In this document: in pieces, positions 1 through 64,000 of the stretch
Layout of the letters: each line of letters opens with the position of its first letter
Numbering within the stretch: position 1 is the stretch's first letter
NCBI RefSeq assembly: GCF_002020355.1
Contig: NZ_MPZV01000001.1
Location: 1,116,001 to 1,180,000 of the forward strand
Direction of reading: 5' to 3'
DNA: 64,000 bases
Source of the DNA: Thioclava sediminum
GTDB taxonomy: Bacteria > Pseudomonadota > Alphaproteobacteria > Rhodobacterales > Rhodobacteraceae
Made by a program: the position numbers and the translations under genes
The notes under the pieces: generated by a model
What the model saw: only the letters and a program-made list of their open reading frames with translations
Database searches by the model: none
What the model was told of the DNA's origin: nothing

Positions 1-843
<843 letters not shown>

Positions 844-846
844 GGA

Positions 847-1722
847 TCAACTCGCGGCTGCGGCAGCGCGGCGGACGCGTGCCTCGGGGTGGTCGGCGAA
901 GGACGGCAGCGGGGGCGTCCAGCGGCGATGGCGGGGGGTGGTCTCGAAGGAGAAGGGATCGTCGCCCACGACCTCCCAGCGGAAACTGTCGCCCAGTTCG
1001 ATCATCCCCATCGCGCCGGCGGGCTCGCCCTCGGTGGTGAAGCTCTCGGTCAGCGATTGCTGGGTCAGATGGGTGATGCCGTCGACCGTGGTGACGGTGT
1101 TCCAATGCACGTGACCGGCAAGACAGACGACCGGCACCTTCGCGCGAGACAGGGCGGCACGGGCGCGCTCGGCCATCGGATAGGTCGAACTGGCCGGGTT
1201 GTTCTCGAAATAGTAGTTGCCCAGCTGCGAATGGCCCGAGATCGGCACGTGGCTGACCACGAGCGTCGGACGGTCGCTCGCCTGCATGGTGCGCGAGAGC
1301 CAGACCACATCGGGCTCGGTCAGCACGAAGCCGGAATAGTCGGGCATCCGGCGGATACGCGTATCGGCGCGCCACAGGACGATGCGCCAGCCGCCGATAT
1401 CGACGACCCCGTGATCGAGCGTCTCGCCGAGGATCCCTTCGTTATCCGAGACCTCCAGATGATCGCGGTCATGGTTGCCGTTGAGATGCAGGATCGGGGC
1501 CTCGACGGCGCGGAACGCCTCGGCCACTTCGGCTTCCAGACGCAGGTCGGTGTCGCGGTTCTCATCCGAGATCCGGTCCCCGAGATCGAGCACCAGATCG
1601 GCGCCGCCGTCGCGAACGTAACGGGCGAAGTCTTCCATCAGGGGCAGCGCCATGTCGCCGCGCTTCGCGGTCGAGGGCTTGCCATGGTGGATATCAGTGA
1701 CGATGGCGATACGGGTGGACAT
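847..1722 (-). CDS. Calcineurin-like metallophosphoesterase
   Basis: Cytoplasmic two-metal phosphoesterase of 291 residues. The metal-binding series is complete: DIHHG near residue 10, GDRI near 47, GNHDRD near 86, SHVP near 160 and GHVHWN near 204. The ATG at 1722 is preferred because GGAAAG lies 8 bases upstream; an in-frame ATG at 1737 lacks a good site. It sits between the binding-protein and ATPase genes of a Dpp-type importer, an unusual place for a phosphoesterase. Together with the HAD phosphatase at the head of the operon, it suggests the imported compound carries or releases phosphate (inference). Substrate unknown. Confidence 0.9.
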   Translation of the reverse strand: MSTRIAIVTDIHHGKPSTAKRGDMALPLMEDFARYVRDGGADLVLDLGDRISDENRDTDLRLEAEVAEAFRAVEAPILHLNGNHDRDHLEVSDNEGILGETLDHGVVDIGGWRIVLWRADTRIRRMPDYSGFVLTEPDVVWLSRTMQASDRPTLVVSHVPISGHSQLGNYYFENNPASSTYPMAERARAALSRAKVPVVCLAGHVHWNTVTTVDGITHLTQQSLTESFTTEGEPAGAMGMIELGDSFRWEVVGDDPFSFETTPRHRRWTPPLPSFADHPEARVRRAAAAAS

Positions 1723-1753
1723 GCTGAAACTTTCCAAAGAGTTGGGGGAAGGT

Positions 1754-1783
1754 GCCCGCCGCCGCGCATAAGCGGCGACGGGC
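1754..1783 (-). terminator. Strong intercistronic hairpin after the binding-protein gene
   Basis: Arms of 12 bases (1754-1765 and 1772-1783, 11 of 12 paired) enclose a 6-base loop, with no T-run. The hairpin lies between the binding-protein stop and the phosphoesterase start. Such hairpins commonly protect the upstream mRNA or partly terminate, so binding protein is made in excess of ATPase (general knowledge; the role here is inferred). Confidence 0.6.
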
Positions 1784-1791
1784 GGGGAGCG

Positions 1792-3357
1792 TTAGTTGGA
1801 GGCGAAGGAGATCGCCCCGGCGCGGAAGTCGAGCACATAGGGGATGTGGCCGGGCTTCGGCGCCCAGGCGATATCCTTGCGCATCGCCCAGCTCTCATAG
1901 GGGCGATAGAGCGGCAGCACCGGCGGGTCCTGCTTGATGCGATCCATCAGCTCGGCATAGGCGGCGCGACGATCCGCGACATCCTTGGAGAAGCGGAACT
2001 TGTCCCAGGTCTTGCGATAGGCTTCGTCGGTGGTGAAACGGCCTTCCGATTCCGAGGCCGCATCCGGGGCCCACATGACGCCGAACGAGCCGAAGGGGTC
2101 CGCGAAATACATCGGGTTCGACCAGTTTCGGGTCATCATGTCCTTGCTGTTGCCGGTCCATTTCTCGGCGACGTTCACCTTGCCCTTGATGCCGACCTGC
2201 GCCCACATCTCGACGATGGCCTGCGCGGCCAGAAGGCCGTTGGTGTAATAGACCGGGTCGGTGTCATAGGTGATCTCGAACCCGTCATAGCCAGCTTCCT
2301 TCAGCAGTTCGCGGGCCTTCTCGGGATTGTATTCGAAGGTCTTCAGCTCCGGCATGTAGAGATCGCCGTATTCCTTCATCGTGTGGGTCGAGGGAACGAC
2401 GGCCTTGCCGAGCCAGAGCGCCTCGTTCAGCGCGTCGCGGTCGATCGCGAGGCTGAGCGCCTGACGGATGCGCGGATCGCGCAGCTTGGGATGGTTGGTG
2501 TTCATGATCATGACGTGGAACAGCGGCGTGACGCTGCCCGCGGCCTTGATGCTCGGGTCGGCCTCGATCAGCGACAGCTGGTCGGGCGCGACATTGGTGA
2601 TCATATCCACTTCGCCGGTCTTGAGCGCGGTAATGCGCGAGGCGGTTTCCGGGATATGGATCACGGAGACCTTTTCCAGCGGCGCCTTGTCGCCCCAGAA
2701 ATTGTCGAAGCGGGTATAGACCACGCGCTCGCCGGGGCTGAACTCGCTGATCGCATAGGGGCCGGTGCCGACCGGAGCCATCGAGAAGGCTTCGTAATCG
2801 CTGTCCTCGGCCACGTTCGGATCGCCGGTCAGGCCCTTGGTGTAGTCTTCGGGGATGATCATGACCTGCTGCAGGTTCACGAGCGTTTCCCAAAGCGGCT
2901 CTTCGCGCTTCACCGTGATGCGGACGGTATAATCGTCGACCTTCTCGGCTTTCTCGAAGTTGTTCAGACGGTCCTTCGAGCGCACCATGTAGGGCGGGAA
3001 CGTGGCCTGATACATGCGGTTGAGCGAGAAGACCACGTCATCGGCGGTCATCGCTTCGCCGTTCTGGAAGGTCACGCCCTGGCGGAGCTTGAACTCCATG
3101 ACCTTGGGCGAAACGAGGTTCCATTCGGTCGCCAGACCGGGGCGCCATTCGCCGCCGATCTTCTCGTGATCCTTGTCGATCAGCGTGTCGAAAGTGTTGT
3201 AGTAGAACTGCGAGCCGACATTCGAGTGGTCGCGGCCGGGATCGAGATATTTGGCGACGTTGGCAGCGCCGACTTTCAGTTCGCGGGCCTGAGCCCCCGT
3301 GATGCCAGCGGCAGCGATGCCGGCGGCAAGAGCGGTGGAAACGAGCAGTCTGAGCAT
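1792..3357 (-). CDS. Periplasmic substrate-binding protein, peptide/nickel (SBP_bac_5) family
   Basis: Lipid-free periplasmic receptor of the Dpp-type importer, 521 residues, the usual length for DppA/OppA/NikA relatives. The N-terminus is a Sec signal peptide (LLVSTALAAGIAAAG, cleavage near AQA). The body shows family signatures such as a VEFKLRQGVTF-like strand near residue 95, DDVVFSLNRM near 110 and LSLAIDRDALNEAL near 300. The ATG at 3357 has GGAGA five bases upstream. It follows the two permease genes. Ligand cannot be read from sequence; the neighbouring phosphatases suggest something other than plain dipeptides. Confidence 0.93.
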   Translation of the reverse strand: MLRLLVSTALAAGIAAAGITGAQARELKVGAANVAKYLDPGRDHSNVGSQFYYNTFDTLIDKDHEKIGGEWRPGLATEWNLVSPKVMEFKLRQGVTFQNGEAMTADDVVFSLNRMYQATFPPYMVRSKDRLNNFEKAEKVDDYTVRITVKREEPLWETLVNLQQVMIIPEDYTKGLTGDPNVAEDSDYEAFSMAPVGTGPYAISEFSPGERVVYTRFDNFWGDKAPLEKVSVIHIPETASRITALKTGEVDMITNVAPDQLSLIEADPSIKAAGSVTPLFHVMIMNTNHPKLRDPRIRQALSLAIDRDALNEALWLGKAVVPSTHTMKEYGDLYMPELKTFEYNPEKARELLKEAGYDGFEITYDTDPVYYTNGLLAAQAIVEMWAQVGIKGKVNVAEKWTGNSKDMMTRNWSNPMYFADPFGSFGVMWAPDAASESEGRFTTDEAYRKTWDKFRFSKDVADRRAAYAELMDRIKQDPPVLPLYRPYESWAMRKDIAWAPKPGHIPYVLDFRAGAISFASN

Positions 3358-3420
3358 TGGTATCTCCATTGCAGGGTTTGACGACGGGCGCTTGCGGCCT
3401 TCTGTTCTTGTTGCGGGGTG

Positions 3421-4302
3421 TCAGCGTGCGCGCAGGCGCACGTCGACGCTGTCGCGTAACCAGTCACCGACCACCTGGACGGCGAAGGTCAGCAACACGA
3501 TCAGCGCGGCGGGGACGATGACGATCCAGGGGGCGGTCGGCATGTAGTCGCGACCGATACCGACCATCGAACCAAGCGTCGCGGTGGGCGGCTGCACGCC
3601 GAGGCCGAGGAAGGACAGCGTGCTTTCGAGCAGCACGATATTCGACAGCGACAGCGTGAACTGGACCACCAGCGGCGAGACGATATTGGGCAGCAGGTGG
3701 GTGAAGGCGATGCGCCGCGGACTGGCACCTGCGGCACGGGCGGCCTCGATGAAGGGCAGATGCATCAGGCGGCGCACATCGCCGCGCACGATCCGGGCAT
3801 ATTGCTCCCAGCCGGCGAGGCCGAGGACGATGACCATCACCTGAAGCGAGCTGCCGAAGATCGCGAGCGTAAACAGCGCGATCAGCGTGAAGGGCACCGC
3901 GATCTGGGTGTCGACCGCCGACATGATCGCGGCATCGGTGCGTCCGCCGACCACGCCTGCCAACAGCCCGAGAAGCCCGCCCACGAGAAGCCCCAGCAGC
4001 GCGCCGAGGATCGCCAGCATCAGCGTCAGGCGCAGACCGTGCAGGCTGCGCGAGAGGACATCGCGGCCCAGCTCGTCCGTGCCCAGCGGATAGGCGACCT
4101 TCGCCCGGTCGAAGCCGATCGGCGGGCGCAGCCGCGAGAGCAGGCTTTGCGCATTGGGATCGTGCGGTGCGATCAGTGGGCCGAGGAAAGCCATGAGCAA
4201 GAGGGCCAGCCCGACCGCGAAGGCGACTTTCTGGATCACGTTGGTGCCGGTCCAAAGGCGGCTCAAAGCCGAAGGCGCGGGAGTGTTGAGGGCCATGGTC
4301 AT
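3421..4302 (-). CDS. ABC transporter permease, DppC type
   Basis: Inner-membrane permease of 293 residues with about six membrane segments and the cytoplasmic EAA loop (EAARAAGAS, near residue 200) that docks on the ATPase. The N-terminal OppC-like segment before the transport domain is present. The ATG at 4302 is chosen because a GGTGA site precedes it and it starts 4 bases after the stop of the DppB-type gene; an upstream in-frame start would overlap that gene. It forms the channel with the DppB-like subunit encoded just upstream. Confidence 0.92.
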   Translation of the reverse strand: MTMALNTPAPSALSRLWTGTNVIQKVAFAVGLALLLMAFLGPLIAPHDPNAQSLLSRLRPPIGFDRAKVAYPLGTDELGRDVLSRSLHGLRLTLMLAILGALLGLLVGGLLGLLAGVVGGRTDAAIMSAVDTQIAVPFTLIALFTLAIFGSSLQVMVIVLGLAGWEQYARIVRGDVRRLMHLPFIEAARAAGASPRRIAFTHLLPNIVSPLVVQFTLSLSNIVLLESTLSFLGLGVQPPTATLGSMVGIGRDYMPTAPWIVIVPAALIVLLTFAVQVVGDWLRDSVDVRLRAR

Positions 4303-4306
4303 CGGA

Positions 4307-5236
4307 TCACCCTTTGAGTTGATGGCGCAGGCGCGGATCGGCCCATGCGTAGGCAAGGTCGATGGCGGCGTTGATGAGGATGACGGCGATGGCGACGGTG
4401 ATGACCCCGAACTGGAGCACCGGGTAGTCGCGCCGGATTGCCGAGGAGACGAGCAGGTCGCCGATGCCGGGCCAGGCGAAGATCGATTCCACCACCACCG
4501 AGCCGGAGGCGGCGAGCCCCGCGATCTGAAGACCGATCACCGACAGCAGCGTGATCGAGGCGTTGCGCAATCCGTGGCGCAGGATCACCGCGCGCTCGGG
4601 CAGGCCCTTGGCGCGGGCGGTGCGCATGAAGTCTTGCCCCAGCACGTCGAGCATGGCGTTGCGGGTGAAGCGCGTGAGCGCGGCGATCAGCACGCCCGAC
4701 ATCGCCAGCGTCGGCATGATGAAATGCAGCGGCGTTCCGTTGCCCACCACCGGCAACCAGTTCAGCCAGTAGGCGAAGACCAGGACCATCACCACGGCGA
4801 GGATGAAGTTGGGCACCGCATAGCCGAGGAAGGCCACGACCATCGCCGCGCTGCCCAGCCAGTGCTTGCGCCAGATCGCGGCGATCATGCCCAGCGGGAG
4901 CGACACGACGAGCGTGAGCCCGATCGCCGACAGGAGAAGCTGCGCCGAGGGCCACAACCGCTCCGTCACGATCTGGATGACCGGTCGGCGCTCGATGAAG
5001 GACAGGCCGAAATTCCCGTCGAGGAAGGCGCGCAGGAAGGCGAAGTATTGATCCCAGAGCGACCGGTCGAGCTCGTAGTAGCGGATCAGGATCTCGCGGT
5101 CCTCTTGGGTCATGCCCTCGCCCGCGAGGAAATCTATGGCGTTCCCCGACAGGCGCGTGGCGAAGAACACAAGCGTGACGATGACGAAGAAGGTCAGCGC
5201 CATCCGGACGAGGGTGCGCAGGGTGTAGCTCAGCAT
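4307..5236 (-). CDS. ABC transporter permease, DppB type
   Basis: Inner-membrane permease of 309 residues. It opens with the classic DppB segment (LRTLVRMALTFFVIVTLVFF) followed by a periplasmic stretch containing LAGEGMTQED, then five further membrane segments. The EAA-like loop RTARAKGLPE is visible near residue 200. The start overlaps the end of the HAD phosphatase gene by 7 bases, so translation is probably coupled. Partner of the DppC-type permease downstream. Confidence 0.92.
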   Translation of the reverse strand: MLSYTLRTLVRMALTFFVIVTLVFFATRLSGNAIDFLAGEGMTQEDREILIRYYELDRSLWDQYFAFLRAFLDGNFGLSFIERRPVIQIVTERLWPSAQLLLSAIGLTLVVSLPLGMIAAIWRKHWLGSAAMVVAFLGYAVPNFILAVVMVLVFAYWLNWLPVVGNGTPLHFIMPTLAMSGVLIAALTRFTRNAMLDVLGQDFMRTARAKGLPERAVILRHGLRNASITLLSVIGLQIAGLAASGSVVVESIFAWPGIGDLLVSSAIRRDYPVLQFGVITVAIAVILINAAIDLAYAWADPRLRHQLKG

Positions 5237-5991
5237 GTCACGATCTCCTGGGCGAGGGTCACGCCGCCCGGCCGGGCGAGCAGGACGAACTCGACCCCGG
5301 CGGCGGCGGCCGCGCGGCCATCCGTTTCGGGCGTGTCGCCAAGGAAGACCGCCGCACCCGGCGCGACCCCGGCGCGCGACAGCGCGGCGTGGACCAGATC
5401 GGGGGCGGGCTTGGCGAGGCTCGATGCGGTGGCGGCGGGCACTGCGGCGCGCGCCGCGGCCCAGAGTGCGCCGGTCTCGGGTCGGGGCGTGCCGTCAGGG
5501 CCGGGATGAAACGTGTCGGGATTGCTCAGCAGCACGGGCAGGCCCCGCGCGGCCATCGCGGTGAGTTCCGTCAGGTCGGCGAAGTTGAAACCGGTGTCGC
5601 GCGCCAGAAGCACCAGTTCGGGCTGCGCCCGGTCGGGCACCAGCCCCAGCTTGCGCGCCAGCGTGACAAGCGGCGGCGCGGCGAAAAGTGCAACCCGCGC
5701 ACCGGGGCGACGGCGCTGCAGATTGCGGAGCGTTTCCTCCCCCGCCAGCACCATGCGCTCGGCAGCTACCGCGAGCCCCATCATGCCGAGCCGGGCCGAG
5801 AGGTGCTCGGCGGTGTCGGTGGAATTGTTCGAGACGACCCAAAGCCGCTCGCCGCAGCGCTCGATCAGCTCGGGCACGCCGGGCAGCACGCGGTCCCCAG
5901 CGATCAGACAGCCATCGAGATCGGCCAGAACCGCTGCACGTTCGGGGAGCGGCCCTGACAGGAACTCGGACAATCCGACAGGCTGGGTCAT
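5230..5991 (-). CDS. HAD-superfamily phosphatase, NagD-like (class IIA)
   Basis: Predicted cytoplasmic phosphatase of 253 residues. HAD motif I is LADLDGCL near residue 22, motif II is VVSNNS near 57, the motif III lysine is in SLAKPAPDL near 186 and motif IV is FLGDTPETD near 208. NagD relatives hydrolyse sugar phosphates, nucleotides or glycerol phosphates. An ATG at 5991 with GGAGAGG upstream is preferred over a TTG at 5997. It is the first gene of the Dpp-type importer operon and overlaps the permease gene. A substrate-processing role linked to the importer is inferred. Confidence 0.88.
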   Translation of the reverse strand: MTQPVGLSEFLSGPLPERAAVLADLDGCLIAGDRVLPGVPELIERCGERLWVVSNNSTDTAEHLSARLGMMGLAVAAERMVLAGEETLRNLQRRRPGARVALFAAPPLVTLARKLGLVPDRAQPELVLLARDTGFNFADLTELTAMAARGLPVLLSNPDTFHPGPDGTPRPETGALWAAARAAVPAATASSLAKPAPDLVHAALSRAGVAPGAAVFLGDTPETDGRAAAAAGVEFVLLARPGGVTLAQEIVTC

Positions 5992-6096
5992 GGGCAAATC
6001 CTCTCCGTTCGGGGCCTCGGCCCCGTTCGCGCGATGCGCGTCTGTTCATGCGGTGATGGGGCGTCGCCCCGGACTGCTCACGGTTTGACGAGTTTC

Positions 6097-6114
6097 TGTG
6101 ACGTGGATGTTACA
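6097..6114. promoter_or_regulatory. Candidate LysR-type operator between the importer operon and its regulator
   Basis: An interrupted inverted repeat TGTGAC...GTTACA (five of six paired, 6-base spacer) lies in the 143-base divergent gap, 21 bases before the LysR start. Position and dyad fit autoregulation plus control of the importer operon. Assignment is by position only. Confidence 0.35.
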
Positions 6115-6134
6115 TCTGCAAGCTAAGCCGTCAG

Positions 6135-7067
6135 ATGATGAAAGCTTCGGTTGGATCTTTGGCGAGCGCCCTGTCGCTTTCCCGCCTGCGCTCGGTGACT
6201 GCGGTCGCCGAGGAGGGCTCTTTTTCGGCTGCTGCGCGCCGATTGGGGGTGTCGCATTCCGCAGTCGCGCAGCAGATTCGCGATCTCGAGACCGCCTTCG
6301 GCGTGCGGCTGTTCGACAAGCTCAACGGAACCCTCAGTGCCACGCCACTATGCGAGCAGCTTTGCGACATCGCCGCCCGGATGCGCGAGGCCGAGCATGA
6401 CGCGCTGCGTATTCTCGAACGCCGGGGCCCGACCGGCAGGCGCAGACTGCGCGTCGGTCTGGGCAATTCCATGCCGGGCATCGCGATCGTCCACCAGCTT
6501 CTGCGCCAACACCCCTCGCTGACGGTCTCGGTGGAAAGCGGCTCGCATCAGGACATTCTCGCGGCCCTGCTGCGGCGCGAGGTCGATGTCGCGGTGCTGC
6601 CCGATCTGCCGAACGATCGCCGGTTCCGCACCGCGCGCGTGCTGTCGCAGGAGGTGGTGGGGATCGTCTCCGCCGACAGCCCAACCGGATTGCGCGACGA
6701 GGTCAGTCTGGAAGACCTGGCACGGCTGCCGCTGATCTTCCGCTCGCAGGGGTCCTCGACCCAGAAGGTCGTCGACCGCGCCTTTCGTGCGATCGGCCTG
6801 TCCCCCGAGCCGCAGCTGATCGCCGACACCCGCGACGCTGTCTATGAGGCGGTGGCCTTGGGGATCGGTGTCGGCTTCATGTGGCGCTTTGGCACTTACC
6901 GAACCGATACGGTGCGCAGGCTGTTGATCCGCGACATCCGGTCGACGGTGGACGAGGTCGTGTTCGCCCTGAAGGACGAACGGAACGAGTTGATCGAACT
7001 GTTCTTCAACGCCGCCAGCCAGATCGATCCGGCCGGGGCCGCTGGCGCGGAGATCATTCGAGACTAA
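6135..7067 (+). CDS. LysR family transcriptional regulator
   Basis: DNA-binding regulator of 310 residues. The winged helix-turn-helix spans roughly residues 16-76 (VAEEGSFSAAARRLGVSHSA then VAQQIRDLETAFGVRLFDK), followed by a periplasmic-binding-like effector domain to about residue 295. It is divergent from the HAD-Dpp operon and is the obvious candidate to control it. The effector is unknown. The start is ATG 6135 or the adjacent ATG 6138. Confidence 0.92.
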   Translation: MMKASVGSLASALSLSRLRSVTAVAEEGSFSAAARRLGVSHSAVAQQIRDLETAFGVRLFDKLNGTLSATPLCEQLCDIAARMREAEHDALRILERRGPTGRRRLRVGLGNSMPGIAIVHQLLRQHPSLTVSVESGSHQDILAALLRREVDVAVLPDLPNDRRFRTARVLSQEVVGIVSADSPTGLRDEVSLEDLARLPLIFRSQGSSTQKVVDRAFRAIGLSPEPQLIADTRDAVYEAVALGIGVGFMWRFGTYRTDTVRRLLIRDIRSTVDEVVFALKDERNELIELFFNAASQIDPAGAAGAEIIRD

Positions 7068-7093
7068 GTGCGCCGACGCCCAAGCGACGTGGC

Positions 7094-8059
7094 CTAGACC
7101 GTCGCCACGACGCTCTCGGGAAACAGATCGCCTGTCCCGAAGCTTTTCACGCACCCGTCGTCCTCGCGCATCAGGAACAGGGCGTCGAGCCCGCGTTTTC
7201 TCGCAACCTCCAATCCCTTCTCCGGGCCAAGCACCATAAGCGCGGTGGCCCAGCCGTCGGCCTCGGCGCAACTGCGCGCAACCACCGTCACGGAGGCGGG
7301 CGACGCCAGCAAGGGCGCGCCACGCGCGCGATCCATCGTATGCGAGAGCCTGCGCGCGCCGAGGTCGATCCAATGACGATAATCGCCGGAGGTCGCGACG
7401 GACGCATTCTCGAGCGCGAGGATCGAATGCGGCGTGCGGCGCAGCGGATCGGGGCTCTCGACCGCGATCGTCCACGGGGTACCATCGGGCCTGAGCCCCG
7501 TGGCCCGCATTTCGCCGTCGATCCCGACGAGGCTGGCCTCGATCCCCTGCGCGGCCAGCGTCTCGGCGAGGCGATCCACGCCATAGCCTTTCGCGATCCC
7601 GTTCAGGTCCAGCACCACGGGTCCGCTCTTGCGTACCCGGTCATGGTCGAGCTCGAGCCATTGATATGCGGGCTCCCGCGGCACGCTCATCGCGGCGCGG
7701 ATCGCCTCGGGTGTCGCATCGTCGGGACCGAAGCCCCAAGCCGTGACCGCATCTCCGAGCCCGATATCAAACGCGCCGCCCGAGGCTTTGCCGATCTCGA
7801 GCCCGAGACGAAGCACTTCGGCCAAACGCCCGGGCACCTTCACCCATTCGCCTTCCGCAGCCGCGTTGAGCCGCATCAGGTCGCTGTCCGGTTTCCACGT
7901 GGACATCTGCGCATCGACTTCGGCAACCGCCGCCTGAAGCGCGGCTTGGATCGGCGCGGGATCGCGCTCGGGCGGCGCGAAGAACAGGGCGGTCCAGCGG
8001 GTGCCCATGGTCGCGCCGTGCAGAGCGTGGCGCAGCAGATCAGAAGATGTCTTCGACAT
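7094..8059 (-). CDS. apbE: FAD:protein FMN transferase (ApbE family), cluster A
   Basis: Transfers FMN from FAD onto a threonine/serine of exported flavoproteins; acts in the periplasm or at the membrane. The 321 residues carry ApbE signatures: GTRWTALFF near 19, SGGAFDIGLGDAV near 94, DLNGIAKGYGVDRL near 155, VGIDGEMRATG near 178 and SGDYRH near 226. No obvious signal peptide is seen at the N-terminus. It overlaps the end of the PepSY-flavodoxin-reductase gene by 20 bases, so the two are co-expressed. The likely client in this cluster is the DUF2271 protein or one of the PepSY proteins (inference). Confidence 0.93.
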   Translation of the reverse strand: MSKTSSDLLRHALHGATMGTRWTALFFAPPERDPAPIQAALQAAVAEVDAQMSTWKPDSDLMRLNAAAEGEWVKVPGRLAEVLRLGLEIGKASGGAFDIGLGDAVTAWGFGPDDATPEAIRAAMSVPREPAYQWLELDHDRVRKSGPVVLDLNGIAKGYGVDRLAETLAAQGIEASLVGIDGEMRATGLRPDGTPWTIAVESPDPLRRTPHSILALENASVATSGDYRHWIDLGARRLSHTMDRARGAPLLASPASVTVVARSCAEADGWATALMVLGPEKGLEVARKRGLDALFLMREDDGCVKSFGTGDLFPESVVATV

Positions 8060-10247
8060 ACCGTCCCTCCGTTTTCAGTTTGGTCGCACTCAGGCCCGAA
8101 GCCGCGAGGATGTCATGCAGGGCATCGGCGACACCCGCCGCCATGTCCCGCCCGCCGCACACCATGATCCGCGCGCCGCTCTGCACCAACCGGACCAGTT
8201 CGGGAGCATCGGCGCGCATCGCATCCTGAACGTAGCGCGGTCGCTGGCCGCGCGAGACCGAGGTCACGAGCCGCGACAGACGCCCTTCGTTCTTCCAGCC
8301 GCCCAACTCCTGCGCATAGAGGAAATCGCTTTGCGGATCGCGCATCCCGAAGAAGAGGTGGATTGGGCGCCGTTGCTCGTTTTCGCGCACGAAGCCCACG
8401 AGAGGGCCGATCCCCGTGCCCGCACCGATCAGGATCAACGGCGCGCGCGAGCGGTCCGGACGGAAGGCGGGATTGCGTCGGACGAAGGCGCGGACGCTCT
8501 CTCCCGGCTCGAGCGCCGTCAGTTGGCCGGAACACAACCCGCCAGGGTGTTTCTTGACCACGATCTCCAGAAAGCCGTCGCGGCGCGACGACGCGAGCGA
8601 ATAGAGGCGCGGTGTGGGCGCCCCTTCGGGCAGGATCCCGATCAGATCTCCTGCGGCAAACCGCGTAATGCCCGCCCCCGTCAGCCGCTGCCAGAACGTA
8701 GCGCGCGGCAGGGAAAAGCGCAGGATCGACGTCGGAGCCTGCACGTCGGCCCCATAATCGCGCCGCGACTGGAGCGTGAGTTCGGTCGTGGCAGGGGGCG
8801 TCGGTTGGTGGTGCAGTTCGAGCGCGATCCCGAGCGCCGCACCCAGCGCCTGCCCCCAGCGCGCAAACGCCTGCGGCGACTGCCGGTCGATCGTGTCATA
8901 GGGCAGAAGAACCGGCCAACCCTTCGCGTCCACGGTGTCGGCGATCGTCTGGGCGTAGGCGCAATAGGCAGGGAAACTCCGGTCCCCGAAACCAAGCACG
9001 GCAATCGGAATATCCAGCGCATCGGAGCAGGCGTCGAGTTTGGTCAGGAAGCCTTTCGCGGAACTGGGCTCCGCCCCGTCGCCATAAGTGGCCGCGAGCA
9101 CGATGATCCGATCGGCATGGGCGTAGCGCTCGGGGACGAAGGAGGACATCGGCGCGATGTGAACACTCTGGCCCGCCGCACGCAGCGCCGCGTGCAGGGT
9201 CGCGGCAAAACCCCAGGTGCTGCCGCTTTCACTGCCGACAAGGAGGATCGTCTCCGCGCGCGCGGCTGGTTGGTTAGCCCGGATGCGCGGGCGGCCGCGC
9301 CGACCCGCGAGCCAGATCGTCAGGCCAGTGAGACCCATCACCGGCACGCCCAGCGCCATGAGACCCAGCACCGCGCCAAGCAGCGCAGCGCCCTGCCCCG
9401 TGTGCAGCATGTAGATGGTCTCAGTAATGCGTTGCCATGCGGTCAGGTCCGCCCAGGCAAGCACCGCGCCGGTACCCTGATCGAGATAGCCGGTGCCGCG
9501 ATCGGTCTTCAGGGTGAAAACATCGGTGGCATCGCCGTCATAGGGGAAGCTCAGGCTCCGCAGTTGCGTGACGGGCGTGTCGCCGAGCATCGCAAGACCG
9601 GCAAGCGGCGCGTCTGTTTGACCGCTCACCTCGGCGGGGATGCCGAGCGAAGGCCCACCATCGGGGATAAGCTCGAAGGTCGAGGCCGTCATCCACAAAG
9701 ACGTGGCGGAGGATAGAAGCAGGCCGACCACCGCGATGCGCGCGATCTCGACGTGGAGCCGACCGGCGAGCGGCCCGCGCAAACGCGAGAACCAGTTCCG
9801 CCAGCCGCCGACACGCCGTGCGACGAGCAGGACGCCGGAGACCGAGAGCACCAGCATCGCGACGGAGCCCAGCGCGCTCGCGACGCGGCCGGGATCGCCG
9901 AGGAAGAGGGAGCGGTGAAGGTTGGTCAACCAACGCTGAAAGGCATTCGGATCAGCCGATGCGACGCCGCGGCCCGTGGTGGGATCGATCACCGCCGCGC
10001 CGGGCTGTCCGGCTTCGAACCAATAGGCCGTGATCTGCCCCGACGGTGCGCGCCGGATCTGTTCGAGACCCGGATAGATCGTCTGGATGCGCTCGGCGAG
10101 GGTCGCGACGCTGAGCTCCGCCCCCGCCTGCGGTGCTGCGACCCGCTCCGCAACCGGAAAGACCGCGAGCACCGCGCCGCTGAGCGCCAGCACCGTGACA
10201 AGCGCCAGGGCAATCAGCCCCGGCCAGCGATGAAACGCGCGGATCAT
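8040..10247 (-). CDS. PepSY membrane protein fused to flavodoxin and FAD/NADPH reductase domains
   Basis: Multi-domain inner-membrane flavoreductase of 735 residues. Order: membrane segment (about 8-30), periplasmic PepSY domain, membrane segments near 120-145, 165-190 and 280-318, then a flavodoxin domain (from LLVGSESGSTWG near 340), an FAD domain (PRLYSLASSRRDG near 555) and an NADPH domain (LILIGAGTGIGPLVGF near 610, VCGGRDMA near 690) ending in YVEDIF. It should move electrons from NADPH through FAD and FMN across the membrane to periplasmic acceptors, as proposed for PepSY-associated sulfite-reductase-like flavoproteins. Its neighbours supply flavin attachment and periplasmic partners. 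Confidence 0.9.
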   Translation of the reverse strand: MIRAFHRWPGLIALALVTVLALSGAVLAVFPVAERVAAPQAGAELSVATLAERIQTIYPGLEQIRRAPSGQITAYWFEAGQPGAAVIDPTTGRGVASADPNAFQRWLTNLHRSLFLGDPGRVASALGSVAMLVLSVSGVLLVARRVGGWRNWFSRLRGPLAGRLHVEIARIAVVGLLLSSATSLWMTASTFELIPDGGPSLGIPAEVSGQTDAPLAGLAMLGDTPVTQLRSLSFPYDGDATDVFTLKTDRGTGYLDQGTGAVLAWADLTAWQRITETIYMLHTGQGAALLGAVLGLMALGVPVMGLTGLTIWLAGRRGRPRIRANQPAARAETILLVGSESGSTWGFAATLHAALRAAGQSVHIAPMSSFVPERYAHADRIIVLAATYGDGAEPSSAKGFLTKLDACSDALDIPIAVLGFGDRSFPAYCAYAQTIADTVDAKGWPVLLPYDTIDRQSPQAFARWGQALGAALGIALELHHQPTPPATTELTLQSRRDYGADVQAPTSILRFSLPRATFWQRLTGAGITRFAAGDLIGILPEGAPTPRLYSLASSRRDGFLEIVVKKHPGGLCSGQLTALEPGESVRAFVRRNPAFRPDRSRAPLILIGAGTGIGPLVGFVRENEQRRPIHLFFGMRDPQSDFLYAQELGGWKNEGRLSRLVTSVSRGQRPRYVQDAMRADAPELVRLVQSGARIMVCGGRDMAAGVADALHDILAASGLSATKLKTEGRYVEDIF

Positions 10248-10258
10248 GGCCTGTCACC

Positions 10259-10729
10259 TCACATATCGTAGGTGAAATCGGCGACGTAGCGACGCCCCGG
10301 AACCGGCGTGCCTGCGCCCTCGGTCGTCAGCGGCACGGCGACCTCGTTGGGGCTGTCGCGCATGTCCTCGACCGCGGCGTCGATATGCAGCGTGTAGCCC
10401 GCATCAAAAAGCGCATCCGCAAGATCGAGCGTGATCTCGAGCGTCCGGCCCGCGCCGACGCTTGCGCCGGTGATACCGTTGATCTGCGCCGGGTCGCCGC
10501 CGGTCGCGCGATACCAGTCGTTGAGATGCTCGTAATATTTGGACTTGCCGCCCGCCATCCAGAGGCTGCCCGCATAGGCGCCCGACGGGTCGGTGACATA
10601 GAGCGCGAGATAAGCGCCGTCGCCGCCATAGTTGTTCAGCGTGGTCTTGAGCGAAACGGGCTGCGCGGAGGCGAGCGCGGGAATGGTCAGAGCCGTGCTC
10701 AGCGCCAAAGTTGCAAGAAGAGACTTCAT
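10259..10729 (-). CDS. Secreted DUF2271 protein with a flavinylation-like motif
   Basis: Exported protein of 156 residues: Sec signal peptide to about residue 22 (LATLALSTALTIPALASA), then a DUF2271 domain. Residues 84-90 read NGITGAS, close to the ApbE target pattern D-G-x-T-G/S-A-T/S, with Thr87 as the possible FMN attachment site (inference). DUF2271 proteins are known to co-occur with ApbE and PepSY proteins. It lies 11 bases upstream of the PepSY-flavoreductase gene and is probably the periplasmic electron carrier or acceptor of that system. Confidence 0.85.
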   Translation of the reverse strand: MKSLLATLALSTALTIPALASAQPVSLKTTLNNYGGDGAYLALYVTDPSGAYAGSLWMAGGKSKYYEHLNDWYRATGGDPAQINGITGASVGAGRTLEITLDLADALFDAGYTLHIDAAVEDMRDSPNEVAVPLTTEGAGTPVPGRRYVADFTYDM

Positions 10730-10768
10730 TTCGGGAATCCTTGTTTTGGGGAGGAAAGCGGCGGCGGC

Positions 10769-11173
10769 TCAGTTCACCTGAACCTTGGGCGGAGCGCCGT
10801 CACCGAAGAGGCCGTTTTTCGGCGGGGCGACCGTGCCGGCGGGGGCCGGGTTGCGCGCCGATGCGCCGTAGTCGTCATCATCATCATCGTCGTCCTCGTC
10901 ATCGTCGTCATAGTCCGACGTGACGAGGCGCTGCGTCGCCGGATCGATCTTGGCTTCGATTTTCCGCCCGTCGCGGTCGCGGCCCTCGATCTCGTATCGG
11001 CCGTCTTCCATCTCGATTTCGTGGACAGTCCAGCCGTTCTCGCGCGCGATCTGCATCACCGCGTCGCGGGACATTCCTTCGCCGCGCGAAGACTTTCTGT
11101 AGTCGTCGTCGGCCAGAGCCATCCCCGCAGGCAGCAGGGCGATGAGGGGAAGTGCGATCAGGATCTTTCGCAT
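10769..11173 (-). CDS. Secreted PepSY-domain protein with an aspartate-rich tract
   Basis: Small periplasmic protein of 134 residues. Signal peptide at residues 1-20 (MRKILIALPLIALLPAGMALA), then a single PepSY-like domain (about 30-85: MQIARENGWTVHEIEMEDG, YEIEGRDRDGR), then a run of about 14 almost exclusively Asp/Glu residues and a Pro/Gly-rich tail. The acidic tract suggests metal or cation binding but is not a known motif. The ATG at 11173 gives a clean signal peptide. Paralogous to the PepSY protein encoded at 12017-12334 in the same cluster. Confidence 0.85.
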   Translation of the reverse strand: MRKILIALPLIALLPAGMALADDDYRKSSRGEGMSRDAVMQIARENGWTVHEIEMEDGRYEIEGRDRDGRKIEAKIDPATQRLVTSDYDDDDEDDDDDDDDYGASARNPAPAGTVAPPKNGLFGDGAPPKVQVN

Positions 11174-11346
11174 GGCAGGGTCTCCTTTTTCATCTGCTAG
11201 CGACAATCTGGGCAGGGGACCTGAGCGCTTCCTGACGGGCGGACAGTTTCCGCTTCAGCTTCGCGTCAGGAAAAAGGCCCCGCCTTTGAGGGCGGGGCCA
11301 GGTGAGGCCGCGGGACAAACGGCCTTGGCGATGTGATCGGGAACGG

Positions 11347-12024
11347 TCAGGCGATATCGCCGGGCTCAGGCCCACGCTTGTCGCCGGTCAGCATCGACCG
11401 CGCGAGGTTTTCGCGATGCCGGAAGGAGGCCAGAACCACACCGGCGACATGAAGCGCCACGAGCAGCAGGACCAGATTGGCGAGAACCTCGTGCAGTTCT
11501 TCCAGCGCCTCGCTGCCTTCGCCTTCCGCGCCCTCGCCATATTCACCGTATTCGCCATCCTCGTCCGCGAAGGCCGGTGTCACGATCTGCGGCAGCGCGG
11601 GAAGCATCGCCACGCGCGTGGGTTCCGCCATCAGCCAGCCGGTAAAGGCGGTGCCCGACAGCGAGATCAGCAGCGCCACGATCATCAGCGCCCCGGCAGG
11701 GTTGTGGCCGAGATAGCGACGCTCTTTGCCGCGCAGCATGTCGCCAAGATAGGACAGCGTCTGCCCCGGCCCTCTGAGGAACTGGGTGAACCGGGCATAG
11801 CGCCCGCCCACGAGCCCCCAGAACAGCCGGAACGCGACCAGCCCGGCGACGGTGTAGCCTGCGATCTCATGCACCGGCTGCAATTCGTCGGCCGTGAACC
11901 AAGCCGTGGCAAAAGCCGCAACGAGGCCCCAGTGGAAAATCCGCACCAGCGGATCCCAGACCCGCACTCTGCCCCCGGAGCTACCGCCGGAATTCGTCGT
12001 GTCGTGAAATGCTGCGTCAGTCAT
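11347..12024 (-). CDS. Cytochrome b561/b-type diheme membrane protein
   Basis: Inner-membrane cytochrome b of 225 residues with four membrane segments. Candidate heme ligands are His in RIFHWG (near 30), VHEIAGY (near 51), LEELHEV and LVALHVAG (near 175 and 190). An acidic Gly/Glu-rich loop (near 150-170) separates segments three and four. The ATG at 12024 is preferred; it overlaps the upstream PepSY gene by 8 bases. It probably relays electrons between the quinone pool and the periplasmic flavin/PepSY proteins of this cluster (inference). Confidence 0.88.
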   Translation of the reverse strand: MTDAAFHDTTNSGGSSGGRVRVWDPLVRIFHWGLVAAFATAWFTADELQPVHEIAGYTVAGLVAFRLFWGLVGGRYARFTQFLRGPGQTLSYLGDMLRGKERRYLGHNPAGALMIVALLISLSGTAFTGWLMAEPTRVAMLPALPQIVTPAFADEDGEYGEYGEGAEGEGSEALEELHEVLANLVLLLVALHVAGVVLASFRHRENLARSMLTGDKRGPEPGDIA

Positions 12025-12334
12025 GTTTGTCTCCTTCACGATCTTCGCGGGACCGACCATGTTCATCGCCGTCATATTCGACTTCGAGAATCTGGAGCGT
12101 CGACGGATGAACCGTCACTTCGAGCTGGCGACCCTGCGCGTCGGTGCCGTCGATCTCGTAGCAGCCGTCATCGATCTTGATGCGGCGCACCGTCCAACCG
12201 TTCTCTTCGGCGAGTTGGGCCACGGCATCGCGCGGCTGCCAATCCGCCATCGGCACGAAACAGTCGTCATCGGCCAGAGCCATTCCAGCCGGAAGCACCG
12301 CGAGAAAGGCGAGAATTGTCACTGTCTTCTTCAT
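12017..12334 (-). CDS. Small secreted PepSY-domain protein
   Basis: Periplasmic protein of 105 residues: signal peptide (MKKTVTILAFLAVLPAGMALA), then one PepSY-like domain (AVAQLAEENGWTVRRIKIDD, YEIDGTDAQGRQLEVTVHP). First gene of the minus-strand flavin/PepSY cluster and divergent from the response regulator gene, 144 bases away. It resembles the protein at 10769-11173 but lacks the long acidic tract; it ends with a charged D/E/H/R tail. Likely sensed or controlled by the adjacent two-component system. Confidence 0.83.
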   Translation of the reverse strand: MKKTVTILAFLAVLPAGMALADDDCFVPMADWQPRDAVAQLAEENGWTVRRIKIDDGCYEIDGTDAQGRQLEVTVHPSTLQILEVEYDGDEHGRSREDREGDKHD

Positions 12335-12478
12335 GGGCCAAACTCCTGTTCGCGGCCAACTCTGCACCTTTCATGGGCGATCAATCTGACGGGAACCTGA
12401 AGCCGCATGGCGCGCAGCGTCAGCTTGGTGTCAGCCGGGCAGGTAAAGACTGGGCATCGGAGAAGAGATGGGACCAAC

Positions 12479-13138
12479 ATGCGCATCCTGCTGATCGAGG
12501 ACGACACTATTCTGGGCACCGCCGTGCGCGACCAGATCGCGAGCGATGGCCACCCGGTGGACTGGGTCACGCGTCTCGACGAGGCGGGCGCGTCGGTCCG
12601 CAGCACCGGCTATGATCTTGTCCTGCTCGATCTCATGCTTCCCGACGGCCGCGGCATCGGCTTTCTGAAGTCGCTGCGCAGCCGGGGCGATGTGACCCCC
12701 GTGATTATCATGACCGCGCTCGATCAGGTCTCGGACCGGATCGAGGGGCTGAACGCGGGCGCCGACGACTATCTGGTGAAGCCCTTCGACCTCGCGGAGC
12801 TCTCCGCGCGCATCGGGTCGGTCGCGCGGCGCTACAGCGGCAATCCGAACCCCATCGTGACCCATGCCGGACTCGAGATCGACCTCGCCGCACGCAGCAT
12901 CCTGCGCGACGGCAAGCCCGTGCAGCTGACCGCGCGCGAATGGGCCCTGTTCGAGGCGTTCCTATCGCGCCCCGGCCAATTGCTGTCCAAAGCCCAGCTC
13001 GAAGAGAAGCTCTACGCCTTCGATGCGGAGGTGGAGAGCAACACGATCGAGGTCCATGTCAGCCGCCTGCGCAAGAAACTCGGCGCCCATGTGATCGAGA
13101 CCGAACGCGGCCTCGGCTACAGGTTGGGCAAGGCATGA
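12479..13138 (+). CDS. OmpR/PhoB-family response regulator (QseB/PmrA-like)
   Basis: Two-component response regulator of 219 residues. Receiver domain at residues 1-115 with acidic pocket IEDD, phosphoacceptor Asp in LVLLDLMLPDG near 51 and the conserved lysine in VKPFD near 101. The winged-helix DNA-binding domain occupies residues 125-217 (LTAREWALFEAFLSRPGQLL). The ATG at 12479 begins MRILLIEDD; in-frame codons further upstream are non-homologous. It overlaps the kinase gene by ATGA. Divergent from the PepSY/cytochrome/flavin cluster, its probable target. Confidence 0.93.
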   Translation: MRILLIEDDTILGTAVRDQIASDGHPVDWVTRLDEAGASVRSTGYDLVLLDLMLPDGRGIGFLKSLRSRGDVTPVIIMTALDQVSDRIEGLNAGADDYLVKPFDLAELSARIGSVARRYSGNPNPIVTHAGLEIDLAARSILRDGKPVQLTAREWALFEAFLSRPGQLLSKAQLEEKLYAFDAEVESNTIEVHVSRLRKKLGAHVIETERGLGYRLGKA

Positions 13139-14475
13139 GATTGCCAAGAAGCCTTCAGGCCCGTCTGGGGCTTTCGCTCGGGGTCGTTCTGGCGCTGATG
13201 TGGATCGCGGCGGCGACCGTCACCGCGCTGATCGTGCGCAAGGAGATGAGCGAGGTCTTCGACTCCACGCTTCAGGAAACGGCGCAGAGGATCCTGCCCC
13301 TCGCGGTCATGGACATCGTGAACCGCGACGGCAACAACACGACGCAGCGCCTTGCAAGGCTGCGCAACCACGAGGAATTCTTCACCTATATCGTGCGGGA
13401 CGCGGAGGGGCATATACTTCTGCAGTCTCACGCGGCCGATCCGTCCGTCTTCCCCGCCTATGACGGCCGGGGGTTCAGCCAGACGGCCACCCACCGGCTC
13501 TATAGCGATGCCGCCCTTCAGGACACGATCCGGATCACCGTCGCGGAACCGCTCGCGCATCGTGCGAAGGTCGCGCGAGAGGTAGAGCTTGGCCTTGGTC
13601 TGCCTCTGCTGATCGTGATCCCGCTCGCCTTCGCGGCGGTCGTTCTGGCGGTGCGGACCAATCTCGGGCCGCTGCGGCGGTTCCGAACCAGTCTCGAGGC
13701 GCGCAACGCTCGCGATCTCACCCCCATTCCGACCGACGACCTGCAGTCCGAGATTTCTCCGGTCGCCGCCACGCTCAACAATCTTCTGGGGCGGTTGCGC
13801 GAAGGGTTCGAGGCCGAGCGAAGCTTCGCCTCCAACGCCGCGCATGAATTGCGCACGCCCCTTGCGGGCGCCATCGCGCAGACACAGCGGCTGAGCGCGG
13901 AAACCAGCGATCCTGTCGCGAAGACACGCGCCGCCGATATCGAGGCGACGCTGAAACGTCTCACGCGGCTCTCGGAACGGCTGCTGCAACTCGCCCGCGC
14001 GGAAGGCGGGCCTTTGCGGCTTGAGCGCAGCTCGGATCTGCGCGTCGCCGCCCGCCTGATCGTCGAAGACCTCGCGCGCGGCTTCGATCCCGGGCGTATC
14101 GCTCTGGAGCTGCCGGAGACGCCTGTCATCTCGGATCTCGACCCCGATGCTTTCGGTATCCTGTGCCGAAACCTGATCGAGAACGCGCTGAAGCATGGGG
14201 CGCAGGACGAACCGGTCACGGTGCGCCTGACTGCGAAAGGCGTTTTCACCGTTACGAATGCCGGACCGGTCATTCCGCAGGAGACGCTCGCGCGGCTGAC
14301 CGCGCGGTTCGAGCGCGCCGGCAGCACGAATGACGGCAGCGGATTGGGCCTCGCCATCGTCGCCGTCATCGCAGAGCGGATCGGAAGCTCGCTCTCGCTG
14401 ACATCGCCGCCGAGCGGTCGCGACTCTGGCCTTGAGGTCAGCTTGCAGCTGCCGCTGAGTGCAGCGACCTCGTGA
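13135..14475 (+). CDS. Sensor histidine kinase (QseC/PmrB-like)
   Basis: Membrane-bound kinase of 446 residues. Membrane segments near 10-32 and 150-175 flank a periplasmic sensor domain of about 115 residues. The dimerisation/phosphoacceptor box is FASNAAHELRTPLAGA near 240, the N box is NLIENALKHG near 350 and the G box is GSGLGLAIV near 405. The start overlaps the response-regulator stop (ATGA), so the pair is co-translated. The signal is unknown; metal or redox stress is plausible given the acidic PepSY proteins next door (inference). Confidence 0.93.
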   Translation: MRLPRSLQARLGLSLGVVLALMWIAAATVTALIVRKEMSEVFDSTLQETAQRILPLAVMDIVNRDGNNTTQRLARLRNHEEFFTYIVRDAEGHILLQSHAADPSVFPAYDGRGFSQTATHRLYSDAALQDTIRITVAEPLAHRAKVAREVELGLGLPLLIVIPLAFAAVVLAVRTNLGPLRRFRTSLEARNARDLTPIPTDDLQSEISPVAATLNNLLGRLREGFEAERSFASNAAHELRTPLAGAIAQTQRLSAETSDPVAKTRAADIEATLKRLTRLSERLLQLARAEGGPLRLERSSDLRVAARLIVEDLARGFDPGRIALELPETPVISDLDPDAFGILCRNLIENALKHGAQDEPVTVRLTAKGVFTVTNAGPVIPQETLARLTARFERAGSTNDGSGLGLAIVAVIAERIGSSLSLTSPPSGRDSGLEVSLQLPLSAATS

Positions 14476-14551
14476 CGAGCCGCGCGCGGTTCCGAAACCC
14501 GTCTTGTTCAGCGTCACTTGCCGGACCTCGTTCGGCTGATAGTCTGGGAAA

Positions 14552-15523
14552 ATGACCGACGCGGAAACGATGACTGCGGTGCTTTGCGACCGCTATGGGG
14601 CGCCTGACACGCTTTGGCTCGACGAGGTCCCCATCCCGGCGCCCGCACCGGGTGAAATCCGGGTGCGCGTGCATGCCGGAACGGTGAACCGGACCGATAC
14701 GGCCACGCTGCGCGGCCATCCCTTCTTCGCGCGGGCGATGACGGGGCTCTTGCGGCCGAAGATGCCCACGCTCGGGATGGATTTCGCCGGCGTGGTCGAC
14801 GCCCTGGGCGATGGCGTGAGCGCCTTCCGGCCCGGAGACCGGGTCTTCGGCCTGTCGCCCGAGCGGTTCGGCGCCCATGCCCAATATCTCTGCCTGCCCG
14901 CCGATGGACCGTTGGCGCGGATCCCGGGCGATCTCGCCTTCGACGAAGCTGTGGTGGGCGAAGGCGCCTGGTATGCCGACGCGACCACCAGCCTGCTGTC
15001 CGAGGGCGCCCGCTGCCTGATCTACGGTGCCTCCGGCGCCATCGGCTCGGCGGCGGTTCAGCTTGCCAAGGTGCGCGGGGCGCATGTCACGGCGGTCGTC
15101 GGAACCCGTCACTTCGAATTGGCCCAGAGCCTCGGGGCCGACAGGGTGGTGAATTACGAGACCGAGGATTTCACCGCGATCGGCGAGCACTTCGACCTCG
15201 TCATGGACGCGGTGGGCAAGACCTCGTGGCGCGCCTGCCGCCCGCTGCTGACGCCCGACGGCATCTTCACGGCGACCGATCTGGGCCCCGGCTGGTCGCA
15301 CCTTTTCCTCTCCGGCTGGTGCGCGCTCACCGGCAGCAAACGCGTGCGGCTCCCCTTTCCCGAGAATGCCCCCGGCTTCGTGCGACGCCTCGCCGGGCTG
15401 ATGGCCGAGGGGCGCTTCCGGGGCGTCTTCGACCGGCGCTATCGGCTGGACGAGATCGTCGAGGCCTTCCGCTATGTCGAGACCGGGCAGAAGACCGGGA
15501 TCGTGAGGATCGACATTCCCTAG
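14552..15523 (+). CDS. NAD(P)-dependent zinc-type alcohol dehydrogenase/quinone reductase (MDR family)
   Basis: Medium-chain dehydrogenase/reductase of 323 residues. GroES-like domain at about 25-120 (LGMDFAGVVDALG near 74, GDRVFGLSP near 95) and a Rossmann domain with YGASGAIGSAAVQLAKVRGA near 157. The four-cysteine structural zinc lobe is missing, which puts it in the quinone-oxidoreductase/zinc-free branch. Convergent with a paralogous gene on the opposite strand. Substrate unknown. Confidence 0.88.
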   Translation: MTDAETMTAVLCDRYGAPDTLWLDEVPIPAPAPGEIRVRVHAGTVNRTDTATLRGHPFFARAMTGLLRPKMPTLGMDFAGVVDALGDGVSAFRPGDRVFGLSPERFGAHAQYLCLPADGPLARIPGDLAFDEAVVGEGAWYADATTSLLSEGARCLIYGASGAIGSAAVQLAKVRGAHVTAVVGTRHFELAQSLGADRVVNYETEDFTAIGEHFDLVMDAVGKTSWRACRPLLTPDGIFTATDLGPGWSHLFLSGWCALTGSKRVRLPFPENAPGFVRRLAGLMAEGRFRGVFDRRYRLDEIVEAFRYVETGQKTGIVRIDIP

Positions 15524-15525
15524 GA

Positions 15526-15552
15526 TCAGGACGGGCGGCTCAGGACGGGCGG
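15526..15552. repeat. Short direct repeat at the 3' end of the minus-strand dehydrogenase gene
   Basis: The 13-base word TCAGGACGGGCGG occurs at 15526-15538 and again at 15540-15552. The second copy contains the stop codon and last codons of the minus-strand gene, so the first copy looks like a small tandem duplication of that gene tail placed after the stop. Confidence 0.7.
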
Positions 15553-16496
15553 ATCACGATCTTGCCCCTGACCTCGCCATGACCGGTGCGCGCGAGTGCC
15601 TCCGGCAGCTCGGCCAGCGGCAGCTCCGCCTCGAGATGCGGCGCGATCCGCCCCGCCTGTGCCAGCGCCGCCACGCGCGCGGTCAGTTCGCGCCCAGAGG
15701 GCACCATCAGCATTCCGATCGACTTGTGCCGCCCCCGGTAGATCGCCCCACCGAGCAGGAGCGACAAGAGCACGCGCACCTCGCCGCCGACCGCCCGGTA
15801 GATGCCACCCGGCGCGAGCGCCTTCGCGATGCGGCGAGGCCCGCGCGTCGCCACCATGTCGAGGATGCGATCCCAGGTGGCCCCGGTCTCGGCGAAGTCC
15901 TGCGCGCGATAGTCGATCACCTCGTCGGCGCCGAGCGCGCGCAGCCAGTCGACCTTGCCGCCATTGTCGACCGCACACACGAAAGCCCCTGCCTGCTTCG
16001 CCAGTTGCAGCGCCATGGTGCCCGAACCACCCCCGGCCCCGTTGATCAGCAGCCTGTCCCCTGCCGTGACATTTTCGGTTCCGGCGACGGCGATGCCGCC
16101 CGCCTGCGGCAGACAGGCGGCGACCGCGTCGGACAGGCCCTCGGGCACCTTCACCATCAGCTCGGAGGGCACGCAGACATATTCGGCGAAGCCGCCGCGG
16201 GTCATGACGACGTCCCCCATGACCCGGTCGCCGATCGCGAAGCCGGGAGTGTCGGGACCGAGCTTGTCGACGATCCCCACGACATCCGAGCCAAGCACCG
16301 GTTGCTTCGGCCGCCAGTACCCGCCGACCATTCGCGCATAGAACGGCGCGCCCGTGAGATATTCCCAATCCGACAGGTTCACAGCGCAGGCGCTTACCCG
16401 GAGCCGAAGCTGGCCTTTGCCCGGTTCGGGCACCGGCAGGTCCGCAAGCCGCAGCTGCTCGGCCCCGCCGTAGCGGTGATAGGTCATGGCTTTCAT
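15540..16496 (-). CDS. NADPH:quinone reductase-like zinc-binding dehydrogenase (MDR family)
   Basis: Medium-chain dehydrogenase of 318 residues. GroES-like domain with LGSDVVGIVDKLG near 75 and GDRVMGDVVM near 97, then a Rossmann domain with INGAGGGSGTMALQLAKQAG near 149. As in the gene facing it, the structural zinc cysteines are absent. The two enzymes share the fold and the RVHxxxVNxxD-type opening, so they are distant paralogues. The start overlaps the stop of the small membrane protein gene upstream (ATGA), indicating co-translation. Confidence 0.88.
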   Translation of the reverse strand: MKAMTYHRYGGAEQLRLADLPVPEPGKGQLRLRVSACAVNLSDWEYLTGAPFYARMVGGYWRPKQPVLGSDVVGIVDKLGPDTPGFAIGDRVMGDVVMTRGGFAEYVCVPSELMVKVPEGLSDAVAACLPQAGGIAVAGTENVTAGDRLLINGAGGGSGTMALQLAKQAGAFVCAVDNGGKVDWLRALGADEVIDYRAQDFAETGATWDRILDMVATRGPRRIAKALAPGGIYRAVGGEVRVLLSLLLGGAIYRGRHKSIGMLMVPSGRELTARVAALAQAGRIAPHLEAELPLAELPEALARTGHGEVRGKIVIRPS

Positions 16497-16681
16497 TTGC
16501 CGGGCCCGGGGGGATCGGTGAATACACGGACCAGCATCGTGCCGACGATCCAGACCCCCAAGGTCCAGACGATGGTGGCGCCGGGGCTCAGGTAGCCGCC
16601 GACAAATCCGGCAATCGCGATCACCACGCCGATTGCGCCGACCAGTCCGACCAGTTCTTTTCTCTTTTGTCGCAAGCCCAT
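16493..16681 (-). CDS. Small two-segment membrane protein
   Basis: Hypothetical protein of 62 residues with two hydrophobic helices (about 9-28, LVGLVGAIGVVIAIAGFVGG, and 33-50, ATIVWTLGVWIVGTMLV). The ATG at 16681 has GGGGAGAG upstream and overlaps the following dehydrogenase gene by 4 bases. No family recognised; function unknown. Confidence 0.65.
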   Translation of the reverse strand: MGLRQKRKELVGLVGAIGVVIAIAGFVGGYLSPGATIVWTLGVWIVGTMLVRVFTDPPGPGK

Positions 16682-16888
16682 CGGTCTCTCCCCCTCTTCA
16701 TGCAAATCCTAGTCGATTCGCGCGCGACGCCCAAAGATCACGGCACCCAAGCCGAACGGCCCGACAAGCCCGACCGACAATCAGCCGAGCCAGTCGCCGA
16801 TGCGCCCGTAGAGCGCCCTGATCCCTTTCATGGGCACGTCGACCGTCATAGCGGATTGTCGTTTGCATGATCATGCTCCCCCGGTTTG

Positions 16889-17146
16889 TCATCGTTGATT
16901 GAGCTGCGCGCGCACGGCTTTGATGCCTTGCCGCGATACGCGATAAGGCTGGCCGTTCTGCGAGCGGATGAAGCGCCGTTTTCTCAGGCGCATAAACACG
17001 TCGAGCGTGCAGTCCGAAAGGACGTAACCGTCGCGCGTGTAACAGGTGATGGCGCGTATCTTGCCGCCCTCGCCTCTTTCGTGGTGGATTGCTCCGCCAA
17101 GGGCGAGTTCATGCAAAACACGCTGTTCGTGCTTTGAGATATTCAA
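16889..17146 (-). CDS. yjhX: YjhX family protein (putative toxin)
   Basis: Full-length YjhX-family protein of 85 residues if read from a TTG at 17146: NISKHEQRVLHELALGG, then HHERGEGGKI, CYTRDGYVLSDCTLDVF, RRFIRSQNGQPYRVS and a RAQLNQR end. This matches the family from first to last residue, which is why the TTG is chosen over an ATG at 17188 that would add 14 unrelated residues. Escherichia coli YjhX was reported as a toxin paired with the GNAT-like YjhQ; no YjhQ-like gene is adjacent here, although an unrelated GNAT gene lies 10 kb away. Acts, if active, in the cytoplasm. Confidence 0.8.
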   Translation of the reverse strand: MNISKHEQRVLHELALGGAIHHERGEGGKIRAITCYTRDGYVLSDCTLDVFMRLRKRRFIRSQNGQPYRVSRQGIKAVRAQLNQR

Positions 17147-17527
17147 GGGATTGGTCTCGATTTTATGAGAGTGCAGAAACAGAGGCACTCAGCGTTGCGC
17201 GTGAGTGTTCTTTTGGTTCTGGCGTTCCCGCATCACTTGATCGGGAACGGGCTTATGCCCGGGGCTCTTGCATAAAATCTCCATCGCATGAGGTCTCTGC
17301 CTCATACCTGTTGGATAGGTAGGCACGGACAAAGAGCACAACAAGTCCCCTGCGACATATCTGCGCGATCAAAGGAGTGGCGTTGCAGAAAAGCGGGCGT
17401 TCATGTCCCTTCGCGAAAGCTCTGGCACCCAGCGTTCTGAGAAAGAGAGGCCACGACGGCGCCAGTTGCATTGTCCTCAGCGACTATCTACGCCATCACA
17501 TACACCAGCCCAGATTGGACAGCGGTA
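17147..17527. other. Intergenic gap without a supported gene
   Basis: 381 bases between yjhX and the MtfA-type gene. It holds a 7-base-pair stem (17224-17230 with 17242-17248, 11-base loop) and a few short open frames with atypical codon use. Base composition is lower in GC than the flanks. Probably carries the divergent promoters. Confidence 0.5.
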
Positions 17528-18337
17528 ATGCCGATATTCCTGATCCTCATGGTCATTGTCGCAGGCGCCGTTGGAGCGTTCTTCTGGCTCAAGCGGCACA
17601 AGCGAGCCCAACTCCTGACGACCGCGCTGCCGGAGCGTCAGCGTCGCATCGTGAAGCAACAGGTTCCGCTGATCCGAAGACTGCCGAGCGACCTGCAAGC
17701 CCGGCTCGACGGCAAGATCAGCCTGTTTCTGGATCAGGTCGAATTCCTCGGCTGCAATGGCTTGGAAGTGACCGAGGAAATGCGGCTCTCCATCGCCGCC
17801 CAAGCCTGTCTTCTCGTCGTGAATTCGGACAGCTGGTACGATCACCTTCGCACCATCCTGATCTATCCCGGGGCCTTCAAGTCCAGACAAGCTCAGCGCA
17901 GCGGCTATGTTCTGACAGAACGCGAAACCATCCGGACCGGGGAGAGCTGGGCGCGCGGCCCGGTCGTTCTGTCTTGGAAGCACACCCGGTGGGGCGCCTC
18001 CAACGATCATGACGGCCACAACGTCGTCCTGCATGAGTTCGCCCACCAACTCGACGATCTTTCAGGTCACACGGACGGCATTCCGGTGCTGAGCAAAGAG
18101 CAGAGCTTCGCGGGCTGGGCAATGCCATTCGCCGAGGCCTACGAGCGTCATGTTCAGCACGTCAGACACGGGCGGCGCACCGTGATCGACGCCTATGGCG
18201 CCGAGGGGCCGGAGGAGTTCTTCGCGGTCCTTGTCGAGGCCTTCTTCGAGCGACCGGCAGAGCTGAAACACGCCGAACCTGCGGTCTATGAACAGCTGTC
18301 GATACTCTTCCAGCTTGAGCCATCGACATGGGGCTGA
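17528..18337 (+). CDS. Zinc-dependent peptidase of the MtfA (M90) family
   Basis: Predicted zinc metallopeptidase of 269 residues. The N-terminal membrane segment (residues 1-20, MPIFLILMVIVAGAVGAFFW) anchors it; cytosolic MtfA of E. coli lacks such an anchor. The zinc motif is HEFAHQLDD near residue 167, and the downstream acidic motif is EGPEEFFAVLVEAFF near 225. MtfA binds the glucose repressor Mlc in enterobacteria; no Mlc target is known in alphaproteobacteria. The ATG at 17528 is the best start because it begins the hydrophobic helix. Confidence 0.85.
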   Translation: MPIFLILMVIVAGAVGAFFWLKRHKRAQLLTTALPERQRRIVKQQVPLIRRLPSDLQARLDGKISLFLDQVEFLGCNGLEVTEEMRLSIAAQACLLVVNSDSWYDHLRTILIYPGAFKSRQAQRSGYVLTERETIRTGESWARGPVVLSWKHTRWGASNDHDGHNVVLHEFAHQLDDLSGHTDGIPVLSKEQSFAGWAMPFAEAYERHVQHVRHGRRTVIDAYGAEGPEEFFAVLVEAFFERPAELKHAEPAVYEQLSILFQLEPSTWG

Positions 18338-18469
18338 TGGACCGGGGCGCAGGCTCGTCCCCGTGACCTTCCGGCCTGCACCAGAAGATCCGGCATCCAC
18401 CGGCTCATCCCGCTCTCATCGAGGCTTTCAGCACAGCGCGGCATACACTCCAGAACGAGGCCGCCGTCA

Positions 18470-19996
18470 TCACAGCCCGGCACAGGCGTCGGTGTGAATC
18501 CATCTGCGACGGACCCCACATTTGCGCAACATCTTCAGAAACCCGGAGACCATGGTGCTCGCGCCGGAAACATAGACGCGCCGTTCGTCCAGATCGGGAA
18601 CGCATTCGCGCAAGTTCGTCTCGTCCATCCGGCCCTGCACCAGCGTCACATCGTCATATATGGCGGAGCCGAGTTCTCCGGACACCGCATAGACCACCTT
18701 CATCCCCAACTCGTTGCGCGCGCGTGTCAGAAGCTCTCGATAGGCGATCTCGTCTGCTGACCTGTTCGCATAGACCAGAACAATATCGCGTTTCTCGCCG
18801 CGCTCGAGGAGGTCGGCGATCATGCTGCGAAACGGGGTAATGCCGATCCCGCCCGCGATGAACAGAAGCTTCTTCTCGCGCTGCCGCGGCAGGACGAATG
18901 TGCCCGCGATCTGCGAGCCATAGATCGTGTCGCCTTCCTGCATCCGCAAAAGCCCCCGCTTGAACGCGCTGCCCTGAGGGTTGAACTTGACGCCGACCCG
19001 CACGGCTGAGGCCCCGGGCGCGGAGGCGATGGTGAAGGGCCTGCGGTTGCCGCGCTTGTCAGACCCCGACAGCCCCAGCGTCCAGTCGAGATACTGACCC
19101 GCCCGGAATTTCAGGGCGCGATCCGACTGAAAGACGAATTCGTAGCAATTCGCGGCGATCTCCTCGACACCGATCAGCTTCATCTTGAACCGACCTTTGG
19201 GGCTGGCGGCCCAGGCGTAGATATTCGCCACGAGGAAGGCCATTTCGGGGGAGAAGTACATCGTCCCGATATGGATATTCGAGGAGGACAGAACCCCGAC
19301 AATGGCGGCGTAGACATGCCGCGACCAGCGACCATGCGCGGCCGTCAGCGGCTCCGTCAGCATCGCGAAACCCGCAAAGAACAGCGGCGAATAGAGGAGC
19401 GTCTGTTGCAGCGCCATTCCCATCATGCCCGGAGGCGTCGTTACCAGAACGGCGGCGAGGTTGGACAGGATGTAGACAGCGATCATGCCGATGCGTTCGA
19501 TCTTGTAGACGACGAGCAGCCCGCCGAGGATCACCAGAGGCAAGAGCTGTGGCGTGCCGCCGACCCACCACAGGGCCGGGGTATTGAGCCCGATCCCCGC
19601 GGCGACGGCGCCGATCGCCACCGGGTTGAAGATGTGTTTGTGCCCGATCGTCAGGATGAATTTCGACGCGATCGCGACGACCGATGCGAGCACGATCGCG
19701 GCCAGTGTCATCGGATCGGCGAAATCCGCCGGCGGCATGATGAGTGCGAGGATCAGGGCCGTGATATAGACGGACTCCGCGTTCGTCGGCAGCTTCAGAA
19801 AAAAGCTGAAAAGCCGGTTCGTCACCCAGGCGCTCGCGACAGAGAGCACGAGCGACACGACAAGCCCGACAGGGTCGAGGAAGGCCGCACCCATCATGCC
19901 GACCGCAATCCCGCCCAGAAACAGGATCCCGAGATAATAGACCATCAATCGATACATCGTGACGCCATTCAGCGAACGCCTGATCAGTTTCATCAT
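18470..19996 (-). CDS. RnfD/NqrB-like membrane domain fused to an FNR-type flavin reductase
   Basis: Fusion of 508 residues. Residues 1-265 form about ten membrane segments of the RnfD/NqrB family (FNPVAIGAVAAGIG near 122, FFAGFAMLTEPLTA near 207). Residues 275-508 form a ferredoxin-NADP reductase module: FAD site RPFTIASAPG near 322, NAD site LLFIAGGIGITPFRSM near 385 and YVSGASTMVSGFLK near 480. The SGAT flavin-attachment threonine of canonical RnfD/NqrB is not visible in the membrane part, so covalent FMN is probably supplied by the secreted FMN-binding protein of this operon. Expected role: electron transfer from NAD(P)H across the membrane. Confidence 0.9.
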   Translation of the reverse strand: MMKLIRRSLNGVTMYRLMVYYLGILFLGGIAVGMMGAAFLDPVGLVVSLVLSVASAWVTNRLFSFFLKLPTNAESVYITALILALIMPPADFADPMTLAAIVLASVVAIASKFILTIGHKHIFNPVAIGAVAAGIGLNTPALWWVGGTPQLLPLVILGGLLVVYKIERIGMIAVYILSNLAAVLVTTPPGMMGMALQQTLLYSPLFFAGFAMLTEPLTAAHGRWSRHVYAAIVGVLSSSNIHIGTMYFSPEMAFLVANIYAWAASPKGRFKMKLIGVEEIAANCYEFVFQSDRALKFRAGQYLDWTLGLSGSDKRGNRRPFTIASAPGASAVRVGVKFNPQGSAFKRGLLRMQEGDTIYGSQIAGTFVLPRQREKKLLFIAGGIGITPFRSMIADLLERGEKRDIVLVYANRSADEIAYRELLTRARNELGMKVVYAVSGELGSAIYDDVTLVQGRMDETNLRECVPDLDERRVYVSGASTMVSGFLKMLRKCGVRRRWIHTDACAGL

Positions 19997-20739
19997 GAGA
20001 AGACAAACTCCTTGAAACCGGTCGTTTGCACGGCCGTTCCATCCTGGTGGATTTGGTAGGCTTCGAGGCCATCAAGGGCTTCGATGTAGTAGATGCCCTT
20101 GTCGCCCATCGCGAAGGCCGCCGTGGCGTGTAGGTCCGCGACGAGAACGTCATGCCCGATCACGGTGATGCTGACGGGGCCTTCGATGCGGCTGGTTCGG
20201 TCATGCGGGTCATAGATATGGTCGCCACGGACGTAGTTGCCCGACGTCGCCACGCCCTGCCCTCTTGGCGCGATCGCCTTGACGATCTGGCGCGGATCGA
20301 AGGGATTGCGAATACCGATCGACCACTCGCGGTCGCGCGCATCGCGCCCGCCGACTTGAATGTCTCCGCCCGCGTCGATGCAGAAATTCTCGAACCCGTC
20401 TCTCTCGAGCAGTCGGGCCGCACCGAGGATCGCCCATCCTTTCACGACACCGGAAGGATCGATGGTTCCATCCTCGCGCCGAATGTCGAAATACCCGTCC
20501 GTGATCTCTTGCATGTCATGGGCGATCTTCAGGACGTCGCGCATCTGGGAACTGAGTGCGGGCTCATCGATCTCGCCCGAATTGAAGCGCGAAACTTCGC
20601 TGTCAGGGCGGAAGGGGCTGAAGCGTTTATCCGCGTCATTGAAGACGTCGAACACCCTTTCGTGAATGTCTGCGCCCTCGGAATTCGGGATGTCGAGCGT
20701 GATCGGCATTCCCATGATGATCCGCGTCTCGACGGTCAT
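19993..20739 (-). CDS. apbE: FAD:protein FMN transferase (ApbE family), cluster B
   Basis: Flavin transferase of 248 residues, shorter than the cluster A enzyme. Signatures: MGMPITLDI near 9, FSPFRPDSEVSRFN near 39, TDGYFDIRREDG near 80, DPSGVVKGWAI near 94, IDAGGDIQVGG near 121, TSGNYVRGDHIYDP near 162 and a metal-binding DLHATAAFAMG near 200. It overlaps the RnfD-reductase gene by 4 bases and follows the FMN-binding protein gene by 7, so its client is probably that protein. No signal peptide is seen. Confidence 0.92.
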   Translation of the reverse strand: MTVETRIIMGMPITLDIPNSEGADIHERVFDVFNDADKRFSPFRPDSEVSRFNSGEIDEPALSSQMRDVLKIAHDMQEITDGYFDIRREDGTIDPSGVVKGWAILGAARLLERDGFENFCIDAGGDIQVGGRDARDREWSIGIRNPFDPRQIVKAIAPRGQGVATSGNYVRGDHIYDPHDRTSRIEGPVSITVIGHDVLVADLHATAAFAMGDKGIYYIEALDGLEAYQIHQDGTAVQTTGFKEFVFS

Positions 20740-20746
20740 GGCCGGA

Positions 20747-21157
20747 CTATTTCAGCGATTTCAGCAGCGCATCATTTGCCGAATTCAGGAACGCCTGGCT
20801 GGTGAGCGTTGCGCCGGAAATGTAAGAGACGTTGGTATTCTGCGCCATGACGATCTCGCGCTCGAGCATCGGCAGCGCCTTGCTGTTGATATAGCGGCTC
20901 GTCCTGCGATCCGTCGGCGATCTCAGGATGTCGATGGAGGCGATTTTCCCATTTTTCACATGGGCTTGCACCTGCACATAGCCGTAATACTGGCGGACCG
21001 GAGACCCGGTCCAAGTGCCATCCTGAAATTGAGCGTTCGCGGGAATTTGGCGAGGCTGCGAAAAGCTCGAGAAAAAGCCTGCCGATGCCGCGGTCGAACT
21101 GAGCAGCACAGCGAGAACGGTGCCTGAAAGTGCGCTTGTAAACTTCCTGCTCGTCAT
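20747..21157 (-). CDS. Secreted FMN-binding domain protein (RnfG/NqrC-like)
   Basis: Periplasmic flavoprotein of 136 residues: signal peptide to about residue 26 (SALSGTVLAVLLSSTAASA), then an FMN_bind domain. The attachment motif SGAT is at residues 114-117 (Thr117), within VSYISGATLTS. The ATG at 21157 has AGGAGGT upstream; an in-frame start at 21265 would bury the signal peptide. First gene of an operon with ApbE and the RnfD-reductase fusion. It should accept electrons from the fusion protein in the periplasm (inference from the domain pairing). Confidence 0.9.
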   Translation of the reverse strand: MTSRKFTSALSGTVLAVLLSSTAASAGFFSSFSQPRQIPANAQFQDGTWTGSPVRQYYGYVQVQAHVKNGKIASIDILRSPTDRRTSRYINSKALPMLEREIVMAQNTNVSYISGATLTSQAFLNSANDALLKSLK

Positions 21158-21643
21158 TGGGGACCTCCTGATATTCCTTGCGGGCTCCCGGCCCAGTGAC
21201 TTCGATTTGACGGTCGCTCGCCTGCCCCCAGACCACTTATAAAGATACGTGTTCCGCATCGACATTGAAGTCGCGCCCGTTCCCCTTTGCGTGAAGCAAT
21301 TGCGAGCGAAGGGAGCGACCCTATCAAGAACGCAGTCGCGCCCAACCCCATATCAGCTTGAGGTGTCGCCTTTCCTTCGCGGATCTTTCACCTTGCCAGC
21401 ACTTGCGCTCCGTCAGCCTCACCGCCGCCGGAACAGCAACCTGAGGGAGAACGCAGTCTCTGCGAGGATTGTCAGCCCATATGCGGGGCGAAAGCCGACG
21501 AGAGGTCGGGCACGGAAGCTATTGGCAACGCGCGGACGGTTCGTTCGCTGCCTGGCCCAGACCGACACGAGAACGATAGCCGCGCCGGGCTCGAGACGGG
21601 CGACGCGCCCCGACCGTATTGCGCCCGGCCTTCAAACGACCAG
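21158..21643. other. Intergenic gap without a supported gene
   Basis: 486 bases between the flavin operon start and the stop of the LuxR-type gene. It must hold the promoter of the flavin operon. Several short open frames overlap one another, none with family resemblance or a ribosome site. It does not encode the missing DNA-binding part of the LuxR-type protein in any frame. Confidence 0.5.
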
Positions 21644-22117
21644 CTACGCTGGCACGATAATTTGACGCAATTTCTCAAGCTCCTCCTCGGACATGTCCAG
21701 CGCATCGCGGGTCACATCGTGAAGCTCCTGCATCAATGTTTGAGCCTGCTCGATCTCCTCCTGCGTGATCGGACGAGACGGATGGGCAAAGAAGCCGAGC
21801 GAGCGGTCCAGCTCCCCAAGCGCAATGACTTTTCCGAAGCGCAATCCGAAACGCGCGGCGGCGCCGAACACGTCACTCTGGTCACCGTCGGCGAGATCTT
21901 CCCAGTCACAAATGCCCTGATTGGAGATCGCCCAGCGGACGGTCGGATCCACAAAAACGAGCTCTTTTTCAGTGTAGTAATCGACCCACTCTTTTGGGTA
22001 GGTGAGATAGCTAAGGGTCGGACTAGCAAAGCGAACATGCAGGCCCAACGCGAATGTCCAATCGCAGACCCGGTTCAGACGTTGCAATAGGTCCTCGATC
22101 TTATGCAGATTATCCAT
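21644..22117 (-). CDS. LuxR-type autoinducer-binding domain protein lacking a DNA-binding domain
   Basis: Protein of 157 residues made only of an autoinducer-binding domain (LGLHVRFASPTLSYLTYP near 27, WVDYYTEKELVFVDPTVRWA near 48, GICDWEDL near 72, RFGKVIALGELDRSLGFFAH near 93). The tyrosine/tryptophan/aspartate pattern (W..YY....D..V) of acyl-homoserine-lactone pockets is present. It ends shortly after SEEELEKLRQII, where a LuxR helix-turn-helix would begin. ATG 22117 has AGGAGG six bases upstream. Either a truncated solo or a signal-sequestering protein like those that heterodimerise with full LuxR proteins. No luxI gene is in the window. Confidence 0.82.
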   Translation of the reverse strand: MDNLHKIEDLLQRLNRVCDWTFALGLHVRFASPTLSYLTYPKEWVDYYTEKELVFVDPTVRWAISNQGICDWEDLADGDQSDVFGAAARFGLRFGKVIALGELDRSLGFFAHPSRPITQEEIEQAQTLMQELHDVTRDALDMSEEELEKLRQIIVPA

Positions 22118-22495
22118 GTCTCGCCTCCTGACCACATCTTGCAACTCTTCGCCGATGCTTTTGGCGTATTTAGGGCAGTTTCTTGAAAACTTCGATTTGT
22201 AAATTCGGGAAACAAGCTGAGACCGATGAAACCCGTGCTGTGCCTGAGGACTCTGGACCATCCGCAGCGGGAGTTTTCGGGTCGAGAGTGCCTTTGGGGA
22301 GAAAGCGCGATAGCGCCGTTCCGATGAGACCGGCATCCTGAAACGACACCTCGCAACCAGAGAAGCGAAAGAATGTGCGCTTTCGGAGGATCAGGCAAGA
22401 ATACCCCCGGAATGATATACCTGTCTCCGGCCTTCGGGACTTATTTCGAGTGCAACGCCGCTACGCAGATTGGCGCGTCGATCTCGAAAGGACAC
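22118..22495. other. Divergent intergenic gap without a supported gene
   Basis: 378 bases between the LuxR-type gene and the alpha/beta hydrolase gene, lower in GC than the flanks. Both neighbours have in-frame extensions into it, but each has a much better ribosome site at its internal start. It contains a loose dyad GTTT-CTTG-AAAAC near 22170. No gene seen. Confidence 0.45.
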
Positions 22496-23452
22496 ATGAT
22501 GGAACTCACGCAAGACTGGGACAAAACCTTCCCGAAAAGCGACAAGGTCGACCACAGCAAGGTCACCTTCACCAACCGCTACGGCATCACGCTGGCGGGC
22601 GATCTCTACGCTCCCAAGGGCGACGGCCCCTTCGCCGCAATCGCGATCAGCGGCCCGTTCGGCGCCGTGAAAGAGCAATCCTCCGGCTTCCACGCGCAGA
22701 CGCTCGCCGAGCGTGGCTTCGTGACCCTGGCATTCGACCCGTCCTTCACCGGGGAAAGCGGCGGCAGCCCGCGCAATGTCGCCTCGCCCGACATCAACAC
22801 CGAGGATTTCAGCGCCGCGGTCGACTATCTCGGCCTGCTGGCGTCGGTCGATCGCGAGCGCATCGGCATCCTCGGGATTTGCGGCTTCGGCGGTATGGGC
22901 CTGAACGCAGCCGCGGTGGACAAGCGGGTCAAGGCCGTGGCGGTCACCACGATGTATGACATCAGCCGCATGATGGCCAAAGGCTACTTCGACAGCAACA
23001 CGCCCGAGCAGCGCGCGGAAACTCTCGAGGCGCTCGGTCAGCAGCGCTGGGTCGACGCGGAAAACGGCGCTCCGGCCTATGGCCCGGTCTCGCTCGAACT
23101 TCAGGGCGGCGAGCCGCAATTCGTCGTGGAATACGCCGGCTACTACAAGTCCGAAGAGCGCGGCTTCCACCCCCGGTCGGTCAACTCGAACGCGTCCTGG
23201 ACGCTGACGACGCCCCTGTCGTTCATGAACATGCCGCTCCTGACCTATATCGACGAGATTTCGCCGCGTCCGAGCCTGTTCGTTCACGGCGACAAGGCGC
23301 ATTCGCTCTATTTTAGCGAGACGGCTTACGCCGCCGCGGCCGAACCGAAAGAGCTGTTCATCGTCGAAGATGCGAACCACACCGATCTCTACGATCAGGT
23401 CGACAAGATCCCCTTCGACAAATTCACCAGCTTCTTCACCGAGAACCTGTGA
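22496..23452 (+). CDS. Alpha/beta hydrolase (YcjY/dienelactone-hydrolase-like)
   Basis: Hydrolase of 318 residues. The nucleophile elbow is GICGFGG near residue 124, where cysteine replaces the usual serine, as in dienelactone hydrolases and YcjY-like proteins; the acid/base pair is likely in EDANHTDLYD near 295. Starts are ATG 22496 or 22499 with AAAGGA upstream. It lies between a divergent LuxR-type gene and an AraC regulator on the same strand. Substrate unknown; relatives are often induced with aldehyde or aromatic stress regulators. Confidence 0.87.
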   Translation: MMELTQDWDKTFPKSDKVDHSKVTFTNRYGITLAGDLYAPKGDGPFAAIAISGPFGAVKEQSSGFHAQTLAERGFVTLAFDPSFTGESGGSPRNVASPDINTEDFSAAVDYLGLLASVDRERIGILGICGFGGMGLNAAAVDKRVKAVAVTTMYDISRMMAKGYFDSNTPEQRAETLEALGQQRWVDAENGAPAYGPVSLELQGGEPQFVVEYAGYYKSEERGFHPRSVNSNASWTLTTPLSFMNMPLLTYIDEISPRPSLFVHGDKAHSLYFSETAYAAAAEPKELFIVEDANHTDLYDQVDKIPFDKFTSFFTENL

Positions 23453-23500
23453 TAAAACGCTCGGTGTTGCCTGCGGGCGGCTCCGACCTGCAGACGGGGC

Positions 23501-24424
23501 ATGATGCCGATGAATGAGCAGACCATCCGATATGGACATTCGCACGAAGCCCTCGCCGCGATGATCGCGAAATGGGCCGAGGGTTCGGAAGATGTCTCGA
23601 CCCCTCTCCCCGATCTGAGCTTCTTCCGGCGCACGCGCCCGACCGAGCCGGATGTCTGCCTGGTCGAACCCGCGCTTCTGGTCGTGGCGCAAGGGGCCAA
23701 ACAGATGTTCGTGGGCGGCGCACCGCATCGATACGACCCGTCCGGCTTTCTGATCACTTCGCTGGAAATCCCCGGGCAGACGCAGATCATCGAGGCGAGC
23801 GAAGAACGGCCCTGCCTCGGGCTGGTCCTGAAGCTCGATCAGCGGATGCTGGCCGAGATGGTCGCGCGCAACGTGACGCCACCGCCCTCTCACGCAAAGG
23901 AGCGCAGCAGTGTCGCGGTGGGCACCATGACCTCTGACCTTCTCGCCCCGCTGGAGCGGCTCGTGGCGCTTCTGGACGACCCCGAGGCCCTCCCCGTTCT
24001 TGCGCCACTGATCCGGCAGGAAATCCACTTCCGGCTCCTGCGCAGCGATCAGGGAGACCGCCTGTGGTCCTTCGTCGCCGCCGGTAGCCCGAACCAACGC
24101 ATTCTCGCCCTGCTCAACTGGATAAAGCTCAACTATGCCGAACCCCTCCGGGTGGACGACCTCGCGGCCCGCGCACAGATGAGCGCCTCGACCTTTCACC
24201 AGCATTTCCGCGAGCTCACCACGATGAGCCCGCTCAAATACCAGAAATGGCTCCGTCTGAACGAGGCGCGCCAATTGATGCTCAACGACCATCTCGATGC
24301 AGCCAGCGCGGCCTTCCAAGTTGGCTATGAAAGCCCCTCGCAGTTCAGCCGGGAATACTCCCGGCTGTTCGGAAATCCTCCCAAGAAGGATATCGACCAG
24401 CTGCGGCTCGATGTAGCGATATAA
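23501..24424 (+). CDS. AraC family transcriptional regulator (YqhC-like, AraC_N cupin)
   Basis: Regulator of 307 residues: N-terminal AraC_N cupin domain (about 20-170; VCLVEPALLVVAQGAKQ near 51) and C-terminal double helix-turn-helix (about 205-300; LRVDDLAARAQMSASTFHQH near 225, ASAAFQVGYESPSQFSREY near 270). YqhC-type regulators respond to aldehydes and control reductases. It follows the alpha/beta hydrolase gene by 48 bases and is probably its regulator. Start may be 23501, 23504 or 23510. Confidence 0.9.
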   Translation: MMPMNEQTIRYGHSHEALAAMIAKWAEGSEDVSTPLPDLSFFRRTRPTEPDVCLVEPALLVVAQGAKQMFVGGAPHRYDPSGFLITSLEIPGQTQIIEASEERPCLGLVLKLDQRMLAEMVARNVTPPPSHAKERSSVAVGTMTSDLLAPLERLVALLDDPEALPVLAPLIRQEIHFRLLRSDQGDRLWSFVAAGSPNQRILALLNWIKLNYAEPLRVDDLAARAQMSASTFHQHFRELTTMSPLKYQKWLRLNEARQLMLNDHLDAASAAFQVGYESPSQFSREYSRLFGNPPKKDIDQLRLDVAI

Positions 24425-24682
24425 GACGCTCACGTCTCTCCAAGGTGGGGCGTCTTGCGCTGCATGAATTCGAGCTTCAAAGCCACAGGCGGGAATGTCG
24501 TCTCAGGCGAAGCCGCGTCGCGACATCAGCTTCAGCAACGAAGGTCCGGATTGGGCCGGGATCTTTCTTCCGCACTCTCATTTTGGATGGAAGGGCCGGC
24601 GAAAAGAGGCCACCCTGCCCGCCGCGCGCTCGGGGCCAACGTGAGCTTGGCGGCTCACCACGCGCACCGTAGGATACGGGGC

Positions 24683-25687
24683 ATGGGGTATGTGACGTCT
24701 CTCTTCGCACGCAAGATCGTCGCCGCAGCGGGCGGTGGCGTTGACGCTGCCGCGATGCTGGCCAGCGTCGGGATTGCTCCTGACGATCCCTGGAACGCCG
24801 GGCGGATGGTTTCCGCCGAGCGTTATTACGACATGCTCGAGGAAATTGCCGATCAGATCGACGTGACGGATCTTCCGCTGCGCACGGGCGCCTCGATGCG
24901 GCTTGATGAATACGGTGCGCTTGGACTGGCCTTCAAGGCCGCAACGACGCTCCGAGCGTCCTACGCGCGGGTTGAACGCTATGCGCGCCTCTGGACCAGC
25001 GTCGTCGAATACGAGCTGCGGCCGGAGGCCGGGGGCACCCTCTTCATCCTGCACCGTGAAGGCGAGCGGCGCCTCGGGATGCGACTGTCGAACGAGGCGA
25101 CCCTTGCGAGCGCCGTGTCCATCGCAAGGCAGGTCGCACCAGTGCCCCTCGCACCCGTGGAGGTGCTTGTCCGGCATCCCGCTCCGCGCTCGATTACCGC
25201 ACACGAGGACTGGTTCGGCTGTCCGGTGCGCTTCGGGGCCGATCTCGACGCGATCTTCTATGACAACGAGACGCTGGCCCGGCCCAATATTCTCGGCGAC
25301 GAGGGTATTTCGAAATATCTAACAAAGCATCTCGACGCGGAAATGGCCGAGATCACGCAAGAGCCCGCGCTCGTCTCGCAGGCGAAAACCGCAATCGCCC
25401 AAGCCCTCAGCGAGGGCGCACCCAAGATGGCCGAGATCGCTCGTAGTCTCGGGCTCAGTGCGCGGTCCTTTCACCGGCGCCTCTCCGAGCATGGGGTGAA
25501 CTTTCAGAGCCTCACCGAAGAAACCCGCCGCGACCTTGCCGAAGGGCTTTTGCGCGACGAGAGCCATTCCCTGGCCGAGATCGCGTTCCTCACCGGCTTC
25601 TCCGAGCAGAGCGCCTTTACCCGCGCGTTCAAGCGCTGGGTCGGCACGACGCCGGCGAGCTACCGCAAGGATATGACCCACCGCTGA
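24683..25687 (+). CDS. AraC family transcriptional regulator (OruR/arabinose-binding-domain type)
   Basis: Regulator of 334 residues. The N-terminal Arabinose_bd-type domain (about 15-205) precedes a C-terminal AraC helix-turn-helix (about 235-330: MAEIARSLGLSARSFHRRLS near 252, LAEIAFLTGFSEQSAFTRAF near 299). The ATG at 24683, preceded by AGGA, gives the family N-terminus MGYVTSLFARKIV; an open extension to 24455 is non-homologous. Followed by an NmrA-like reductase and small membrane genes on the same strand that it may control. Confidence 0.9.
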   Translation: MGYVTSLFARKIVAAAGGGVDAAAMLASVGIAPDDPWNAGRMVSAERYYDMLEEIADQIDVTDLPLRTGASMRLDEYGALGLAFKAATTLRASYARVERYARLWTSVVEYELRPEAGGTLFILHREGERRLGMRLSNEATLASAVSIARQVAPVPLAPVEVLVRHPAPRSITAHEDWFGCPVRFGADLDAIFYDNETLARPNILGDEGISKYLTKHLDAEMAEITQEPALVSQAKTAIAQALSEGAPKMAEIARSLGLSARSFHRRLSEHGVNFQSLTEETRRDLAEGLLRDESHSLAEIAFLTGFSEQSAFTRAFKRWVGTTPASYRKDMTHR

Positions 25688-25795
25688 CGGGCGCGTTGGC
25701 GACGGCGGTCAAAAGGCTGGCCTCACCGGTCAAGACCGCGCAGCCTCCCCGCGCTTATCCCTTGGTTATCGAAACCGAAGCCAGGGAGACAGCCC

Positions 25796-26623
25796 ATGCA
25801 AGACCGGGAGATTCTCGTCATCGGCGCAACCGGCAAGACCGGCCGCCGTGTCGCCAACCGCCTCGAGGCGCGGGGCCTTCCCGTGCGCCGCGGCTCGCGC
25901 AGTTCTGCAACGCCCTTCGATTGGGACGCCCCCGAAACCTGGGCACCAGCCCTGCGCGGGGCGCGCGCAGCCTACGTCACCTACTTTCCTGACCTTGCTT
26001 TCCCCGGAGCGGTGGAAAAGCTGGAGTCCCTCTGCGAGACGGCCCGCGACGTTGGCGTCGAACACCTCGTGCTGCTCTCCGGTCGCGGCGAACACCACGC
26101 CCGGCTGGGCGAAGAGGTGGTGCGCAAGTCCGGCATCGACTTCACGATCGTCCGGGCCGCCTGGTTCGCGCAGAACTTCTCCGAGGGCTACCTTCGCGAC
26201 CCGGTCCTCTCCGGCGTTCTTCCGATGCCCGGCGGCGATGTCGTCGAGCCCATCATCGACATCGACGACATTGCCGAGGTCGTCGTCGCCGCGCTGACCG
26301 AAGACGGCCATAAGGGCGAACTCTACGAGCTGACGGGACCGCGGCTGATGACATTTGCCGACATGGCGGGCGAGCTATCGCGGGCCACCGGGCGCGAGAT
26401 CCGGCACATCCCGATCAGCTTCGAGGCATTCCACGAGGCCGTCGCGCAGGCTGGCGGCGATTTCGTCGCCGACGTCTTCACGGCCATCGCGCGCGAAACG
26501 CTGGACGGGCGCAACGCCCACACCGCGGACGGCGTTATGCGCGCGCTCGGCCGTGCGCCCCGCGACTTTGCAGATTTCGCCCGGGCCGCTGCCCGCACCG
26601 GCGCCTGGACAAGCGCTGCCTGA
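25796..26623 (+). CDS. NmrA-like NAD(P)-binding reductase
   Basis: Atypical short-chain dehydrogenase of 275 residues. The Rossmann motif is ILVIGATGKTGRRVANRLEA at residues 5-24. The fold continues with a family-typical VEHLVLLSGRGEHHA near 86 and VEPIIDIDDIAEVVVAAL near 149. It resembles ergot-alkaloid/azaphilone-type and NmrA/HSCARG reductases and lacks a clear YxxxK active site, so it may act as a redox sensor or reductase. GGGAGA precedes the ATG. Likely first gene of an operon with the DUF4345 and DUF1772 genes. Confidence 0.88.
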   Translation: MQDREILVIGATGKTGRRVANRLEARGLPVRRGSRSSATPFDWDAPETWAPALRGARAAYVTYFPDLAFPGAVEKLESLCETARDVGVEHLVLLSGRGEHHARLGEEVVRKSGIDFTIVRAAWFAQNFSEGYLRDPVLSGVLPMPGGDVVEPIIDIDDIAEVVVAALTEDGHKGELYELTGPRLMTFADMAGELSRATGREIRHIPISFEAFHEAVAQAGGDFVADVFTAIARETLDGRNAHTADGVMRALGRAPRDFADFARAAARTGAWTSAA

Positions 26624-26648
26624 TACCGCCCCACGAAAGGAACGTGAC

Positions 26649-27077
26649 ATGAGACCCACCCTGTTCGAGAAGATCGCGCTCGGCCTCTCCGGCATCACCG
26701 CGCTCACCATCGGCGCGTCCATCCTGTTCGTGCCGCACGCCTTCTACGCCACCTACGGCATCACGTTGGGCGACGACGCCAATCTGCTGAGCGAACTGCG
26801 CGCACCCGGCGCAGGTCTCGCGGGGTTCGGTCTTCTGATGCTCCTCGGCATCTGGCGGCAGGCAGCCCTGCCCGTCTCCATGGCTGCGGCCCTGACGGTC
26901 TTCATCGCCTTTCCGGTCGGACGGCTGGTCGGACTGATCGCGGACGGGATGCCCTCGGGCAAGGTGATCGGTGCCCTCGTCGTGGAACTGATCCTTGCCG
27001 CGCTCTGCCTCGCCGCGTTCCGCCGCCGCCTTTGGCAGCGGGCACCCGGCCTCTCGGCGGCGCAGCCCGCGCGCTGA
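26649..27077 (+). CDS. DUF4345 family membrane protein
   Basis: Inner-membrane protein of 142 residues with four hydrophobic helices (about 8-27, 50-68, 72-93, 106-125). The motif YGITLGDDANLLSELRAPG near 35-54 is typical of DUF4345 proteins. The ATG at 26649 with AAAGGAAC upstream lies 25 bases after the NmrA-like gene. Function of the family is unknown; such genes are often found with small oxidoreductases. Confidence 0.85.
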   Translation: MRPTLFEKIALGLSGITALTIGASILFVPHAFYATYGITLGDDANLLSELRAPGAGLAGFGLLMLLGIWRQAALPVSMAAALTVFIAFPVGRLVGLIADGMPSGKVIGALVVELILAALCLAAFRRRLWQRAPGLSAAQPAR

Positions 27078-27231
27078 ACCTGCCGCGGCGGTGGGGCCCT
27101 TCCGGGCGTGATCGATATGACCGGGAAAGTCTGCCGTGCAGGGCATCCAAAAGGCTGATTTTCATCGCTCGCTGCCACATTCACAGCGCCGCCGGCACCT
27201 CCAACCGAACGCTCCAAAAGGAGACACCCCG

Positions 27232-27729
27232 ATGATACAACAACTCTTCGAAATCAGCCTCGTCGCCGCAACGCTTGCCACGGGCCTCGTCGCAGGTGTG
27301 TTTCTCTCCTTCTCCGATTTCGTGATGCGCGCGCTTGGACGGGCCGAACCCGCAGCCGGGATCGAAGCGATGCAGATGATAAACCGTGAGGTCTATCGAT
27401 CGCTATTCGCCACGCTCCTGCTCGGGCTGGCCTTCGTCTCGATCCTGCTCGCGGTCGTCGGGATATACCTTGCGGGACCTGACGTGGCGCTCTGGCTCGC
27501 CGCGGCCGCCGGGTTCTACATCCTCGGCGTCGTGGCGGTCACCGCCCGCAAGAACGTGCCGATGAATCAGCGTCTTGACCGCATGGAGCACCAGAGCCCC
27601 GACGCATATGCCTATTGGGCCAGTTACACGCGCGACTGGACCCGCCGGAACCATCTGCGCTGGGTGGCCGCACTGGCCGCCTCGATCGGCTACCTCGGCG
27701 CGACCGTCACGGTGGCCGGACAGGTGTGA
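27232..27729 (+). CDS. DUF1772 (anthrone oxygenase-like) membrane protein
   Basis: Membrane protein of 165 residues with four helices (about 4-26, 58-80, 86-104, 141-160). The pattern AGVFLSFSDFVMRALGR near 21 and GIEAMQMINREVY near 43 is that of DUF1772. Fungal relatives act as anthrone oxygenases in polyketide pathways; the bacterial role is unknown. The ATG at 27232 has AAAAGGAGA upstream. It follows the DUF4345 gene by 154 bases. Confidence 0.85.
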   Translation: MIQQLFEISLVAATLATGLVAGVFLSFSDFVMRALGRAEPAAGIEAMQMINREVYRSLFATLLLGLAFVSILLAVVGIYLAGPDVALWLAAAAGFYILGVVAVTARKNVPMNQRLDRMEHQSPDAYAYWASYTRDWTRRNHLRWVAALAASIGYLGATVTVAGQV

Positions 27730-27788
27730 CGGGGTTCGGGCTGGAGCCGACGCGCTCGGATCTGCCGCGCATTAGAGAGGACAAGACC

Positions 27789-28253
27789 ATGATCGATATA
27801 CCTCTGACCATTCGCCCGGCTCGCGAGACCGATCTGCTCGTGATCGTCGAGATGCTCGCTGACGATCCGCTGGGGGCCATGCGCGAGGATTTGCGCGCGC
27901 CCCTGCCAGAGCCCTACCGCGCGGCCTTTTCCGCAATCGAAAGCGACCCGAACCAGCTGCTGGTCGTTGCCGAGCGCAAGGGAGCGGTCGTCGGAACATT
28001 GCAGCTCAGCTTCCTGCCCGGCCTCGCCAGACAGGGCGCCTGGCGCGGACAGATCGAGGCGGTGCGGATCGCGCGCGATTATCGGGGCGGCAAGCTTGGG
28101 GAAGCGATGTTTGCCCGGGCGATCAGCGAATGCCGGGCGCGCGGGTGTTCGCTGGTTCAGCTCACCACGGACAAGGCCCGTCCGGACGCGCATCGCTTCT
28201 ATGACCGTTTGGGATTTGAACCGACCCATGTCGGATACAAGCTGAAGCTCTGA
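27789..28253 (+). CDS. GNAT family N-acetyltransferase
   Basis: Acetyl-CoA-dependent acyltransferase of 154 residues. Acetyl-CoA site motif IEAVRIARDYRGGKLGEAMF near 85-104, then the C-terminal LTTDKARPDAHRFYDRLGF near 122. An alternative longer open frame from 27615 lacks family similarity. Substrate unknown; it may be the last gene of the AraC-NmrA-DUF group. Confidence 0.88.
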   Translation: MIDIPLTIRPARETDLLVIVEMLADDPLGAMREDLRAPLPEPYRAAFSAIESDPNQLLVVAERKGAVVGTLQLSFLPGLARQGAWRGQIEAVRIARDYRGGKLGEAMFARAISECRARGCSLVQLTTDKARPDAHRFYDRLGFEPTHVGYKLKL

Positions 28254-28381
28254 GAAAGGGGCGACTAATCTCGCAGGCGAACTCCAAAGAACCATGTCGC
28301 GCTTTCCGCGCTCCCTCCGACAGTGTAGGTCTGGCTCGTTTGACCCCTCCTCGTAGGGCTGGTCCAATCAGGGAGGCAACG

Positions 28382-29266
28382 ATGAGCTCTGCGGTTTCCA
28401 ACGCGCCGAGACCTTACACGCAGGGCATCTTCCTGATGTGCGTGGGCGTGGCCTGTCTGAGCGCCAATGACGCCTTCGCGAAAGCACTGACCGCCGGCTA
28501 TTCCCCCCTGCAGATCCTATTCCTGCGCAACGTGATCGCCCTGCCGGCCACCATCGTGATCGCGCTGCTCTTCGGTGGCCCCAAAGCCTTGCGGTCGCAC
28601 CGGCCGCTTGCGCATTTGCTGCGCGGTGCGCTCTGGGTTGGGGCCGCAATGATGTTCTTCACCAGCTTCATCCATCTCGGTCTGGCAGAGGCGACCGCGC
28701 TTATCTTCGTCGCCCCCTTCTTCATCACCGTGATTTCAGCCGCTTTCCTCGGGGAAGAGGTCGGTTGGCGGCGCTGGCTCGCCGTGCTGGTCGGGTTTCT
28801 CGGGGTTCTCGTGATCATCCGCCCGGGCGGCGCGACGTTTCAGCTGGTGTCACTGCTGCCAGTCGCGACGGCACTTGTCTATGCCCTGCTGATGCTCAGT
28901 GCCCGTTGGGTGGACAGCCGCGAGAGCGTGTGGACGTTGCTTGTTTATCTGACGGGCGCAGGCGCGCTGCTGAGTGCGCTGATCGTGCCATTCGTCTGGG
29001 TGCCGGTGCGGTCCGAGGATCTCTGGCTTTTCGCGGGGCTCGCGATATTCGGTACCGCCGGGATGACGATGATCACGCAGGCCTTCCGTTTCGCGCCTGC
29101 GGTCGTCGTGGCGCCTCTGGACTACACCGGTTTGCTCTGGGCGACGCTCTTTGGCTGGCTCATCTGGCGTGAGAGCCCCGATGCGATGACGGTCGTGGGC
29201 GCGGCGATCATCATCGCGAGCGGCGTTTTCACGATCTTCCGCGAGCATAAACAGGCCAGCGACTGA
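28382..29266 (+). CDS. EamA/DMT superfamily transporter
   Basis: Inner-membrane exporter of 294 residues with ten predicted helices in two EamA repeats (about 15-140 and 155-285). First repeat carries ANDAFAKALTAGYSPLQILF near 28 and the second ends in IIIASGVFTIFREHK. Relatives export amino acids, purines or drugs; substrate unknown. The ATG at 28382 has GGGAGG upstream. Confidence 0.9.
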   Translation: MSSAVSNAPRPYTQGIFLMCVGVACLSANDAFAKALTAGYSPLQILFLRNVIALPATIVIALLFGGPKALRSHRPLAHLLRGALWVGAAMMFFTSFIHLGLAEATALIFVAPFFITVISAAFLGEEVGWRRWLAVLVGFLGVLVIIRPGGATFQLVSLLPVATALVYALLMLSARWVDSRESVWTLLVYLTGAGALLSALIVPFVWVPVRSEDLWLFAGLAIFGTAGMTMITQAFRFAPAVVVAPLDYTGLLWATLFGWLIWRESPDAMTVVGAAIIIASGVFTIFREHKQASD

Positions 29267-29517
29267 AGCGAGTTTTGTCACCGAGAAAGAGGATATCGGG
29301 CCATCCGGGCTAACCGCAGCGAAACCCTGCGATCCGACCGGGAAGATACCGCCTTGGCGAGAAATGCCCGTATCACGTATCGGTGATAATAACGTTAGTG
29401 ATTTGACAGCCACGAACTTATCCACCTGATTGAAAACAGGGATGAGACGCACGTTACGTCAACGCGCCGAAAATCAATAAATTCAGGCCTGTGGGGGCCA
29501 AACGGGGACAATTTCAA

Positions 29518-32500
29518 ATGGAAGCTTTCAACAAGCTTGCGCGCCTGTTCGCGCGTCTTGTCGCATGTCGTGAACCTGCCGCTACGGCAACCTCCAAATC
29601 CACTCAGAGCGACAATCCAGCCAGCCGCTTGGATCAAAAAATGCGCACGGCGCTGCGTGCCCTCGGGATCGCAACGGCGTTGATCTTCTTCGGGCAGGCC
29701 GCCGCCGCCGTCACCTTCGTGGGCACGCCGACCGCATCTCCGACGACCTTCTCCGGCGCGGGCCAGACCATCGATCTGAGCGTCACCTTCAACACGGACT
29801 CTTACGCCTACAATTCCGCTTCGATCACCTTTCAGGCGTTTCCCGCCGGCTCGGTTCAGACAATTTGCCCGGCAGGCACGAACCAGACGAACGCAACGGT
29901 CACCTGCACGGCGCGCTATGTAACGACGTCGAGCGACACGTCGAATTTGGAGATCATCCCGATCGTCACGGTCAATGGGCTCGATACGGCAACCTATAAC
30001 GGCGGCATTATCACCGTGGCCTACAACGGCTCGGGGCCCGCAGCCCCGGTGGCCGGTGCGGTCTCGCAGACGGTTGCCTATGGCAGCAGCGCAAACAGCA
30101 TTCCGCTCGACTTTTCCGGCGGCGGCACCCCGACATCGGTTGCGGTGACCTCGCAGCCCTCCCACGGGACGACCAGCGTCAGCGGGACCTCGATCACCTA
30201 CACGCCCACCGCCGGCTATGCCGGGGCGGACAGCTTTTCCTATACCGGCACCAATTCCACCGGAACTTCGAACGCGGCGACCGCCTCGATCACCGTGAGC
30301 AATCCCACCCTGAGCATCGCCGCCAGCGGGTCGTTCAGCGCAACCGTCGGACAGAGCTACAGCCAGACCTTCACCTTCTCGGGTGGCACGGCCCCCTATA
30401 TCGGCTATTCGATCCTCGGCATCCCCGCTGGTCTTAGCGTCACAGCCTTCAACAGCACATCCATCACGATTTCCGGCACACCCACGGTCAGCGGCACTTT
30501 CCAATTAACTGTCGCAGGCACCGATTCCAGCACCGGGAACGGACCCTTCAAGGTGACGAAGTCCTTCACGCTGACGATCGCCTCAGCGACGATAAGCATT
30601 ACCTCGCCAGCCTCTCTTACCAATGCGACGGTGGGGAGCCCCTATAGTCAGGTGATCAAGGCCGGTGGCGGCATCGCACCCTACACGTTTACAGTTCAAT
30701 CGGGATCCCTACCTGCGGGGGTGAACCTCACGACCTCCGGGACCCTCAAGGGCACACCGACTGCGGGCGGCACTTTTTCCTTCACAGTGAAGGCAATCGA
30801 TAGCAGCACCGGCACAGGATCACCGGCGAGCGCCACGAAAACCTACACGCTGACCGTAAACCAACCGACGATCTCCGTGGCGCCAACGACCTTGCCCGAT
30901 GCGGCGCAGAATACGGCATACAGCCAGACGATCACAGCGAGTGGCGGCACCTCCCCCTACACCTATTCCGTTTCTGGCACCTTGCCCACTGGCATGACCC
31001 TCTCGTCAGGCGGCGTGCTTTCCGGAACGCCGACGGGCTATGGCAGCTTCAACTTTTCCATCACCGCCACTGACAGCTCGACCGGCACGGGACCCTATAC
31101 CGGAACGCAAAACTACGCGTTCAACGTGACGGCTGCCGCGCCGGTGATCTCCACCACGAGCCTGCCCGGCGCAATGGTCGGCACGCCCTACAACCAGACG
31201 ATCACCGCCACGAGCGGCAACGCGCCTTACACGTTCTCGATCGCCTCGGGCACCCTTCCGTCCAATATCAGCCTGAGCAGTGGTGGTGTCCTGAGCGGAA
31301 CGCCGACAACGGCCGGGTCCTATGATTTCACGGTGCAGGTGAAGGATGGCGCGGGGAATACCGATCAGCAAAGCTACGCGGGCTTTACCGTCTCGAAAGC
31401 CGCGACCGGAGTATCGCTGACCCTTTCGTCGAGCAGCGCACTGCAAGGCGTTCCGGTCACGATGACGGCGAGTGTGACGAGCGGTGCCTCGCCGACCGGC
31501 AACATCATCTTCCGCGACGGTGGCACCGCGATTGCGACGGTCGCGCTATCCGGCTCGACGGCGAGCTATACCACGCGCACGCTCTCGACGGGTTCGCATT
31601 CGATCACCGCGGATTACTCCGGGGATGCCGCCAATGCGCCCGCAAGCTCGGCGGCACAGCCTCTGGCCGTCAACGGTCGCCCTGCCCCTGAGCTCGATCC
31701 GACCGTGCGGAGCATGATCGTCTCGCAGGTTTCGACATCGCATCGTTTCGCGCAAACCCAGATCGACAACACGCATCGGCGTCTCGACACGCTTCATGGC
31801 ATGCTGCGCTCGGGCGGGAACCGCACCGGTTGGGGAACGACATCCCAAGCCTTTGCGGGGACAGGCGGTGCGCCGGAGGCGTCGGCAGCCCAAGGGGCGA
31901 CCACGCCGAGCACGAACTACCTGCTCGATCCGGCCGCCACCAATTCGGAGAGCTCCTCGGAGCCGGAGCAGGTCATCGATCTCGTCTCCCGCGCTTTGCA
32001 GCCCGCTCAGAACGGCTCTGATCTGCCCTACCGCATTTGGGCGACAGGCACGCTCGATTTCGGCAGGGATCAGGTCGATGGCGGCTATACCAACAAGCTC
32101 TCGACGCAAGGGATCACGCTCGGGGTCGACCGGGTCTTCGGCAGCGACATGGCCGCGGGGGCCGCGCTTGGGTTCGGGTATAACCGGACGACCTTCGGGC
32201 CGGATGGAAGCAAGTCGCGCTCGCGGGCGAAAACCGTCTCGCTCTACGCCACATGGCAGATGAAGCCCGATCTCTTCCTCGATGCGACAGGCGGTTATGG
32301 CAAGCTGGACTTCCGGGAAAACCGTTACTCGACCGACGGCGGCGTGATGCTTTCGGGCGAGCGCGGCGGCCATATGCTCTTCGGCTCGCTCGGCCTATCG
32401 CAACTCGGGCAATTGGGACGATGGAGCACGTCGAGCTATGGCCGCCTCGACGTGGTGAAACTGTCGCTGGACAGCTACTCGGAAACCGGCTCGTCGGTTT

Positions 32501-32850
32501 GGGCGCTAGACTACGGAAAGCTCGAAAACACGACAGCTTCGAGCGTCATCGGGATCACGGCCGAATATGACATGCGTCGCGACTGGGGGACCCTGACACC
32601 CGGCGCGCAGCTGGAATACCGGCATGCTTTCAATGGTGGCTTCACGCAAACTCTCGGTTACGCCGATCTCGGAACGATGGATTACTCCTTGGCCGGGGAC
32701 ACGCAATCGCAGGATGCCCTGACCCTCGGGCTGTCGCTGCGCGGCACGGTCGATCAGAACATGGACTTCGAGCTGGGCTATCAGTTCACTTCCGACCTCG
32801 CCTCCGCACATAGCCAACAAGTGAGAGCGTCGATGCATATCTCCTTCTGA
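29518..32850 (+). CDS. Large autotransporter with Ig-like (putative-Ig/He_PIG) repeats
   Basis: Type Va-like secreted protein of 1110 residues. A hydrophobic signal (RTALRALGIATALIFFGQ) lies about 45-65 residues in, after an extended N-terminal region. The passenger has four or more Ig-like repeats of about 85-95 residues with recurring words SYSQTFTFSGGTAPY, LPAGVNLTTSG, GTPTAGGTF and DSSTGTG, then a group-3 Ig-like repeat (SITADYSGDAA). A helical linker (FAQTQIDNTHRRLDTLHGML) leads into a beta-barrel of about 285 residues ending in the outer-membrane signature ...SMHISF. Start uncertain: GTG 29491, ATG 29518 or ATG 29641. Likely an adhesin; codons are richer in T/S/A-ending words than in neighbours. 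Confidence 0.87.
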   Translation: MEAFNKLARLFARLVACREPAATATSKSTQSDNPASRLDQKMRTALRALGIATALIFFGQAAAAVTFVGTPTASPTTFSGAGQTIDLSVTFNTDSYAYNSASITFQAFPAGSVQTICPAGTNQTNATVTCTARYVTTSSDTSNLEIIPIVTVNGLDTATYNGGIITVAYNGSGPAAPVAGAVSQTVAYGSSANSIPLDFSGGGTPTSVAVTSQPSHGTTSVSGTSITYTPTAGYAGADSFSYTGTNSTGTSNAATASITVSNPTLSIAASGSFSATVGQSYSQTFTFSGGTAPYIGYSILGIPAGLSVTAFNSTSITISGTPTVSGTFQLTVAGTDSSTGNGPFKVTKSFTLTIASATISITSPASLTNATVGSPYSQVIKAGGGIAPYTFTVQSGSLPAGVNLTTSGTLKGTPTAGGTFSFTVKAIDSSTGTGSPASATKTYTLTVNQPTISVAPTTLPDAAQNTAYSQTITASGGTSPYTYSVSGTLPTGMTLSSGGVLSGTPTGYGSFNFSITATDSSTGTGPYTGTQNYAFNVTAAAPVISTTSLPGAMVGTPYNQTITATSGNAPYTFSIASGTLPSNISLSSGGVLSGTPTTAGSYDFTVQVKDGAGNTDQQSYAGFTVSKAATGVSLTLSSSSALQGVPVTMTASVTSGASPTGNIIFRDGGTAIATVALSGSTASYTTRTLSTGSHSITADYSGDAANAPASSAAQPLAVNGRPAPELDPTVRSMIVSQVSTSHRFAQTQIDNTHRRLDTLHGMLRSGGNRTGWGTTSQAFAGTGGAPEASAAQGATTPSTNYLLDPAATNSESSSEPEQVIDLVSRALQPAQNGSDLPYRIWATGTLDFGRDQVDGGYTNKLSTQGITLGVDRVFGSDMAAGAALGFGYNRTTFGPDGSKSRSRAKTVSLYATWQMKPDLFLDATGGYGKLDFRENRYSTDGGVMLSGERGGHMLFGSLGLSQLGQLGRWSTSSYGRLDVVKLSLDSYSETGSSVWALDYGKLENTTASSVIGITAEYDMRRDWGTLTPGAQLEYRHAFNGGFTQTLGYADLGTMDYSLAGDTQSQDALTLGLSLRGTVDQNMDFELGYQFTSDLASAHSQQVRASMHISF

Positions 32851-32917
32851 CCTAGAAGCTCAGATCGGCACAAAATCAGAAAGTCCTCTGAACTTTTGCG
32901 ACCTCGAAACACGACAA

Positions 32918-32947
32918 CCATGGGCTGATTTTGATGTCGGCCCATGG
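32918..32947. terminator. Hairpin between convergent genes
   Basis: Perfect 8-base arms CCATGGGC (32918-32925) and GCCCATGG (32940-32947) around a 14-base loop, between the autotransporter stop and the stop of the opposing UspA gene. No long T-run on either side, so termination is plausible but not certain. Confidence 0.45.
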
Positions 32948-33053
32948 GCATGGGTCAGAGCGCATAATCAGCAGTTGACGATTACGCCCGCGATAGTAGC
33001 TCTGCTCGGACGCCCATCAGGGCCGCTGCCTCCGCTCGGGTCAAGTCTCGAGA

Positions 33054-33584
33054 TCAGCGGACGCTCACGACGGTCACGGGAGACAGATGCTGGACCTTTT
33101 GAGAAACGCTTCCAACAATCAGCGCCTTGAGGTCCGATAGCCCCCGCGCGCCCATCACGATCATATCTGCGCCGGTGTCCTCGGCAGCTTCAACGATCCG
33201 GCGGGCGGCATCGCCATCCGCGGTCAGACTTTCCACGCGCTCCACGCCATTATCTTGCAACGTGCGTTCGGCGACGTCGAGGATGCGCTTTGCCACGGCG
33301 CGCAGCAACTCGTCCTCGGTCCGGGCGTTCCTCGGTATGAGATCTGCGAGGGGGAAGCGGGCATGGGGCAGCGCCGAAACCGCTTCGAAGAGGGTCCGAC
33401 CACCCTCCGCGGGTTCGTATTCCACTTCGGCCATGTGCCGCAGCCCCTCCGAGAGGTGATCGCGCAAAAGAACATGGAGCAGCACGACCGGCACGCTGAA
33501 GCGCGCGGCGATATCCGCTCCGAGCTCCACCGCGCGATTTGACGCGTCCGAACCGTCGGTTGCGATGAGAATTTTGTTGACCAT
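33054..33584 (-). CDS. Universal stress protein, UspA family
   Basis: Single-domain Usp of 176 residues. N-terminal strand KILIATDGSDASNRAVEL; C-terminal ATP-binding pattern G-2x-G-9x-G-S in GARGLSDLKALIVGSVSQKV near residue 145, then SPVTVVSVR. A 30-residue insertion in the middle (EYEPAEGGRTLFEAVSALP) makes it longer than the usual 140-150 residues. Cytoplasmic; role in stress survival is a family property. Confidence 0.92.
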   Translation of the reverse strand: MVNKILIATDGSDASNRAVELGADIAARFSVPVVLLHVLLRDHLSEGLRHMAEVEYEPAEGGRTLFEAVSALPHARFPLADLIPRNARTEDELLRAVAKRILDVAERTLQDNGVERVESLTADGDAARRIVEAAEDTGADMIVMGARGLSDLKALIVGSVSQKVQHLSPVTVVSVR

Positions 33585-33777
33585 GTCATACTCCCTCGGT
33601 GCTCACGCTTCAGCATCACAGCGATAGCGCATCGCGACATTGATTGCGCTCAACGCCGAACGAATGGCCCTGCAATCTGGCCGTGTGGGCGATTGGGGGC
33701 ATCCGAAAGGCATTGCCAACGAAGGACTGCTCGCTTCAAATTGATCGCGTAAGCAGTTTTCAAAAGGATACAGACAG

Positions 33778-34113
33778 GTGGCTGGAAAATTCGAACTCTA
33801 TAAGGACAAGGCGGGCGAATACCGCTTTCGACTGAAAGCCGGGAACGGTGAGACCATCCTTGCCAGCGAGGGTTATAAGCAAAAGGCAAGCGCCGAACAG
33901 GGCATCGCATCCGTGCGCAAGAACGCGCCGCAGGACGAGCGCTATGAGCGCAAGGCCACGACGTCGGGCAAACCGATGTTCAACCTCAAGGCCACCAACG
34001 GCCAGGTTATCGGGACCAGCGAAGCCTATAGCAGCGAAGCCGCCCGCGAGAATGGCATCACATCGGTGAAAAATAATGCACCAGATGCCAAGCTCGACGA
34101 TCTGACAGCTTGA
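33778..34113 (+). CDS. YegP-like protein with two DUF1508 repeats
   Basis: Small protein of 111 residues built from two copies of a roughly 48-residue beta-rich repeat: FELYKDKAGEYRFRLKAGNG...SAEQGIASVRKNAP and then PMFNLKATNGQVIGTSEAYS...ENGITSVKNNAP. The start is GTG at 33778 with AAAAGGA upstream, so translation starts without an ATG. Function of the family is unknown. Divergent from uspA. Confidence 0.9.
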   Translation: MAGKFELYKDKAGEYRFRLKAGNGETILASEGYKQKASAEQGIASVRKNAPQDERYERKATTSGKPMFNLKATNGQVIGTSEAYSSEAARENGITSVKNNAPDAKLDDLTA

Positions 34114-34170
34114 AGAGGCGCCGTTCCGTCGGCGTGACGCGCCCCGAATGAGCGGTCCATGGAGGATGCG

Positions 34171-34635
34171 ATGGCCCTACTGAGCTTGGAAAATCCGGTC
34201 TTTGCGACTTACGTGATTTCAGCCGCTCTGATGGTGCTCAAAGTGATGGGCCAGGGCTGGATGACGGTCTACCGGATGCAGAAAACCAACTCCGGGCTTG
34301 CGAGCCCGGAGGACGTTCAAACTGGCCTTCTCAATAAGGCGCCCGACCCGGCGCAGCTTGAGATCAACGACTATGTTGATCGGTCTCGGCGCATGCATCG
34401 AAACGACCTGGAGAACATTCCAGCCTTCTGGGTCGCGGGTTTCCTGTTCGTCATGGTCGACCCCGCACTTTGGCTCGCGCAGGCTCTGATGTATGGGTTC
34501 GTTGCCACACGGCTTGCGCATTTCTTGGCTTATGCCACGCGCCAAACCCACGAAGTCCGGGCGACCTTCTACACGATCGGTTCTTTGGTCGTGATCTACA
34601 TGGCCGTTCATGTTCTCTGGGTGGCGATTGCGTAG
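34171..34635 (+). CDS. MAPEG family membrane protein
   Basis: Four-helix inner-membrane protein of 154 residues (helices about 9-30, 75-95, 98-115, 128-150). It contains RMHRNDLENIPAFWVAGFLF near 72-91, the hallmark of MAPEG proteins (microsomal glutathione S-transferase 1-like). Such enzymes conjugate glutathione to lipophilic electrophiles; activity here is unproven. The ATG at 34171 follows GGAGG. Confidence 0.88.
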   Translation: MALLSLENPVFATYVISAALMVLKVMGQGWMTVYRMQKTNSGLASPEDVQTGLLNKAPDPAQLEINDYVDRSRRMHRNDLENIPAFWVAGFLFVMVDPALWLAQALMYGFVATRLAHFLAYATRQTHEVRATFYTIGSLVVIYMAVHVLWVAIA

Positions 34636-34680
34636 GCCCGAGCAAAAGGGAGGGGCCCGCGCCTTTCAGCACAGCTAGGC

Positions 34681-34738
34681 GCCGGGACGGTCGGCTCGCC
34701 GGTCTAGACGCCGGGACGGCCGGCTCGCTGGTCTAGAC
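34681..34738. repeat. Two tandem copies of a 29-base unit
   Basis: Unit 34681-34709 is repeated at 34710-34738 with two base changes (positions 11 and 20 of the unit). Each copy ends in GGTCTAGAC. It lies in the gap after the MAPEG gene, downstream of the opposing phosphoesterase gene. Role unknown; could be a slippage product. Confidence 0.75.
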
Positions 34739-34844
34739 GCATGCGCTCCGTAGTCACAGCGACCAGCGTTACCGCCGCAACCGCAGCTTCAACGGCATAG
34801 GCATCAAACCGCCAGCCCCATTCTTTCCCACGAAAAAGCTGAAC

Positions 34845-35651
34845 TCACACTCGACGCCCCTTCGGATACAGTCGGACCCGAGGCTTCTTACCTTCGACAG
34901 CGCCACCCATGTTCTGCATCGGATATCCGATCGAAACATTCACGACCCGCGTCTTCCCGACAAGGAGCTCAGTTCGGTGATGCGTATGCCCGAAATACCA
35001 CTCGGCTGGCTGATATTCGTGAATGAGATCCGTCAGGTCACTCGCATAACACCAGCTGAGCTTCTGTCCTCCTGGGAGAACATCAAAGGTCGGCGCGTGA
35101 TGGGTAACCACCGCGGTTTCCCCATCAAAACCCTCGGCCAGCTTTGAGCGCAGCCATGAGAGATGCTCGCGGTGTTTCGCGATCGTATCCGCCGACCGAG
35201 CCTTTCTGTATGCGGCTGACGCCACGCGAATGTAGCGGTAATCGTTCATCTTCGCCCGGGCATCATGATCCCGACTCTCGAGAGTTCCAGGTCCCTTTTG
35301 GAAGTCCGTCCAGAGCGTGCAGCAAAGGTATCGCTTGCTCCCTAGGATGATCTCTCGCTTCTGCGCGAAGTTTGCCCCAGCGTCGCGCGCGATCTGCTCG
35401 AGCCGGTCATCACCGTCAAGCGCGTGATGATAATAGTCGTGGTTTCCAGGCACGACATACACGCGCTCGAGATCGACCTGCTGCCCGATCCTCTCGAACG
35501 CCTGCTTCCATCTGACCTTCGGCTTGTTCGTGAGATCCCCGGCGACAATCATCAGGTCCACTTTGCGGAAATCGAGATCCGCAAGCGCATCTCGACCGGC
35601 TTCTGACCACATATCCAAGTGAAGATCCGCCACGATCAGAGCTTTCGTCAT
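34845..35651 (-). CDS. Metallophosphoesterase paired with an AAA ATPase
   Basis: Two-metal phosphoesterase of 268 residues with the full set of ligands: ADLHLD near 7, GDLTN near 37, GNHDYYHH near 68, THHAP near 180 and GHTHHRTE near 222. The ATG at 35651 begins MTKALIVADLH. It follows the Lon-like AAA ATPase gene by 38 bases on the same strand, so both are probably one transcript. Could act on nucleotides, nucleic acid or a protein phosphate; sequence does not decide. Confidence 0.88.
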   Translation of the reverse strand: MTKALIVADLHLDMWSEAGRDALADLDFRKVDLMIVAGDLTNKPKVRWKQAFERIGQQVDLERVYVVPGNHDYYHHALDGDDRLEQIARDAGANFAQKREIILGSKRYLCCTLWTDFQKGPGTLESRDHDARAKMNDYRYIRVASAAYRKARSADTIAKHREHLSWLRSKLAEGFDGETAVVTHHAPTFDVLPGGQKLSWCYASDLTDLIHEYQPAEWYFGHTHHRTELLVGKTRVVNVSIGYPMQNMGGAVEGKKPRVRLYPKGRRV

Positions 35652-35689
35652 TCTTTCCGCTCCTCGCTTCCCGATGAAATTGGCGGCAA

Positions 35690-36796
35690 TCACATCAACA
35701 TGTCGCGTCTGGTTGCGCGCAGAGTTTTCGCAAGACGCCCGATCTGCCGCAGGCTCGGAGGACGCCCGGCATCGCACATCTCCTCGATGAATGCGCCCAC
35801 GCGTTCCAGCTCTCCCGGCTCGGCATCGTCTCCGGCCGCACGGTTGAAGAACGCCACGAGGTGCTCAGGCTTGCTCACATCGACACGAAACACCTGACAC
35901 CGGTCGAGAAGCGGCGCGGGAATCTGGTGCTCGTAATTAGCGGTCAGGATCCAGTTCACATGGCTAAGGTCGAAGCGCGTGCGCAAGAACGGGCAGACGA
36001 AGTGCTCTGCGCTCGACCGCTCAAGGACCTGTAGCAGCGATGTTGTCAGAGACGTTGCCGACCTGTCTGCAGAGTGCATGGCGCCGCCCGCCTTGCAGAC
36101 CTCGTCTACAACGATCACCGGGTTCGCAACCGCGGTTTCCGAGATCAACTCGACCGGGACTCCTGACCTGGCAGAGGACCAGCCATGTTCAACGCCTGCG
36201 ATCCGGAACCCGGCACCCCCGGCCCCCACGTCGATGATTGCGCGCGGCGTGCGCGCAAATTCAGCAACAAGCCGCGCGAAATGGGTCTTCCCGCATCCTG
36301 GCGATCCGACGAGGATCATCGGGTCGAAGCGCAACCCGACGCCTCCAGCCACAATATGCGCGAGCCCCTGGTTCATGATCGAGGTCGACACCTCTGCAAG
36401 CCAAGGCGCCTGCGCATGCAACACCGCCGCGAGATCATAAACGGACTCCGCGGCTTCCGGCCCCGCAAGTCTAGCGCCAAGCGTATAAAGGTGATGCATC
36501 CGTTTGACGGACGTGTCGCTGATATTCTTGTCGACCTCGAAAGTGCTCCTGAATTTCTGATCGACAAGTCGCTCTACAGCGCGAAAAATCCGATGATTTT
36601 CACGCTTATTTCGCTCACGCCACTCTTTCGACGGACCGTCGAAAATGTCACCGCAATCATCTCGAGACTCGTCGCTCGGGAACATGCGACCCCACCGCTT
36701 TACGAAAGCGGTATTTGTTTTGCCCGTGACCGTCGACCGGGCCAGGCTTGCTGAAAGGGGCTTTTTATGGAGAACTTGAACGCGCTTCTGCGTCAT
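35690..36796 (-). CDS. Lon-like AAA+ ATPase without a protease domain
   Basis: AAA+ protein of 368 residues. An N-terminal helical region (about 1-130) precedes an ATPase core with Walker A GSPGCGKTHF near 167, Walker B NPVIVVDEVCKA near 223, sensor-1 WILTANY near 284, a likely arginine finger in LLDRCQVFR near 299 and sensor-2 LRQIGRLAKTLRATRR at the end. The core resembles bacterial Lon, but there is no serine-lysine protease domain. Start uncertain: ATG 36796, ATG 36808 or GTG 36841. Stands just upstream of the phosphoesterase gene. Confidence 0.83.
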   Translation of the reverse strand: MTQKRVQVLHKKPLSASLARSTVTGKTNTAFVKRWGRMFPSDESRDDCGDIFDGPSKEWRERNKRENHRIFRAVERLVDQKFRSTFEVDKNISDTSVKRMHHLYTLGARLAGPEAAESVYDLAAVLHAQAPWLAEVSTSIMNQGLAHIVAGGVGLRFDPMILVGSPGCGKTHFARLVAEFARTPRAIIDVGAGGAGFRIAGVEHGWSSARSGVPVELISETAVANPVIVVDEVCKAGGAMHSADRSATSLTTSLLQVLERSSAEHFVCPFLRTRFDLSHVNWILTANYEHQIPAPLLDRCQVFRVDVSKPEHLVAFFNRAAGDDAEPGELERVGAFIEEMCDAGRPPSLRQIGRLAKTLRATRRDMLM

Positions 36797-37185
36797 GGCG
36801 ACCACCATCGCTTGAAAATGACCTGATTGAAATCTCGACACCGATAGGCACCCGGTTACGGGCGCAGCTCACGATATCGAGCAGGTAATCTCCAACGTGG
36901 TGGTTTTCGTGTTCATGGTGAGACGGTAGTCCGGGATAGGGGGAATGCGTCAAGCGCGCCACATCCGGAGAGGTCAAACCTGTCGGGGATGGGGCTCGGA
37001 TAGCGAACGATAAGGGGGGCGTGGAGGCATTTTGCGCATTTCTCAAAGCAAATCGCTCCAGCCCCCTGCCGAAACTGCGAGCGATCGACGGTCTGGATGA
37101 GACGATCCCATCCAGCAGACATGCGGGGTGAACCTCTCGAGACCCCTTGTCATGAACGAAGCACTGCCACGAACATAGAAGCCCC
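36797..37185. other. Intergenic gap upstream of the AAA ATPase gene
   Basis: 389 bases between the AAA gene and the stop of asmA on the same strand. Lower GC than the flanks. The only small frame worth noting is a 15-codon one on the minus strand at 36869-36916, which would be a leader peptide if translated; it has no good ribosome site. No gene is called. Confidence 0.45.
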
Positions 37186-39162
37186 CTACTTGAAGAGCTT
37201 CAGCAGACCTTTCGCGGCCTCCTCCTTGAGCTTCTGCTTTGCGGCATCCTCGGTGCTCTGGCCCTCCTGCGGCGTGATCCCGAGCTTCTTGGCGATCTCG
37301 GCCTCCGCTTTCGCCTTCAGGTCTTGCTTCGCGGCATCGACCTTGTCGCCCGAGAGCGCCTTCATATCGAGGCCGAATTTCGGCTTCGCCCAGGGCCCCG
37401 TGATCGAGAGCGGCACCTTCACCCCACCCGTGCCATCGGCCTTGCTGAGCGCGGTCGGCGTGACGGTGTAATCGAGGCTCTGCGCCCCGATGTCGACCCG
37501 CCCCTTGCCCGCAGCACTCAGAAGCGGTGCTTTCAGCGCAAGGTCGTCATTCGACAGCACCCCTTTGGCGATGGTGAAGCTCGCGGTGATCTGATCGAAA
37601 ATCGTCTTCGCCCCCTCACCCACGTAGTTCAGATCGAGCGTGCGCAGCATCCCCACCAGATCGAGCCCCTCCAGCGCCCCCTTGCCGAAGGCGACATTGC
37701 CCGAGCCCGAAAGCGAGCGCGCCAGCGCGGCCTCGCTGTTGCCCGAGGCCAGGAGCTTCACCGCCAGATCCGCCTTCGCATCGAGACGCGTGTAATCAGC
37801 CAGATCGCTCAGAAGCGGCTGCATCGAGACGCCCTTTGCCACCAGATCGGCCGACGCCGAGAACCCGCTGCGCGCATTGGCCACCACCTGCCCGGTGACG
37901 CTGCCGCCATAGGCCGAGACCTGACGCAGATCCGCAACCGCCCGGCCGTTGTCGATCGTGATCTGCGCTTTGGTCGGGCCCAGCTTGGCAGTGCCGAAAT
38001 CGATGGAACTCGCATCGAGGGCGATCTTTCCATCCAGCGCTCTCAGGCCCGAGGCGTCGATGGGCGTGGTCGACCAGCCACTGGCACCAGAGCCTGAGCC
38101 GGAGGAGGACCCGCCTGCGCCAGCCTTGCCCGACGCCCCGGTCAGCGCCGAGAGATCAAGCGCGCCCGCGTCGATCTGGGCATCGATCCGCGGCTTGCCT
38201 TTCGCGAAGGACAGATCGCCCGCCACGCTCAGCGCATTGCCGTCGAGCGTGAGTTTGCCACCGCGCAGTTGCATCGCGCCATCCGCGCCCAGTGTCACAT
38301 CGCCCTTCGCGGTAATCGTGTCACTCCCCAGCCCCTTCGGCAGATCTCGCGCGGTCTGTCCGAAGATCGCAGCCAGCGCGGTTGGATCCTTGACGCTTGC
38401 GGTGAGCGCCCCTTTTGCCGCCAAGGGTGCCGTCCCAAACGTGCCTTTGAAGCCGATCGACGACGCGTCGAGGGTCAGCGCAAGATCGGTGGGGGCCGGA
38501 TCGCCCGCAAGGAAGGACGCGAAACTTTCGAGCGTGCCATTGACCTTCAGCGCCTTGCCCTCGACCTGCCCTGTCAGGTCAAGGCGCGCTGGACCGTCGA
38601 AGGACGGAAGCGCGAGGCTCGCATCGAGGTGGCTGAGCGCAAGGCGCTGGCCACTCGCATGATCGATCCACCTCACCGATCCGTCGCTGATCTCCGCCTT
38701 GTCGAGACTGAAAGCCGTCATCCCGCCGCCCTCGCCCGGGCCCGGGCGCGCGGTCTGGGTGCTGGTGGCCGCGTCCGGTGGCGTGACCTCCCAGTTCCCG
38801 GTCCCGTCCTTGCGCCGCTCGAGAAGGATGTTCGGCGAGAGCACGTCGACCTTGGAGACGCGAACCTCACCGCCGATCAGCGCGCTTGGATCGACACCGA
38901 TCTGGAGCCCCTTGGCCGAGAGCATCGGCCCGTCCTTGGACCAATCCGCATTCGCGATCTCGACCGGCCCCGTGCGCACGCCAAGCTGTGGCCAGATCGT
39001 CGCATGGACCGACCCGCTCAGCGTCATCTTGCGCCCGGTTGCGGCCTCGAACCGTGCCTCCGCGATCTGGGCGATCTTCTTCGACGGGATCAGCAGGAGC
39101 GCCCCCCCGAGGCTCAGGGCGATCAGAACGACGAGAGCGAGAGCGCGAAAGAGCCAGCGCAT
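37186..39162 (-). CDS. asmA: AsmA family protein
   Basis: Large periplasmic protein of 658 residues anchored by one N-terminal helix (about 4-26, LFRALALVVLIALSLGGALL). The AsmA N-terminal domain follows (AEARFEAATGRKMTLSG near 37; IANADWSKDGPMLSAK near 69), then a Gly/Ser linker near 365 and the AsmA C-terminal domain (ALARSLSGSGNVAFGKGAL near 497; DYTVTPTALSK near 580). AsmA-like proteins form bridge-like lipid carriers between the membranes. Single gene with its own flanking gaps. Confidence 0.92.
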   Translation of the reverse strand: MRWLFRALALVVLIALSLGGALLLIPSKKIAQIAEARFEAATGRKMTLSGSVHATIWPQLGVRTGPVEIANADWSKDGPMLSAKGLQIGVDPSALIGGEVRVSKVDVLSPNILLERRKDGTGNWEVTPPDAATSTQTARPGPGEGGGMTAFSLDKAEISDGSVRWIDHASGQRLALSHLDASLALPSFDGPARLDLTGQVEGKALKVNGTLESFASFLAGDPAPTDLALTLDASSIGFKGTFGTAPLAAKGALTASVKDPTALAAIFGQTARDLPKGLGSDTITAKGDVTLGADGAMQLRGGKLTLDGNALSVAGDLSFAKGKPRIDAQIDAGALDLSALTGASGKAGAGGSSSGSGSGASGWSTTPIDASGLRALDGKIALDASSIDFGTAKLGPTKAQITIDNGRAVADLRQVSAYGGSVTGQVVANARSGFSASADLVAKGVSMQPLLSDLADYTRLDAKADLAVKLLASGNSEAALARSLSGSGNVAFGKGALEGLDLVGMLRTLDLNYVGEGAKTIFDQITASFTIAKGVLSNDDLALKAPLLSAAGKGRVDIGAQSLDYTVTPTALSKADGTGGVKVPLSITGPWAKPKFGLDMKALSGDKVDAAKQDLKAKAEAEIAKKLGITPQEGQSTEDAAKQKLKEEAAKGLLKLFK

Positions 39163-39600
39163 GGGGCCTCCGGAGGTTATGTGTTGGCTCTCAAGCTACG
39201 CGCCCGTCTGAAGGCCTTTCAAGTCGGAACAGCTGCGCCGCGGACAACGTGATCGAGTTGCCTCCTGCTCCGCCCCCTACTTGTCGCGCCGGATCATATC
39301 GCGGGTGTGTTCGCCGACGTTCGCACAGGAGCCGCCAACATCGACATCGGCCGAGCCAAAATCACCGAGAGGGCCACCAAGCCGGACGGCCCGCGTGGTC
39401 GGTCGGGATATCGCACCGCAGCTCTCACTTCTCGTGCATTCAAATTTTCAAAGGCAATCGCAAAACGATTGCAGCTTGGCGCGACCTTGTTGGAGTTAGA
39501 AGTAAAAAGCTCCGCATCGGCACACCATTCTCTAAGATCAATTTCTATTCCGGTCTGAAGCGCAGTCTGTGCTATCGTCCCTTCTGGGAGGCGACGCGCC
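39163..39600. other. Divergent intergenic gap
   Basis: 438 bases between asmA and the AcoR-like gene. Part of it (about 39290-39420) has coding-like third-base composition in several frames, yet no frame has a start, a ribosome site or a family match, so it may be gene debris. The part nearest the AcoR-like gene is AT-richer and holds an inverted repeat listed separately. Confidence 0.4.
39454..39472. promoter_or_regulatory. Inverted repeat upstream of the AcoR-like gene
   Basis: Perfect 7-base arms GCAATCG and CGATTGC with a CAAAA spacer, about 130 bases before the AcoR-like start. Position fits an operator or transcription-start structure. It is not the same sequence as the palindrome at 41366-41381. 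Confidence 0.4.
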
Positions 39601-41352
39601 ATGAGAGATGCAGGGCATGTCGAGGAGATCGGACGGGTGCTGGACGGCAGCCAGACCGGGCGAGACAGTTTCGTTTCGGCCTCGTGGCGGCGTTGTGTCG
39701 AGCTTTACGGCATGGATCCGACGCGCTCCGACCCGGCCTATATCGTGACCGAGGCAGAGCTGCGCGATCACCGCAAGCAGGCGGAATGGATGATCGCGGC
39801 GGCGCGTTCCGGGTTGCAGTCGCTTTTCCGGCAGGTGGCAGGACAAAATTACGTCTTGCTGCTCACCGACGCCAAAGGGGTCTGTGTCGATTTCTTCGGC
39901 GACGATCTCTTCACCGAAGACCTGCGCAGCGCGGGGCTCTATCTAGGATCGAACTGGTCCGAGGACCTGGCCGGAACCTGTGGTGTCGGGGCTTGCATCG
40001 TGACGCAAGAGCCTGTGACCGTGCATCAGGACGATCATTTCGGAAACGCCCATACTGTTTTGTCCTGCACCGCCGCGCCGATCTTCGACAGTCTCGGACA
40101 ACTGGCAGCGGTGCTCGACATTTCGCTTTTGCGCTCGCCCACGCCCAAGAGCAGCCAGAACCTCGCGATGAATCTCGTGACGTCAGCGGCACGACGGGTC
40201 GAGATGGCCAACCTGATGGCCGAGAGCCCGCGCGACTGGGTGCTGCGCCTGTCCTCCAGCCCGGAATTCCTCGATGTCGATCCCGAAGCGGCGGTGCGGC
40301 TCGATGGCTCCGGTCGCGTGCTGGGCTATACCCGCGCCGCGCGGCGATTGTTTCCCGAAGGCGCCCCGATCCTCGGGCGCGGGATCGATGAGGTGCTCAG
40401 CATCGACGTCGATGACCTGCCCGACCTGATGCGTGACCGCCCGACCGAGGAGCGGGTGATCGAGATGCGCGATGGCGGGGCGTTGTTTGGCCATGCGATC
40501 GCACCCAAAGCGCCACGTCACCCTCATCAGGGAATGCGTCGTGGCGGGCCGCTCGCGGGGCTGACCGGGGGCGATCCGGAGATGAACCGTTTGATCGGAC
40601 AGGCTGAGCGGCTGGCCCCGGGCAATGTGCCCCTGTTGATCTGTGGTGAGACCGGCACCGGAAAGACGAAACTCGCCCGTGCGATCCACATGAGCAGCAA
40701 GGCGCAAGGGTTCATCAGCCTCGAATGCGCGGGGCTCGACCCGCAGACGCTGATGCAAAACTGCGCCGAGGCGATCGGGCCGACGACACTCCTGCTGCGC
40801 CGGATCGAAGAGATCGCTCCGGAGACGGCGATCGCGCTCGGCGGGCTACTCGACCGGCGCCCCGAATTGCGCACGCTGGCGACGAGTTGCTTTGAGCCCA
40901 GCCAGATCGCGCTGCCGCGTCCGCTTTTCCATCGGCTCGCGGGGTGCGCGCTCAGCGTCCCGCCCCTGCGGATGCGGCGTGATCTCGATTGGCTGATGTC
41001 GCGTCATCTGCGCCGCCACGCGGGCGACGCGGTCCGGCTGTCGCCCTCGGCACGGGCCGAATTGCTGGGACGTAGCTGGCCCGGCAATATCCGCGAGCTC
41101 GAACAGGTTCTCGACGTGGCGGCGGCGCTCTGTGTCGGCTCGGTGATCGACCTCCTCGATCTGCCCAGCCCCGTCGAAATCACTCCACATATCGAAAAGG
41201 CCCTGCCTGCACCGAGCGACCCTTGGGACATGCTCGAGGAGATTCTGGACGCCTGCGAGTGGAACATGGCGCGCGCCGCCCGGCGGCTCGGGGTCAACCG
41301 CTCGACTATCCTGCGCCGGATTCGCAAGGCCGGGTTGCGTCCGCCCGAGTGA
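39601..41352 (+). CDS. AcoR-like transcriptional activator with a degenerate sigma-54 AAA domain
   Basis: Regulator of 583 residues: GAF-type sensor domain (about 60-200), an AAA domain (about 320-500) and a Fis-type helix-turn-helix (about 540-580, ACEWNMARAARRLGVNRSTI). Walker A GETGTGKT is intact at 349-356. The GAFTGA loop that contacts sigma-54 is absent, and the Walker B acidic pair is replaced by Arg-Arg at residues 400-401 (TLLLRRIEEI). So it probably works without sigma-54 and may not hydrolyse ATP (inference). The following monooxygenase and butanediol-type dehydrogenase genes are likely targets. Confidence 0.9.
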   Translation: MRDAGHVEEIGRVLDGSQTGRDSFVSASWRRCVELYGMDPTRSDPAYIVTEAELRDHRKQAEWMIAAARSGLQSLFRQVAGQNYVLLLTDAKGVCVDFFGDDLFTEDLRSAGLYLGSNWSEDLAGTCGVGACIVTQEPVTVHQDDHFGNAHTVLSCTAAPIFDSLGQLAAVLDISLLRSPTPKSSQNLAMNLVTSAARRVEMANLMAESPRDWVLRLSSSPEFLDVDPEAAVRLDGSGRVLGYTRAARRLFPEGAPILGRGIDEVLSIDVDDLPDLMRDRPTEERVIEMRDGGALFGHAIAPKAPRHPHQGMRRGGPLAGLTGGDPEMNRLIGQAERLAPGNVPLLICGETGTGKTKLARAIHMSSKAQGFISLECAGLDPQTLMQNCAEAIGPTTLLLRRIEEIAPETAIALGGLLDRRPELRTLATSCFEPSQIALPRPLFHRLAGCALSVPPLRMRRDLDWLMSRHLRRHAGDAVRLSPSARAELLGRSWPGNIRELEQVLDVAAALCVGSVIDLLDLPSPVEITPHIEKALPAPSDPWDMLEEILDACEWNMARAARRLGVNRSTILRRIRKAGLRPPE

Positions 41353-41354
41353 TA

Positions 41355-41381
41355 TGTTGCGCCCTTGTTGCGCACGCAACA
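41355..41381. promoter_or_regulatory. Candidate operator: half-site plus perfect palindrome
   Basis: TGTTGCG at 41355-41361 is followed by TGTTGCG-CA-CGCAACA at 41366-41381, a perfect 7-base dyad with 2-base spacer. It lies directly after the regulator stop and about 110 bases before the monooxygenase start. No sigma-54 GG-N10-GC promoter is visible downstream, consistent with the regulator lacking GAFTGA. Confidence 0.55.
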
Positions 41382-41493
41382 TGCCGCGCCGCAGCAGTCG
41401 CTTTTCCTCCCTTTGCACGCGTCGCGACCATGGATCGCTCAGCGATCACGCGCCGATACTCCTCCTAGAGACACGCGCAGAGGAGGAGACGCG

Positions 41494-43293
41494 ATGCTTG
41501 ATACCACCATTAACACACAGACCCAGGACATGCTGGACAGCCTGAACGCCGCGCTGGAGAGCGGCGATATCGACCGCGCGGCCGCGCTGTTTGCGACCGA
41601 CAGCTACTGGCGCGACCTCGTTGCGGTCAGCTGGAACCTGAAAACCGTGGAAGGGCCGGACGGCGTCGCCGACATGCTGAGAAACCAGCTCGAGCACACC
41701 CGCCCCGGCAAGTTCGAGATCCAGTCGGGCGAGATCCCTGCCGAGGAGGGCGGCGTGATCACCGCCTGGGTCACTTTCGAGACGAAGTCGGGCCGCGGCT
41801 GGGGCCTGATGCGGATCCGAGATGGCCGCATCTGGACGCTGCTGACCGCGCTTCAGGAGCTCAAGGGTTTCGAGGAAAACCGCGGCACGCGCCGTCCGAT
41901 GGGCGCTGAACATGGCGCGCGCAAGAACCGGACCTCGTGGAAGGAGCACCGCGAGGCGGAAGAGGCGGATCTGGGCTATGGCACGCAGCCCTATGTGCTG
42001 ATCGTCGGCGGCGGCCAAGGGGGCATCGCGCTGGGAGCGCGGCTGCGCCAGCTTGGTGTGCCTGCGATCGTTCTGGATAAGCATGACCGGCCCGGCGACC
42101 AGTGGCGGAGCCGTTACAAGTCGCTCTGCCTGCATGACCCGATCTGGTATGACCATCTGCCCTACATCAAGTTCCCCGACAATTGGCCGGTCTTCACGCC
42201 CAAGGACAAAGTCGGCGATTGGCTCGAGATGTATACCAAGGTGATGGAGATCAATTACTGGACGCGGTCCGAAGTGACCGGTGCCAGCTACGATGACGCC
42301 TCCGGAAAATGGACGGTCGAGGTCAATCGTGACGGAGAGACGGTGACACTTGAGCCGACGCAGCTTGTGCTCGCGACCGGAATGTCGGGCAAGCCGAACA
42401 TGCCGCGTTTCCCGGGCATGGAAGACTTCAAGGGCACGATCCAGCACTCGTCGCAGCATGAGGGCCCCGATCCGTGGATTGGCAAGAAAGTGGTCGTGAT
42501 CGGTTCGAACAACTCCGCGCACGACATTTGCGCGGCACTCTGGGAAGGCGATGCGGATGTCACCATGGTGCAGCGATCCTCCACCCATATCGTGCGCTCG
42601 GACTCGCTGATGGAGATCGGGCTCGGCGCGCTCTATTCGGAAGAGGCGCTCGCGAACGGGGTCACAACCGAGAAGGCGGACATGATCTTCGCCTCCCTGC
42701 CCTACAAGATCATGCACGAGTTCCAGATCCCGCTTTATGACCAGATGCGCGAGCGCGATGCGGAGTTCTACGCAGGGCTGGAAAAGGCGGGCTTCGATCT
42801 GGACTGGGGCGATGACGGCTCTGGGCTGTTCATGAAATACCTGCGCCGCGGCTCGGGCTATTACATCGACGTGGGCGCCAGCCAGCTGATCATCGATCGC
42901 GAGGTGAAGCTGGCCAAGGGTCAGGTCGACCATTTCGAGGAGGACGCTGTGGTGCTCGCCGACGGCACGCGCTTGCCCGCCGATCTGGTGGTCTTCGCAA
43001 CCGGCTACGGCTCGATGAACGGCTGGGCCGCCGATCTGATCAGCCAGGAGGTCGCCGACAAGGTTGGCAAGGTCTGGGGGCTTGGCTCGGACACCACAAA
43101 AGACCCCGGCCCGTGGGAAGGCGAGCAGCGCAATATGTGGAAGCCGACCCAACAGGAGCATCTGTGGTTCATGGGCGGCAACCTGCACCAATCGCGGCAT
43201 TACTCGCTCTATCTCGCGCTGCAACTGAAAGCGCGACTGGAGGGGCTGGAGACCCCGGTCTACGGGCTCCAGGAAGTCCACCACCTCTCCTGA
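41494..43293 (+). CDS. Flavin-containing monooxygenase with an N-terminal NTF2-like domain
   Basis: Class B-like flavoprotein of 599 residues. An NTF2/SnoaL-like domain (about 1-125) precedes the FMO core. FAD site VLIVGGGQGGIALGARL near 169, FMO signature FKGTIQHSSQH near 312 (F-x-G-x-x-x-H), NADPH site VVVIGSNNSAHDI near 332 and the late VVFATGY motif near 502. The ATG at 41494 has AGGAGGAG upstream. It probably oxidises a ketone, amine or sulfur compound, whose product is handled by the dehydrogenase encoded next. The NTF2 extension is common in fungal and bacterial homologues of unknown substrate. Confidence 0.9.
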   Translation: MLDTTINTQTQDMLDSLNAALESGDIDRAAALFATDSYWRDLVAVSWNLKTVEGPDGVADMLRNQLEHTRPGKFEIQSGEIPAEEGGVITAWVTFETKSGRGWGLMRIRDGRIWTLLTALQELKGFEENRGTRRPMGAEHGARKNRTSWKEHREAEEADLGYGTQPYVLIVGGGQGGIALGARLRQLGVPAIVLDKHDRPGDQWRSRYKSLCLHDPIWYDHLPYIKFPDNWPVFTPKDKVGDWLEMYTKVMEINYWTRSEVTGASYDDASGKWTVEVNRDGETVTLEPTQLVLATGMSGKPNMPRFPGMEDFKGTIQHSSQHEGPDPWIGKKVVVIGSNNSAHDICAALWEGDADVTMVQRSSTHIVRSDSLMEIGLGALYSEEALANGVTTEKADMIFASLPYKIMHEFQIPLYDQMRERDAEFYAGLEKAGFDLDWGDDGSGLFMKYLRRGSGYYIDVGASQLIIDREVKLAKGQVDHFEEDAVVLADGTRLPADLVVFATGYGSMNGWAADLISQEVADKVGKVWGLGSDTTKDPGPWEGEQRNMWKPTQQEHLWFMGGNLHQSRHYSLYLALQLKARLEGLETPVYGLQEVHHLS

Positions 43294-43356
43294 TCCCATC
43301 CCTCTCCCGGCCCCACACGGGCCGGGAGAACTTCCCCCATTGAACGGAGACATTCC

Positions 43357-44409
43357 ATGAAAGCTGCACGTTGGCATGGCGTGAAAGACATTCGCGTCGA
43401 GGAAATAGATACCCCTACCCCCGGCCCCGGCGAGGTCGCGATCAAGGTCGCATGGACCGGGATCTGCGGTTCCGATCTGCACGAATATCTGGCGGGACCG
43501 ATCTTCGTCCCGGTCGAGCAGGATCATCCGCTCAGCCACGACAAGGCGCCGATCACCATGGGCCACGAATATTGTGGGACCGTGGCGGAGTTGGGAGAAG
43601 GCGTCACGGGACTGAGCATCGGCGACCGTGTCGCAATCGAGCCGATCTTCGCCTGCGGCACCTGCCCCGCCTGCCTTGAGGGCAAATACAATCTCTGTGA
43701 CAGCCTCGGTTTTGTCGGGCTCTCCGGGGGACATGGCGGATTTGCTGCAACCTCGGTTGTGCCTGCCCGGATGGTTCACAAGATGCCCGACGCGCTGTCG
43801 ATGGAACAGGGTGCGTTAGTCGAGCCCGCCGCTGTCGCGCTGCATGCGGTGCGCATGTCGAAGATCAAGGCCGGGGACACGGCTGCTGTCTTCGGCGCGG
43901 GGCCGATCGGGCTTTTGGTCGTCGAGGCGCTGCGCGTCGCGGGCGCGGCCCAGATCCATGTCGTAGAACCCTCAGTTGAACGCCGCGAGAAAGCGCTCGA
44001 ACTCGGCGCCACCAGCGCCATAGACCCGATGGCGGAAGACCCCGTCGCGAAAATTCGTGCGGCCACCGGCGGTGTTCACGTTGCTTTCGAGGTGACAGGC
44101 GTGCCGCGCGTTCTGCCGCAATGCATCGACAGCACCCGCCACGAAGGTCAGACGCTGATCGTGTCGATCTGGGAGGGAGACGCTTCCTTCCAACCCAATA
44201 CGGCCGTTCTGAAAGAGCGCCAACTGCAGGGCACCATCGCATACCGCAATGTCTACCCGGCAGTGATGGAGCTGATGGTGCAGGGCTATTTCAGCGCCGA
44301 CAAGCTGGTTACCAAGCGGATCAAGATCGATCAGATCGTGGAGCAAGGCTTCGAGGCCCTTGTCGCGGAGAAATCCCAGGTGAAGATCCTGGTCGAAGCG
44401 CCAGACTGA
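43357..44409 (+). CDS. 2,3-butanediol dehydrogenase-like zinc alcohol dehydrogenase
   Basis: MDR enzyme of 350 residues with both zinc sites. Catalytic zinc: Cys in WTGICGSDLHEY near 37 and GHEYCGTV near 70. Structural zinc: CGTCPACLEGKYNLC near 100-115. NAD site AAVFGAGPIGLLVVEALR near 177. The SDLHEY and GPIFVP signature matches (R,R)-2,3-butanediol/acetoin dehydrogenases. It lies 63 bases after the monooxygenase gene under the same AcoR-like regulator, a regulator type linked to acetoin catabolism in other bacteria. Substrate otherwise unproven. Confidence 0.9.
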   Translation: MKAARWHGVKDIRVEEIDTPTPGPGEVAIKVAWTGICGSDLHEYLAGPIFVPVEQDHPLSHDKAPITMGHEYCGTVAELGEGVTGLSIGDRVAIEPIFACGTCPACLEGKYNLCDSLGFVGLSGGHGGFAATSVVPARMVHKMPDALSMEQGALVEPAAVALHAVRMSKIKAGDTAAVFGAGPIGLLVVEALRVAGAAQIHVVEPSVERREKALELGATSAIDPMAEDPVAKIRAATGGVHVAFEVTGVPRVLPQCIDSTRHEGQTLIVSIWEGDASFQPNTAVLKERQLQGTIAYRNVYPAVMELMVQGYFSADKLVTKRIKIDQIVEQGFEALVAEKSQVKILVEAPD

Positions 44410-44427
44410 AGAAGCCAGAACCTCTTC

Positions 44428-44465
44428 GCGCTGCGCGCGCAAAACCCCTAACGCGCGCGCAGCGC
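44428..44465. terminator. Strong GC hairpin after the dehydrogenase gene
   Basis: 12-base arms 44428-44439 and 44454-44465, fully paired, around a 14-base loop. It starts 18 bases after the dehydrogenase stop and lies between convergent genes. Without a T-run, but the most stable structure in the gap; may act in both directions. Confidence 0.6.
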
Positions 44466-44657
44466 CCCAGAGCGGGAGATTGCTCTATTCGTCCGCGGAA
44501 CCTTTGGGGTCGACAGATAACGCTTCACACTGTGAATGCATATTCTCGAGCAACGCTTCTGTGAAAGCTTATCCTTGCGAGGATACGGGCCACCTTGGAC
44601 GGTCGCTGACCCCGAGATCGTGCTTTTCGATGTGCCGATCGGAGCCGGGATCGGCCG

Positions 44658-45965
44658 CTATGATCCCTCAAAATAAGCGGGCGTGCCCCGGGCTTCCACG
44701 GATTCAGCGATCCGCCGCAGGCCGTGGATATAGGCGGCATCGCGCATCGACAGCTCCATTTCGTTGTGCAAGGTCCAGATCGATTGCGTCTCGGTCTCCA
44801 TCGTCGTCTTCAGATGATCCCGGACGCGCGAGCTGTCCCAATAAAAACCCGATCTGTTCTGGACCCATTCCAGATGGGACACCGTAACCCCGCCGGAATT
44901 CGCTAGGATATCGGGCACGATGATCTGCCCGGCTTCCGTCAGCTTCTTGTCGGCCTCGGGCGAGACCGGCCCGTTCGCCATTTCCAGAATGATGCGGGCG
45001 TTGATCCTGTCGCAATTTTCGAGCGTGATCTGCCGCTCCAGCGCGGCAGGCACCAGCACGTCGCAATCAAGCTCCAACAGCTCGGCGTTTGAAATCTCTT
45101 TCGTCTTGCCTTGTCCCTTCGCGCCTTTCACGCCGCCGGTTTCATGCTTGTGTTGCATGACGGCGAGCGGATCCAATCCGCTTGGGTCGTAGATGCCGCC
45201 GGCGGAATCCGAAATGGCGACAATTTTATACCCGTCCGCATGCAGAAGCTTGGCGCAGTGGAAGCCGACATTCCCGAACCCCTGGATCGCCACCGTGGCG
45301 GTGTTCGGGTCGAGGGCGAGCGCGGTTTCCAGATAGCGCAGCGCATAGTATCCGCCGCGCGCCGTGGCATCGACCCGCCCGTTCGTGCCCCCGAAAGCAA
45401 GAGGTTTTCCGGTGATCGCGCTCGGGGAGGCCTGCCCTGATATCCAGCTATATTGGTCCGCCATCCACGCGATGACGATCCCGTTCGTATACATGTCCGG
45501 CGCCAGAATATCGCGATCGGGGCCGATGAACGGCGCGAAGGCTTCGACATAGGCCCGGCTCAAGCGCTCCAATTCGTTGGCAGAGAGCGTCTTCGTGTCC
45601 ACGCAGACCCCGCCCTTCCCGCCGCCGAACGGTAGGTTGGCCACGGCGCATTTGAACGTCATCCAGAAGGAAAGCGTCTCGATCTCGTCGAGCGAGACGT
45701 TCGGATGGAAACGAACGCCACCCTTGGTCGGACCTCGCCGGTCGTTATAACGGCACCGCCACGACTGGAACGCGCGTCGGCTCCCGTCATCCATCCGGAT
45801 CAAGAGCGTGGCGGCCAGAGTTTCACGGGGCCCTTTGAGCTCTTCGAAAACGTCGGGATGAATGTTGAGCCGCTCGCAGGCTGCCCGCAGCGTCTCGCGA
45901 GACTTCGCCAGCATTCCCGTCGTCGGGGGCGTATTCTCCTCGACGTCTTTTTTCTTAGTCGGCAT
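44658..45965 (-). CDS. gdhA: Glu/Leu/Phe/Val dehydrogenase (glutamate dehydrogenase)
   Basis: NAD(P)-dependent amino-acid dehydrogenase of 435 residues; interconverts glutamate and 2-oxoglutarate in relatives. Substrate site GPTKGGVRFHP near 80, the catalytic lysine in LPFGGGKGGV near 114, NAD site IQGFGNVGFHCAKLL near 230 and late LANSGGVTVSHLEW near 365. The ATG at 45965 (MPTKKKD) is preferred over an in-frame start at 45995. It neighbours the 5-oxoprolinase-type cluster, and glutamate would be that cluster's product if its substrate is 5-oxoproline. Confidence 0.92.
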   Translation of the reverse strand: MPTKKKDVEENTPPTTGMLAKSRETLRAACERLNIHPDVFEELKGPRETLAATLLIRMDDGSRRAFQSWRCRYNDRRGPTKGGVRFHPNVSLDEIETLSFWMTFKCAVANLPFGGGKGGVCVDTKTLSANELERLSRAYVEAFAPFIGPDRDILAPDMYTNGIVIAWMADQYSWISGQASPSAITGKPLAFGGTNGRVDATARGGYYALRYLETALALDPNTATVAIQGFGNVGFHCAKLLHADGYKIVAISDSAGGIYDPSGLDPLAVMQHKHETGGVKGAKGQGKTKEISNAELLELDCDVLVPAALERQITLENCDRINARIILEMANGPVSPEADKKLTEAGQIIVPDILANSGGVTVSHLEWVQNRSGFYWDSSRVRDHLKTTMETETQSIWTLHNEMELSMRDAAYIHGLRRIAESVEARGTPAYFEGS

Positions 45966-46195
45966 GAGCTCGATACTCCGTGGCGAGGTCTTCAAGGACG
46001 GTTTCTTCAGGACTATTTCTGACAGTCAGCCGACAGGGCGGGCGGCGTCATTGATTTGTCTCAAAATATGCGAGCCGGCGTCCAAGGCTTCGACTGCGCT
46101 CCAAGTCGCGGCTTGGAGGCACAGCCTGACTGCAGACTGACGCCCCAGATTTGCGGCCGGCATCGTTGACGATGGGAAATTTCGATCGACTTGGC

Positions 46196-47101
46196 TCAGC
46201 TATTCAACGTCAGCGAGCTGTCGAAGGTCAGCCGGAAGTAGTCGTAGAGCGCGACCGCGCCCGGAGACAGCTCGGCCCCTCGGCGCCAGGCCAGACCGAC
46301 ATCCATCGTCGGAACCGGCGGATCGGTTTCGACCGTCACGATCCGTTTGCCCTCGAGAGACCAGGGCCGATAGACCATGTCGGAGAGCACGGTCACCCCC
46401 TGCCCGTTTGCCACGATCGAGCGCACGGCCTCGATCGAGGAGGTGCGCAGCTTCACGCGCGGCTGGGTCGAACCGAAGTTCCAGTATTTCATCGTCGTGT
46501 TCGCCGCCTCGTCGACGGTGAGCATGATATAGTCCTCGTCGGCGATCTCCTTGAAATCGACGCTGCGCAGGTTCGCCAGCCGATGGCCCTGCGGCAGCCA
46601 GAGCCTCCGCGGCGAGCGCATCAGCGTCTCGCTTTCCAGTTCCGGGTTCATCACGTTCGAGGTCAGCACGATCGCGATGTCGAAGCGGTTCGACAGCAGT
46701 CCTTCCTCCACCGCCTCGCGGTTCAGCTCGTGGAGCTGAATATCGAGATTGGGGTGCAGCCGCGCCAGCCGCCCCAGATGATAGGGCAGGAAATACCCGA
46801 TCACCGTGTAGGTGGTCGCGACGAGAACCCGCCCGGTCACGCCGCTGCTGCGCTCGCGGATATTCACCGCCTCGTCGAGCTTGGTGAGGATATCGTAGGA
46901 CAGGCCCAGCAACTCGCGCCCCGACTGGGTCAGCTCCATCCCGTGCGAGGTCCGGGTGAAAAGCTCGGTATCCATCTCGGCCTCAAGCTCGCGGATCGCG
47001 GTCGTCACCGAGGACTGGGAAATCGAGAGTTCGTTGGCCGCCCGGCTGACCTGACCGGTCTCGGCGGTAGCCACGAAATACTTGAGCTGACGGAAGTTCA
47101 T
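46196..47101 (-). CDS. LysR family regulator of the oxoprolinase/biotin cluster
   Basis: LysR regulator of 301 residues. Helix-turn-helix at about residues 1-60 (LKYFVATAETGQVSRAANEL, ISQSSVTTAIRELE); effector domain beyond residue 90. The ATG at 47101 has GGAGG upstream; a longer open frame to 47137 is disfavoured. Divergent from pxpA with 225 bases between starts, where a dyad of ATTATCG type lies. Likely controls the pxp-ABC operon. Confidence 0.92.
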   Translation of the reverse strand: MNFRQLKYFVATAETGQVSRAANELSISQSSVTTAIRELEAEMDTELFTRTSHGMELTQSGRELLGLSYDILTKLDEAVNIRERSSGVTGRVLVATTYTVIGYFLPYHLGRLARLHPNLDIQLHELNREAVEEGLLSNRFDIAIVLTSNVMNPELESETLMRSPRRLWLPQGHRLANLRSVDFKEIADEDYIMLTVDEAANTTMKYWNFGSTQPRVKLRTSSIEAVRSIVANGQGVTVLSDMVYRPWSLEGKRIVTVETDPPVPTMDVGLAWRRGAELSPGAVALYDYFRLTFDSSLTLNS

Positions 47102-47227
47102 GCCGCCTCCTTTCGGATTTTCCGATAATGCCGACAACGGGATTCAGATATCATAGGTTCGCAATCTGCACAGATCGAAGTCATATCCATATTTTTCAGC
47201 GATTTGCACCGGACAGTGTCTAATCAC

Positions 47228-47248
47228 ATTATCGATTATCACGATAAT
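47228..47248. promoter_or_regulatory. Candidate LysR operator in the pxp divergent region
   Basis: Perfect arms ATTATCG (47228-47234) and CGATAAT (47242-47248) with a 7-base spacer, giving the T-N11-A shape of LysR sites. A further CGATAAT copy lies at 47123-47129 next to the regulator's own start. Surrounding DNA is AT-rich, as expected for a promoter region. Confidence 0.55.
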
Positions 47249-47326
47249 GCCCTCACTGACATTAGAATTTTACATGTCGTTCACATTGTCGAAAGCTGAT
47301 CTTGCAACAGAGATCTGGGAAGAGAC

Positions 47327-48115
47327 ATGCCGAAACTCATCGACCTGAACTGTGACCTCGGAGAAGGCTTCGGCCATTGGGCCATGGCTGGCGCGCCGGA
47401 TGATCAGCTGATGCCGCTGATCTCCTCGGCCAATGTCGCGAACGGTTTTCACGCCGGCGACCCGATGCAGATGAACCGGGTCGCGAAGCTCTGCCATCAG
47501 CATTCCGTCGGTCTCGGCGCGCATCCCGGCTATCGCGATCTCGTCGGCTTCGGGCGCCGCCATATCAACGCGAGCTCCGAGGAGCTGGTGAACGACATCA
47601 TCTACCAGGTGGGGGCGATGCGCGAATTCGGCCGCCGCTACGGGGTGCCGCTGCAGCACGTCAAACCGCACGGCGCGCTCTACATGGAGGCCGCGCGCAA
47701 CGAGGACCTCTCGCGCCATCTGGTCGAGACGCTGCAACGCTACGCGCCGGGGCTGATCCTGTTCTGCATGGATATCTCGAAGACATACGCGGTCGCCAAG
47801 CGCCTCGGTCAGCCGGTCGTGCGCGAGTTCTATGCCGACCGTGATTATGACGACAGCGGCTCGATCGTCTTCGCCCGCCACGTCTCCGCGCCCGACCCCA
47901 AGAAGCTCGCGGCGAAATGCGTGCGCGCCTGCCTCGAGAACACCGTCGAGACGGTCACCGGAAAGACGATTACGGTGGAGTTCGAGTCGATCTGCTTCCA
48001 CTCGGACACGCCCGGTGCGCTGGAAATCGGCCACGCGATCAAGACTGCACTGCAAGAAAACGGCGTCACCATTGCCCCCGCGGCGATGGTTCTCGCTGAA
48101 AATGAAAAGACCTGA
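47327..48115 (+). CDS. pxpA: 5-oxoprolinase subunit A (LamB/YcsF family)
   Basis: Protein of 262 residues of the LamB_YcsF family. It opens with LIDLNCDLGEGFGHW and carries SSANVANGFHAGDP near 33, VGLGAHPGYRDLVGFGRR near 56, KPHGALYMEA near 112 and REFYADRDYDD near 166. With PxpB and PxpC it forms the ATP-dependent 5-oxoprolinase known from Bacillus and E. coli. Here biotin-carrier and biotin-carboxylase genes follow directly, so the reaction may include a carboxylation step. First gene of the operon. Confidence 0.93.
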   Translation: MPKLIDLNCDLGEGFGHWAMAGAPDDQLMPLISSANVANGFHAGDPMQMNRVAKLCHQHSVGLGAHPGYRDLVGFGRRHINASSEELVNDIIYQVGAMREFGRRYGVPLQHVKPHGALYMEAARNEDLSRHLVETLQRYAPGLILFCMDISKTYAVAKRLGQPVVREFYADRDYDDSGSIVFARHVSAPDPKKLAAKCVRACLENTVETVTGKTITVEFESICFHSDTPGALEIGHAIKTALQENGVTIAPAAMVLAENEKT

Positions 48116-48127
48116 CAGGAGAGAGCC

Positions 48128-48361
48128 ATGACGGATATCGTTTCCCCGCTTCCCGGAACTTTCTACCACAAGCCCGACCCGAATTCGGCCCCGTTCAAAT
48201 CCGCGGGCGACGCGGTCGCGGTCGGCGACACGATCGGGCTGATCGAGGTGATGAAAACCTTCATCGAGGTGAAAGCCGAGGCCGCGGGCACCTTCTCGGA
48301 CTATGTCGCGGCGGATGCGACGCCGGTTTCGGCAGGCGATGTACTCGCGAAGATGGGCTGA
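48128..48361 (+). CDS. accB: Biotin carboxyl-carrier (biotin/lipoyl attachment) protein
   Basis: Stand-alone biotinyl domain of 77 residues, much shorter than housekeeping AccB. The biotinylated lysine is in IEVMKTFIEVKAEAAG (Lys43). The open SPLPGTFYHKP resembles BCCP domains. It lies 12 bases after pxpA and 4 before the biotin carboxylase gene. It is expected to carry carboxybiotin between that enzyme and the PxpB/PxpC pair (inference). Confidence 0.92.
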   Translation: MTDIVSPLPGTFYHKPDPNSAPFKSAGDAVAVGDTIGLIEVMKTFIEVKAEAAGTFSDYVAADATPVSAGDVLAKMG

Positions 48362-48365
48362 TCCG

Positions 48366-49739
48366 ATGGCGATCGAAACTCTCTTCATTGCAAACCGGGG
48401 CGAGATCGCCGTGCGGATCATCCGCGCCGCGCAATCGCTCGGCATCAAGACGGTGCAGGCCTATTCCGAGGCCGATGCCGAGATGCTGGCGGTCCGGCTC
48501 GCCGACGAGGCGGTCTGTGTCGGGCCAGCGCCTGCCGCGAAATCCTACCTGAACATCTCTGCCGTCGTGGCGGCCGCGAAAGACGCGGGCGCCGATGCGG
48601 TCCATCCGGGCTACGGGTTTCTGGCCGAGAACGCCGATTTCGCCCGCGCCGTGGAAGATGCCGGGATGATCTTCGTCGGCCCCAAACCCGAGACGATCGA
48701 GCGGATGGGCGACAAGGTCGCTGCCCGGATCGCCGCGAAAGAGGCTGGCGTGCCGACGGTGCCCGGTTCTGACGGGCGTATCACGGCAGACGAGGCGCTG
48801 AGCGTGGCGGACGAGATCGGCTACCCGGTGATGATCAAGGCCGCCGCCGGTGGCGGTGGGCGCGGCATCCGGATCGCGCAGGACGCGGCCGAGCTGGCCC
48901 GTCTCGCCCCGCAAGCCCGCGCCGAGGCCGAAGCGGCTTTCGGCGACGGTGGCCTCTATCTGGAAAAGGTGATCGTCAATCCGCGCCATATCGAGGTGCA
49001 GATCCTCGGCGACGGCACGGGGGCCGCGGTCCATTGCTACGAGCGCGAATGCTCGCTGCAGCGCCGCCGCCAGAAGGTCTGGGAAGAAGCCCCGGCCTTC
49101 GGCCTGCCGGACGCCACCCGCGAGGCGATGTGCAACGCGGCGGTCGCTCTGGCCGAGGCCGTGAACTACCGCGGCGCGGGCACGATCGAATATCTCTACG
49201 ATGCGGTCGCCGATGAGTTCTACTTCATCGAGATGAACACCCGTATTCAGGTCGAACATCCCGTGACCGAGATGATCACCGGGCTCGATCTGGTCGCCAT
49301 GATGCTGCGCATCGCGGGCGGCGAGACGCTGCCCGTCACGCAAGATCAGATCACCTGCACGGGCCACGCGATCGAGGTGCGCCTCAATGCCGAGGATCCG
49401 CTGATGCAGTTCCTGCCCTTCCCCGGCAAGGTGGCCTCGCTGTCGATCCCCGAAGGCAACGGTCTGCGCTTCGATCACTTCCTCTATGAGGGCTATCAGA
49501 TCCCGCCCTTCTATGACTCGCTTCTGGGCAAGATGATCGTTCATGCGCCGACCCGCGAGGCCGCGATCGACCTGATGGCCGAGACGCTGAAAGACCTGGA
49601 AATCGGCGGTCTGAAGACCACCACGCCCCTGCATCTGGCGCTCGCCGCCGATCCGGGCGTGCGCGCCGGCGACTTCCATACGCAATGGCTCGAGCCGTGG
49701 CTCGATGCCGGCAACCTCACCTCAACCGACGCAGCATAG
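48366..49739 (+). CDS. accC: Biotin carboxylase subunit (AccC-like)
   Basis: ATP-grasp biotin carboxylase of 457 residues: opens with LFIANRGEIAVRIIRAAQSL, has AVHPGYGFLAENADFA near 80, the glycine loop AAAGGGGRGIRIA near 160, ERECSLQRRRQKVWEEAPA near 228, FIEMNTRIQVEHPVTE near 285 and the conserved EVRLNAEDP near 336. The ATG at 48366 sits 5 bases after the carrier stop. A dedicated copy inside the pxp operon rather than the fatty-acid enzyme is inferred from position. Confidence 0.93.
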   Translation: MAIETLFIANRGEIAVRIIRAAQSLGIKTVQAYSEADAEMLAVRLADEAVCVGPAPAAKSYLNISAVVAAAKDAGADAVHPGYGFLAENADFARAVEDAGMIFVGPKPETIERMGDKVAARIAAKEAGVPTVPGSDGRITADEALSVADEIGYPVMIKAAAGGGGRGIRIAQDAAELARLAPQARAEAEAAFGDGGLYLEKVIVNPRHIEVQILGDGTGAAVHCYERECSLQRRRQKVWEEAPAFGLPDATREAMCNAAVALAEAVNYRGAGTIEYLYDAVADEFYFIEMNTRIQVEHPVTEMITGLDLVAMMLRIAGGETLPVTQDQITCTGHAIEVRLNAEDPLMQFLPFPGKVASLSIPEGNGLRFDHFLYEGYQIPPFYDSLLGKMIVHAPTREAAIDLMAETLKDLEIGGLKTTTPLHLALAADPGVRAGDFHTQWLEPWLDAGNLTSTDAA

Positions 49740-49748
49740 GAGATCCCC

Positions 49749-50624
49749 ATGAAGACAAGGTATTCCTTTGGCGGCGACGAGCACGTCTATGTCGAGGTCG
49801 ACGAGGAGATGTCGCTCGAAGCCTTCTTCGTAGCACTGTCGCTGCGCAACGCCGTGGCCGAGGCGAACATTCCCGGCGTGACCGAGATTTGCCCCGCCAA
49901 TGCCAGCTTTGAAGTGCGCTTCAACCCCGACGTGATCTCGCCCGACGAGATGATGGCGCGGATCAAGGAGCTCGAGCACAAGGCCGAGGCTGGCGAGAAG
50001 CGCCTTGATACACGGATCGTCGAGGTCCCGGTCTATTTCCAGGACCCCTGGACCCACGAGACCCTGATGCGGTTCCGCGAACGCCATCAGGATCCGGAGG
50101 CGTCCGATCTCGAATATGCCGCGCGGATCAACGGCTATGACAGCGTGGAGGCTTTCATCGAGGCCTATCACTCGCAGCCGTGGTTCGTCTCGATGGTGGG
50201 TTTCGTGGCGGGTTTGCCCTTCCTTTACCAACTCGTCGAGCGCGAGAAGCAGATCGAGGTACCGAAATACCTGCGCCCCCGGACCGATACGCCCAAGCAC
50301 ACGGTCGGTATCGGCGGCTGCTTCGGCTGCATCTACTCGGTGCGCGGCGCGGGCGGCTACCAGATGTTCGGCATCACCCCGATGACGATCTTCGATCCGA
50401 CCCAGACCGTCTCCTATCTGCAAGACTTCATGGTCTTCTTCAAACCCGGCGACATCGTGAAGTGGAAACCGATCGACCGCGCCGAGTTCGACCGGATCGA
50501 GGCTGCCGTGAAAGACGGCACCTATACCCCCCGCATTGCCGAAGTGACCTTCGATCTCGAAGCGTTCAACGCCGATATGGCGGGCACCAATGCGAAACTG
50601 ATGGAGGCCCTCAATGGCGTTTAA
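49749..50624 (+). CDS. pxpB: 5-oxoprolinase subunit B (KipI/carboxyltransferase N-half-like)
   Basis: Protein of 291 residues of the carboxyltransferase C/D (KipI) type; signatures DEEMSLEAFFVALSLRNAV near 16, VEVPVYFQ-like VPVYFQDPWTHETL near 95 and the late VGIGGCFGCIYSVRGAGGY near 182. Here it is longer than the 220-residue KipI, as in the CT domain of urea carboxylase. It forms a heterodimer with PxpC; their genes overlap by 11 bases. Confidence 0.9.
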   Translation: MKTRYSFGGDEHVYVEVDEEMSLEAFFVALSLRNAVAEANIPGVTEICPANASFEVRFNPDVISPDEMMARIKELEHKAEAGEKRLDTRIVEVPVYFQDPWTHETLMRFRERHQDPEASDLEYAARINGYDSVEAFIEAYHSQPWFVSMVGFVAGLPFLYQLVEREKQIEVPKYLRPRTDTPKHTVGIGGCFGCIYSVRGAGGYQMFGITPMTIFDPTQTVSYLQDFMVFFKPGDIVKWKPIDRAEFDRIEAAVKDGTYTPRIAEVTFDLEAFNADMAGTNAKLMEALNGV

Positions 50625-51582
50625 GGTTGTCAAACCCGGCCTGTCGACGACGATCCAGGATCTTGGTCGTCCGGGCTATTTCCATCTCGGCATTCCCGAA
50701 GGCGGCGCTATGGATCGCTTCGCGATGCGGGTCGCCAACATGCTGGTCGGCAATGACGAGGCCGAGGCCGGTCTGGAAGCCGTCTTCATGGGCCCGGAAC
50801 TGACGTTCGAGGATGACACGCTCGTGGCCGTCACCGGGGGCGAGATGCCGATCATGGTAGATGGCGAGCCGCGCGAGAGCTGGTCCTCCTTCGTCGTGAA
50901 GGCCGGTCAGACGCTGAGCTTCGGGTTCCTGAAATCCGGCGCACGCATCTACATCGCCTTCGGCGGCGGGATCGACACGCCGAGCGCGCTCGGCTCGCGC
51001 TCGACCTATCCGATCGGCGCGCTTGGCGGGGTCGAGGGCCGCGCCATTGCGGCGGATGACGTGATCCCGGTCGGCAAGTCCAAGGGCATGACCGAGCGCA
51101 CGCTCGACAAGGCGCTGCTCGCCCCGGTCGATACCCCGGTCAGCCTGCGGGTCCTCCCGGGCCTCTACTGGCACCGGCTGACCCCGGCCTCGCAGGCGCA
51201 GTTCTTCGCCGATGAATGGACCGTCGCCCCCGAGGCGGACCGGATGGGCTATCGCTTCCGCGGTGGCGCGCCGATGGAATTCGTCGAGCGTGAACAGCCC
51301 TTCGGCGCGGGCTCCGACCCGTCCAACATCGTCGATGGCTGCTATTCCTACGGCTCGATCCAGGTGCCGGGCGGACAGGAGCCCATCGTGCTCCATCGCG
51401 ATGCGGTCTCGGGCGGGGGCTACTTCACCCTCGGCGCGGTGATCTCGGCCGATATGGACCTGATCGGGCAGCTGCAACCCAACACCAAGGTGCGCTTCGT
51501 CGAAGTGACCATGGAACAGGCACTGGCCGCGCGCACCGCACGCCGCGAACGGCTCGACAAGATCCGCGCCGCGCTCGGGTAA
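50614..51582 (+). CDS. pxpC: 5-oxoprolinase subunit C (KipA/biotin-dependent carboxyltransferase)
   Basis: Protein of 322 residues of the carboxyltransferase A/B (KipA) family. It opens with VVKPGLSTTIQDLGRPGYFH, has GIPEGGAMDRFAMRVAN near 26, IAFGGGIDTPSALGSRSTY near 112 and the typical VPGGQEPIVLHRDAVSGGGY near 250. Its gene start lies inside the end of pxpB. Homologous to the second half of the urea-carboxylase CT domain. Confidence 0.92.
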   Translation: MAFKVVKPGLSTTIQDLGRPGYFHLGIPEGGAMDRFAMRVANMLVGNDEAEAGLEAVFMGPELTFEDDTLVAVTGGEMPIMVDGEPRESWSSFVVKAGQTLSFGFLKSGARIYIAFGGGIDTPSALGSRSTYPIGALGGVEGRAIAADDVIPVGKSKGMTERTLDKALLAPVDTPVSLRVLPGLYWHRLTPASQAQFFADEWTVAPEADRMGYRFRGGAPMEFVEREQPFGAGSDPSNIVDGCYSYGSIQVPGGQEPIVLHRDAVSGGGYFTLGAVISADMDLIGQLQPNTKVRFVEVTMEQALAARTARRERLDKIRAALG

Positions 51583-51664
51583 ATCCCGGGCGCCCCGCGC
51601 CGACGCTATTCCACAAGCGGGGACAACCCGCGATCAAACCAAGCAACAGAGAGGTCTCTGAACA

Positions 51665-52735
51665 ATGAAACATGTCCTGACATCCGTCGCGCTTCTGGGC
51701 GCTACGTGTGCCGCGCTCCCGGCCATGGCCGAGGATGCGTGGTTCCCCTACCCCGCCGAAGAGGTCGTCCCGGCCTTCTCCGCCGATGGCACCGCCCAGC
51801 CCATCGAATATGAGGCGCTGGCCAAGGCCGACAAGGATTACAAGATCTGCGTCTCCTTCCCGCATATGAAAGACGCCTATTGGCTCGGCGTCGATTACGG
51901 TGTGACCGAAGAGGCCAAGCGCGAAGGCGTCAGCCTGAACGTGGTCGAGGCCGGTGGCTACACCAACCTCGCCAAGCAGATCAGCCAGATCGAGGACTGT
52001 GCCGCCGGTGGCGCGCAGGCGGTCATCATCGGGGCGATCTCCTATGACGGTCTGAACTCGGTCGTGAAGGAACTGGCCGACAAGGACATCCCGGTCATCG
52101 ACCTCGTCAACGGCATGTCCTCGCCCGACCTCGCGGCCAAGTCGCTCGTCTCCTTCGAGACGATGGGCAAAGAAATCGGCTCCTACCTCGCGCAGAAGCA
52201 CCCCGAGGGCAGCGACGAAGTGACCGTCGGCTGGTTCCCGGGCCCGGCAGGCGCCGGTTGGGTCGAAGCCGCGAACAAGGGCTTCATGGAAGCCGTGAAA
52301 GGCTCGGCCGTGAAAGTGCTCGAGCCGCGCTACGGCGATACCGGCAAGGAAGCCCAGCTCAAGCTCGTCGAAGACGTGCTGCAGGCGAACCCGGAAGTGA
52401 GCTACATCGCGGGCACCGCGGTGACTGCGGAAGTAGCACAGGGCCTGCTGCGCGAGCGCGGCCTGACCGACAAGGTCGGCAACCTCGCCTTCTACCTGAC
52501 GCCCGGTGTCTATAGCGGCATCCAGCGCGGCTTCATCGAGGCAGCCCCGGCGGACTCGATGGTCATCCAGGGCCGGATCGCGGTCGATCAGGCGGTGCGG
52601 ATCCTCGAAGGCAAGGACTATGTCAAACATGTCGGTCCGAAGATTTTCGTCATCACCAAGGACAATATCGAAGACACGCCGCGTTCCGCGGTGCTGCCCC
52701 CGGACGGCTTCCAGCCGGTCTTCTCGGTGAACTGA
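51665..52735 (+). CDS. TorT-like periplasmic binding protein of an ABC importer
   Basis: Periplasmic binding protein of 356 residues with a Sec signal (LTSVALLGATCAALPAMA). It follows the TorT pattern: AWFPYPAEEV start, KICVSFPHMKDAYWLGVDYG near 62-81, GGYTNLAKQISQIEDCAAGG near 97. TorT senses TMAO in E. coli, but here the gene lies directly before sugar-type ABC ATPase and permease genes, so it acts as a transport receptor. Ligand presumably the substrate of the PxpA-C/biotin enzyme. Confidence 0.88.
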   Translation: MKHVLTSVALLGATCAALPAMAEDAWFPYPAEEVVPAFSADGTAQPIEYEALAKADKDYKICVSFPHMKDAYWLGVDYGVTEEAKREGVSLNVVEAGGYTNLAKQISQIEDCAAGGAQAVIIGAISYDGLNSVVKELADKDIPVIDLVNGMSSPDLAAKSLVSFETMGKEIGSYLAQKHPEGSDEVTVGWFPGPAGAGWVEAANKGFMEAVKGSAVKVLEPRYGDTGKEAQLKLVEDVLQANPEVSYIAGTAVTAEVAQGLLRERGLTDKVGNLAFYLTPGVYSGIQRGFIEAAPADSMVIQGRIAVDQAVRILEGKDYVKHVGPKIFVITKDNIEDTPRSAVLPPDGFQPVFSVN

Positions 52736-52741
52736 CGACCC

Positions 52742-52775
52742 GCGGCGCCGGCCCTCCCCCTTCCGCCGGCGCCGC
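52742..52775 (+). terminator. Intercistronic hairpin after the TorT-like gene
   Basis: Perfect 10-base arms (52742-52751 and 52766-52775) with a 14-base pyrimidine-rich loop between the binding-protein stop and the ATPase start. It parallels the hairpin at 1754-1783 and probably sets a higher level of binding protein than of ATPase. Confidence 0.6.
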
Positions 52776-52800
52776 CAATTCCTGCCCTGGGAGACAGCAA

Positions 52801-54327
52801 ATGACGAGCAAACCGCTTCTACAGGCGCATGGGCTGAGCAAGGCCTATCCGGGTGTCCTCGCCCTCGATGCCGTCGATTTCGACCTCTATGCGGGTGAGC
52901 TGCATGTGCTGTTCGGTGAGAACGGCGCGGGGAAATCGACGATGATCTCGCTGCTGGCGGGCGCGAATACTCCGACTTCCGGCACGATCGAGATGCGCGG
53001 CGAGCCAGTCCAGTTCGCCTCGGTGGCCGATGCGCAGGCCAAAGGCATCCATACCGTTTTTCAAGAATTCTCGCTGATCCCGACGATGAGCGTGGCGCAG
53101 AACATGTTTCTGGGCCACGAGCCGGGTGTCGGCCCCTTCCTGTCGCCGCGCGCGATGCGCCAACGGGCAAAGCAGATCCTGACCGATCTGAACTTCGACA
53201 TCGACCCGGACCTGACCGTGGCGCGCCTGTCGCGGGCGCAACAGCAGATGGTCGAGATCGCGAAGGCGATGCAGGGCGATCTGTCGGTCCTGATCCTCGA
53301 CGAGCCCACCGCCTCGCTGACCGATCGCGAGGTCGATCAGCTCTTCGAGGTGATCGGGCGGCTCAAATCCGAGGGTGTGGGGATCATCTATATCTCGCAC
53401 CGCGTGCATGAATTCGAGCGCATCGGAGAGCGCGTGACCGTGCTGCGCGACGGCGCGCATATCGGCACCGCGCCGATGGCCGAGATGACCGAGCAGTCGC
53501 TCGTGGACATGATGGCCGGGCGCGAGATCCGCGACATCTACCCGAGCATCGCCCATACGCCCGGCGAAGTCGTCCTCGACGTGCAAAACCTCAGCGCTCC
53601 CGGTATCGATCATGCCTCCTTCGAGGTGCGCCGGGGCGAGGTGCTGGGCGTCGCGGGCCTCGTGGGCTCGGGCAAGTCGCGGCTGTTCCGCTCGGTGATG
53701 GGGCTCAACCCGACCCATGCCGGGCAGGTCCGCTTCAAGGGCCGGGACGTCACCGGCGCGCAGACCCGCAAGCTGGTGAAGGCGGGCGCGTGGTATCTCT
53801 CGCCCGACCGCAAGCATGAGGGCCTGATCCTCGCCGAGACGCCGCGCGGCAATCTGGTGATGGATCTGATGGCCGAGGGCGGCCCGCTGCTGCGCTCGCG
53901 TCAGCTGAGCACCCGCGCGGCGGAAATCTTCGGCCATGTCGAACTGCATGAGAGCTACCGCAGCCGCGTCGTCGGCAAGCTCTCGGGCGGCAATCAGCAG
54001 AAGGTGCTGTTCGGCAAGGCCTTCGGGCATAAGGCCGATCTCTACATCTTCGACGAGCCGACCGTGGGCGTCGACATGGGCACCCGCGCGGCGCTCTACC
54101 GGCTGATCGCGGAACTGGCCGAGGCCGGAAAGGCCGTGGTGGTGATCTCGTCGGATCTGCCAGAGGTGATGAACCTCGCCCACCGCGCCATCGTGCTCGC
54201 CAATGGCAAGATCACCGCCGAGCTGCCGCGCGAGGATCTGCGCGAGGACATCGTCCTGCGCTATTTCTTCGACCAGCCCGGCGCCTCCCAACAGACACAA
54301 AAAGACACAGAAGGAAGCCCCGCATGA
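52801..54327 (+). CDS. Sugar-type ABC transporter ATP-binding protein (RbsA/XylG-like, two domains)
   Basis: Fused two-domain ATPase of 508 residues. Domain 1: Walker A FGENGAGKST near 40, signature LSRAQQQMVEI near 144, Walker B VLILDEPTASL near 162. Domain 2: a non-canonical P-loop GLVGSGKSRLF near 287, signature LSGGNQQKVLFGKAF near 396, and Walker B LYIFDEPTVGVDM near 416. It energises the permease encoded 4 bases into its own end. Confidence 0.92.
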   Translation: MTSKPLLQAHGLSKAYPGVLALDAVDFDLYAGELHVLFGENGAGKSTMISLLAGANTPTSGTIEMRGEPVQFASVADAQAKGIHTVFQEFSLIPTMSVAQNMFLGHEPGVGPFLSPRAMRQRAKQILTDLNFDIDPDLTVARLSRAQQQMVEIAKAMQGDLSVLILDEPTASLTDREVDQLFEVIGRLKSEGVGIIYISHRVHEFERIGERVTVLRDGAHIGTAPMAEMTEQSLVDMMAGREIRDIYPSIAHTPGEVVLDVQNLSAPGIDHASFEVRRGEVLGVAGLVGSGKSRLFRSVMGLNPTHAGQVRFKGRDVTGAQTRKLVKAGAWYLSPDRKHEGLILAETPRGNLVMDLMAEGGPLLRSRQLSTRAAEIFGHVELHESYRSRVVGKLSGGNQQKVLFGKAFGHKADLYIFDEPTVGVDMGTRAALYRLIAELAEAGKAVVVISSDLPEVMNLAHRAIVLANGKITAELPREDLREDIVLRYFFDQPGASQQTQKDTEGSPA

Positions 54328-55331
54328 TGCAGGCCAATTCCAAGCCTTCGCTGGCGGCGCTGCCGCTGCGTATCTTCATCAAGCTCGGCGTGCTGCCGTT
54401 CTTCCTCATCGCGGCCGTCGTGATCTTCACCCTCGCCGCGCCGAACTTCCTGTCGCCGCAGAACCTGATCAACGTGGCGCGACAATCGGTCTATCTGGTG
54501 CTGGTTTCGCTGGGCCAGATGCTGGTGCTGATCTCGGGGGGCTTCGACCTCTCGGTGGGCACGGTGATCGCGCTCAGCTCCGTCGTCTCGGCGCTGGCGA
54601 TGACATGGGCCGCACAGATTTTCCCCGATGCGATCTGGCTCGTGATCCTGATCGGCGCCTTTGCAGGCTTCGCGGTCGCGCTGATCGTGGGCGCGGTGAA
54701 CGGGATCGGCGTCGCGCTGTTCGACGTCTCGCCCTTCATCATGACGCTGGGTGTCTCGTCTGTCGGGACCGGGCTTGCGCTGTTCCTGACCGGGGGCGTG
54801 CCGGTTTCGGGCCTGCCCTTCGCCTTTGGCGACACCTTCGGCTTCGGCCGGGTGTTCGGAGTTCCCGTGCCCGTGGTGATCGCCGTGATCGCCATCATCG
54901 TGATGTGGGTGCTGATGGCCCGCACCCGCGTCGGCGCCCGCATCTATGCCGTCGGCGGCAACATCAAGGCGGCCCATTTGTCGGCGATCAACACCCGCGG
55001 CACGCTGATCCTCGTCTATGGGCTTTGCGCCGTGATCGCGGCCCTGACCGGTCTGTTGCTGACCGCGCGCGTCGAGAGCGGCGATGCGAACCTTGGCGGC
55101 ACGATCGCAATGGAGAGCATCGCAGCCTGCGTCATCGCCGGGGTCTCGCTGCGCGGCGGGATCGGCCGGGTGGAGAATGTCGTGCTCGGCGCGTTCTTCA
55201 TCATCCTGATGCAAAACGGGATGAACCTCGCGCAGGTCAGCTCCTACATGCAGATGGTGCTCATCGGTCTGTTGCTCATCTGCGCCGTGATCTTCGACCA
55301 GCTGCGCTACCGGATGATCGTGAAGGGCTAA
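54324..55331 (+). CDS. Sugar-type ABC transporter permease (RbsC-like)
   Basis: Inner-membrane permease of 335 residues with eight to ten helices. Family signatures: LVSLGQMLVLISGGFDLSVG near 58-77, GAVNGIGVALFDVSPFIMTL near 127, ARTRVGARIYAVGGNIKAAH near 195 and GIGRVENVVLGAFFIILM near 279. Its start overlaps the ATPase stop by ATGA. Last gene of the pxp-ABC operon, closed by a terminator. Confidence 0.92.
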   Translation: MMQANSKPSLAALPLRIFIKLGVLPFFLIAAVVIFTLAAPNFLSPQNLINVARQSVYLVLVSLGQMLVLISGGFDLSVGTVIALSSVVSALAMTWAAQIFPDAIWLVILIGAFAGFAVALIVGAVNGIGVALFDVSPFIMTLGVSSVGTGLALFLTGGVPVSGLPFAFGDTFGFGRVFGVPVPVVIAVIAIIVMWVLMARTRVGARIYAVGGNIKAAHLSAINTRGTLILVYGLCAVIAALTGLLLTARVESGDANLGGTIAMESIAACVIAGVSLRGGIGRVENVVLGAFFIILMQNGMNLAQVSSYMQMVLIGLLLICAVIFDQLRYRMIVKG

Positions 55332-55343
55332 GAGACCAACCTG

Positions 55344-55377
55344 GCCGGGTGCGCGCGTCTTGCGCCACCCGGCTTTT
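55344..55377 (+). terminator. Rho-independent terminator of the pxp-ABC operon
   Basis: Arms GCCGGGTG (55344-55351) and CACCCGGC (55366-55373) with a 14-base loop, followed by TTTTGTCTTTT. Starts 13 bases after the permease stop. Confidence 0.8.
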
Positions 55378-55528
55378 GTCTTTTCGTTCGGTCGAAGCGA
55401 TATGGAACGAAGCCGACATTCGTTGCGCGCTGCCGGTCGAACACGACCGAGGCCTAGGGTCAGGATTCATTGATTTGTGTTGCGTCGCGTGATTCACGGC
55501 TCCGAAAACGGAGAGAAAAAAGACCGTG

Positions 55529-56043
55529 ATGATCGACGCAACCTACCTGAAGGCATACCGCACCGCGACCAGCCTGGCCGCGAAAAAGGGGGCGCGGTCG
55601 CCTGATCGGGCGAACCAAGGAGTTTGAGGGAAAAAGAAACTGTCCGGGGGACAGTTTCGCCCGAAAACGGAATACCAAACTGGATGCCATCTGCGACAGC
55701 CAAGGGCGACCGCTCAGCCTGTTCGTCACCGCTGGGCAGGTCGGCGACTACATCGGTGCGCGGGCGCTGCTGAGCAGCCTACCCAAGGTCGACTGGTTCC
55801 TCGGGGACCGCGGCTTATGCCGACTGGTTCCGAGACGCGTTTCAGGACAAAGGGATACGCGCCTGCATCCCGGGCCGGAAGCAACGCAAGACGCCCATCA
55901 AATATGACAAACGCCGTAACCGGATTGAGATAATGTTCGGCAGTCTCAAAGACCGGAGGCGTGTGGCGACTCGCTATGACCGATCTCCGAAGGTCTTCCT
56001 CTCCGCCATCGCCCTGGCGGCTCTCGTCATCTACTGGTTATGA
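55529..56043 (+). pseudogene. IS5-family DDE transposase, truncated and frameshifted
   Basis: Recognisable pieces of the C-terminal two-thirds of a DDE transposase: MIDATYLKAYRTATSLAAKK (first D), GRLIGRTK after a frameshift, CDSQGRPLSLFVTAGQVGDY, LPKVDWFLGDRG (second D), a shift near 55815, ACIPGRKQRKTP and NRIEIMFGSLKDRRRVATRY (E) to the stop. The N-terminus is missing. At least three frame disruptions plus a 50-base insertion mean it is inactive. Confidence 0.85.
55621..55670. repeat. Roughly 50-base palindromic insertion inside the transposase pseudogene
   Basis: Where intact relatives read straight on from RTKGG to NTKL, this copy carries about 50 extra bases. They contain a perfect 10-base dyad GAAACTGTCC-GGG-GGACAGTTTC (55636-55658). 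This looks like a small palindromic repeat inserted in the IS; boundaries are approximate. Confidence 0.55.
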
Positions 56044-56066
56044 ATTCTAAGCCTAGAAAATGACAG

Positions 56067-56088
56067 ACCCGCGCCACGAGGCGCGGGT
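56067..56088 (-). terminator. Terminator of the TRAP operon
   Basis: Perfect 9-base arms ACCCGCGCC (56067-56075) and GGCGCGGGT (56080-56088) around ACGA; on the minus strand it is followed by CTGTCATTTT. It lies 25 bases after the dctP stop. Confidence 0.75.
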
Positions 56089-56112
56089 TCGCTCTTCATC
56101 GGGAGCAAAGGC

Positions 56113-57183
56113 TCAGTTCAGCTCGGTCGCACGCTCTGCATCGACGGTCTTCGATGCCTGATCGACGGCTGATTGCAGATCATCGAATACTTCGCCACCG
56201 TTCTGGACGTTGTCCTTGAACCAGCCATAGACCGGCTTCGCCGCGTCCTGGAACTGCTGCTTTTCCTCGGGCGTCGGCACGTATATCTCGCCGCCGTCCT
56301 TCTTGAACTCCTCGTAAGCCGCGATCGACTTGCGCTTCGGCGAGGCGAACGTCGCCTGCTGGAGCGCCGCGAACCCGTCCACGATCACACGCTGCATGTC
56401 GGGCGACATCTCCTTGAACTTTTGGTTGTTCATCCACCACAGCGCCGCCATGTAGGCATGCCCGTCGAGCGTCAGATGCTTCAGCCCGGCCTCGGGGAAT
56501 TTCATGTTCATGATGTCGGTGATGCCGTTCTTGGTGCCGTCCACAACGCCGGTCTGCATCGCGGTGAACAGCTCCGGCCACGGGATCGGGGTCGGCGAAG
56601 CACCCATCGCCTTCACCAACTCTTGCGGCAGGTCGGCGACGATGGTGCGGATCTTCATCCCCTTCAGATCTGCGGGCGTCTTCACCGTCTTCTTGGTGTT
56701 GGCGAAGTTGCGCCAGCCGCCGGTATTCCCGATCGTCATCAGGCGGATCATGTCGTCGCTATCCGCCAGCGCCATCTTGCGCAGCTCCGAGGTGAAGTCG
56801 GTATGGGTCAGCGCTTCCTCGGCCACCCGGTCGTTCGGCATCAGATACGGCAGGTCGAGGACCTGCACGTAAGGAAAGATCCCCGCGGCGCCGCCCGAGG
56901 TCGAGATGTAGATATCGAGCGAGCCATCCGCGATGCCCTGCAGGCACTCCGCCCCGTTCGAGCAGAGCTGCGTGCCGATGAAGAGGTCGACCTTGATCTT
57001 CCCGTTCGAGGCATTCTCGACATAGTTCTTGAACACGACGAGACCGTCGTAATCCTCGTCATTGGTGTTGGAGTTGGCGACCGCGCGCAGCGTGATCGTA
57101 TCGTCCTGAGCCTGCGCGGCCATGCCGAGCCCCGAGGCCAGCACGGCCCCCAGCGCAAGCGATTTCACAAAAGTTCTGAGCAT
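56113..57183 (-). CDS. dctP: TRAP transporter substrate-binding protein (DctP family)
   Basis: Periplasmic receptor of 356 residues: signal peptide (VKSLALGAVLASGLGMAAQA), then a DctP fold with GIADGSLDIYISTSGGAAG near 84, VLDLPYLMPNDRVAEEAL near 107, TPADLKGMKIRTI near 170, ALGASPTP-like AMGASPTPIPWPEL near 190 and TGVVDGTKNGITDI near 208. The conserved arginine that clamps a ligand carboxylate is expected in KIRTIVAD. A carboxylate or sulfonate ligand is inferred from the family. Confidence 0.92.
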   Translation of the reverse strand: MLRTFVKSLALGAVLASGLGMAAQAQDDTITLRAVANSNTNDEDYDGLVVFKNYVENASNGKIKVDLFIGTQLCSNGAECLQGIADGSLDIYISTSGGAAGIFPYVQVLDLPYLMPNDRVAEEALTHTDFTSELRKMALADSDDMIRLMTIGNTGGWRNFANTKKTVKTPADLKGMKIRTIVADLPQELVKAMGASPTPIPWPELFTAMQTGVVDGTKNGITDIMNMKFPEAGLKHLTLDGHAYMAALWWMNNQKFKEMSPDMQRVIVDGFAALQQATFASPKRKSIAAYEEFKKDGGEIYVPTPEEKQQFQDAAKPVYGWFKDNVQNGGEVFDDLQSAVDQASKTVDAERATELN

Positions 57184-57213
57184 CGTTTCCTCCCTATATG
57201 CTTCAGTCTTGTC

Positions 57214-58503
57214 TTAGTTGGCGAACCCCGTCAGGCGGGGGATGGTCATCGAAATCGCGGGAAAATAGGTAATCAGGAAGATCACGGCCACTTCGACCGC
57301 GAGGAACGGCAGGATCGCGCGGGCGATGGTCTCGACCCGCTCTTTCGAGACGGCGGCGGCGACGAACAGCACCAGCCCCATCGGCGGCGTCGCGAGGCCC
57401 ACGGTCAGGTTCACGCTCATGATGATCGCGAAATGGATCGGATCGACGCCGAGCCCGGTGAAGATCGGCGCGAGGATCGGTCCCAGCACGATGATCGCCG
57501 GGCCCGCGTCGAGGAACATGCCCACGATGAACAGCAGGATATTGATCAAGAACAGCAGGATCAGCGGGTTCTGCGACAGGCCGAGGATGAATTCCGCCAG
57601 CGCCTCGGGGGCGTGCGCAAGGCTGACGACGGTCTTGAACGCCATCGCCGCGCCCACCAGCAAAAGCACCACCGAAGAGGTCAGCCCCGCCCGCATCAGG
57701 ATATGCGGCAGGTCGCCCCAGCGCAGCGTGCGCAGGATGAAGAGACCGACGATCAGCGCATAGGCCACGGCGATTGCCGCCGCCTCGGTCGGCGTGAAGA
57801 CACCGCCCAAGATACCGCCTAGAATGATCACCGGCGTCATCAGCGGGAAAAACGCGCGCAAGGATGCCTGCCCGCGCTCGGGCCAGGTGTGTTTCTTCGA
57901 GGCGGGGGGAAACCCGTGTTTGTTGGCCATGAACTTGACCATCAGCATCAGCCCGATACCGACGAGCGCCCCTGGCACGATCCCCGCGAGGAACAGCGCC
58001 GCGACCGACTGGCCCATGACATAGGCGTAGATGATCATGATGCCCGAAGGCGGGATGATCGGGCCAATCACCGAGCTGGCCGCGGTGATGGCGGCGGCGA
58101 ATTTGCGGGTGTAGCCCTGCTGTTCCATCGCCGGGATCAGCATCGAACCCAGTGCCGAAGTGTCGGCCACCGCCGAGCCCGAAAGCCCCGCGAACAGCAT
58201 CGAGGACAGGACATTCACATGCGCGAGCCCGCCGCGCAGATGGCCCATCATCGCTTCCGAGAACTCCACCAGACGGCGCGTGATGCCGCCCGAATTCATC
58301 ATCTCGCCCGCCAGCATGAAGAACGGGATCGCGAGCAGCGGGAAGCTGTCCATCCCGTTGTAAAGGTTGCGGTAAAGCAGCGCGAAATCGCGCTCTTGCC
58401 CGTTCAGGAGCAGCATCGCGCCGGGCGCTGCCAGAAGCGCGAAGAAGATCGGGAAGCCGATCAGGATCAGGACGAGGAAAAGGGGCAGGAACCAGACCAG
58501 CAT
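57214..58503 (-). CDS. dctM: TRAP transporter large permease (DctM family)
   Basis: Sodium-coupled membrane subunit of 429 residues with about twelve helices, opening with MLVWFLPLFLVLILIGFPIF. Signatures: PFFMLAGEMMNSGGITRRLV near 63, PSGIMIIYAYVMGQSVAALF near 148 and MFLDAGPAIIVLGPILAPI near 327. The ATG at 58503 overlaps the small-permease stop (ATGA); a long in-frame extension upstream is not homologous. Confidence 0.93.
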   Translation of the reverse strand: MLVWFLPLFLVLILIGFPIFFALLAAPGAMLLLNGQERDFALLYRNLYNGMDSFPLLAIPFFMLAGEMMNSGGITRRLVEFSEAMMGHLRGGLAHVNVLSSMLFAGLSGSAVADTSALGSMLIPAMEQQGYTRKFAAAITAASSVIGPIIPPSGIMIIYAYVMGQSVAALFLAGIVPGALVGIGLMLMVKFMANKHGFPPASKKHTWPERGQASLRAFFPLMTPVIILGGILGGVFTPTEAAAIAVAYALIVGLFILRTLRWGDLPHILMRAGLTSSVVLLLVGAAMAFKTVVSLAHAPEALAEFILGLSQNPLILLFLINILLFIVGMFLDAGPAIIVLGPILAPIFTGLGVDPIHFAIIMSVNLTVGLATPPMGLVLFVAAAVSKERVETIARAILPFLAVEVAVIFLITYFPAISMTIPRLTGFAN

Positions 58504-59090
58504 CACTCGGCCCCTCCGGCGACGGACCAGACCGGCGGCAGCGGATCGTCTCCGGTGCGGAAGGCGAGCAGATTGCGCAGGATCAGCTCGATATTGACCA
58601 GCACGAGAAGCGCGAAGCCCACCACTAGCGAGGCCATCATCCAGCTCCGCGGCACGCGAATCCAAGCGTCGAAGGCCAGATTTTCCGGCACCCAGAGCGA
58701 GGCGGTTGCGAATTTCCCGCCAAAGCCGGTGATCCCGGCCCAGCCGAGTTTCAAAGCCGCGACCGAGACCAGCAGCGAGAACATCAGCAGCACCAGTGTC
58801 AGCGTGCGCCCCACCAGCTTGGGCAGCATCACCGCCAGCATGTCGATCGCCACGAAGCCGCCAGAGCGAAACGCCGAGGGCGCCATCAGCCCCGCCATCC
58901 ACAACATGCAGAACCGCGCCGCCTCATCGGGCCAGGGTAGCGCGCTATTGAGCACATAGCGGAACCAAATCTGGATCAGGATCGCGATGACCATCGCCGC
59001 CACGGCAAAGACACCCGCCCACCGTCCGATGGCGAGCAGGATGTCGTTCAGCCGGACGAGCGGTCTCACCAGAATTGTCAGCAGGGTCAT
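58503..59090 (-). CDS. dctQ: TRAP transporter small permease (DctQ family)
   Basis: Membrane subunit of 195 residues with four helices (about 18-40, 55-72, 95-117, 145-168) and the DctQ motif FRYVLNSALPWPDEAARFCM near 43-62. It pairs with the large subunit encoded immediately downstream. A gap of 82 bases separates it from the flavin reductase gene upstream, so the transporter and enzyme genes may share a transcript. Confidence 0.92.
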   Translation of the reverse strand: MTLLTILVRPLVRLNDILLAIGRWAGVFAVAAMVIAILIQIWFRYVLNSALPWPDEAARFCMLWMAGLMAPSAFRSGGFVAIDMLAVMLPKLVGRTLTLVLLMFSLLVSVAALKLGWAGITGFGGKFATASLWVPENLAFDAWIRVPRSWMMASLVVGFALLVLVNIELILRNLLAFRTGDDPLPPVWSVAGGAE

Positions 59091-59172
59091 GCGCGCGTTT
59101 CCTCCCTCGCGATCCCTTGGAGGCCCGGCGCCACGCTCCTCCTGCGCGGTCCGGGCCGGATATGTCAGCGCC

Positions 59173-59694
59173 TCAGTTCATCTCGATCCGCCGCACCTGC
59201 CCACGGTAGAAGGCCAGCGCGTCACCATCGTCGCGCATCACCGCGCGCTCGACTTGACCCAGCACCAGCAGGTGATCGCCGCCCTCGTGGCAGGCTACGC
59301 GATGACATTCGAAGCGCGCGAGACAGCCGTCGATCAGCGGCACGCCATGATCGTTGAGGTGATAGGCGTGATCGAGCAGCGCATGGGCATTCTTTGTCGT
59401 GGCAAAGCACAGATCGTCCTGATCGGCGGCGAGCACGTGGATCGCGTAATGCTCCGCGTTCTCGAAATGCACGAAGCGGCGCGAGTTGCGATCCGGGGCC
59501 CAGATCACCAGCGGCGGATCGAGCGAGACCGAAGAGAAACTGTTCGCCGTGATCGCGACAGGGCCGTTCTCGCTGGCGGCGGTCACGATGGTGATGCCCG
59601 TGGCAAACCGCCCGAAGGCGTCGCGCAGCAAGCGGGTATTCTCTGGGCCCGGCACGAAAGTGCGCGGGGTGAACTGGCGGGTTGCGTTCATCAT
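59173..59694 (-). CDS. Flavin reductase (HpaC/SmoA-like)
   Basis: FMN/FAD reductase of 173 residues that would supply reduced flavin to the monooxygenase encoded two genes upstream. Signatures: AFGRFATGITIVTA near 25, ANSFSSVSLDPPLVIWAPDR near 47, HYAIHVLAADQDDLC near 79. Starts at ATG 59694 and overlaps the aldo/keto reductase stop (ATGA). In the known sulfoquinovose oxidative pathway this role belongs to SmoA; that match is by gene order and class, not proven. Confidence 0.9.
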   Translation of the reverse strand: MMNATRQFTPRTFVPGPENTRLLRDAFGRFATGITIVTAASENGPVAITANSFSSVSLDPPLVIWAPDRNSRRFVHFENAEHYAIHVLAADQDDLCFATTKNAHALLDHAYHLNDHGVPLIDGCLARFECHRVACHEGGDHLLVLGQVERAVMRDDGDALAFYRGQVRRIEMN

Positions 59695-60581
59695 GGGACC
59701 TCCTGACCGAGCCCGGCCTCGTAGAGGCGGAACCACGTCTCCCTGTCGATCTGCACCTTCATCGCATCGGAAAGCTTCGCGATCCGCTCGAGATTGTTCG
59801 TCCCCATCACCGGGATGATCCGCGCCGGATGCGCCAGCAGGAAAGCGGTCGCGACAGCTGCACGATCTACGCCTTGCGCCTGCGCGATCTCATCAAGAAC
59901 GCTTTGCACGCGACCCTCTCCCGTCATCAGCGCGCCGCCGCCCAGTGGCGACCACGCCATCGGGGGTTGGGACTGACGCTGGTGGAAGGCCAGATCGCCA
60001 TTGGTGAAGGGCTGCAGGCAACCGAGGCTAATCTCGATCTGGTTGGTCACCAGCGGCGTCTTCATCCCCGATTGCAGCAACTCCCAGTCCCACGGGCGGA
60101 AGTTCGACACGCCGACCGCGCGCACCTTGCCCGAGGCGACCAGATCATCCAGCACAGCCCCAGTCTCGTGGTGATCAATCAGCGGATCGGGGCGGTGGAT
60201 CAGCAGCAGGTCGATCCGGTCGGTGGCCAGCTCCCGCAGCGAGGCCTCGACCGAGGCTTCGATATGCGCGCGCGAGGTGTCGTAATGCTTCACCTTGCGA
60301 TGCGAATGACGGCCCGCCGCGACGATGATGTCGCATTTCGTGACGATCTCCATCTGATCGCGCAGCGACGGATCCTCGCGCATCGCCGCGCCGAAGACCC
60401 CCTCCGCCGTGTAGCCGCCATAGATATCGGCATGGTCGAACGTGGTGATCCCCTGCGCCAGACAGGCGTCGATCTTGGCGCGCACATGGGCGGGCGAGGT
60501 ATCGGCATCGTCGGCGAGCCGCCACATGCCATAGACGATCCGGCTGAGCGCGACATCCGAGGTAAGGTCGATCTTTTCCAT
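59691..60581 (-). CDS. Aldo/keto reductase (YdhF-like, SmoB-like by context)
   Basis: NAD(P)H-dependent reductase of 296 residues. The tetrad is visible: Asp-Tyr in TFDHADIYGGYTAEG near 50, Lys in EIVTKCDII near 83 and His in LLIHRPDPL near 130. C-terminal cofactor loop IPVMGTNNLERIAKL near 262. It sits between the flavin reductase and monooxygenase genes, with 1-4-base overlaps. In the sulfo-SMO pathway the AKR SmoB reduces 6-dehydroglucose to glucose; an analogous role is inferred. Confidence 0.9.
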   Translation of the reverse strand: MEKIDLTSDVALSRIVYGMWRLADDADTSPAHVRAKIDACLAQGITTFDHADIYGGYTAEGVFGAAMREDPSLRDQMEIVTKCDIIVAAGRHSHRKVKHYDTSRAHIEASVEASLRELATDRIDLLLIHRPDPLIDHHETGAVLDDLVASGKVRAVGVSNFRPWDWELLQSGMKTPLVTNQIEISLGCLQPFTNGDLAFHQRQSQPPMAWSPLGGGALMTGEGRVQSVLDEIAQAQGVDRAAVATAFLLAHPARIIPVMGTNNLERIAKLSDAMKVQIDRETWFRLYEAGLGQEVP

Positions 60582-61735
60582 TAGCGGCGTTCCCCTTCTG
60601 CGAGCGGTGTTGCCGGCGGCCCCATCGGGACGCGACCATAGATTTCGGGCAGCGAGACCGTGTCGAGATGCGGCATCACAAGACGGCCGAACTGGCGAGC
60701 CTCGTCGATATGCGGATAGCCCGACAGGATGAAGGCGCGAATGCCCATCTTGCGATATTCCTCGAGCTTCGTGAGCACCTGATCGGCCGAGCCCACCAGC
60801 GCCGCGCCGCAGCCCGAACGCGCGCGCCCCACCCCGGTCCAGAGGTTCGGCTCGACATAGCCGCTCTCATCCGCGATCTCGCGGTTGCGCGCCTGCTTCG
60901 ACACGCCGAGCGAGCCCGCATCATGCGCCCGCTCGCGGATTTTCCGGCCTTCCTCGTCATCGAGCTTCGAGACAAGTTCCTGCGCGTATTCCTTCGCCTC
61001 GGCCTCGGTGTCGCGCACGATCACATGGACTCGCAGCCCGTAGTCGAGAACGCGCCCGTGCCGCTCGGCGGCCTCGTTGACCACCTTCATCCGGCCTTCC
61101 AGCTCTTCCTTCGTCTCGGGCCACATCAGGTAGACGTCGCAATGCTCTGCGCACAGCTCGACCGCCGCCGGGGAATAGCCGCCGAAATAGAGAAGCGGGC
61201 CGCCCTGCTGATAGGGCTTCGCCGGGTCGGTCGTGAGGCCTTTGAAATTGTAGACCTGACCTTCGTAATTGATCTCGTCTTGGGTCCAGGCCTGCTTGAG
61301 GATCTCGACCACTTCACGCGAGCGCTGGTAGCGGAATTCGCTCTCTTCCTTCTCGCCCGGGAAATCCGACGAGATGATATTCACCGTCAGACGCCCTTCG
61401 AGCATATGGTCGAGCGTCGCGATGGTGCGCGCCAGCATGATCGGCTGCATCTCGCCGCAGCGCACGGCGGCGAGGAAATTCATCCGGTTGGTGATCTGGC
61501 TGGCGCCGGCCACAAAGCTCAGCGTGTCTTGGCCCACCTGATAGCTCGACGGGCACAGAATGTTGCGGAAGCCCTGCCGCTCGGCCTCTCGCACGATGTC
61601 GGAACAATGCGCCCAGCTGGAGCGGAGATCGCCCTCGGGCTGGCCGAGATAGCGGTAATCATCCGAACACAGGGCAGAAAACCAGGACACCTCCGCGGCA
61701 TCGAGATCACCCGATCTCACCGGCACAACAGTCAT
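60581..61735 (-). CDS. SsuD-like LLM-class flavin-dependent monooxygenase (SmoC-like by context)
   Basis: FMNH2-dependent bacterial-luciferase-like monooxygenase of 384 residues. Signatures: LAAVRCGEMQPIMLARTIAT near 107, GRLTVNIISSDFPGEKEES near 131, LLYFGGYSPAAVELCAEHCD near 184, and the SsuD-type ARSGCGAALVGSADQVLTKL near 302. SsuD relatives cleave C-S bonds of sulfonates. Start ATG 61735 (MTVVPVRSG). First gene of the minus-strand enzyme operon and divergent from a GntR regulator. Confidence 0.9.
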   Translation of the reverse strand: MTVVPVRSGDLDAAEVSWFSALCSDDYRYLGQPEGDLRSSWAHCSDIVREAERQGFRNILCPSSYQVGQDTLSFVAGASQITNRMNFLAAVRCGEMQPIMLARTIATLDHMLEGRLTVNIISSDFPGEKEESEFRYQRSREVVEILKQAWTQDEINYEGQVYNFKGLTTDPAKPYQQGGPLLYFGGYSPAAVELCAEHCDVYLMWPETKEELEGRMKVVNEAAERHGRVLDYGLRVHVIVRDTEAEAKEYAQELVSKLDDEEGRKIRERAHDAGSLGVSKQARNREIADESGYVEPNLWTGVGRARSGCGAALVGSADQVLTKLEEYRKMGIRAFILSGYPHIDEARQFGRLVMPHLDTVSLPEIYGRVPMGPPATPLAEGERR

Positions 61736-61786
61736 GCGTTCCTCCCTCGCGATTCCCGTTCGATTTCCCTTCACTTAGCAGCCGCC

Positions 61787-61811
61787 TTGATATAGATCAA
61801 TACTGTATCAA
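61787..61811. promoter_or_regulatory. Candidate GntR operator between the monooxygenase and regulator genes
   Basis: Inverted repeat TTGATA (61787-61792) and TATCAA (61806-61811) in an AT-rich pocket of the 92-base divergent gap; the left half also forms TTGAT-ATAG-ATCAA. Ends 17 bases before the regulator start, well placed for repression of both directions. Confidence 0.55.
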
Positions 61812-61827
61812 TTTTTGAGGCGACCAA

Positions 61828-62544
61828 GTGACACAGGCAAATCAAGGATCAGAGCGCACCGGACTGCCGATCTACAAGCAGGTTTCCGAAGTGCTGATTC
61901 GAGATATCGCGGCGGGCCGGCTGACCGACGGGGAGCGCCTGCCCCCCGAACGGACGATGGCCGCGCAGCTGAAGATCGCAGTGGGCACGCTGCGCCGCGC
62001 GCTGGAGGATCTGGAAGAAAAAGGCCTGCTGGAGCGCGTGCAGGGCTCCGGCAATTACATCCGCACCCGCAACCTGCGCGACCATTTCTACTCCATGCTG
62101 CGGATCGAGCTCCTGTCGGGCGGCGGCTTTCCGAATGCGCGCATCCTCTCGGTCGATGTGATGGACAAGCCCCCCGACCTGCCGGAGTTTGGCACGTCCA
62201 AGCGCGCGAGCCGGGTGCGCCGCCTCCGCTTCCTCGACGAGACGCCGGTCGCGGCGGAGGAAATCTGGCTCGACGCCTCGAAAGGCGAGGTGAAGGCCGA
62301 GGATCTCGAAGACTCGCTTTACGCCTATTACCAACGCGCGCTCGGCTTCTGGATCGCGAGCGCCGAGGATCGTGTGAGCTTCGCACCGATGCCGGACTGG
62401 GGGCCGTCGGAACTGGCCTGCCGCCCCGGTGAGACCGCTGGCTATATCGAGCGCTTCAGCTGGGCCGACGGCCCTGCCCCGGTCGAATTTTCGCGCACAT
62501 GGTTCGACACCAGCCGCGCACATTACGTTCAACGCATGAGATGA
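61828..62544 (+). CDS. GntR family regulator (HutC/UTRA type)
   Basis: Repressor-type regulator of 238 residues. Winged helix at about 12-78 (LPIYKQVSEVLIRDIAAGRL, LPPERTMAAQLKIAVGTLRR) and a UTRA ligand domain from about 95. UTRA domains bind small metabolites, often sugar phosphates. The start is GTG at 61828. Divergent from the monooxygenase operon and upstream of a Gfo/Idh/MocA gene, so it likely controls both. Confidence 0.9.
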   Translation: MTQANQGSERTGLPIYKQVSEVLIRDIAAGRLTDGERLPPERTMAAQLKIAVGTLRRALEDLEEKGLLERVQGSGNYIRTRNLRDHFYSMLRIELLSGGGFPNARILSVDVMDKPPDLPEFGTSKRASRVRRLRFLDETPVAAEEIWLDASKGEVKAEDLEDSLYAYYQRALGFWIASAEDRVSFAPMPDWGPSELACRPGETAGYIERFSWADGPAPVEFSRTWFDTSRAHYVQRMR

Positions 62545-62554
62545 GGAGGCTCGG

Positions 62555-63688
62555 ATGAGCGTCACCAAGACGGGACCCGTTCGCTACGGCATGATCGGCT
62601 GCGGCATGATGGGACAGGAACACCTGCGCAATATTGCGCTGCTGGACGGGGCGGAGGTCGCGGCGATCTTCGAGCCTGACGCGAAGATGGCGCAGGCGGC
62701 GCAGACGCTCGCCCCAGGGGCGCAGATGGTGGGATCGATGGCCGATTTACTGGCGGTGGAGGCGCTCGACTGCCTCGTGATCACCAGTCCAAATTTCCGA
62801 CATCTCGAACAGCTTGAAGAAATCGCCGCGACCCGCCCGCTGCCGGTGCTCGTGGAAAAGCCGCTTTTTACCGATCCGACCCATGCCGAGCGGCTGCAAG
62901 CCTTCCGCGACAACTACCCCGCCCCGGTCTGGGTGGCGATGGAATATCGCTACATGCCGCCGATCGCGGCCTTCCTCGACGAGGCCGAGGCTGCGACGGG
63001 CGGGATCACCATGCTCACCGTGCGCGAACACCGTTTCCCCTTCCTGTTCAAGGTCGGCAACTGGAATCGCTTCAACCGCTACACGGGCGGCACCTTCGTC
63101 GAGAAATGCTGCCATTTCTTCGACCTGATGCGGCTTGCCCTGAAATCCGAGCCGGTGCGCGTCATGGCCTCCGCCCCGCCCCCGGTGAACCACGTCACCG
63201 AGGCCGACGCGCCCGATATCCTCGATGCGGGATATGCCATCATCGAATTCGCAAGCGGCGCACGGGCGATGTTGGAGCTGTGCATGTATGCCGAGGGCGC
63301 GCGCTATCAGGAGGAGGTCACCGCCGTCGGACCCAAGGGCAAGATCGAGGCGCTGGTGCCCGGCCCGACCCGGTTCTGGCCCGCGCATCTGGGCGCGCCG
63401 CCGGTGCCGAAACTGGTGATCTCGCCGCGCGATCCGAAAGGCCCGGTGGAGCGCGAGCTGCCGGTGCCCGAGGAACTGCTCGCCGCGGGCGATCACAACG
63501 GGTCCACCTATCACCAGCATGTAGGCTTCATCGCCCTCGTGCGCGGGGAGCGCAGCGCGCCTGAGGTCACGCTGGAAGATGGCTGGGCTGCCGTCGCTAT
63601 CGGCCAAGCGGTGCAGCGCTCGATCGAGACCAGCGAGGTGGTGCGCCTCGCCGACCAGCCTTGGCAGCGCGTGAGCCAAGACGCCTGA
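62555..63688 (+). CDS. Gfo/Idh/MocA family oxidoreductase
   Basis: NAD(P)-dependent sugar/polyol oxidoreductase of 377 residues. Rossmann site YGMIGCGMMGQEHLRNIAL at 11-29, the catalytic EKP motif in VLVEKPLFTDP near 107 and GGTFVEKCCHFFDLMRLAL near 173 (the conserved His). Follows the GntR gene by 10 bases with GAGGAGG as ribosome site. Acts on inositols or sugars in relatives; in this cluster it may handle the carbohydrate released after desulfonation (inference). Confidence 0.9.
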   Translation: MSVTKTGPVRYGMIGCGMMGQEHLRNIALLDGAEVAAIFEPDAKMAQAAQTLAPGAQMVGSMADLLAVEALDCLVITSPNFRHLEQLEEIAATRPLPVLVEKPLFTDPTHAERLQAFRDNYPAPVWVAMEYRYMPPIAAFLDEAEAATGGITMLTVREHRFPFLFKVGNWNRFNRYTGGTFVEKCCHFFDLMRLALKSEPVRVMASAPPPVNHVTEADAPDILDAGYAIIEFASGARAMLELCMYAEGARYQEEVTAVGPKGKIEALVPGPTRFWPAHLGAPPVPKLVISPRDPKGPVERELPVPEELLAAGDHNGSTYHQHVGFIALVRGERSAPEVTLEDGWAAVAIGQAVQRSIETSEVVRLADQPWQRVSQDA

Positions 63689-64000
63689 ACGCCACAAGCG
63701 ACGCTCCCCGAAGACGAAAACCGCTGTGCCCTCCCTCGAGAAGGCACAGCGGAGAAGTCTTGCTACATCGGACCGAGGCCACCCCTCGAGCTCGCGGTCA
63801 TTTGGTTAGCCGCACTGCGAGCTCAGGCCGCGCCACAACATCGGCAAGCGCGGAATAGACCCGATCTGATCACCGGAAACTTGCCCGTTCGAAGCGGGGG
63901 GCCGATTGGTGGGGCTCTGCTGAACAAATCCTGTGAGGGATTCATCTCGTGAATCTGACCAGCCACTGGCGGTTCACCCAGTCGCGATTGAAGACAAGTT
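63689..64000. other. Intergenic right edge, possible IS end
   Basis: 312 bases without a supported gene up to the window edge. From about 63915 the text GGGGCTCTGCTGAACAAATC followed by GGGATTCAT resembles the left end of insertion sequences common in this group, but no transposase start is reached before the edge. Confidence 0.3.
63721..63752 (+). terminator. Hairpin after the Gfo/Idh/MocA gene
   Basis: Perfect 10-base arms CCGCTGTGCC (63721-63730) and GGCACAGCGG (63743-63752) around a 12-base loop, 33 bases after the stop. The tail is AGAAGTCTTGCT rather than a T-run, so termination is likely but not textbook. Confidence 0.6.

What the first reader, a model, noticed from the sequence alone, without database searches (positions are those of the whole stretch)
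56113..63688. Sulfo-SMO-like oxidative desulfonation cluster with a TRAP importer
The sequence shows an SsuD-like LLM monooxygenase, an aldo/keto reductase and a flavin reductase in one overlapping operon. This is the enzyme trio of the known sulfoquinovose monooxygenase pathway (SmoC, SmoB, SmoA). Here it is joined to a DctPQM TRAP transporter instead of the SmoEFGH ABC importer, plus a GntR regulator and a Gfo/Idh/MocA enzyme. No sulfoquinovosidase is in the window, so the substrate may be free sulfoquinovose or another sulfonated carbohydrate. The TRAP plus SMO combination appears unusual.
Basis: partly seen in the sequence, partly recalled or inferred. Interest (0 to 1): 0.7.

Follow-up and report, generated by a model that had tools for sequence, protein, structure and literature searches.

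The report
Sulfoquinovose-degrading operon with TRAP importer
This is a complete gene set by which a marine-type bacterium probably imports the plant sulfur-sugar sulfoquinovose, cuts it free and strips off its sulfur; the set is common in its family, and relatives show the same importer in front of a second, unrelated breakdown pathway.

Summary
In detail: 56113-63688 encodes SmoC, SmoB, a flavin reductase and a DctQMP TRAP transporter, with a divergent GntR regulator and a Gfo/Idh/MocA protein. SmoC and SmoB score 663 and 423 bits against solved proteins that I recall as SmoC and SmoB (PDB labels differ), versus 212 bits for SsuD.

(1) A sulfoquinovosidase IS present: the Gfo/Idh/MocA gene is a GH188 NAD+-dependent sulfoquinovosidase with the published key residues; the genome has no GH31. 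(2) TRAP plus SMO is not unusual: 58 of 80 SmoC loci have the complete TRAP operon.

New comparative result: the same TRAP family also occurs in genomes without SmoC. In 23 of 35 such loci it lies beside GH188 and a hybrid sulfo-EMP set (21 complete). A DctP tree needs 8 switches of pathway; one origin is rejected (p-AU 0.003). The importer's substrate is therefore probably sulfoquinovose or its glycosides. I found no held paper saying so, but key papers were not readable.

A 25-bp operator-like site (61787-61811) is unique in the genome and conserved in relatives.

The parts
60581..61735 (-). smoC: FMNH2-dependent sulfoquinovose monooxygenase (the ORF can be read from GTG 61774; ATG 61735 matches residue 1 of 7olf)
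   Evidence: 663 bits to 7olf, 649 to 7oh2, 212 to SsuD 1nqk (7olf/7oh2 = SmoC is recalled); Pfam Bac_luciferase; tree apart from two annotated SsuD
59691..60581 (-). smoB: aldo-keto reductase for 6-dehydroglucose
   Evidence: 423 bits to 7bby/7bbz, next best 216 (7bby/7bbz = SmoB is recalled)
59173..59694 (-). smoA: flavin reductase supplying reduced flavin to SmoC
   Evidence: Pfam Flavin_Reduct 115 bits; best PDB 4xhy 137 bits; named SmoA by position in the operon
58503..59090 (-). dctQ: TRAP small permease
   Evidence: Pfam DctQ 76 bits
57214..58503 (-). dctM: TRAP large permease (start ATG 58503)
   Evidence: Pfam DctM 406 bits; NCBIfam TIGR00786 437 bits, over cut-off
56113..57183 (-). 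dctP: TRAP solute-binding protein, predicted to bind sulfoquinovose or its glycosides
   Evidence: Pfam DctP 195 bits; R158, R179, N219, W202 align with the anion-binding residues of 4P47/IseP and are conserved in at least 99% of the filled rows of a 106-row alignment; co-occurrence with GH188/SmoC
61787..61811 (-). operator-like site TTGATACAGTATTGATCTATATCAA between the divergent smoC and gntR genes
   Evidence: only match in the genome with up to 2 mismatches, 0 in the reversed control; 55 of 80 SmoC loci within 3 mismatches of 19 fixed positions versus 0 of 80 random places (the pattern was drawn up from these same loci)
61828..62544 (+). GntR/HutC-type regulator with UTRA ligand domain
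   Evidence: Pfam GntR 60, UTRA 71 bits; beside smoC in 80 of 80 loci
62555..63688 (+). sqgA: GH188 NAD+-dependent sulfoquinovosidase
   Evidence: 515 bits to 8zn9, 333 to 8qc2, 330 to 8qc3, next protein 59; K102, Y131, R160, L164, K166, E183, H187, H314 match ArSqgA K107, Y136, R166, L170, K172, E189, H193, H321

Best explanation
A complete sulfo-SMO (oxidative desulfonation) locus for sulfoquinovose (SQ) and its glycosides. DctP captures SQ or SQ-glycerol in the periplasm, probably clamping the sulfonate with R158/R179/N219, and DctQM imports it by ion gradient. In the cytoplasm the GH188 enzyme SqgA frees SQ from its glycoside by NAD+-assisted elimination. SmoC, fed with reduced flavin by SmoA, uses O2 to split the C-S bond, giving sulfite and 6-dehydroglucose. 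SmoB reduces that to glucose. The GntR-UTRA protein probably represses both divergent operons from the 25-bp site at 61787-61811 until a pathway sugar binds. Shown by computation: gene families, conserved residues, gene order, co-occurrence and the site. Inferred: every reaction and transport step in this organism, the direction of regulation, and the DctP ligand.
For: Matches of SmoC, SmoB and GH188 and GH188 residues (published roles). No GH31 in the genome, fitting the published complementary distribution. Layout kept in 58 of 80 loci. In 394 genomes of the family (393 genera) this DctP is in 144, and 139 of those also have SmoC or GH188; among the 230 SmoC-negative genomes, DctP and GH188 occur together in 30, DctP alone in 5, GH188 alone in 1, neither in 194. 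In 21 of 35 DctP+/SmoC- loci the TRAP operon lies beside GH188 and all three of an SqvD-type isomerase, PfkB kinase and LacD-type aldolase. DctP of the two contexts intermix (8 changes; p-AU 0.003 against one clade). Foldseek's first match of the DctP model is the isethionate-binding IseP.
Against: No experiment. The SmoC/SmoB names of the solved proteins are recalled, not shown by a call. 55 of 164 SmoC-positive genomes lack this DctP; among TRAP-less loci that I looked at, some have a sugar ABC transporter nearby, others no importer seen, so TRAP is not obligatory. One same-genus relative with SmoC at 89% identity (G013) has no such DctP. Five genomes have the DctP with neither SmoC nor GH188 over threshold, though two of these carry remnants of SMO genes and a third a flavin reductase beside it. 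The Arg/Asn site is the general TRAP carboxylate site and does not prove a sulfonate ligand. The DctP model is poor (pLDDT under 50) at residues 203-226, part of the site, and Foldseek ranks differ little. Co-occurrence p-values ignore relatedness. The hybrid sulfo-EMP reading rests on Pfam families of one locus and similarity of the others to it, not on assays.
Confidence: 0.88

Rival explanations
1. The enzymes degrade SQ, but the TRAP transporter imports something else (a sugar acid or another organic acid) and SQ enters by another route.
For: The anion-binding residues are those of general carboxylate TRAP proteins; 55 of 164 SmoC genomes do without this DctP; NCBIfam gives only a generic DctP name.
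Against: 139 of 144 genomes with this DctP also have SmoC or GH188; the TRAP operon lies next to GH188 in two otherwise unrelated gene sets, with repeated switching; the genome has 14 other DctP-family matches that could serve other acids.
Confidence: 0.1
2. The locus handles a different sulfonated sugar (for example sulfofucose, or its glycosides) by the same chemistry.
For: Sequence similarity cannot fix the stereochemistry of the sugar; other sulfosugars and their pathways exist (PMC12421959, passages).
Against: GH188 keeps all SQ contacts that I checked, and SmoC and SmoB match the solved proteins closely; the published sulfofucose clusters use other enzymes and ABC importers.
Confidence: 0.05
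3. The Gfo/Idh/MocA protein is an ordinary sugar dehydrogenase and not a sulfoquinovosidase.
For: It has the common GFO_IDH_MocA Pfam domains and NCBIfam's nearest model is inositol dehydrogenase; best PDB match 8zn9 is only called a putative oxidoreductase.
Against: 333 bits to the SQ-bound GH188 structure versus 59 to the next protein outside the three; sulfonate triad R160, L164, K166 and catalytic K102, Y131, H187, H314 all present; beside SmoC in 79 of 80 loci.
Confidence: 0.04

Closest known systems
Sulfo-SMO locus of Agrobacterium (smoABC with ABC importer SmoEFGH and GH31 sulfoquinovosidase; layout recalled, primary paper not held)
   Same: Same enzyme trio; SmoC and SmoB by match to solved proteins that I recall as belonging to this pathway
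   Different: TRAP instead of ABC importer, GH188 instead of GH31, GntR-UTRA instead of a LacI-type regulator (regulator type recalled)
Sulfo-SMO clusters of the marine Roseobacter clade with GH188 (PMC10755693, main-text parts 1-3 of 4 read; figures and supplements not seen)
   Same: Sulfo-SMO genes with GH188 and no GH31; the same bacterial group as many of the relatives here
   Different: Nothing certain; the text I read names no transporter or regulator for them, and I could not see the drawn neighbourhoods
GH188 SqgA of Flavobacterium and Arthrobacter (8qc2, 8qc3)
   Same: Sequence family and all SQ and catalytic contacts checked
   Different: The Arthrobacter AK01 founder of the family sits in a sulfo-EMP cluster, and Arthrobacter strains have ABC importers (PMC10755693, PMC8873060)
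IseP, isethionate-binding protein of a TRAP transporter (8t9t, 8te9; PMC11668362, passages)
   Same: TRAP protein binding a sulfonate through two Arg and one Asn, conserved here; first Foldseek match
   Different: 25% identical over the aligned part, small C2 ligand, from a sulfate-reducing bacterium
Sulfo-EMP / sulfo-EMP2 sulfoglycolysis (PMC9594981, passages)
   Same: Relatives carry the same TRAP family and GH188 beside an SqvD-type isomerase (PF02952), PfkB kinase and PF01791 aldolase
   Different: The window has none of these enzymes beside its TRAP genes; it uses oxidative C-S cleavage

Membership tests
Sulfo-SMO pathway | SmoC-type FMNH2 monooxygenase | tested here: met
   663/649 bits to 7olf/7oh2 (recalled as SmoC), 212 to SsuD; separate from SsuD in a 14-row tree
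Sulfo-SMO pathway | SmoB-type aldo-keto reductase in the same cluster | tested here: met
   423 bits to 7bby/7bbz (recalled as SmoB); shares a base with smoC
[quoted passage not shown]
   Flavin_Reduct gene overlapping smoB; no close solved relative for direct comparison
Sulfo-SMO pathway | Growth on SQ with sulfite release | not testable with these tools
   needs culture
SsuD alkanesulfonate monooxygenase (TIGR03565) | Score above curated cut-off | tested here: not met
   264.5 of 518.2 bits
GH188 NAD+-dependent sulfoquinovosidase | Homology to SqgA beyond general Gfo/Idh/MocA similarity | tested here: met
   333 and 330 bits to SqgA structures, 515 to 8zn9, 59 for the next protein
GH188 NAD+-dependent sulfoquinovosidase | Sulfonate triad Arg-Leu-Lys and catalytic Lys, Tyr, His, His | tested here: met
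   R160, L164, K166; K102, Y131, H187, H314
GH188 NAD+-dependent sulfoquinovosidase | Release of SQ from SQ-glycerol | not testable with these tools
   needs enzyme assay
TRAP transporter (DctP/DctQ/DctM) | All three components, adjacent | tested here: met
   Pfam PF03480, PF04290, PF06808 over cut-off
Sulfonate-binding TRAP protein (IseP-like) | Two Arg and one Asn that hold the sulfonate | tested here: met
   R158, R179, N219, conserved in at least 99% of the filled rows of a 106-row alignment; shared with carboxylate binders, so not diagnostic
SQ-binding TRAP protein (proposed) | Binds SQ or SQ-glycerol | not testable with these tools
   indirect only: co-occurrence and gene context
GH31 sulfoquinovosidase locus | GH31 gene present | tested here: not met
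   no PF01055 match in the whole genome; 6 of 14 control genomes ring

The most novel reading that the evidence does not exclude
A TRAP transporter family dedicated to sulfoquinovose glycosides is the main SQ importer of Rhodobacterales. With GH188 it forms a fixed gateway behind which two chemically unrelated catabolic modules, oxidative desulfonation (sulfo-SMO) and a hybrid sulfo-EMP sulfoglycolysis, have been exchanged several times.
Probability: 0.7. Interest if true: 0.65.

Novelty: new variant of a known kind. Interest (0 to 1): 0.5.

Why it matters
Sulfoquinovose is made at about 10 billion tons a year (PMC10755693), and its import is called poorly characterised (PMC8873060); the binding proteins that the papers I saw mention belong to ABC importers. 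A TRAP importer shared by two pathways would give a marker for SQ use that does not depend on knowing the catabolic enzymes, tells which DctP to purify, and shows that uptake and sugar release can stay constant while the chemistry behind them is swapped. It also corrects the idea that this locus would be limited to the free sugar.

Tried and rejected
Rejected: 'no sulfoquinovosidase'. Rejected: 'TRAP plus SMO is unusual'. Set aside: the LacI/ABC/isomerase genes right of the cluster (from about L004 10.5 kb) and the ABC genes left of it (51.7-55.3 kb) as part of the system; I saw no such genes in the fixed core of the conserved clusters, so they look like separate loci. Sulfite disposal is not in the cluster; elsewhere in the genome there are 1 PF03601, 10 TauE and 2 PF00174 matches, none of which I can tie to this pathway.

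Led nowhere: none of the 10 pattern matches in viral contigs encodes a relative of SmoC; the VIA-align library was not available; a search with the code 8zn9 gave no paper on this protein, nor did one with the SmoC/SmoB codes among the 10 of 16 listed; Photobacterium pDA100 (45% DctP) has no annotated feature in the fetched stretch.

Limits of the counts. The 394-genome draw is wider but scores only the best few candidates per genome and uses fixed E-value limits (1e-100, 1e-150, 1e-70). The handle lists of those three calls were typed into the script and their totals checked against the tallies (144, 164, 192). Two of the 144 DctP (G221, G281) are only 50% identical to the window's. For the careful tree, 83 SMO rows were thinned to 40 (under 87% identity), and one long-branch sulfo-EMP row (L253), the outgroups and the rows of unclear context were dropped; the fuller quick tree gives 10 changes for the sulfo-EMP label. 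In my scripts 'EMP2' means the hybrid sulfo-EMP set, not the published sulfo-EMP2 enzymes (kinase and aldolase families differ). The script prints 17 fixed positions for the operator pattern; the right number is 19.

Papers. Read: main-text parts 1-3 of 4 of PMC10755693 and part 1 of 2 of PMC11465081. Passages only: PMC12890257, PMC13372026, PMC9594981, PMC12421959, PMC11668362, PMC11806900, PMC11659671, PMC8873060, PMC10507020, PMC12133307, PMC11968277, PMC6278857. Not held: Liu et al. 2023 (PMC9938184), Sharma et al. 2022 (PNAS) and PMC10507154; any of them may show a TRAP importer. That I found none described rests in the held library. One search listed 20 of 46 papers with both words; I looked up the word in five, where it means an instrument or a verb; the other 41 I did not open for it. 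PMC10507020 has TRAP transporters for taurine and sulfolactate and names sulfoquinovose only in a reference. One search listed 20 of 240.
Full report
What is there. On the minus strand, from 61735 down: smoC, smoB, smoA, dctQ, dctM, dctP, with overlapping ends within smoCBA and dctQM. On the plus strand: a GntR-UTRA regulator and a Gfo/Idh/MocA gene, 10 bases between them. The window lies in a 4.13-Mb genome of 8 contigs, unnamed. Relatives with the same genes that carry names are largely Roseobacteraceae, Paracoccaceae and Stappiaceae (record titles, families).

The enzymes. SmoC scores 663 and 649 bits against 7olf and 7oh2 and 212 against SsuD. It is under the SsuD equivalog cut-off and branches apart from two annotated SsuD proteins. 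SmoB scores 423 bits against 7bby/7bbz and 216 against the next protein. I recall these entries as SmoC and SmoB; their PDB labels say methanesulfonate sulfonatase, alkanesulfonate monooxygenase and aryl-alcohol dehydrogenase, and I could not confirm the names in a paper. The flavin reductase has no close solved relative (137 bits) and is named SmoA by position.

The missing sulfoquinovosidase. The Gfo/Idh/MocA protein scores 333 and 330 bits against the GH188 enzymes 8qc2 and 8qc3 (identified as SqgA in PMC10755693), 515 against 8zn9, and only 59 against the next protein. The residues that the GH188 paper names for SQ binding and catalysis and that I checked are present: K102, Y131, R160, L164, K166, E183, H187, H314. 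Its Rossmann motif begins at about residue 8, which leaves no room for a signal peptide, so it should act in the cytoplasm; if so, intact glycosides must be imported (inference). The genome has no GH31 family member. PMC10755693 reports GH188 as near-universal in sulfo-SMO clusters of the Roseobacter clade, so this part is a new member of a known kind.

How common is the TRAP version? Of 80 SmoC loci, 58 have the complete TRAP operon next to SmoC, 3 have part of it (two of them at contig ends), 7 have a sugar ABC ATPase nearby, and 12 have neither by my test (two of the 12 with only 1.2-1.3 kb left on the contig and one with 6.7 kb; two others have sugar-type ABC permeases 6-7 kb away). SmoB was scored in 79, SmoA in 73, GntR in 80 and GH188 in 79 (a later script found SmoB in 80). 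Of 28 loci from unnamed relatives with SmoC of 71% identity or more, 19 have TRAP, 4 an ABC set and 5 neither (my tally of its rows, own genome left out). Annotated examples are Ruegeria sp. TM1040, Roseicitreum antarcticum and Rhizobium sp. SL42. So the combination is ordinary in this group.

The importer is shared with another pathway. Searching for the DctP rather than SmoC gave an unexpected result. In 394 genomes of the family, spread over 393 genera, this DctP (E at most 1e-100) is in 144, SmoC in 164 and GH188 in 192. DctP with SmoC or GH188: 139; DctP with neither: 5; SmoC or GH188 without DctP: 56; none: 194. Among the 230 SmoC-negative genomes: DctP and GH188 30, DctP only 5, GH188 only 1, neither 194. 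Fisher p-values are tiny but ignore relatedness. I fetched all 35 DctP-positive, SmoC-negative loci. In 21 the TRAP operon lies beside GH188 and relatives of all three of an SqvD-type isomerase (PF02952), PfkB kinase and DeoC/LacD-type aldolase (PF01791); 2 more have GH188 and two of the three (in one of these, G281, the DctP is only 50% identical); 6 are incomplete or broken SMO clusters; 1 has GH188 and GntR only; 5 show none of this (one of them has a flavin reductase) (families named from L217). The isomerase family is that of sulfo-EMP2/TAL/TK; the kinase and aldolase families are those I recall for E. coli YihV and YihT. I therefore call it a hybrid sulfo-EMP set; hybrids are described in PMC9594981.

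The DctP of the two contexts are 60-86% identical, and 63-70% between the window and the sulfo-EMP rows (without L253), and do not form two clades. The careful tree of 62 rows needs 8 changes of context, of which well-supported branches force 6; 0% of 200 bootstrap trees have one origin; holding the sulfo-EMP rows together is rejected (p-AU 0.003). The simplest reading is that the importer serves what both pathways share, SQ or its glycosides, and that the catabolic module behind it has been swapped repeatedly.

The binding site. R158, R179, N219 and W202 align with the residues that hold the acid group in 4P47 and the sulfonate in IseP and are conserved in at least 99% of the filled rows of a 106-row alignment. 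Two cysteines, C74 and C80, are conserved to the same degree and absent from six paralogues of this genome that I aligned, one of them only 30% filled. The AlphaFold2 model has mean pLDDT 80.7 but is poor at 203-226. Foldseek's first match is IseP at 25% identity, closely followed by others, so this is only suggestive.

Regulation. Between smoC and gntR lies TTGATACAGTATTGATCTATATCAA (61787-61811). It is the only match in the whole genome with up to 2 mismatches. Near the same start sites, 55 of 80 loci have the pattern with at most 3 mismatches of 19 fixed positions and all 80 with at most 6; random places of the same length have 6 to 11. The pattern was drawn from these loci, so this is a description, not an independent test; 8 further SMO loci tried have 0 or 1 mismatch. 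In 21 sulfo-EMP loci the best place anywhere has 5 to 8 mismatches, and 19 of these 21 carry a DeoR-type gene. It is therefore probably the operator of the GntR protein (inference).

Verdict. Its interest lies in the importer: a TRAP family that genome comparison ties to SQ across two pathways, which I did not find described in the papers I could search, with the important limit that the most relevant papers were not available.

Noticed in passing
L115 14852-16081; L217 7857-9602; many loci: A MauG-like di-haem cytochrome c peroxidase gene accompanies the SQ clusters: within the fetched stretch in 41 of 80 SmoC loci, 8 of 30 loci from relatives, and 24 of 35 loci that have the DctP without SmoC. 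It occurs with both pathways; its role is unexplained. None is found in the window, its right flank or two same-genus loci.
   Followed up: partly
L151 (unnamed same-genus genome G013): Same-genus relative with SmoC at 89% identity but no TRAP operon beside it and no orthologous DctP in its genome; PHP-domain and TetR genes follow instead. A natural test of what else can import the substrate.
   Followed up: partly
L246: GH188, GntR, TRAP and MauG genes together with no SmoA, SmoB or SmoC detected: an importer plus sulfoquinovosidase without the desulfonation enzymes.
   Followed up: no
L117 7989-12420 (Spirosoma oryzicola plasmid): A SmoC-like enzyme (52% identical) in Bacteroidota lies with SusC/SusD, an amidohydrolase, an amino acid permease, cytochrome c and a SoxC-type sulfite dehydrogenase, with no aldo-keto reductase among the listed genes: possibly a different sulfonate substrate.
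   Followed up: no
L115 16088-17113; L116 14935-15894; L120 13841-14848: A gene annotated as putative sulfate exporter lies downstream of dctP in three annotated relatives; a gene in L096 near its SMO cluster is PF03601. A possible sulfite exit; the window's genome has its only PF03601 match on another contig.
   Followed up: partly
window 56113-57183: DctP residues C74 and C80 are conserved in at least 99% of the filled rows of a 106-row alignment and absent from six aligned paralogues in the same genome: a possible disulfide that marks this DctP family.
   Followed up: no
L004 10538-19110: Right of the cluster lies a LacI, sugar-binding protein, ABC permease and ATPase, sugar isomerase and Gfo/Idh/MocA locus (read, names recalled); it looks unrelated to the SQ genes.
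   Followed up: no
window 49749-55331: Left of the cluster are genes that look like the two 5-oxoprolinase subunits followed by a ribose-type ABC transporter (read from the translations, names recalled).
   Followed up: no
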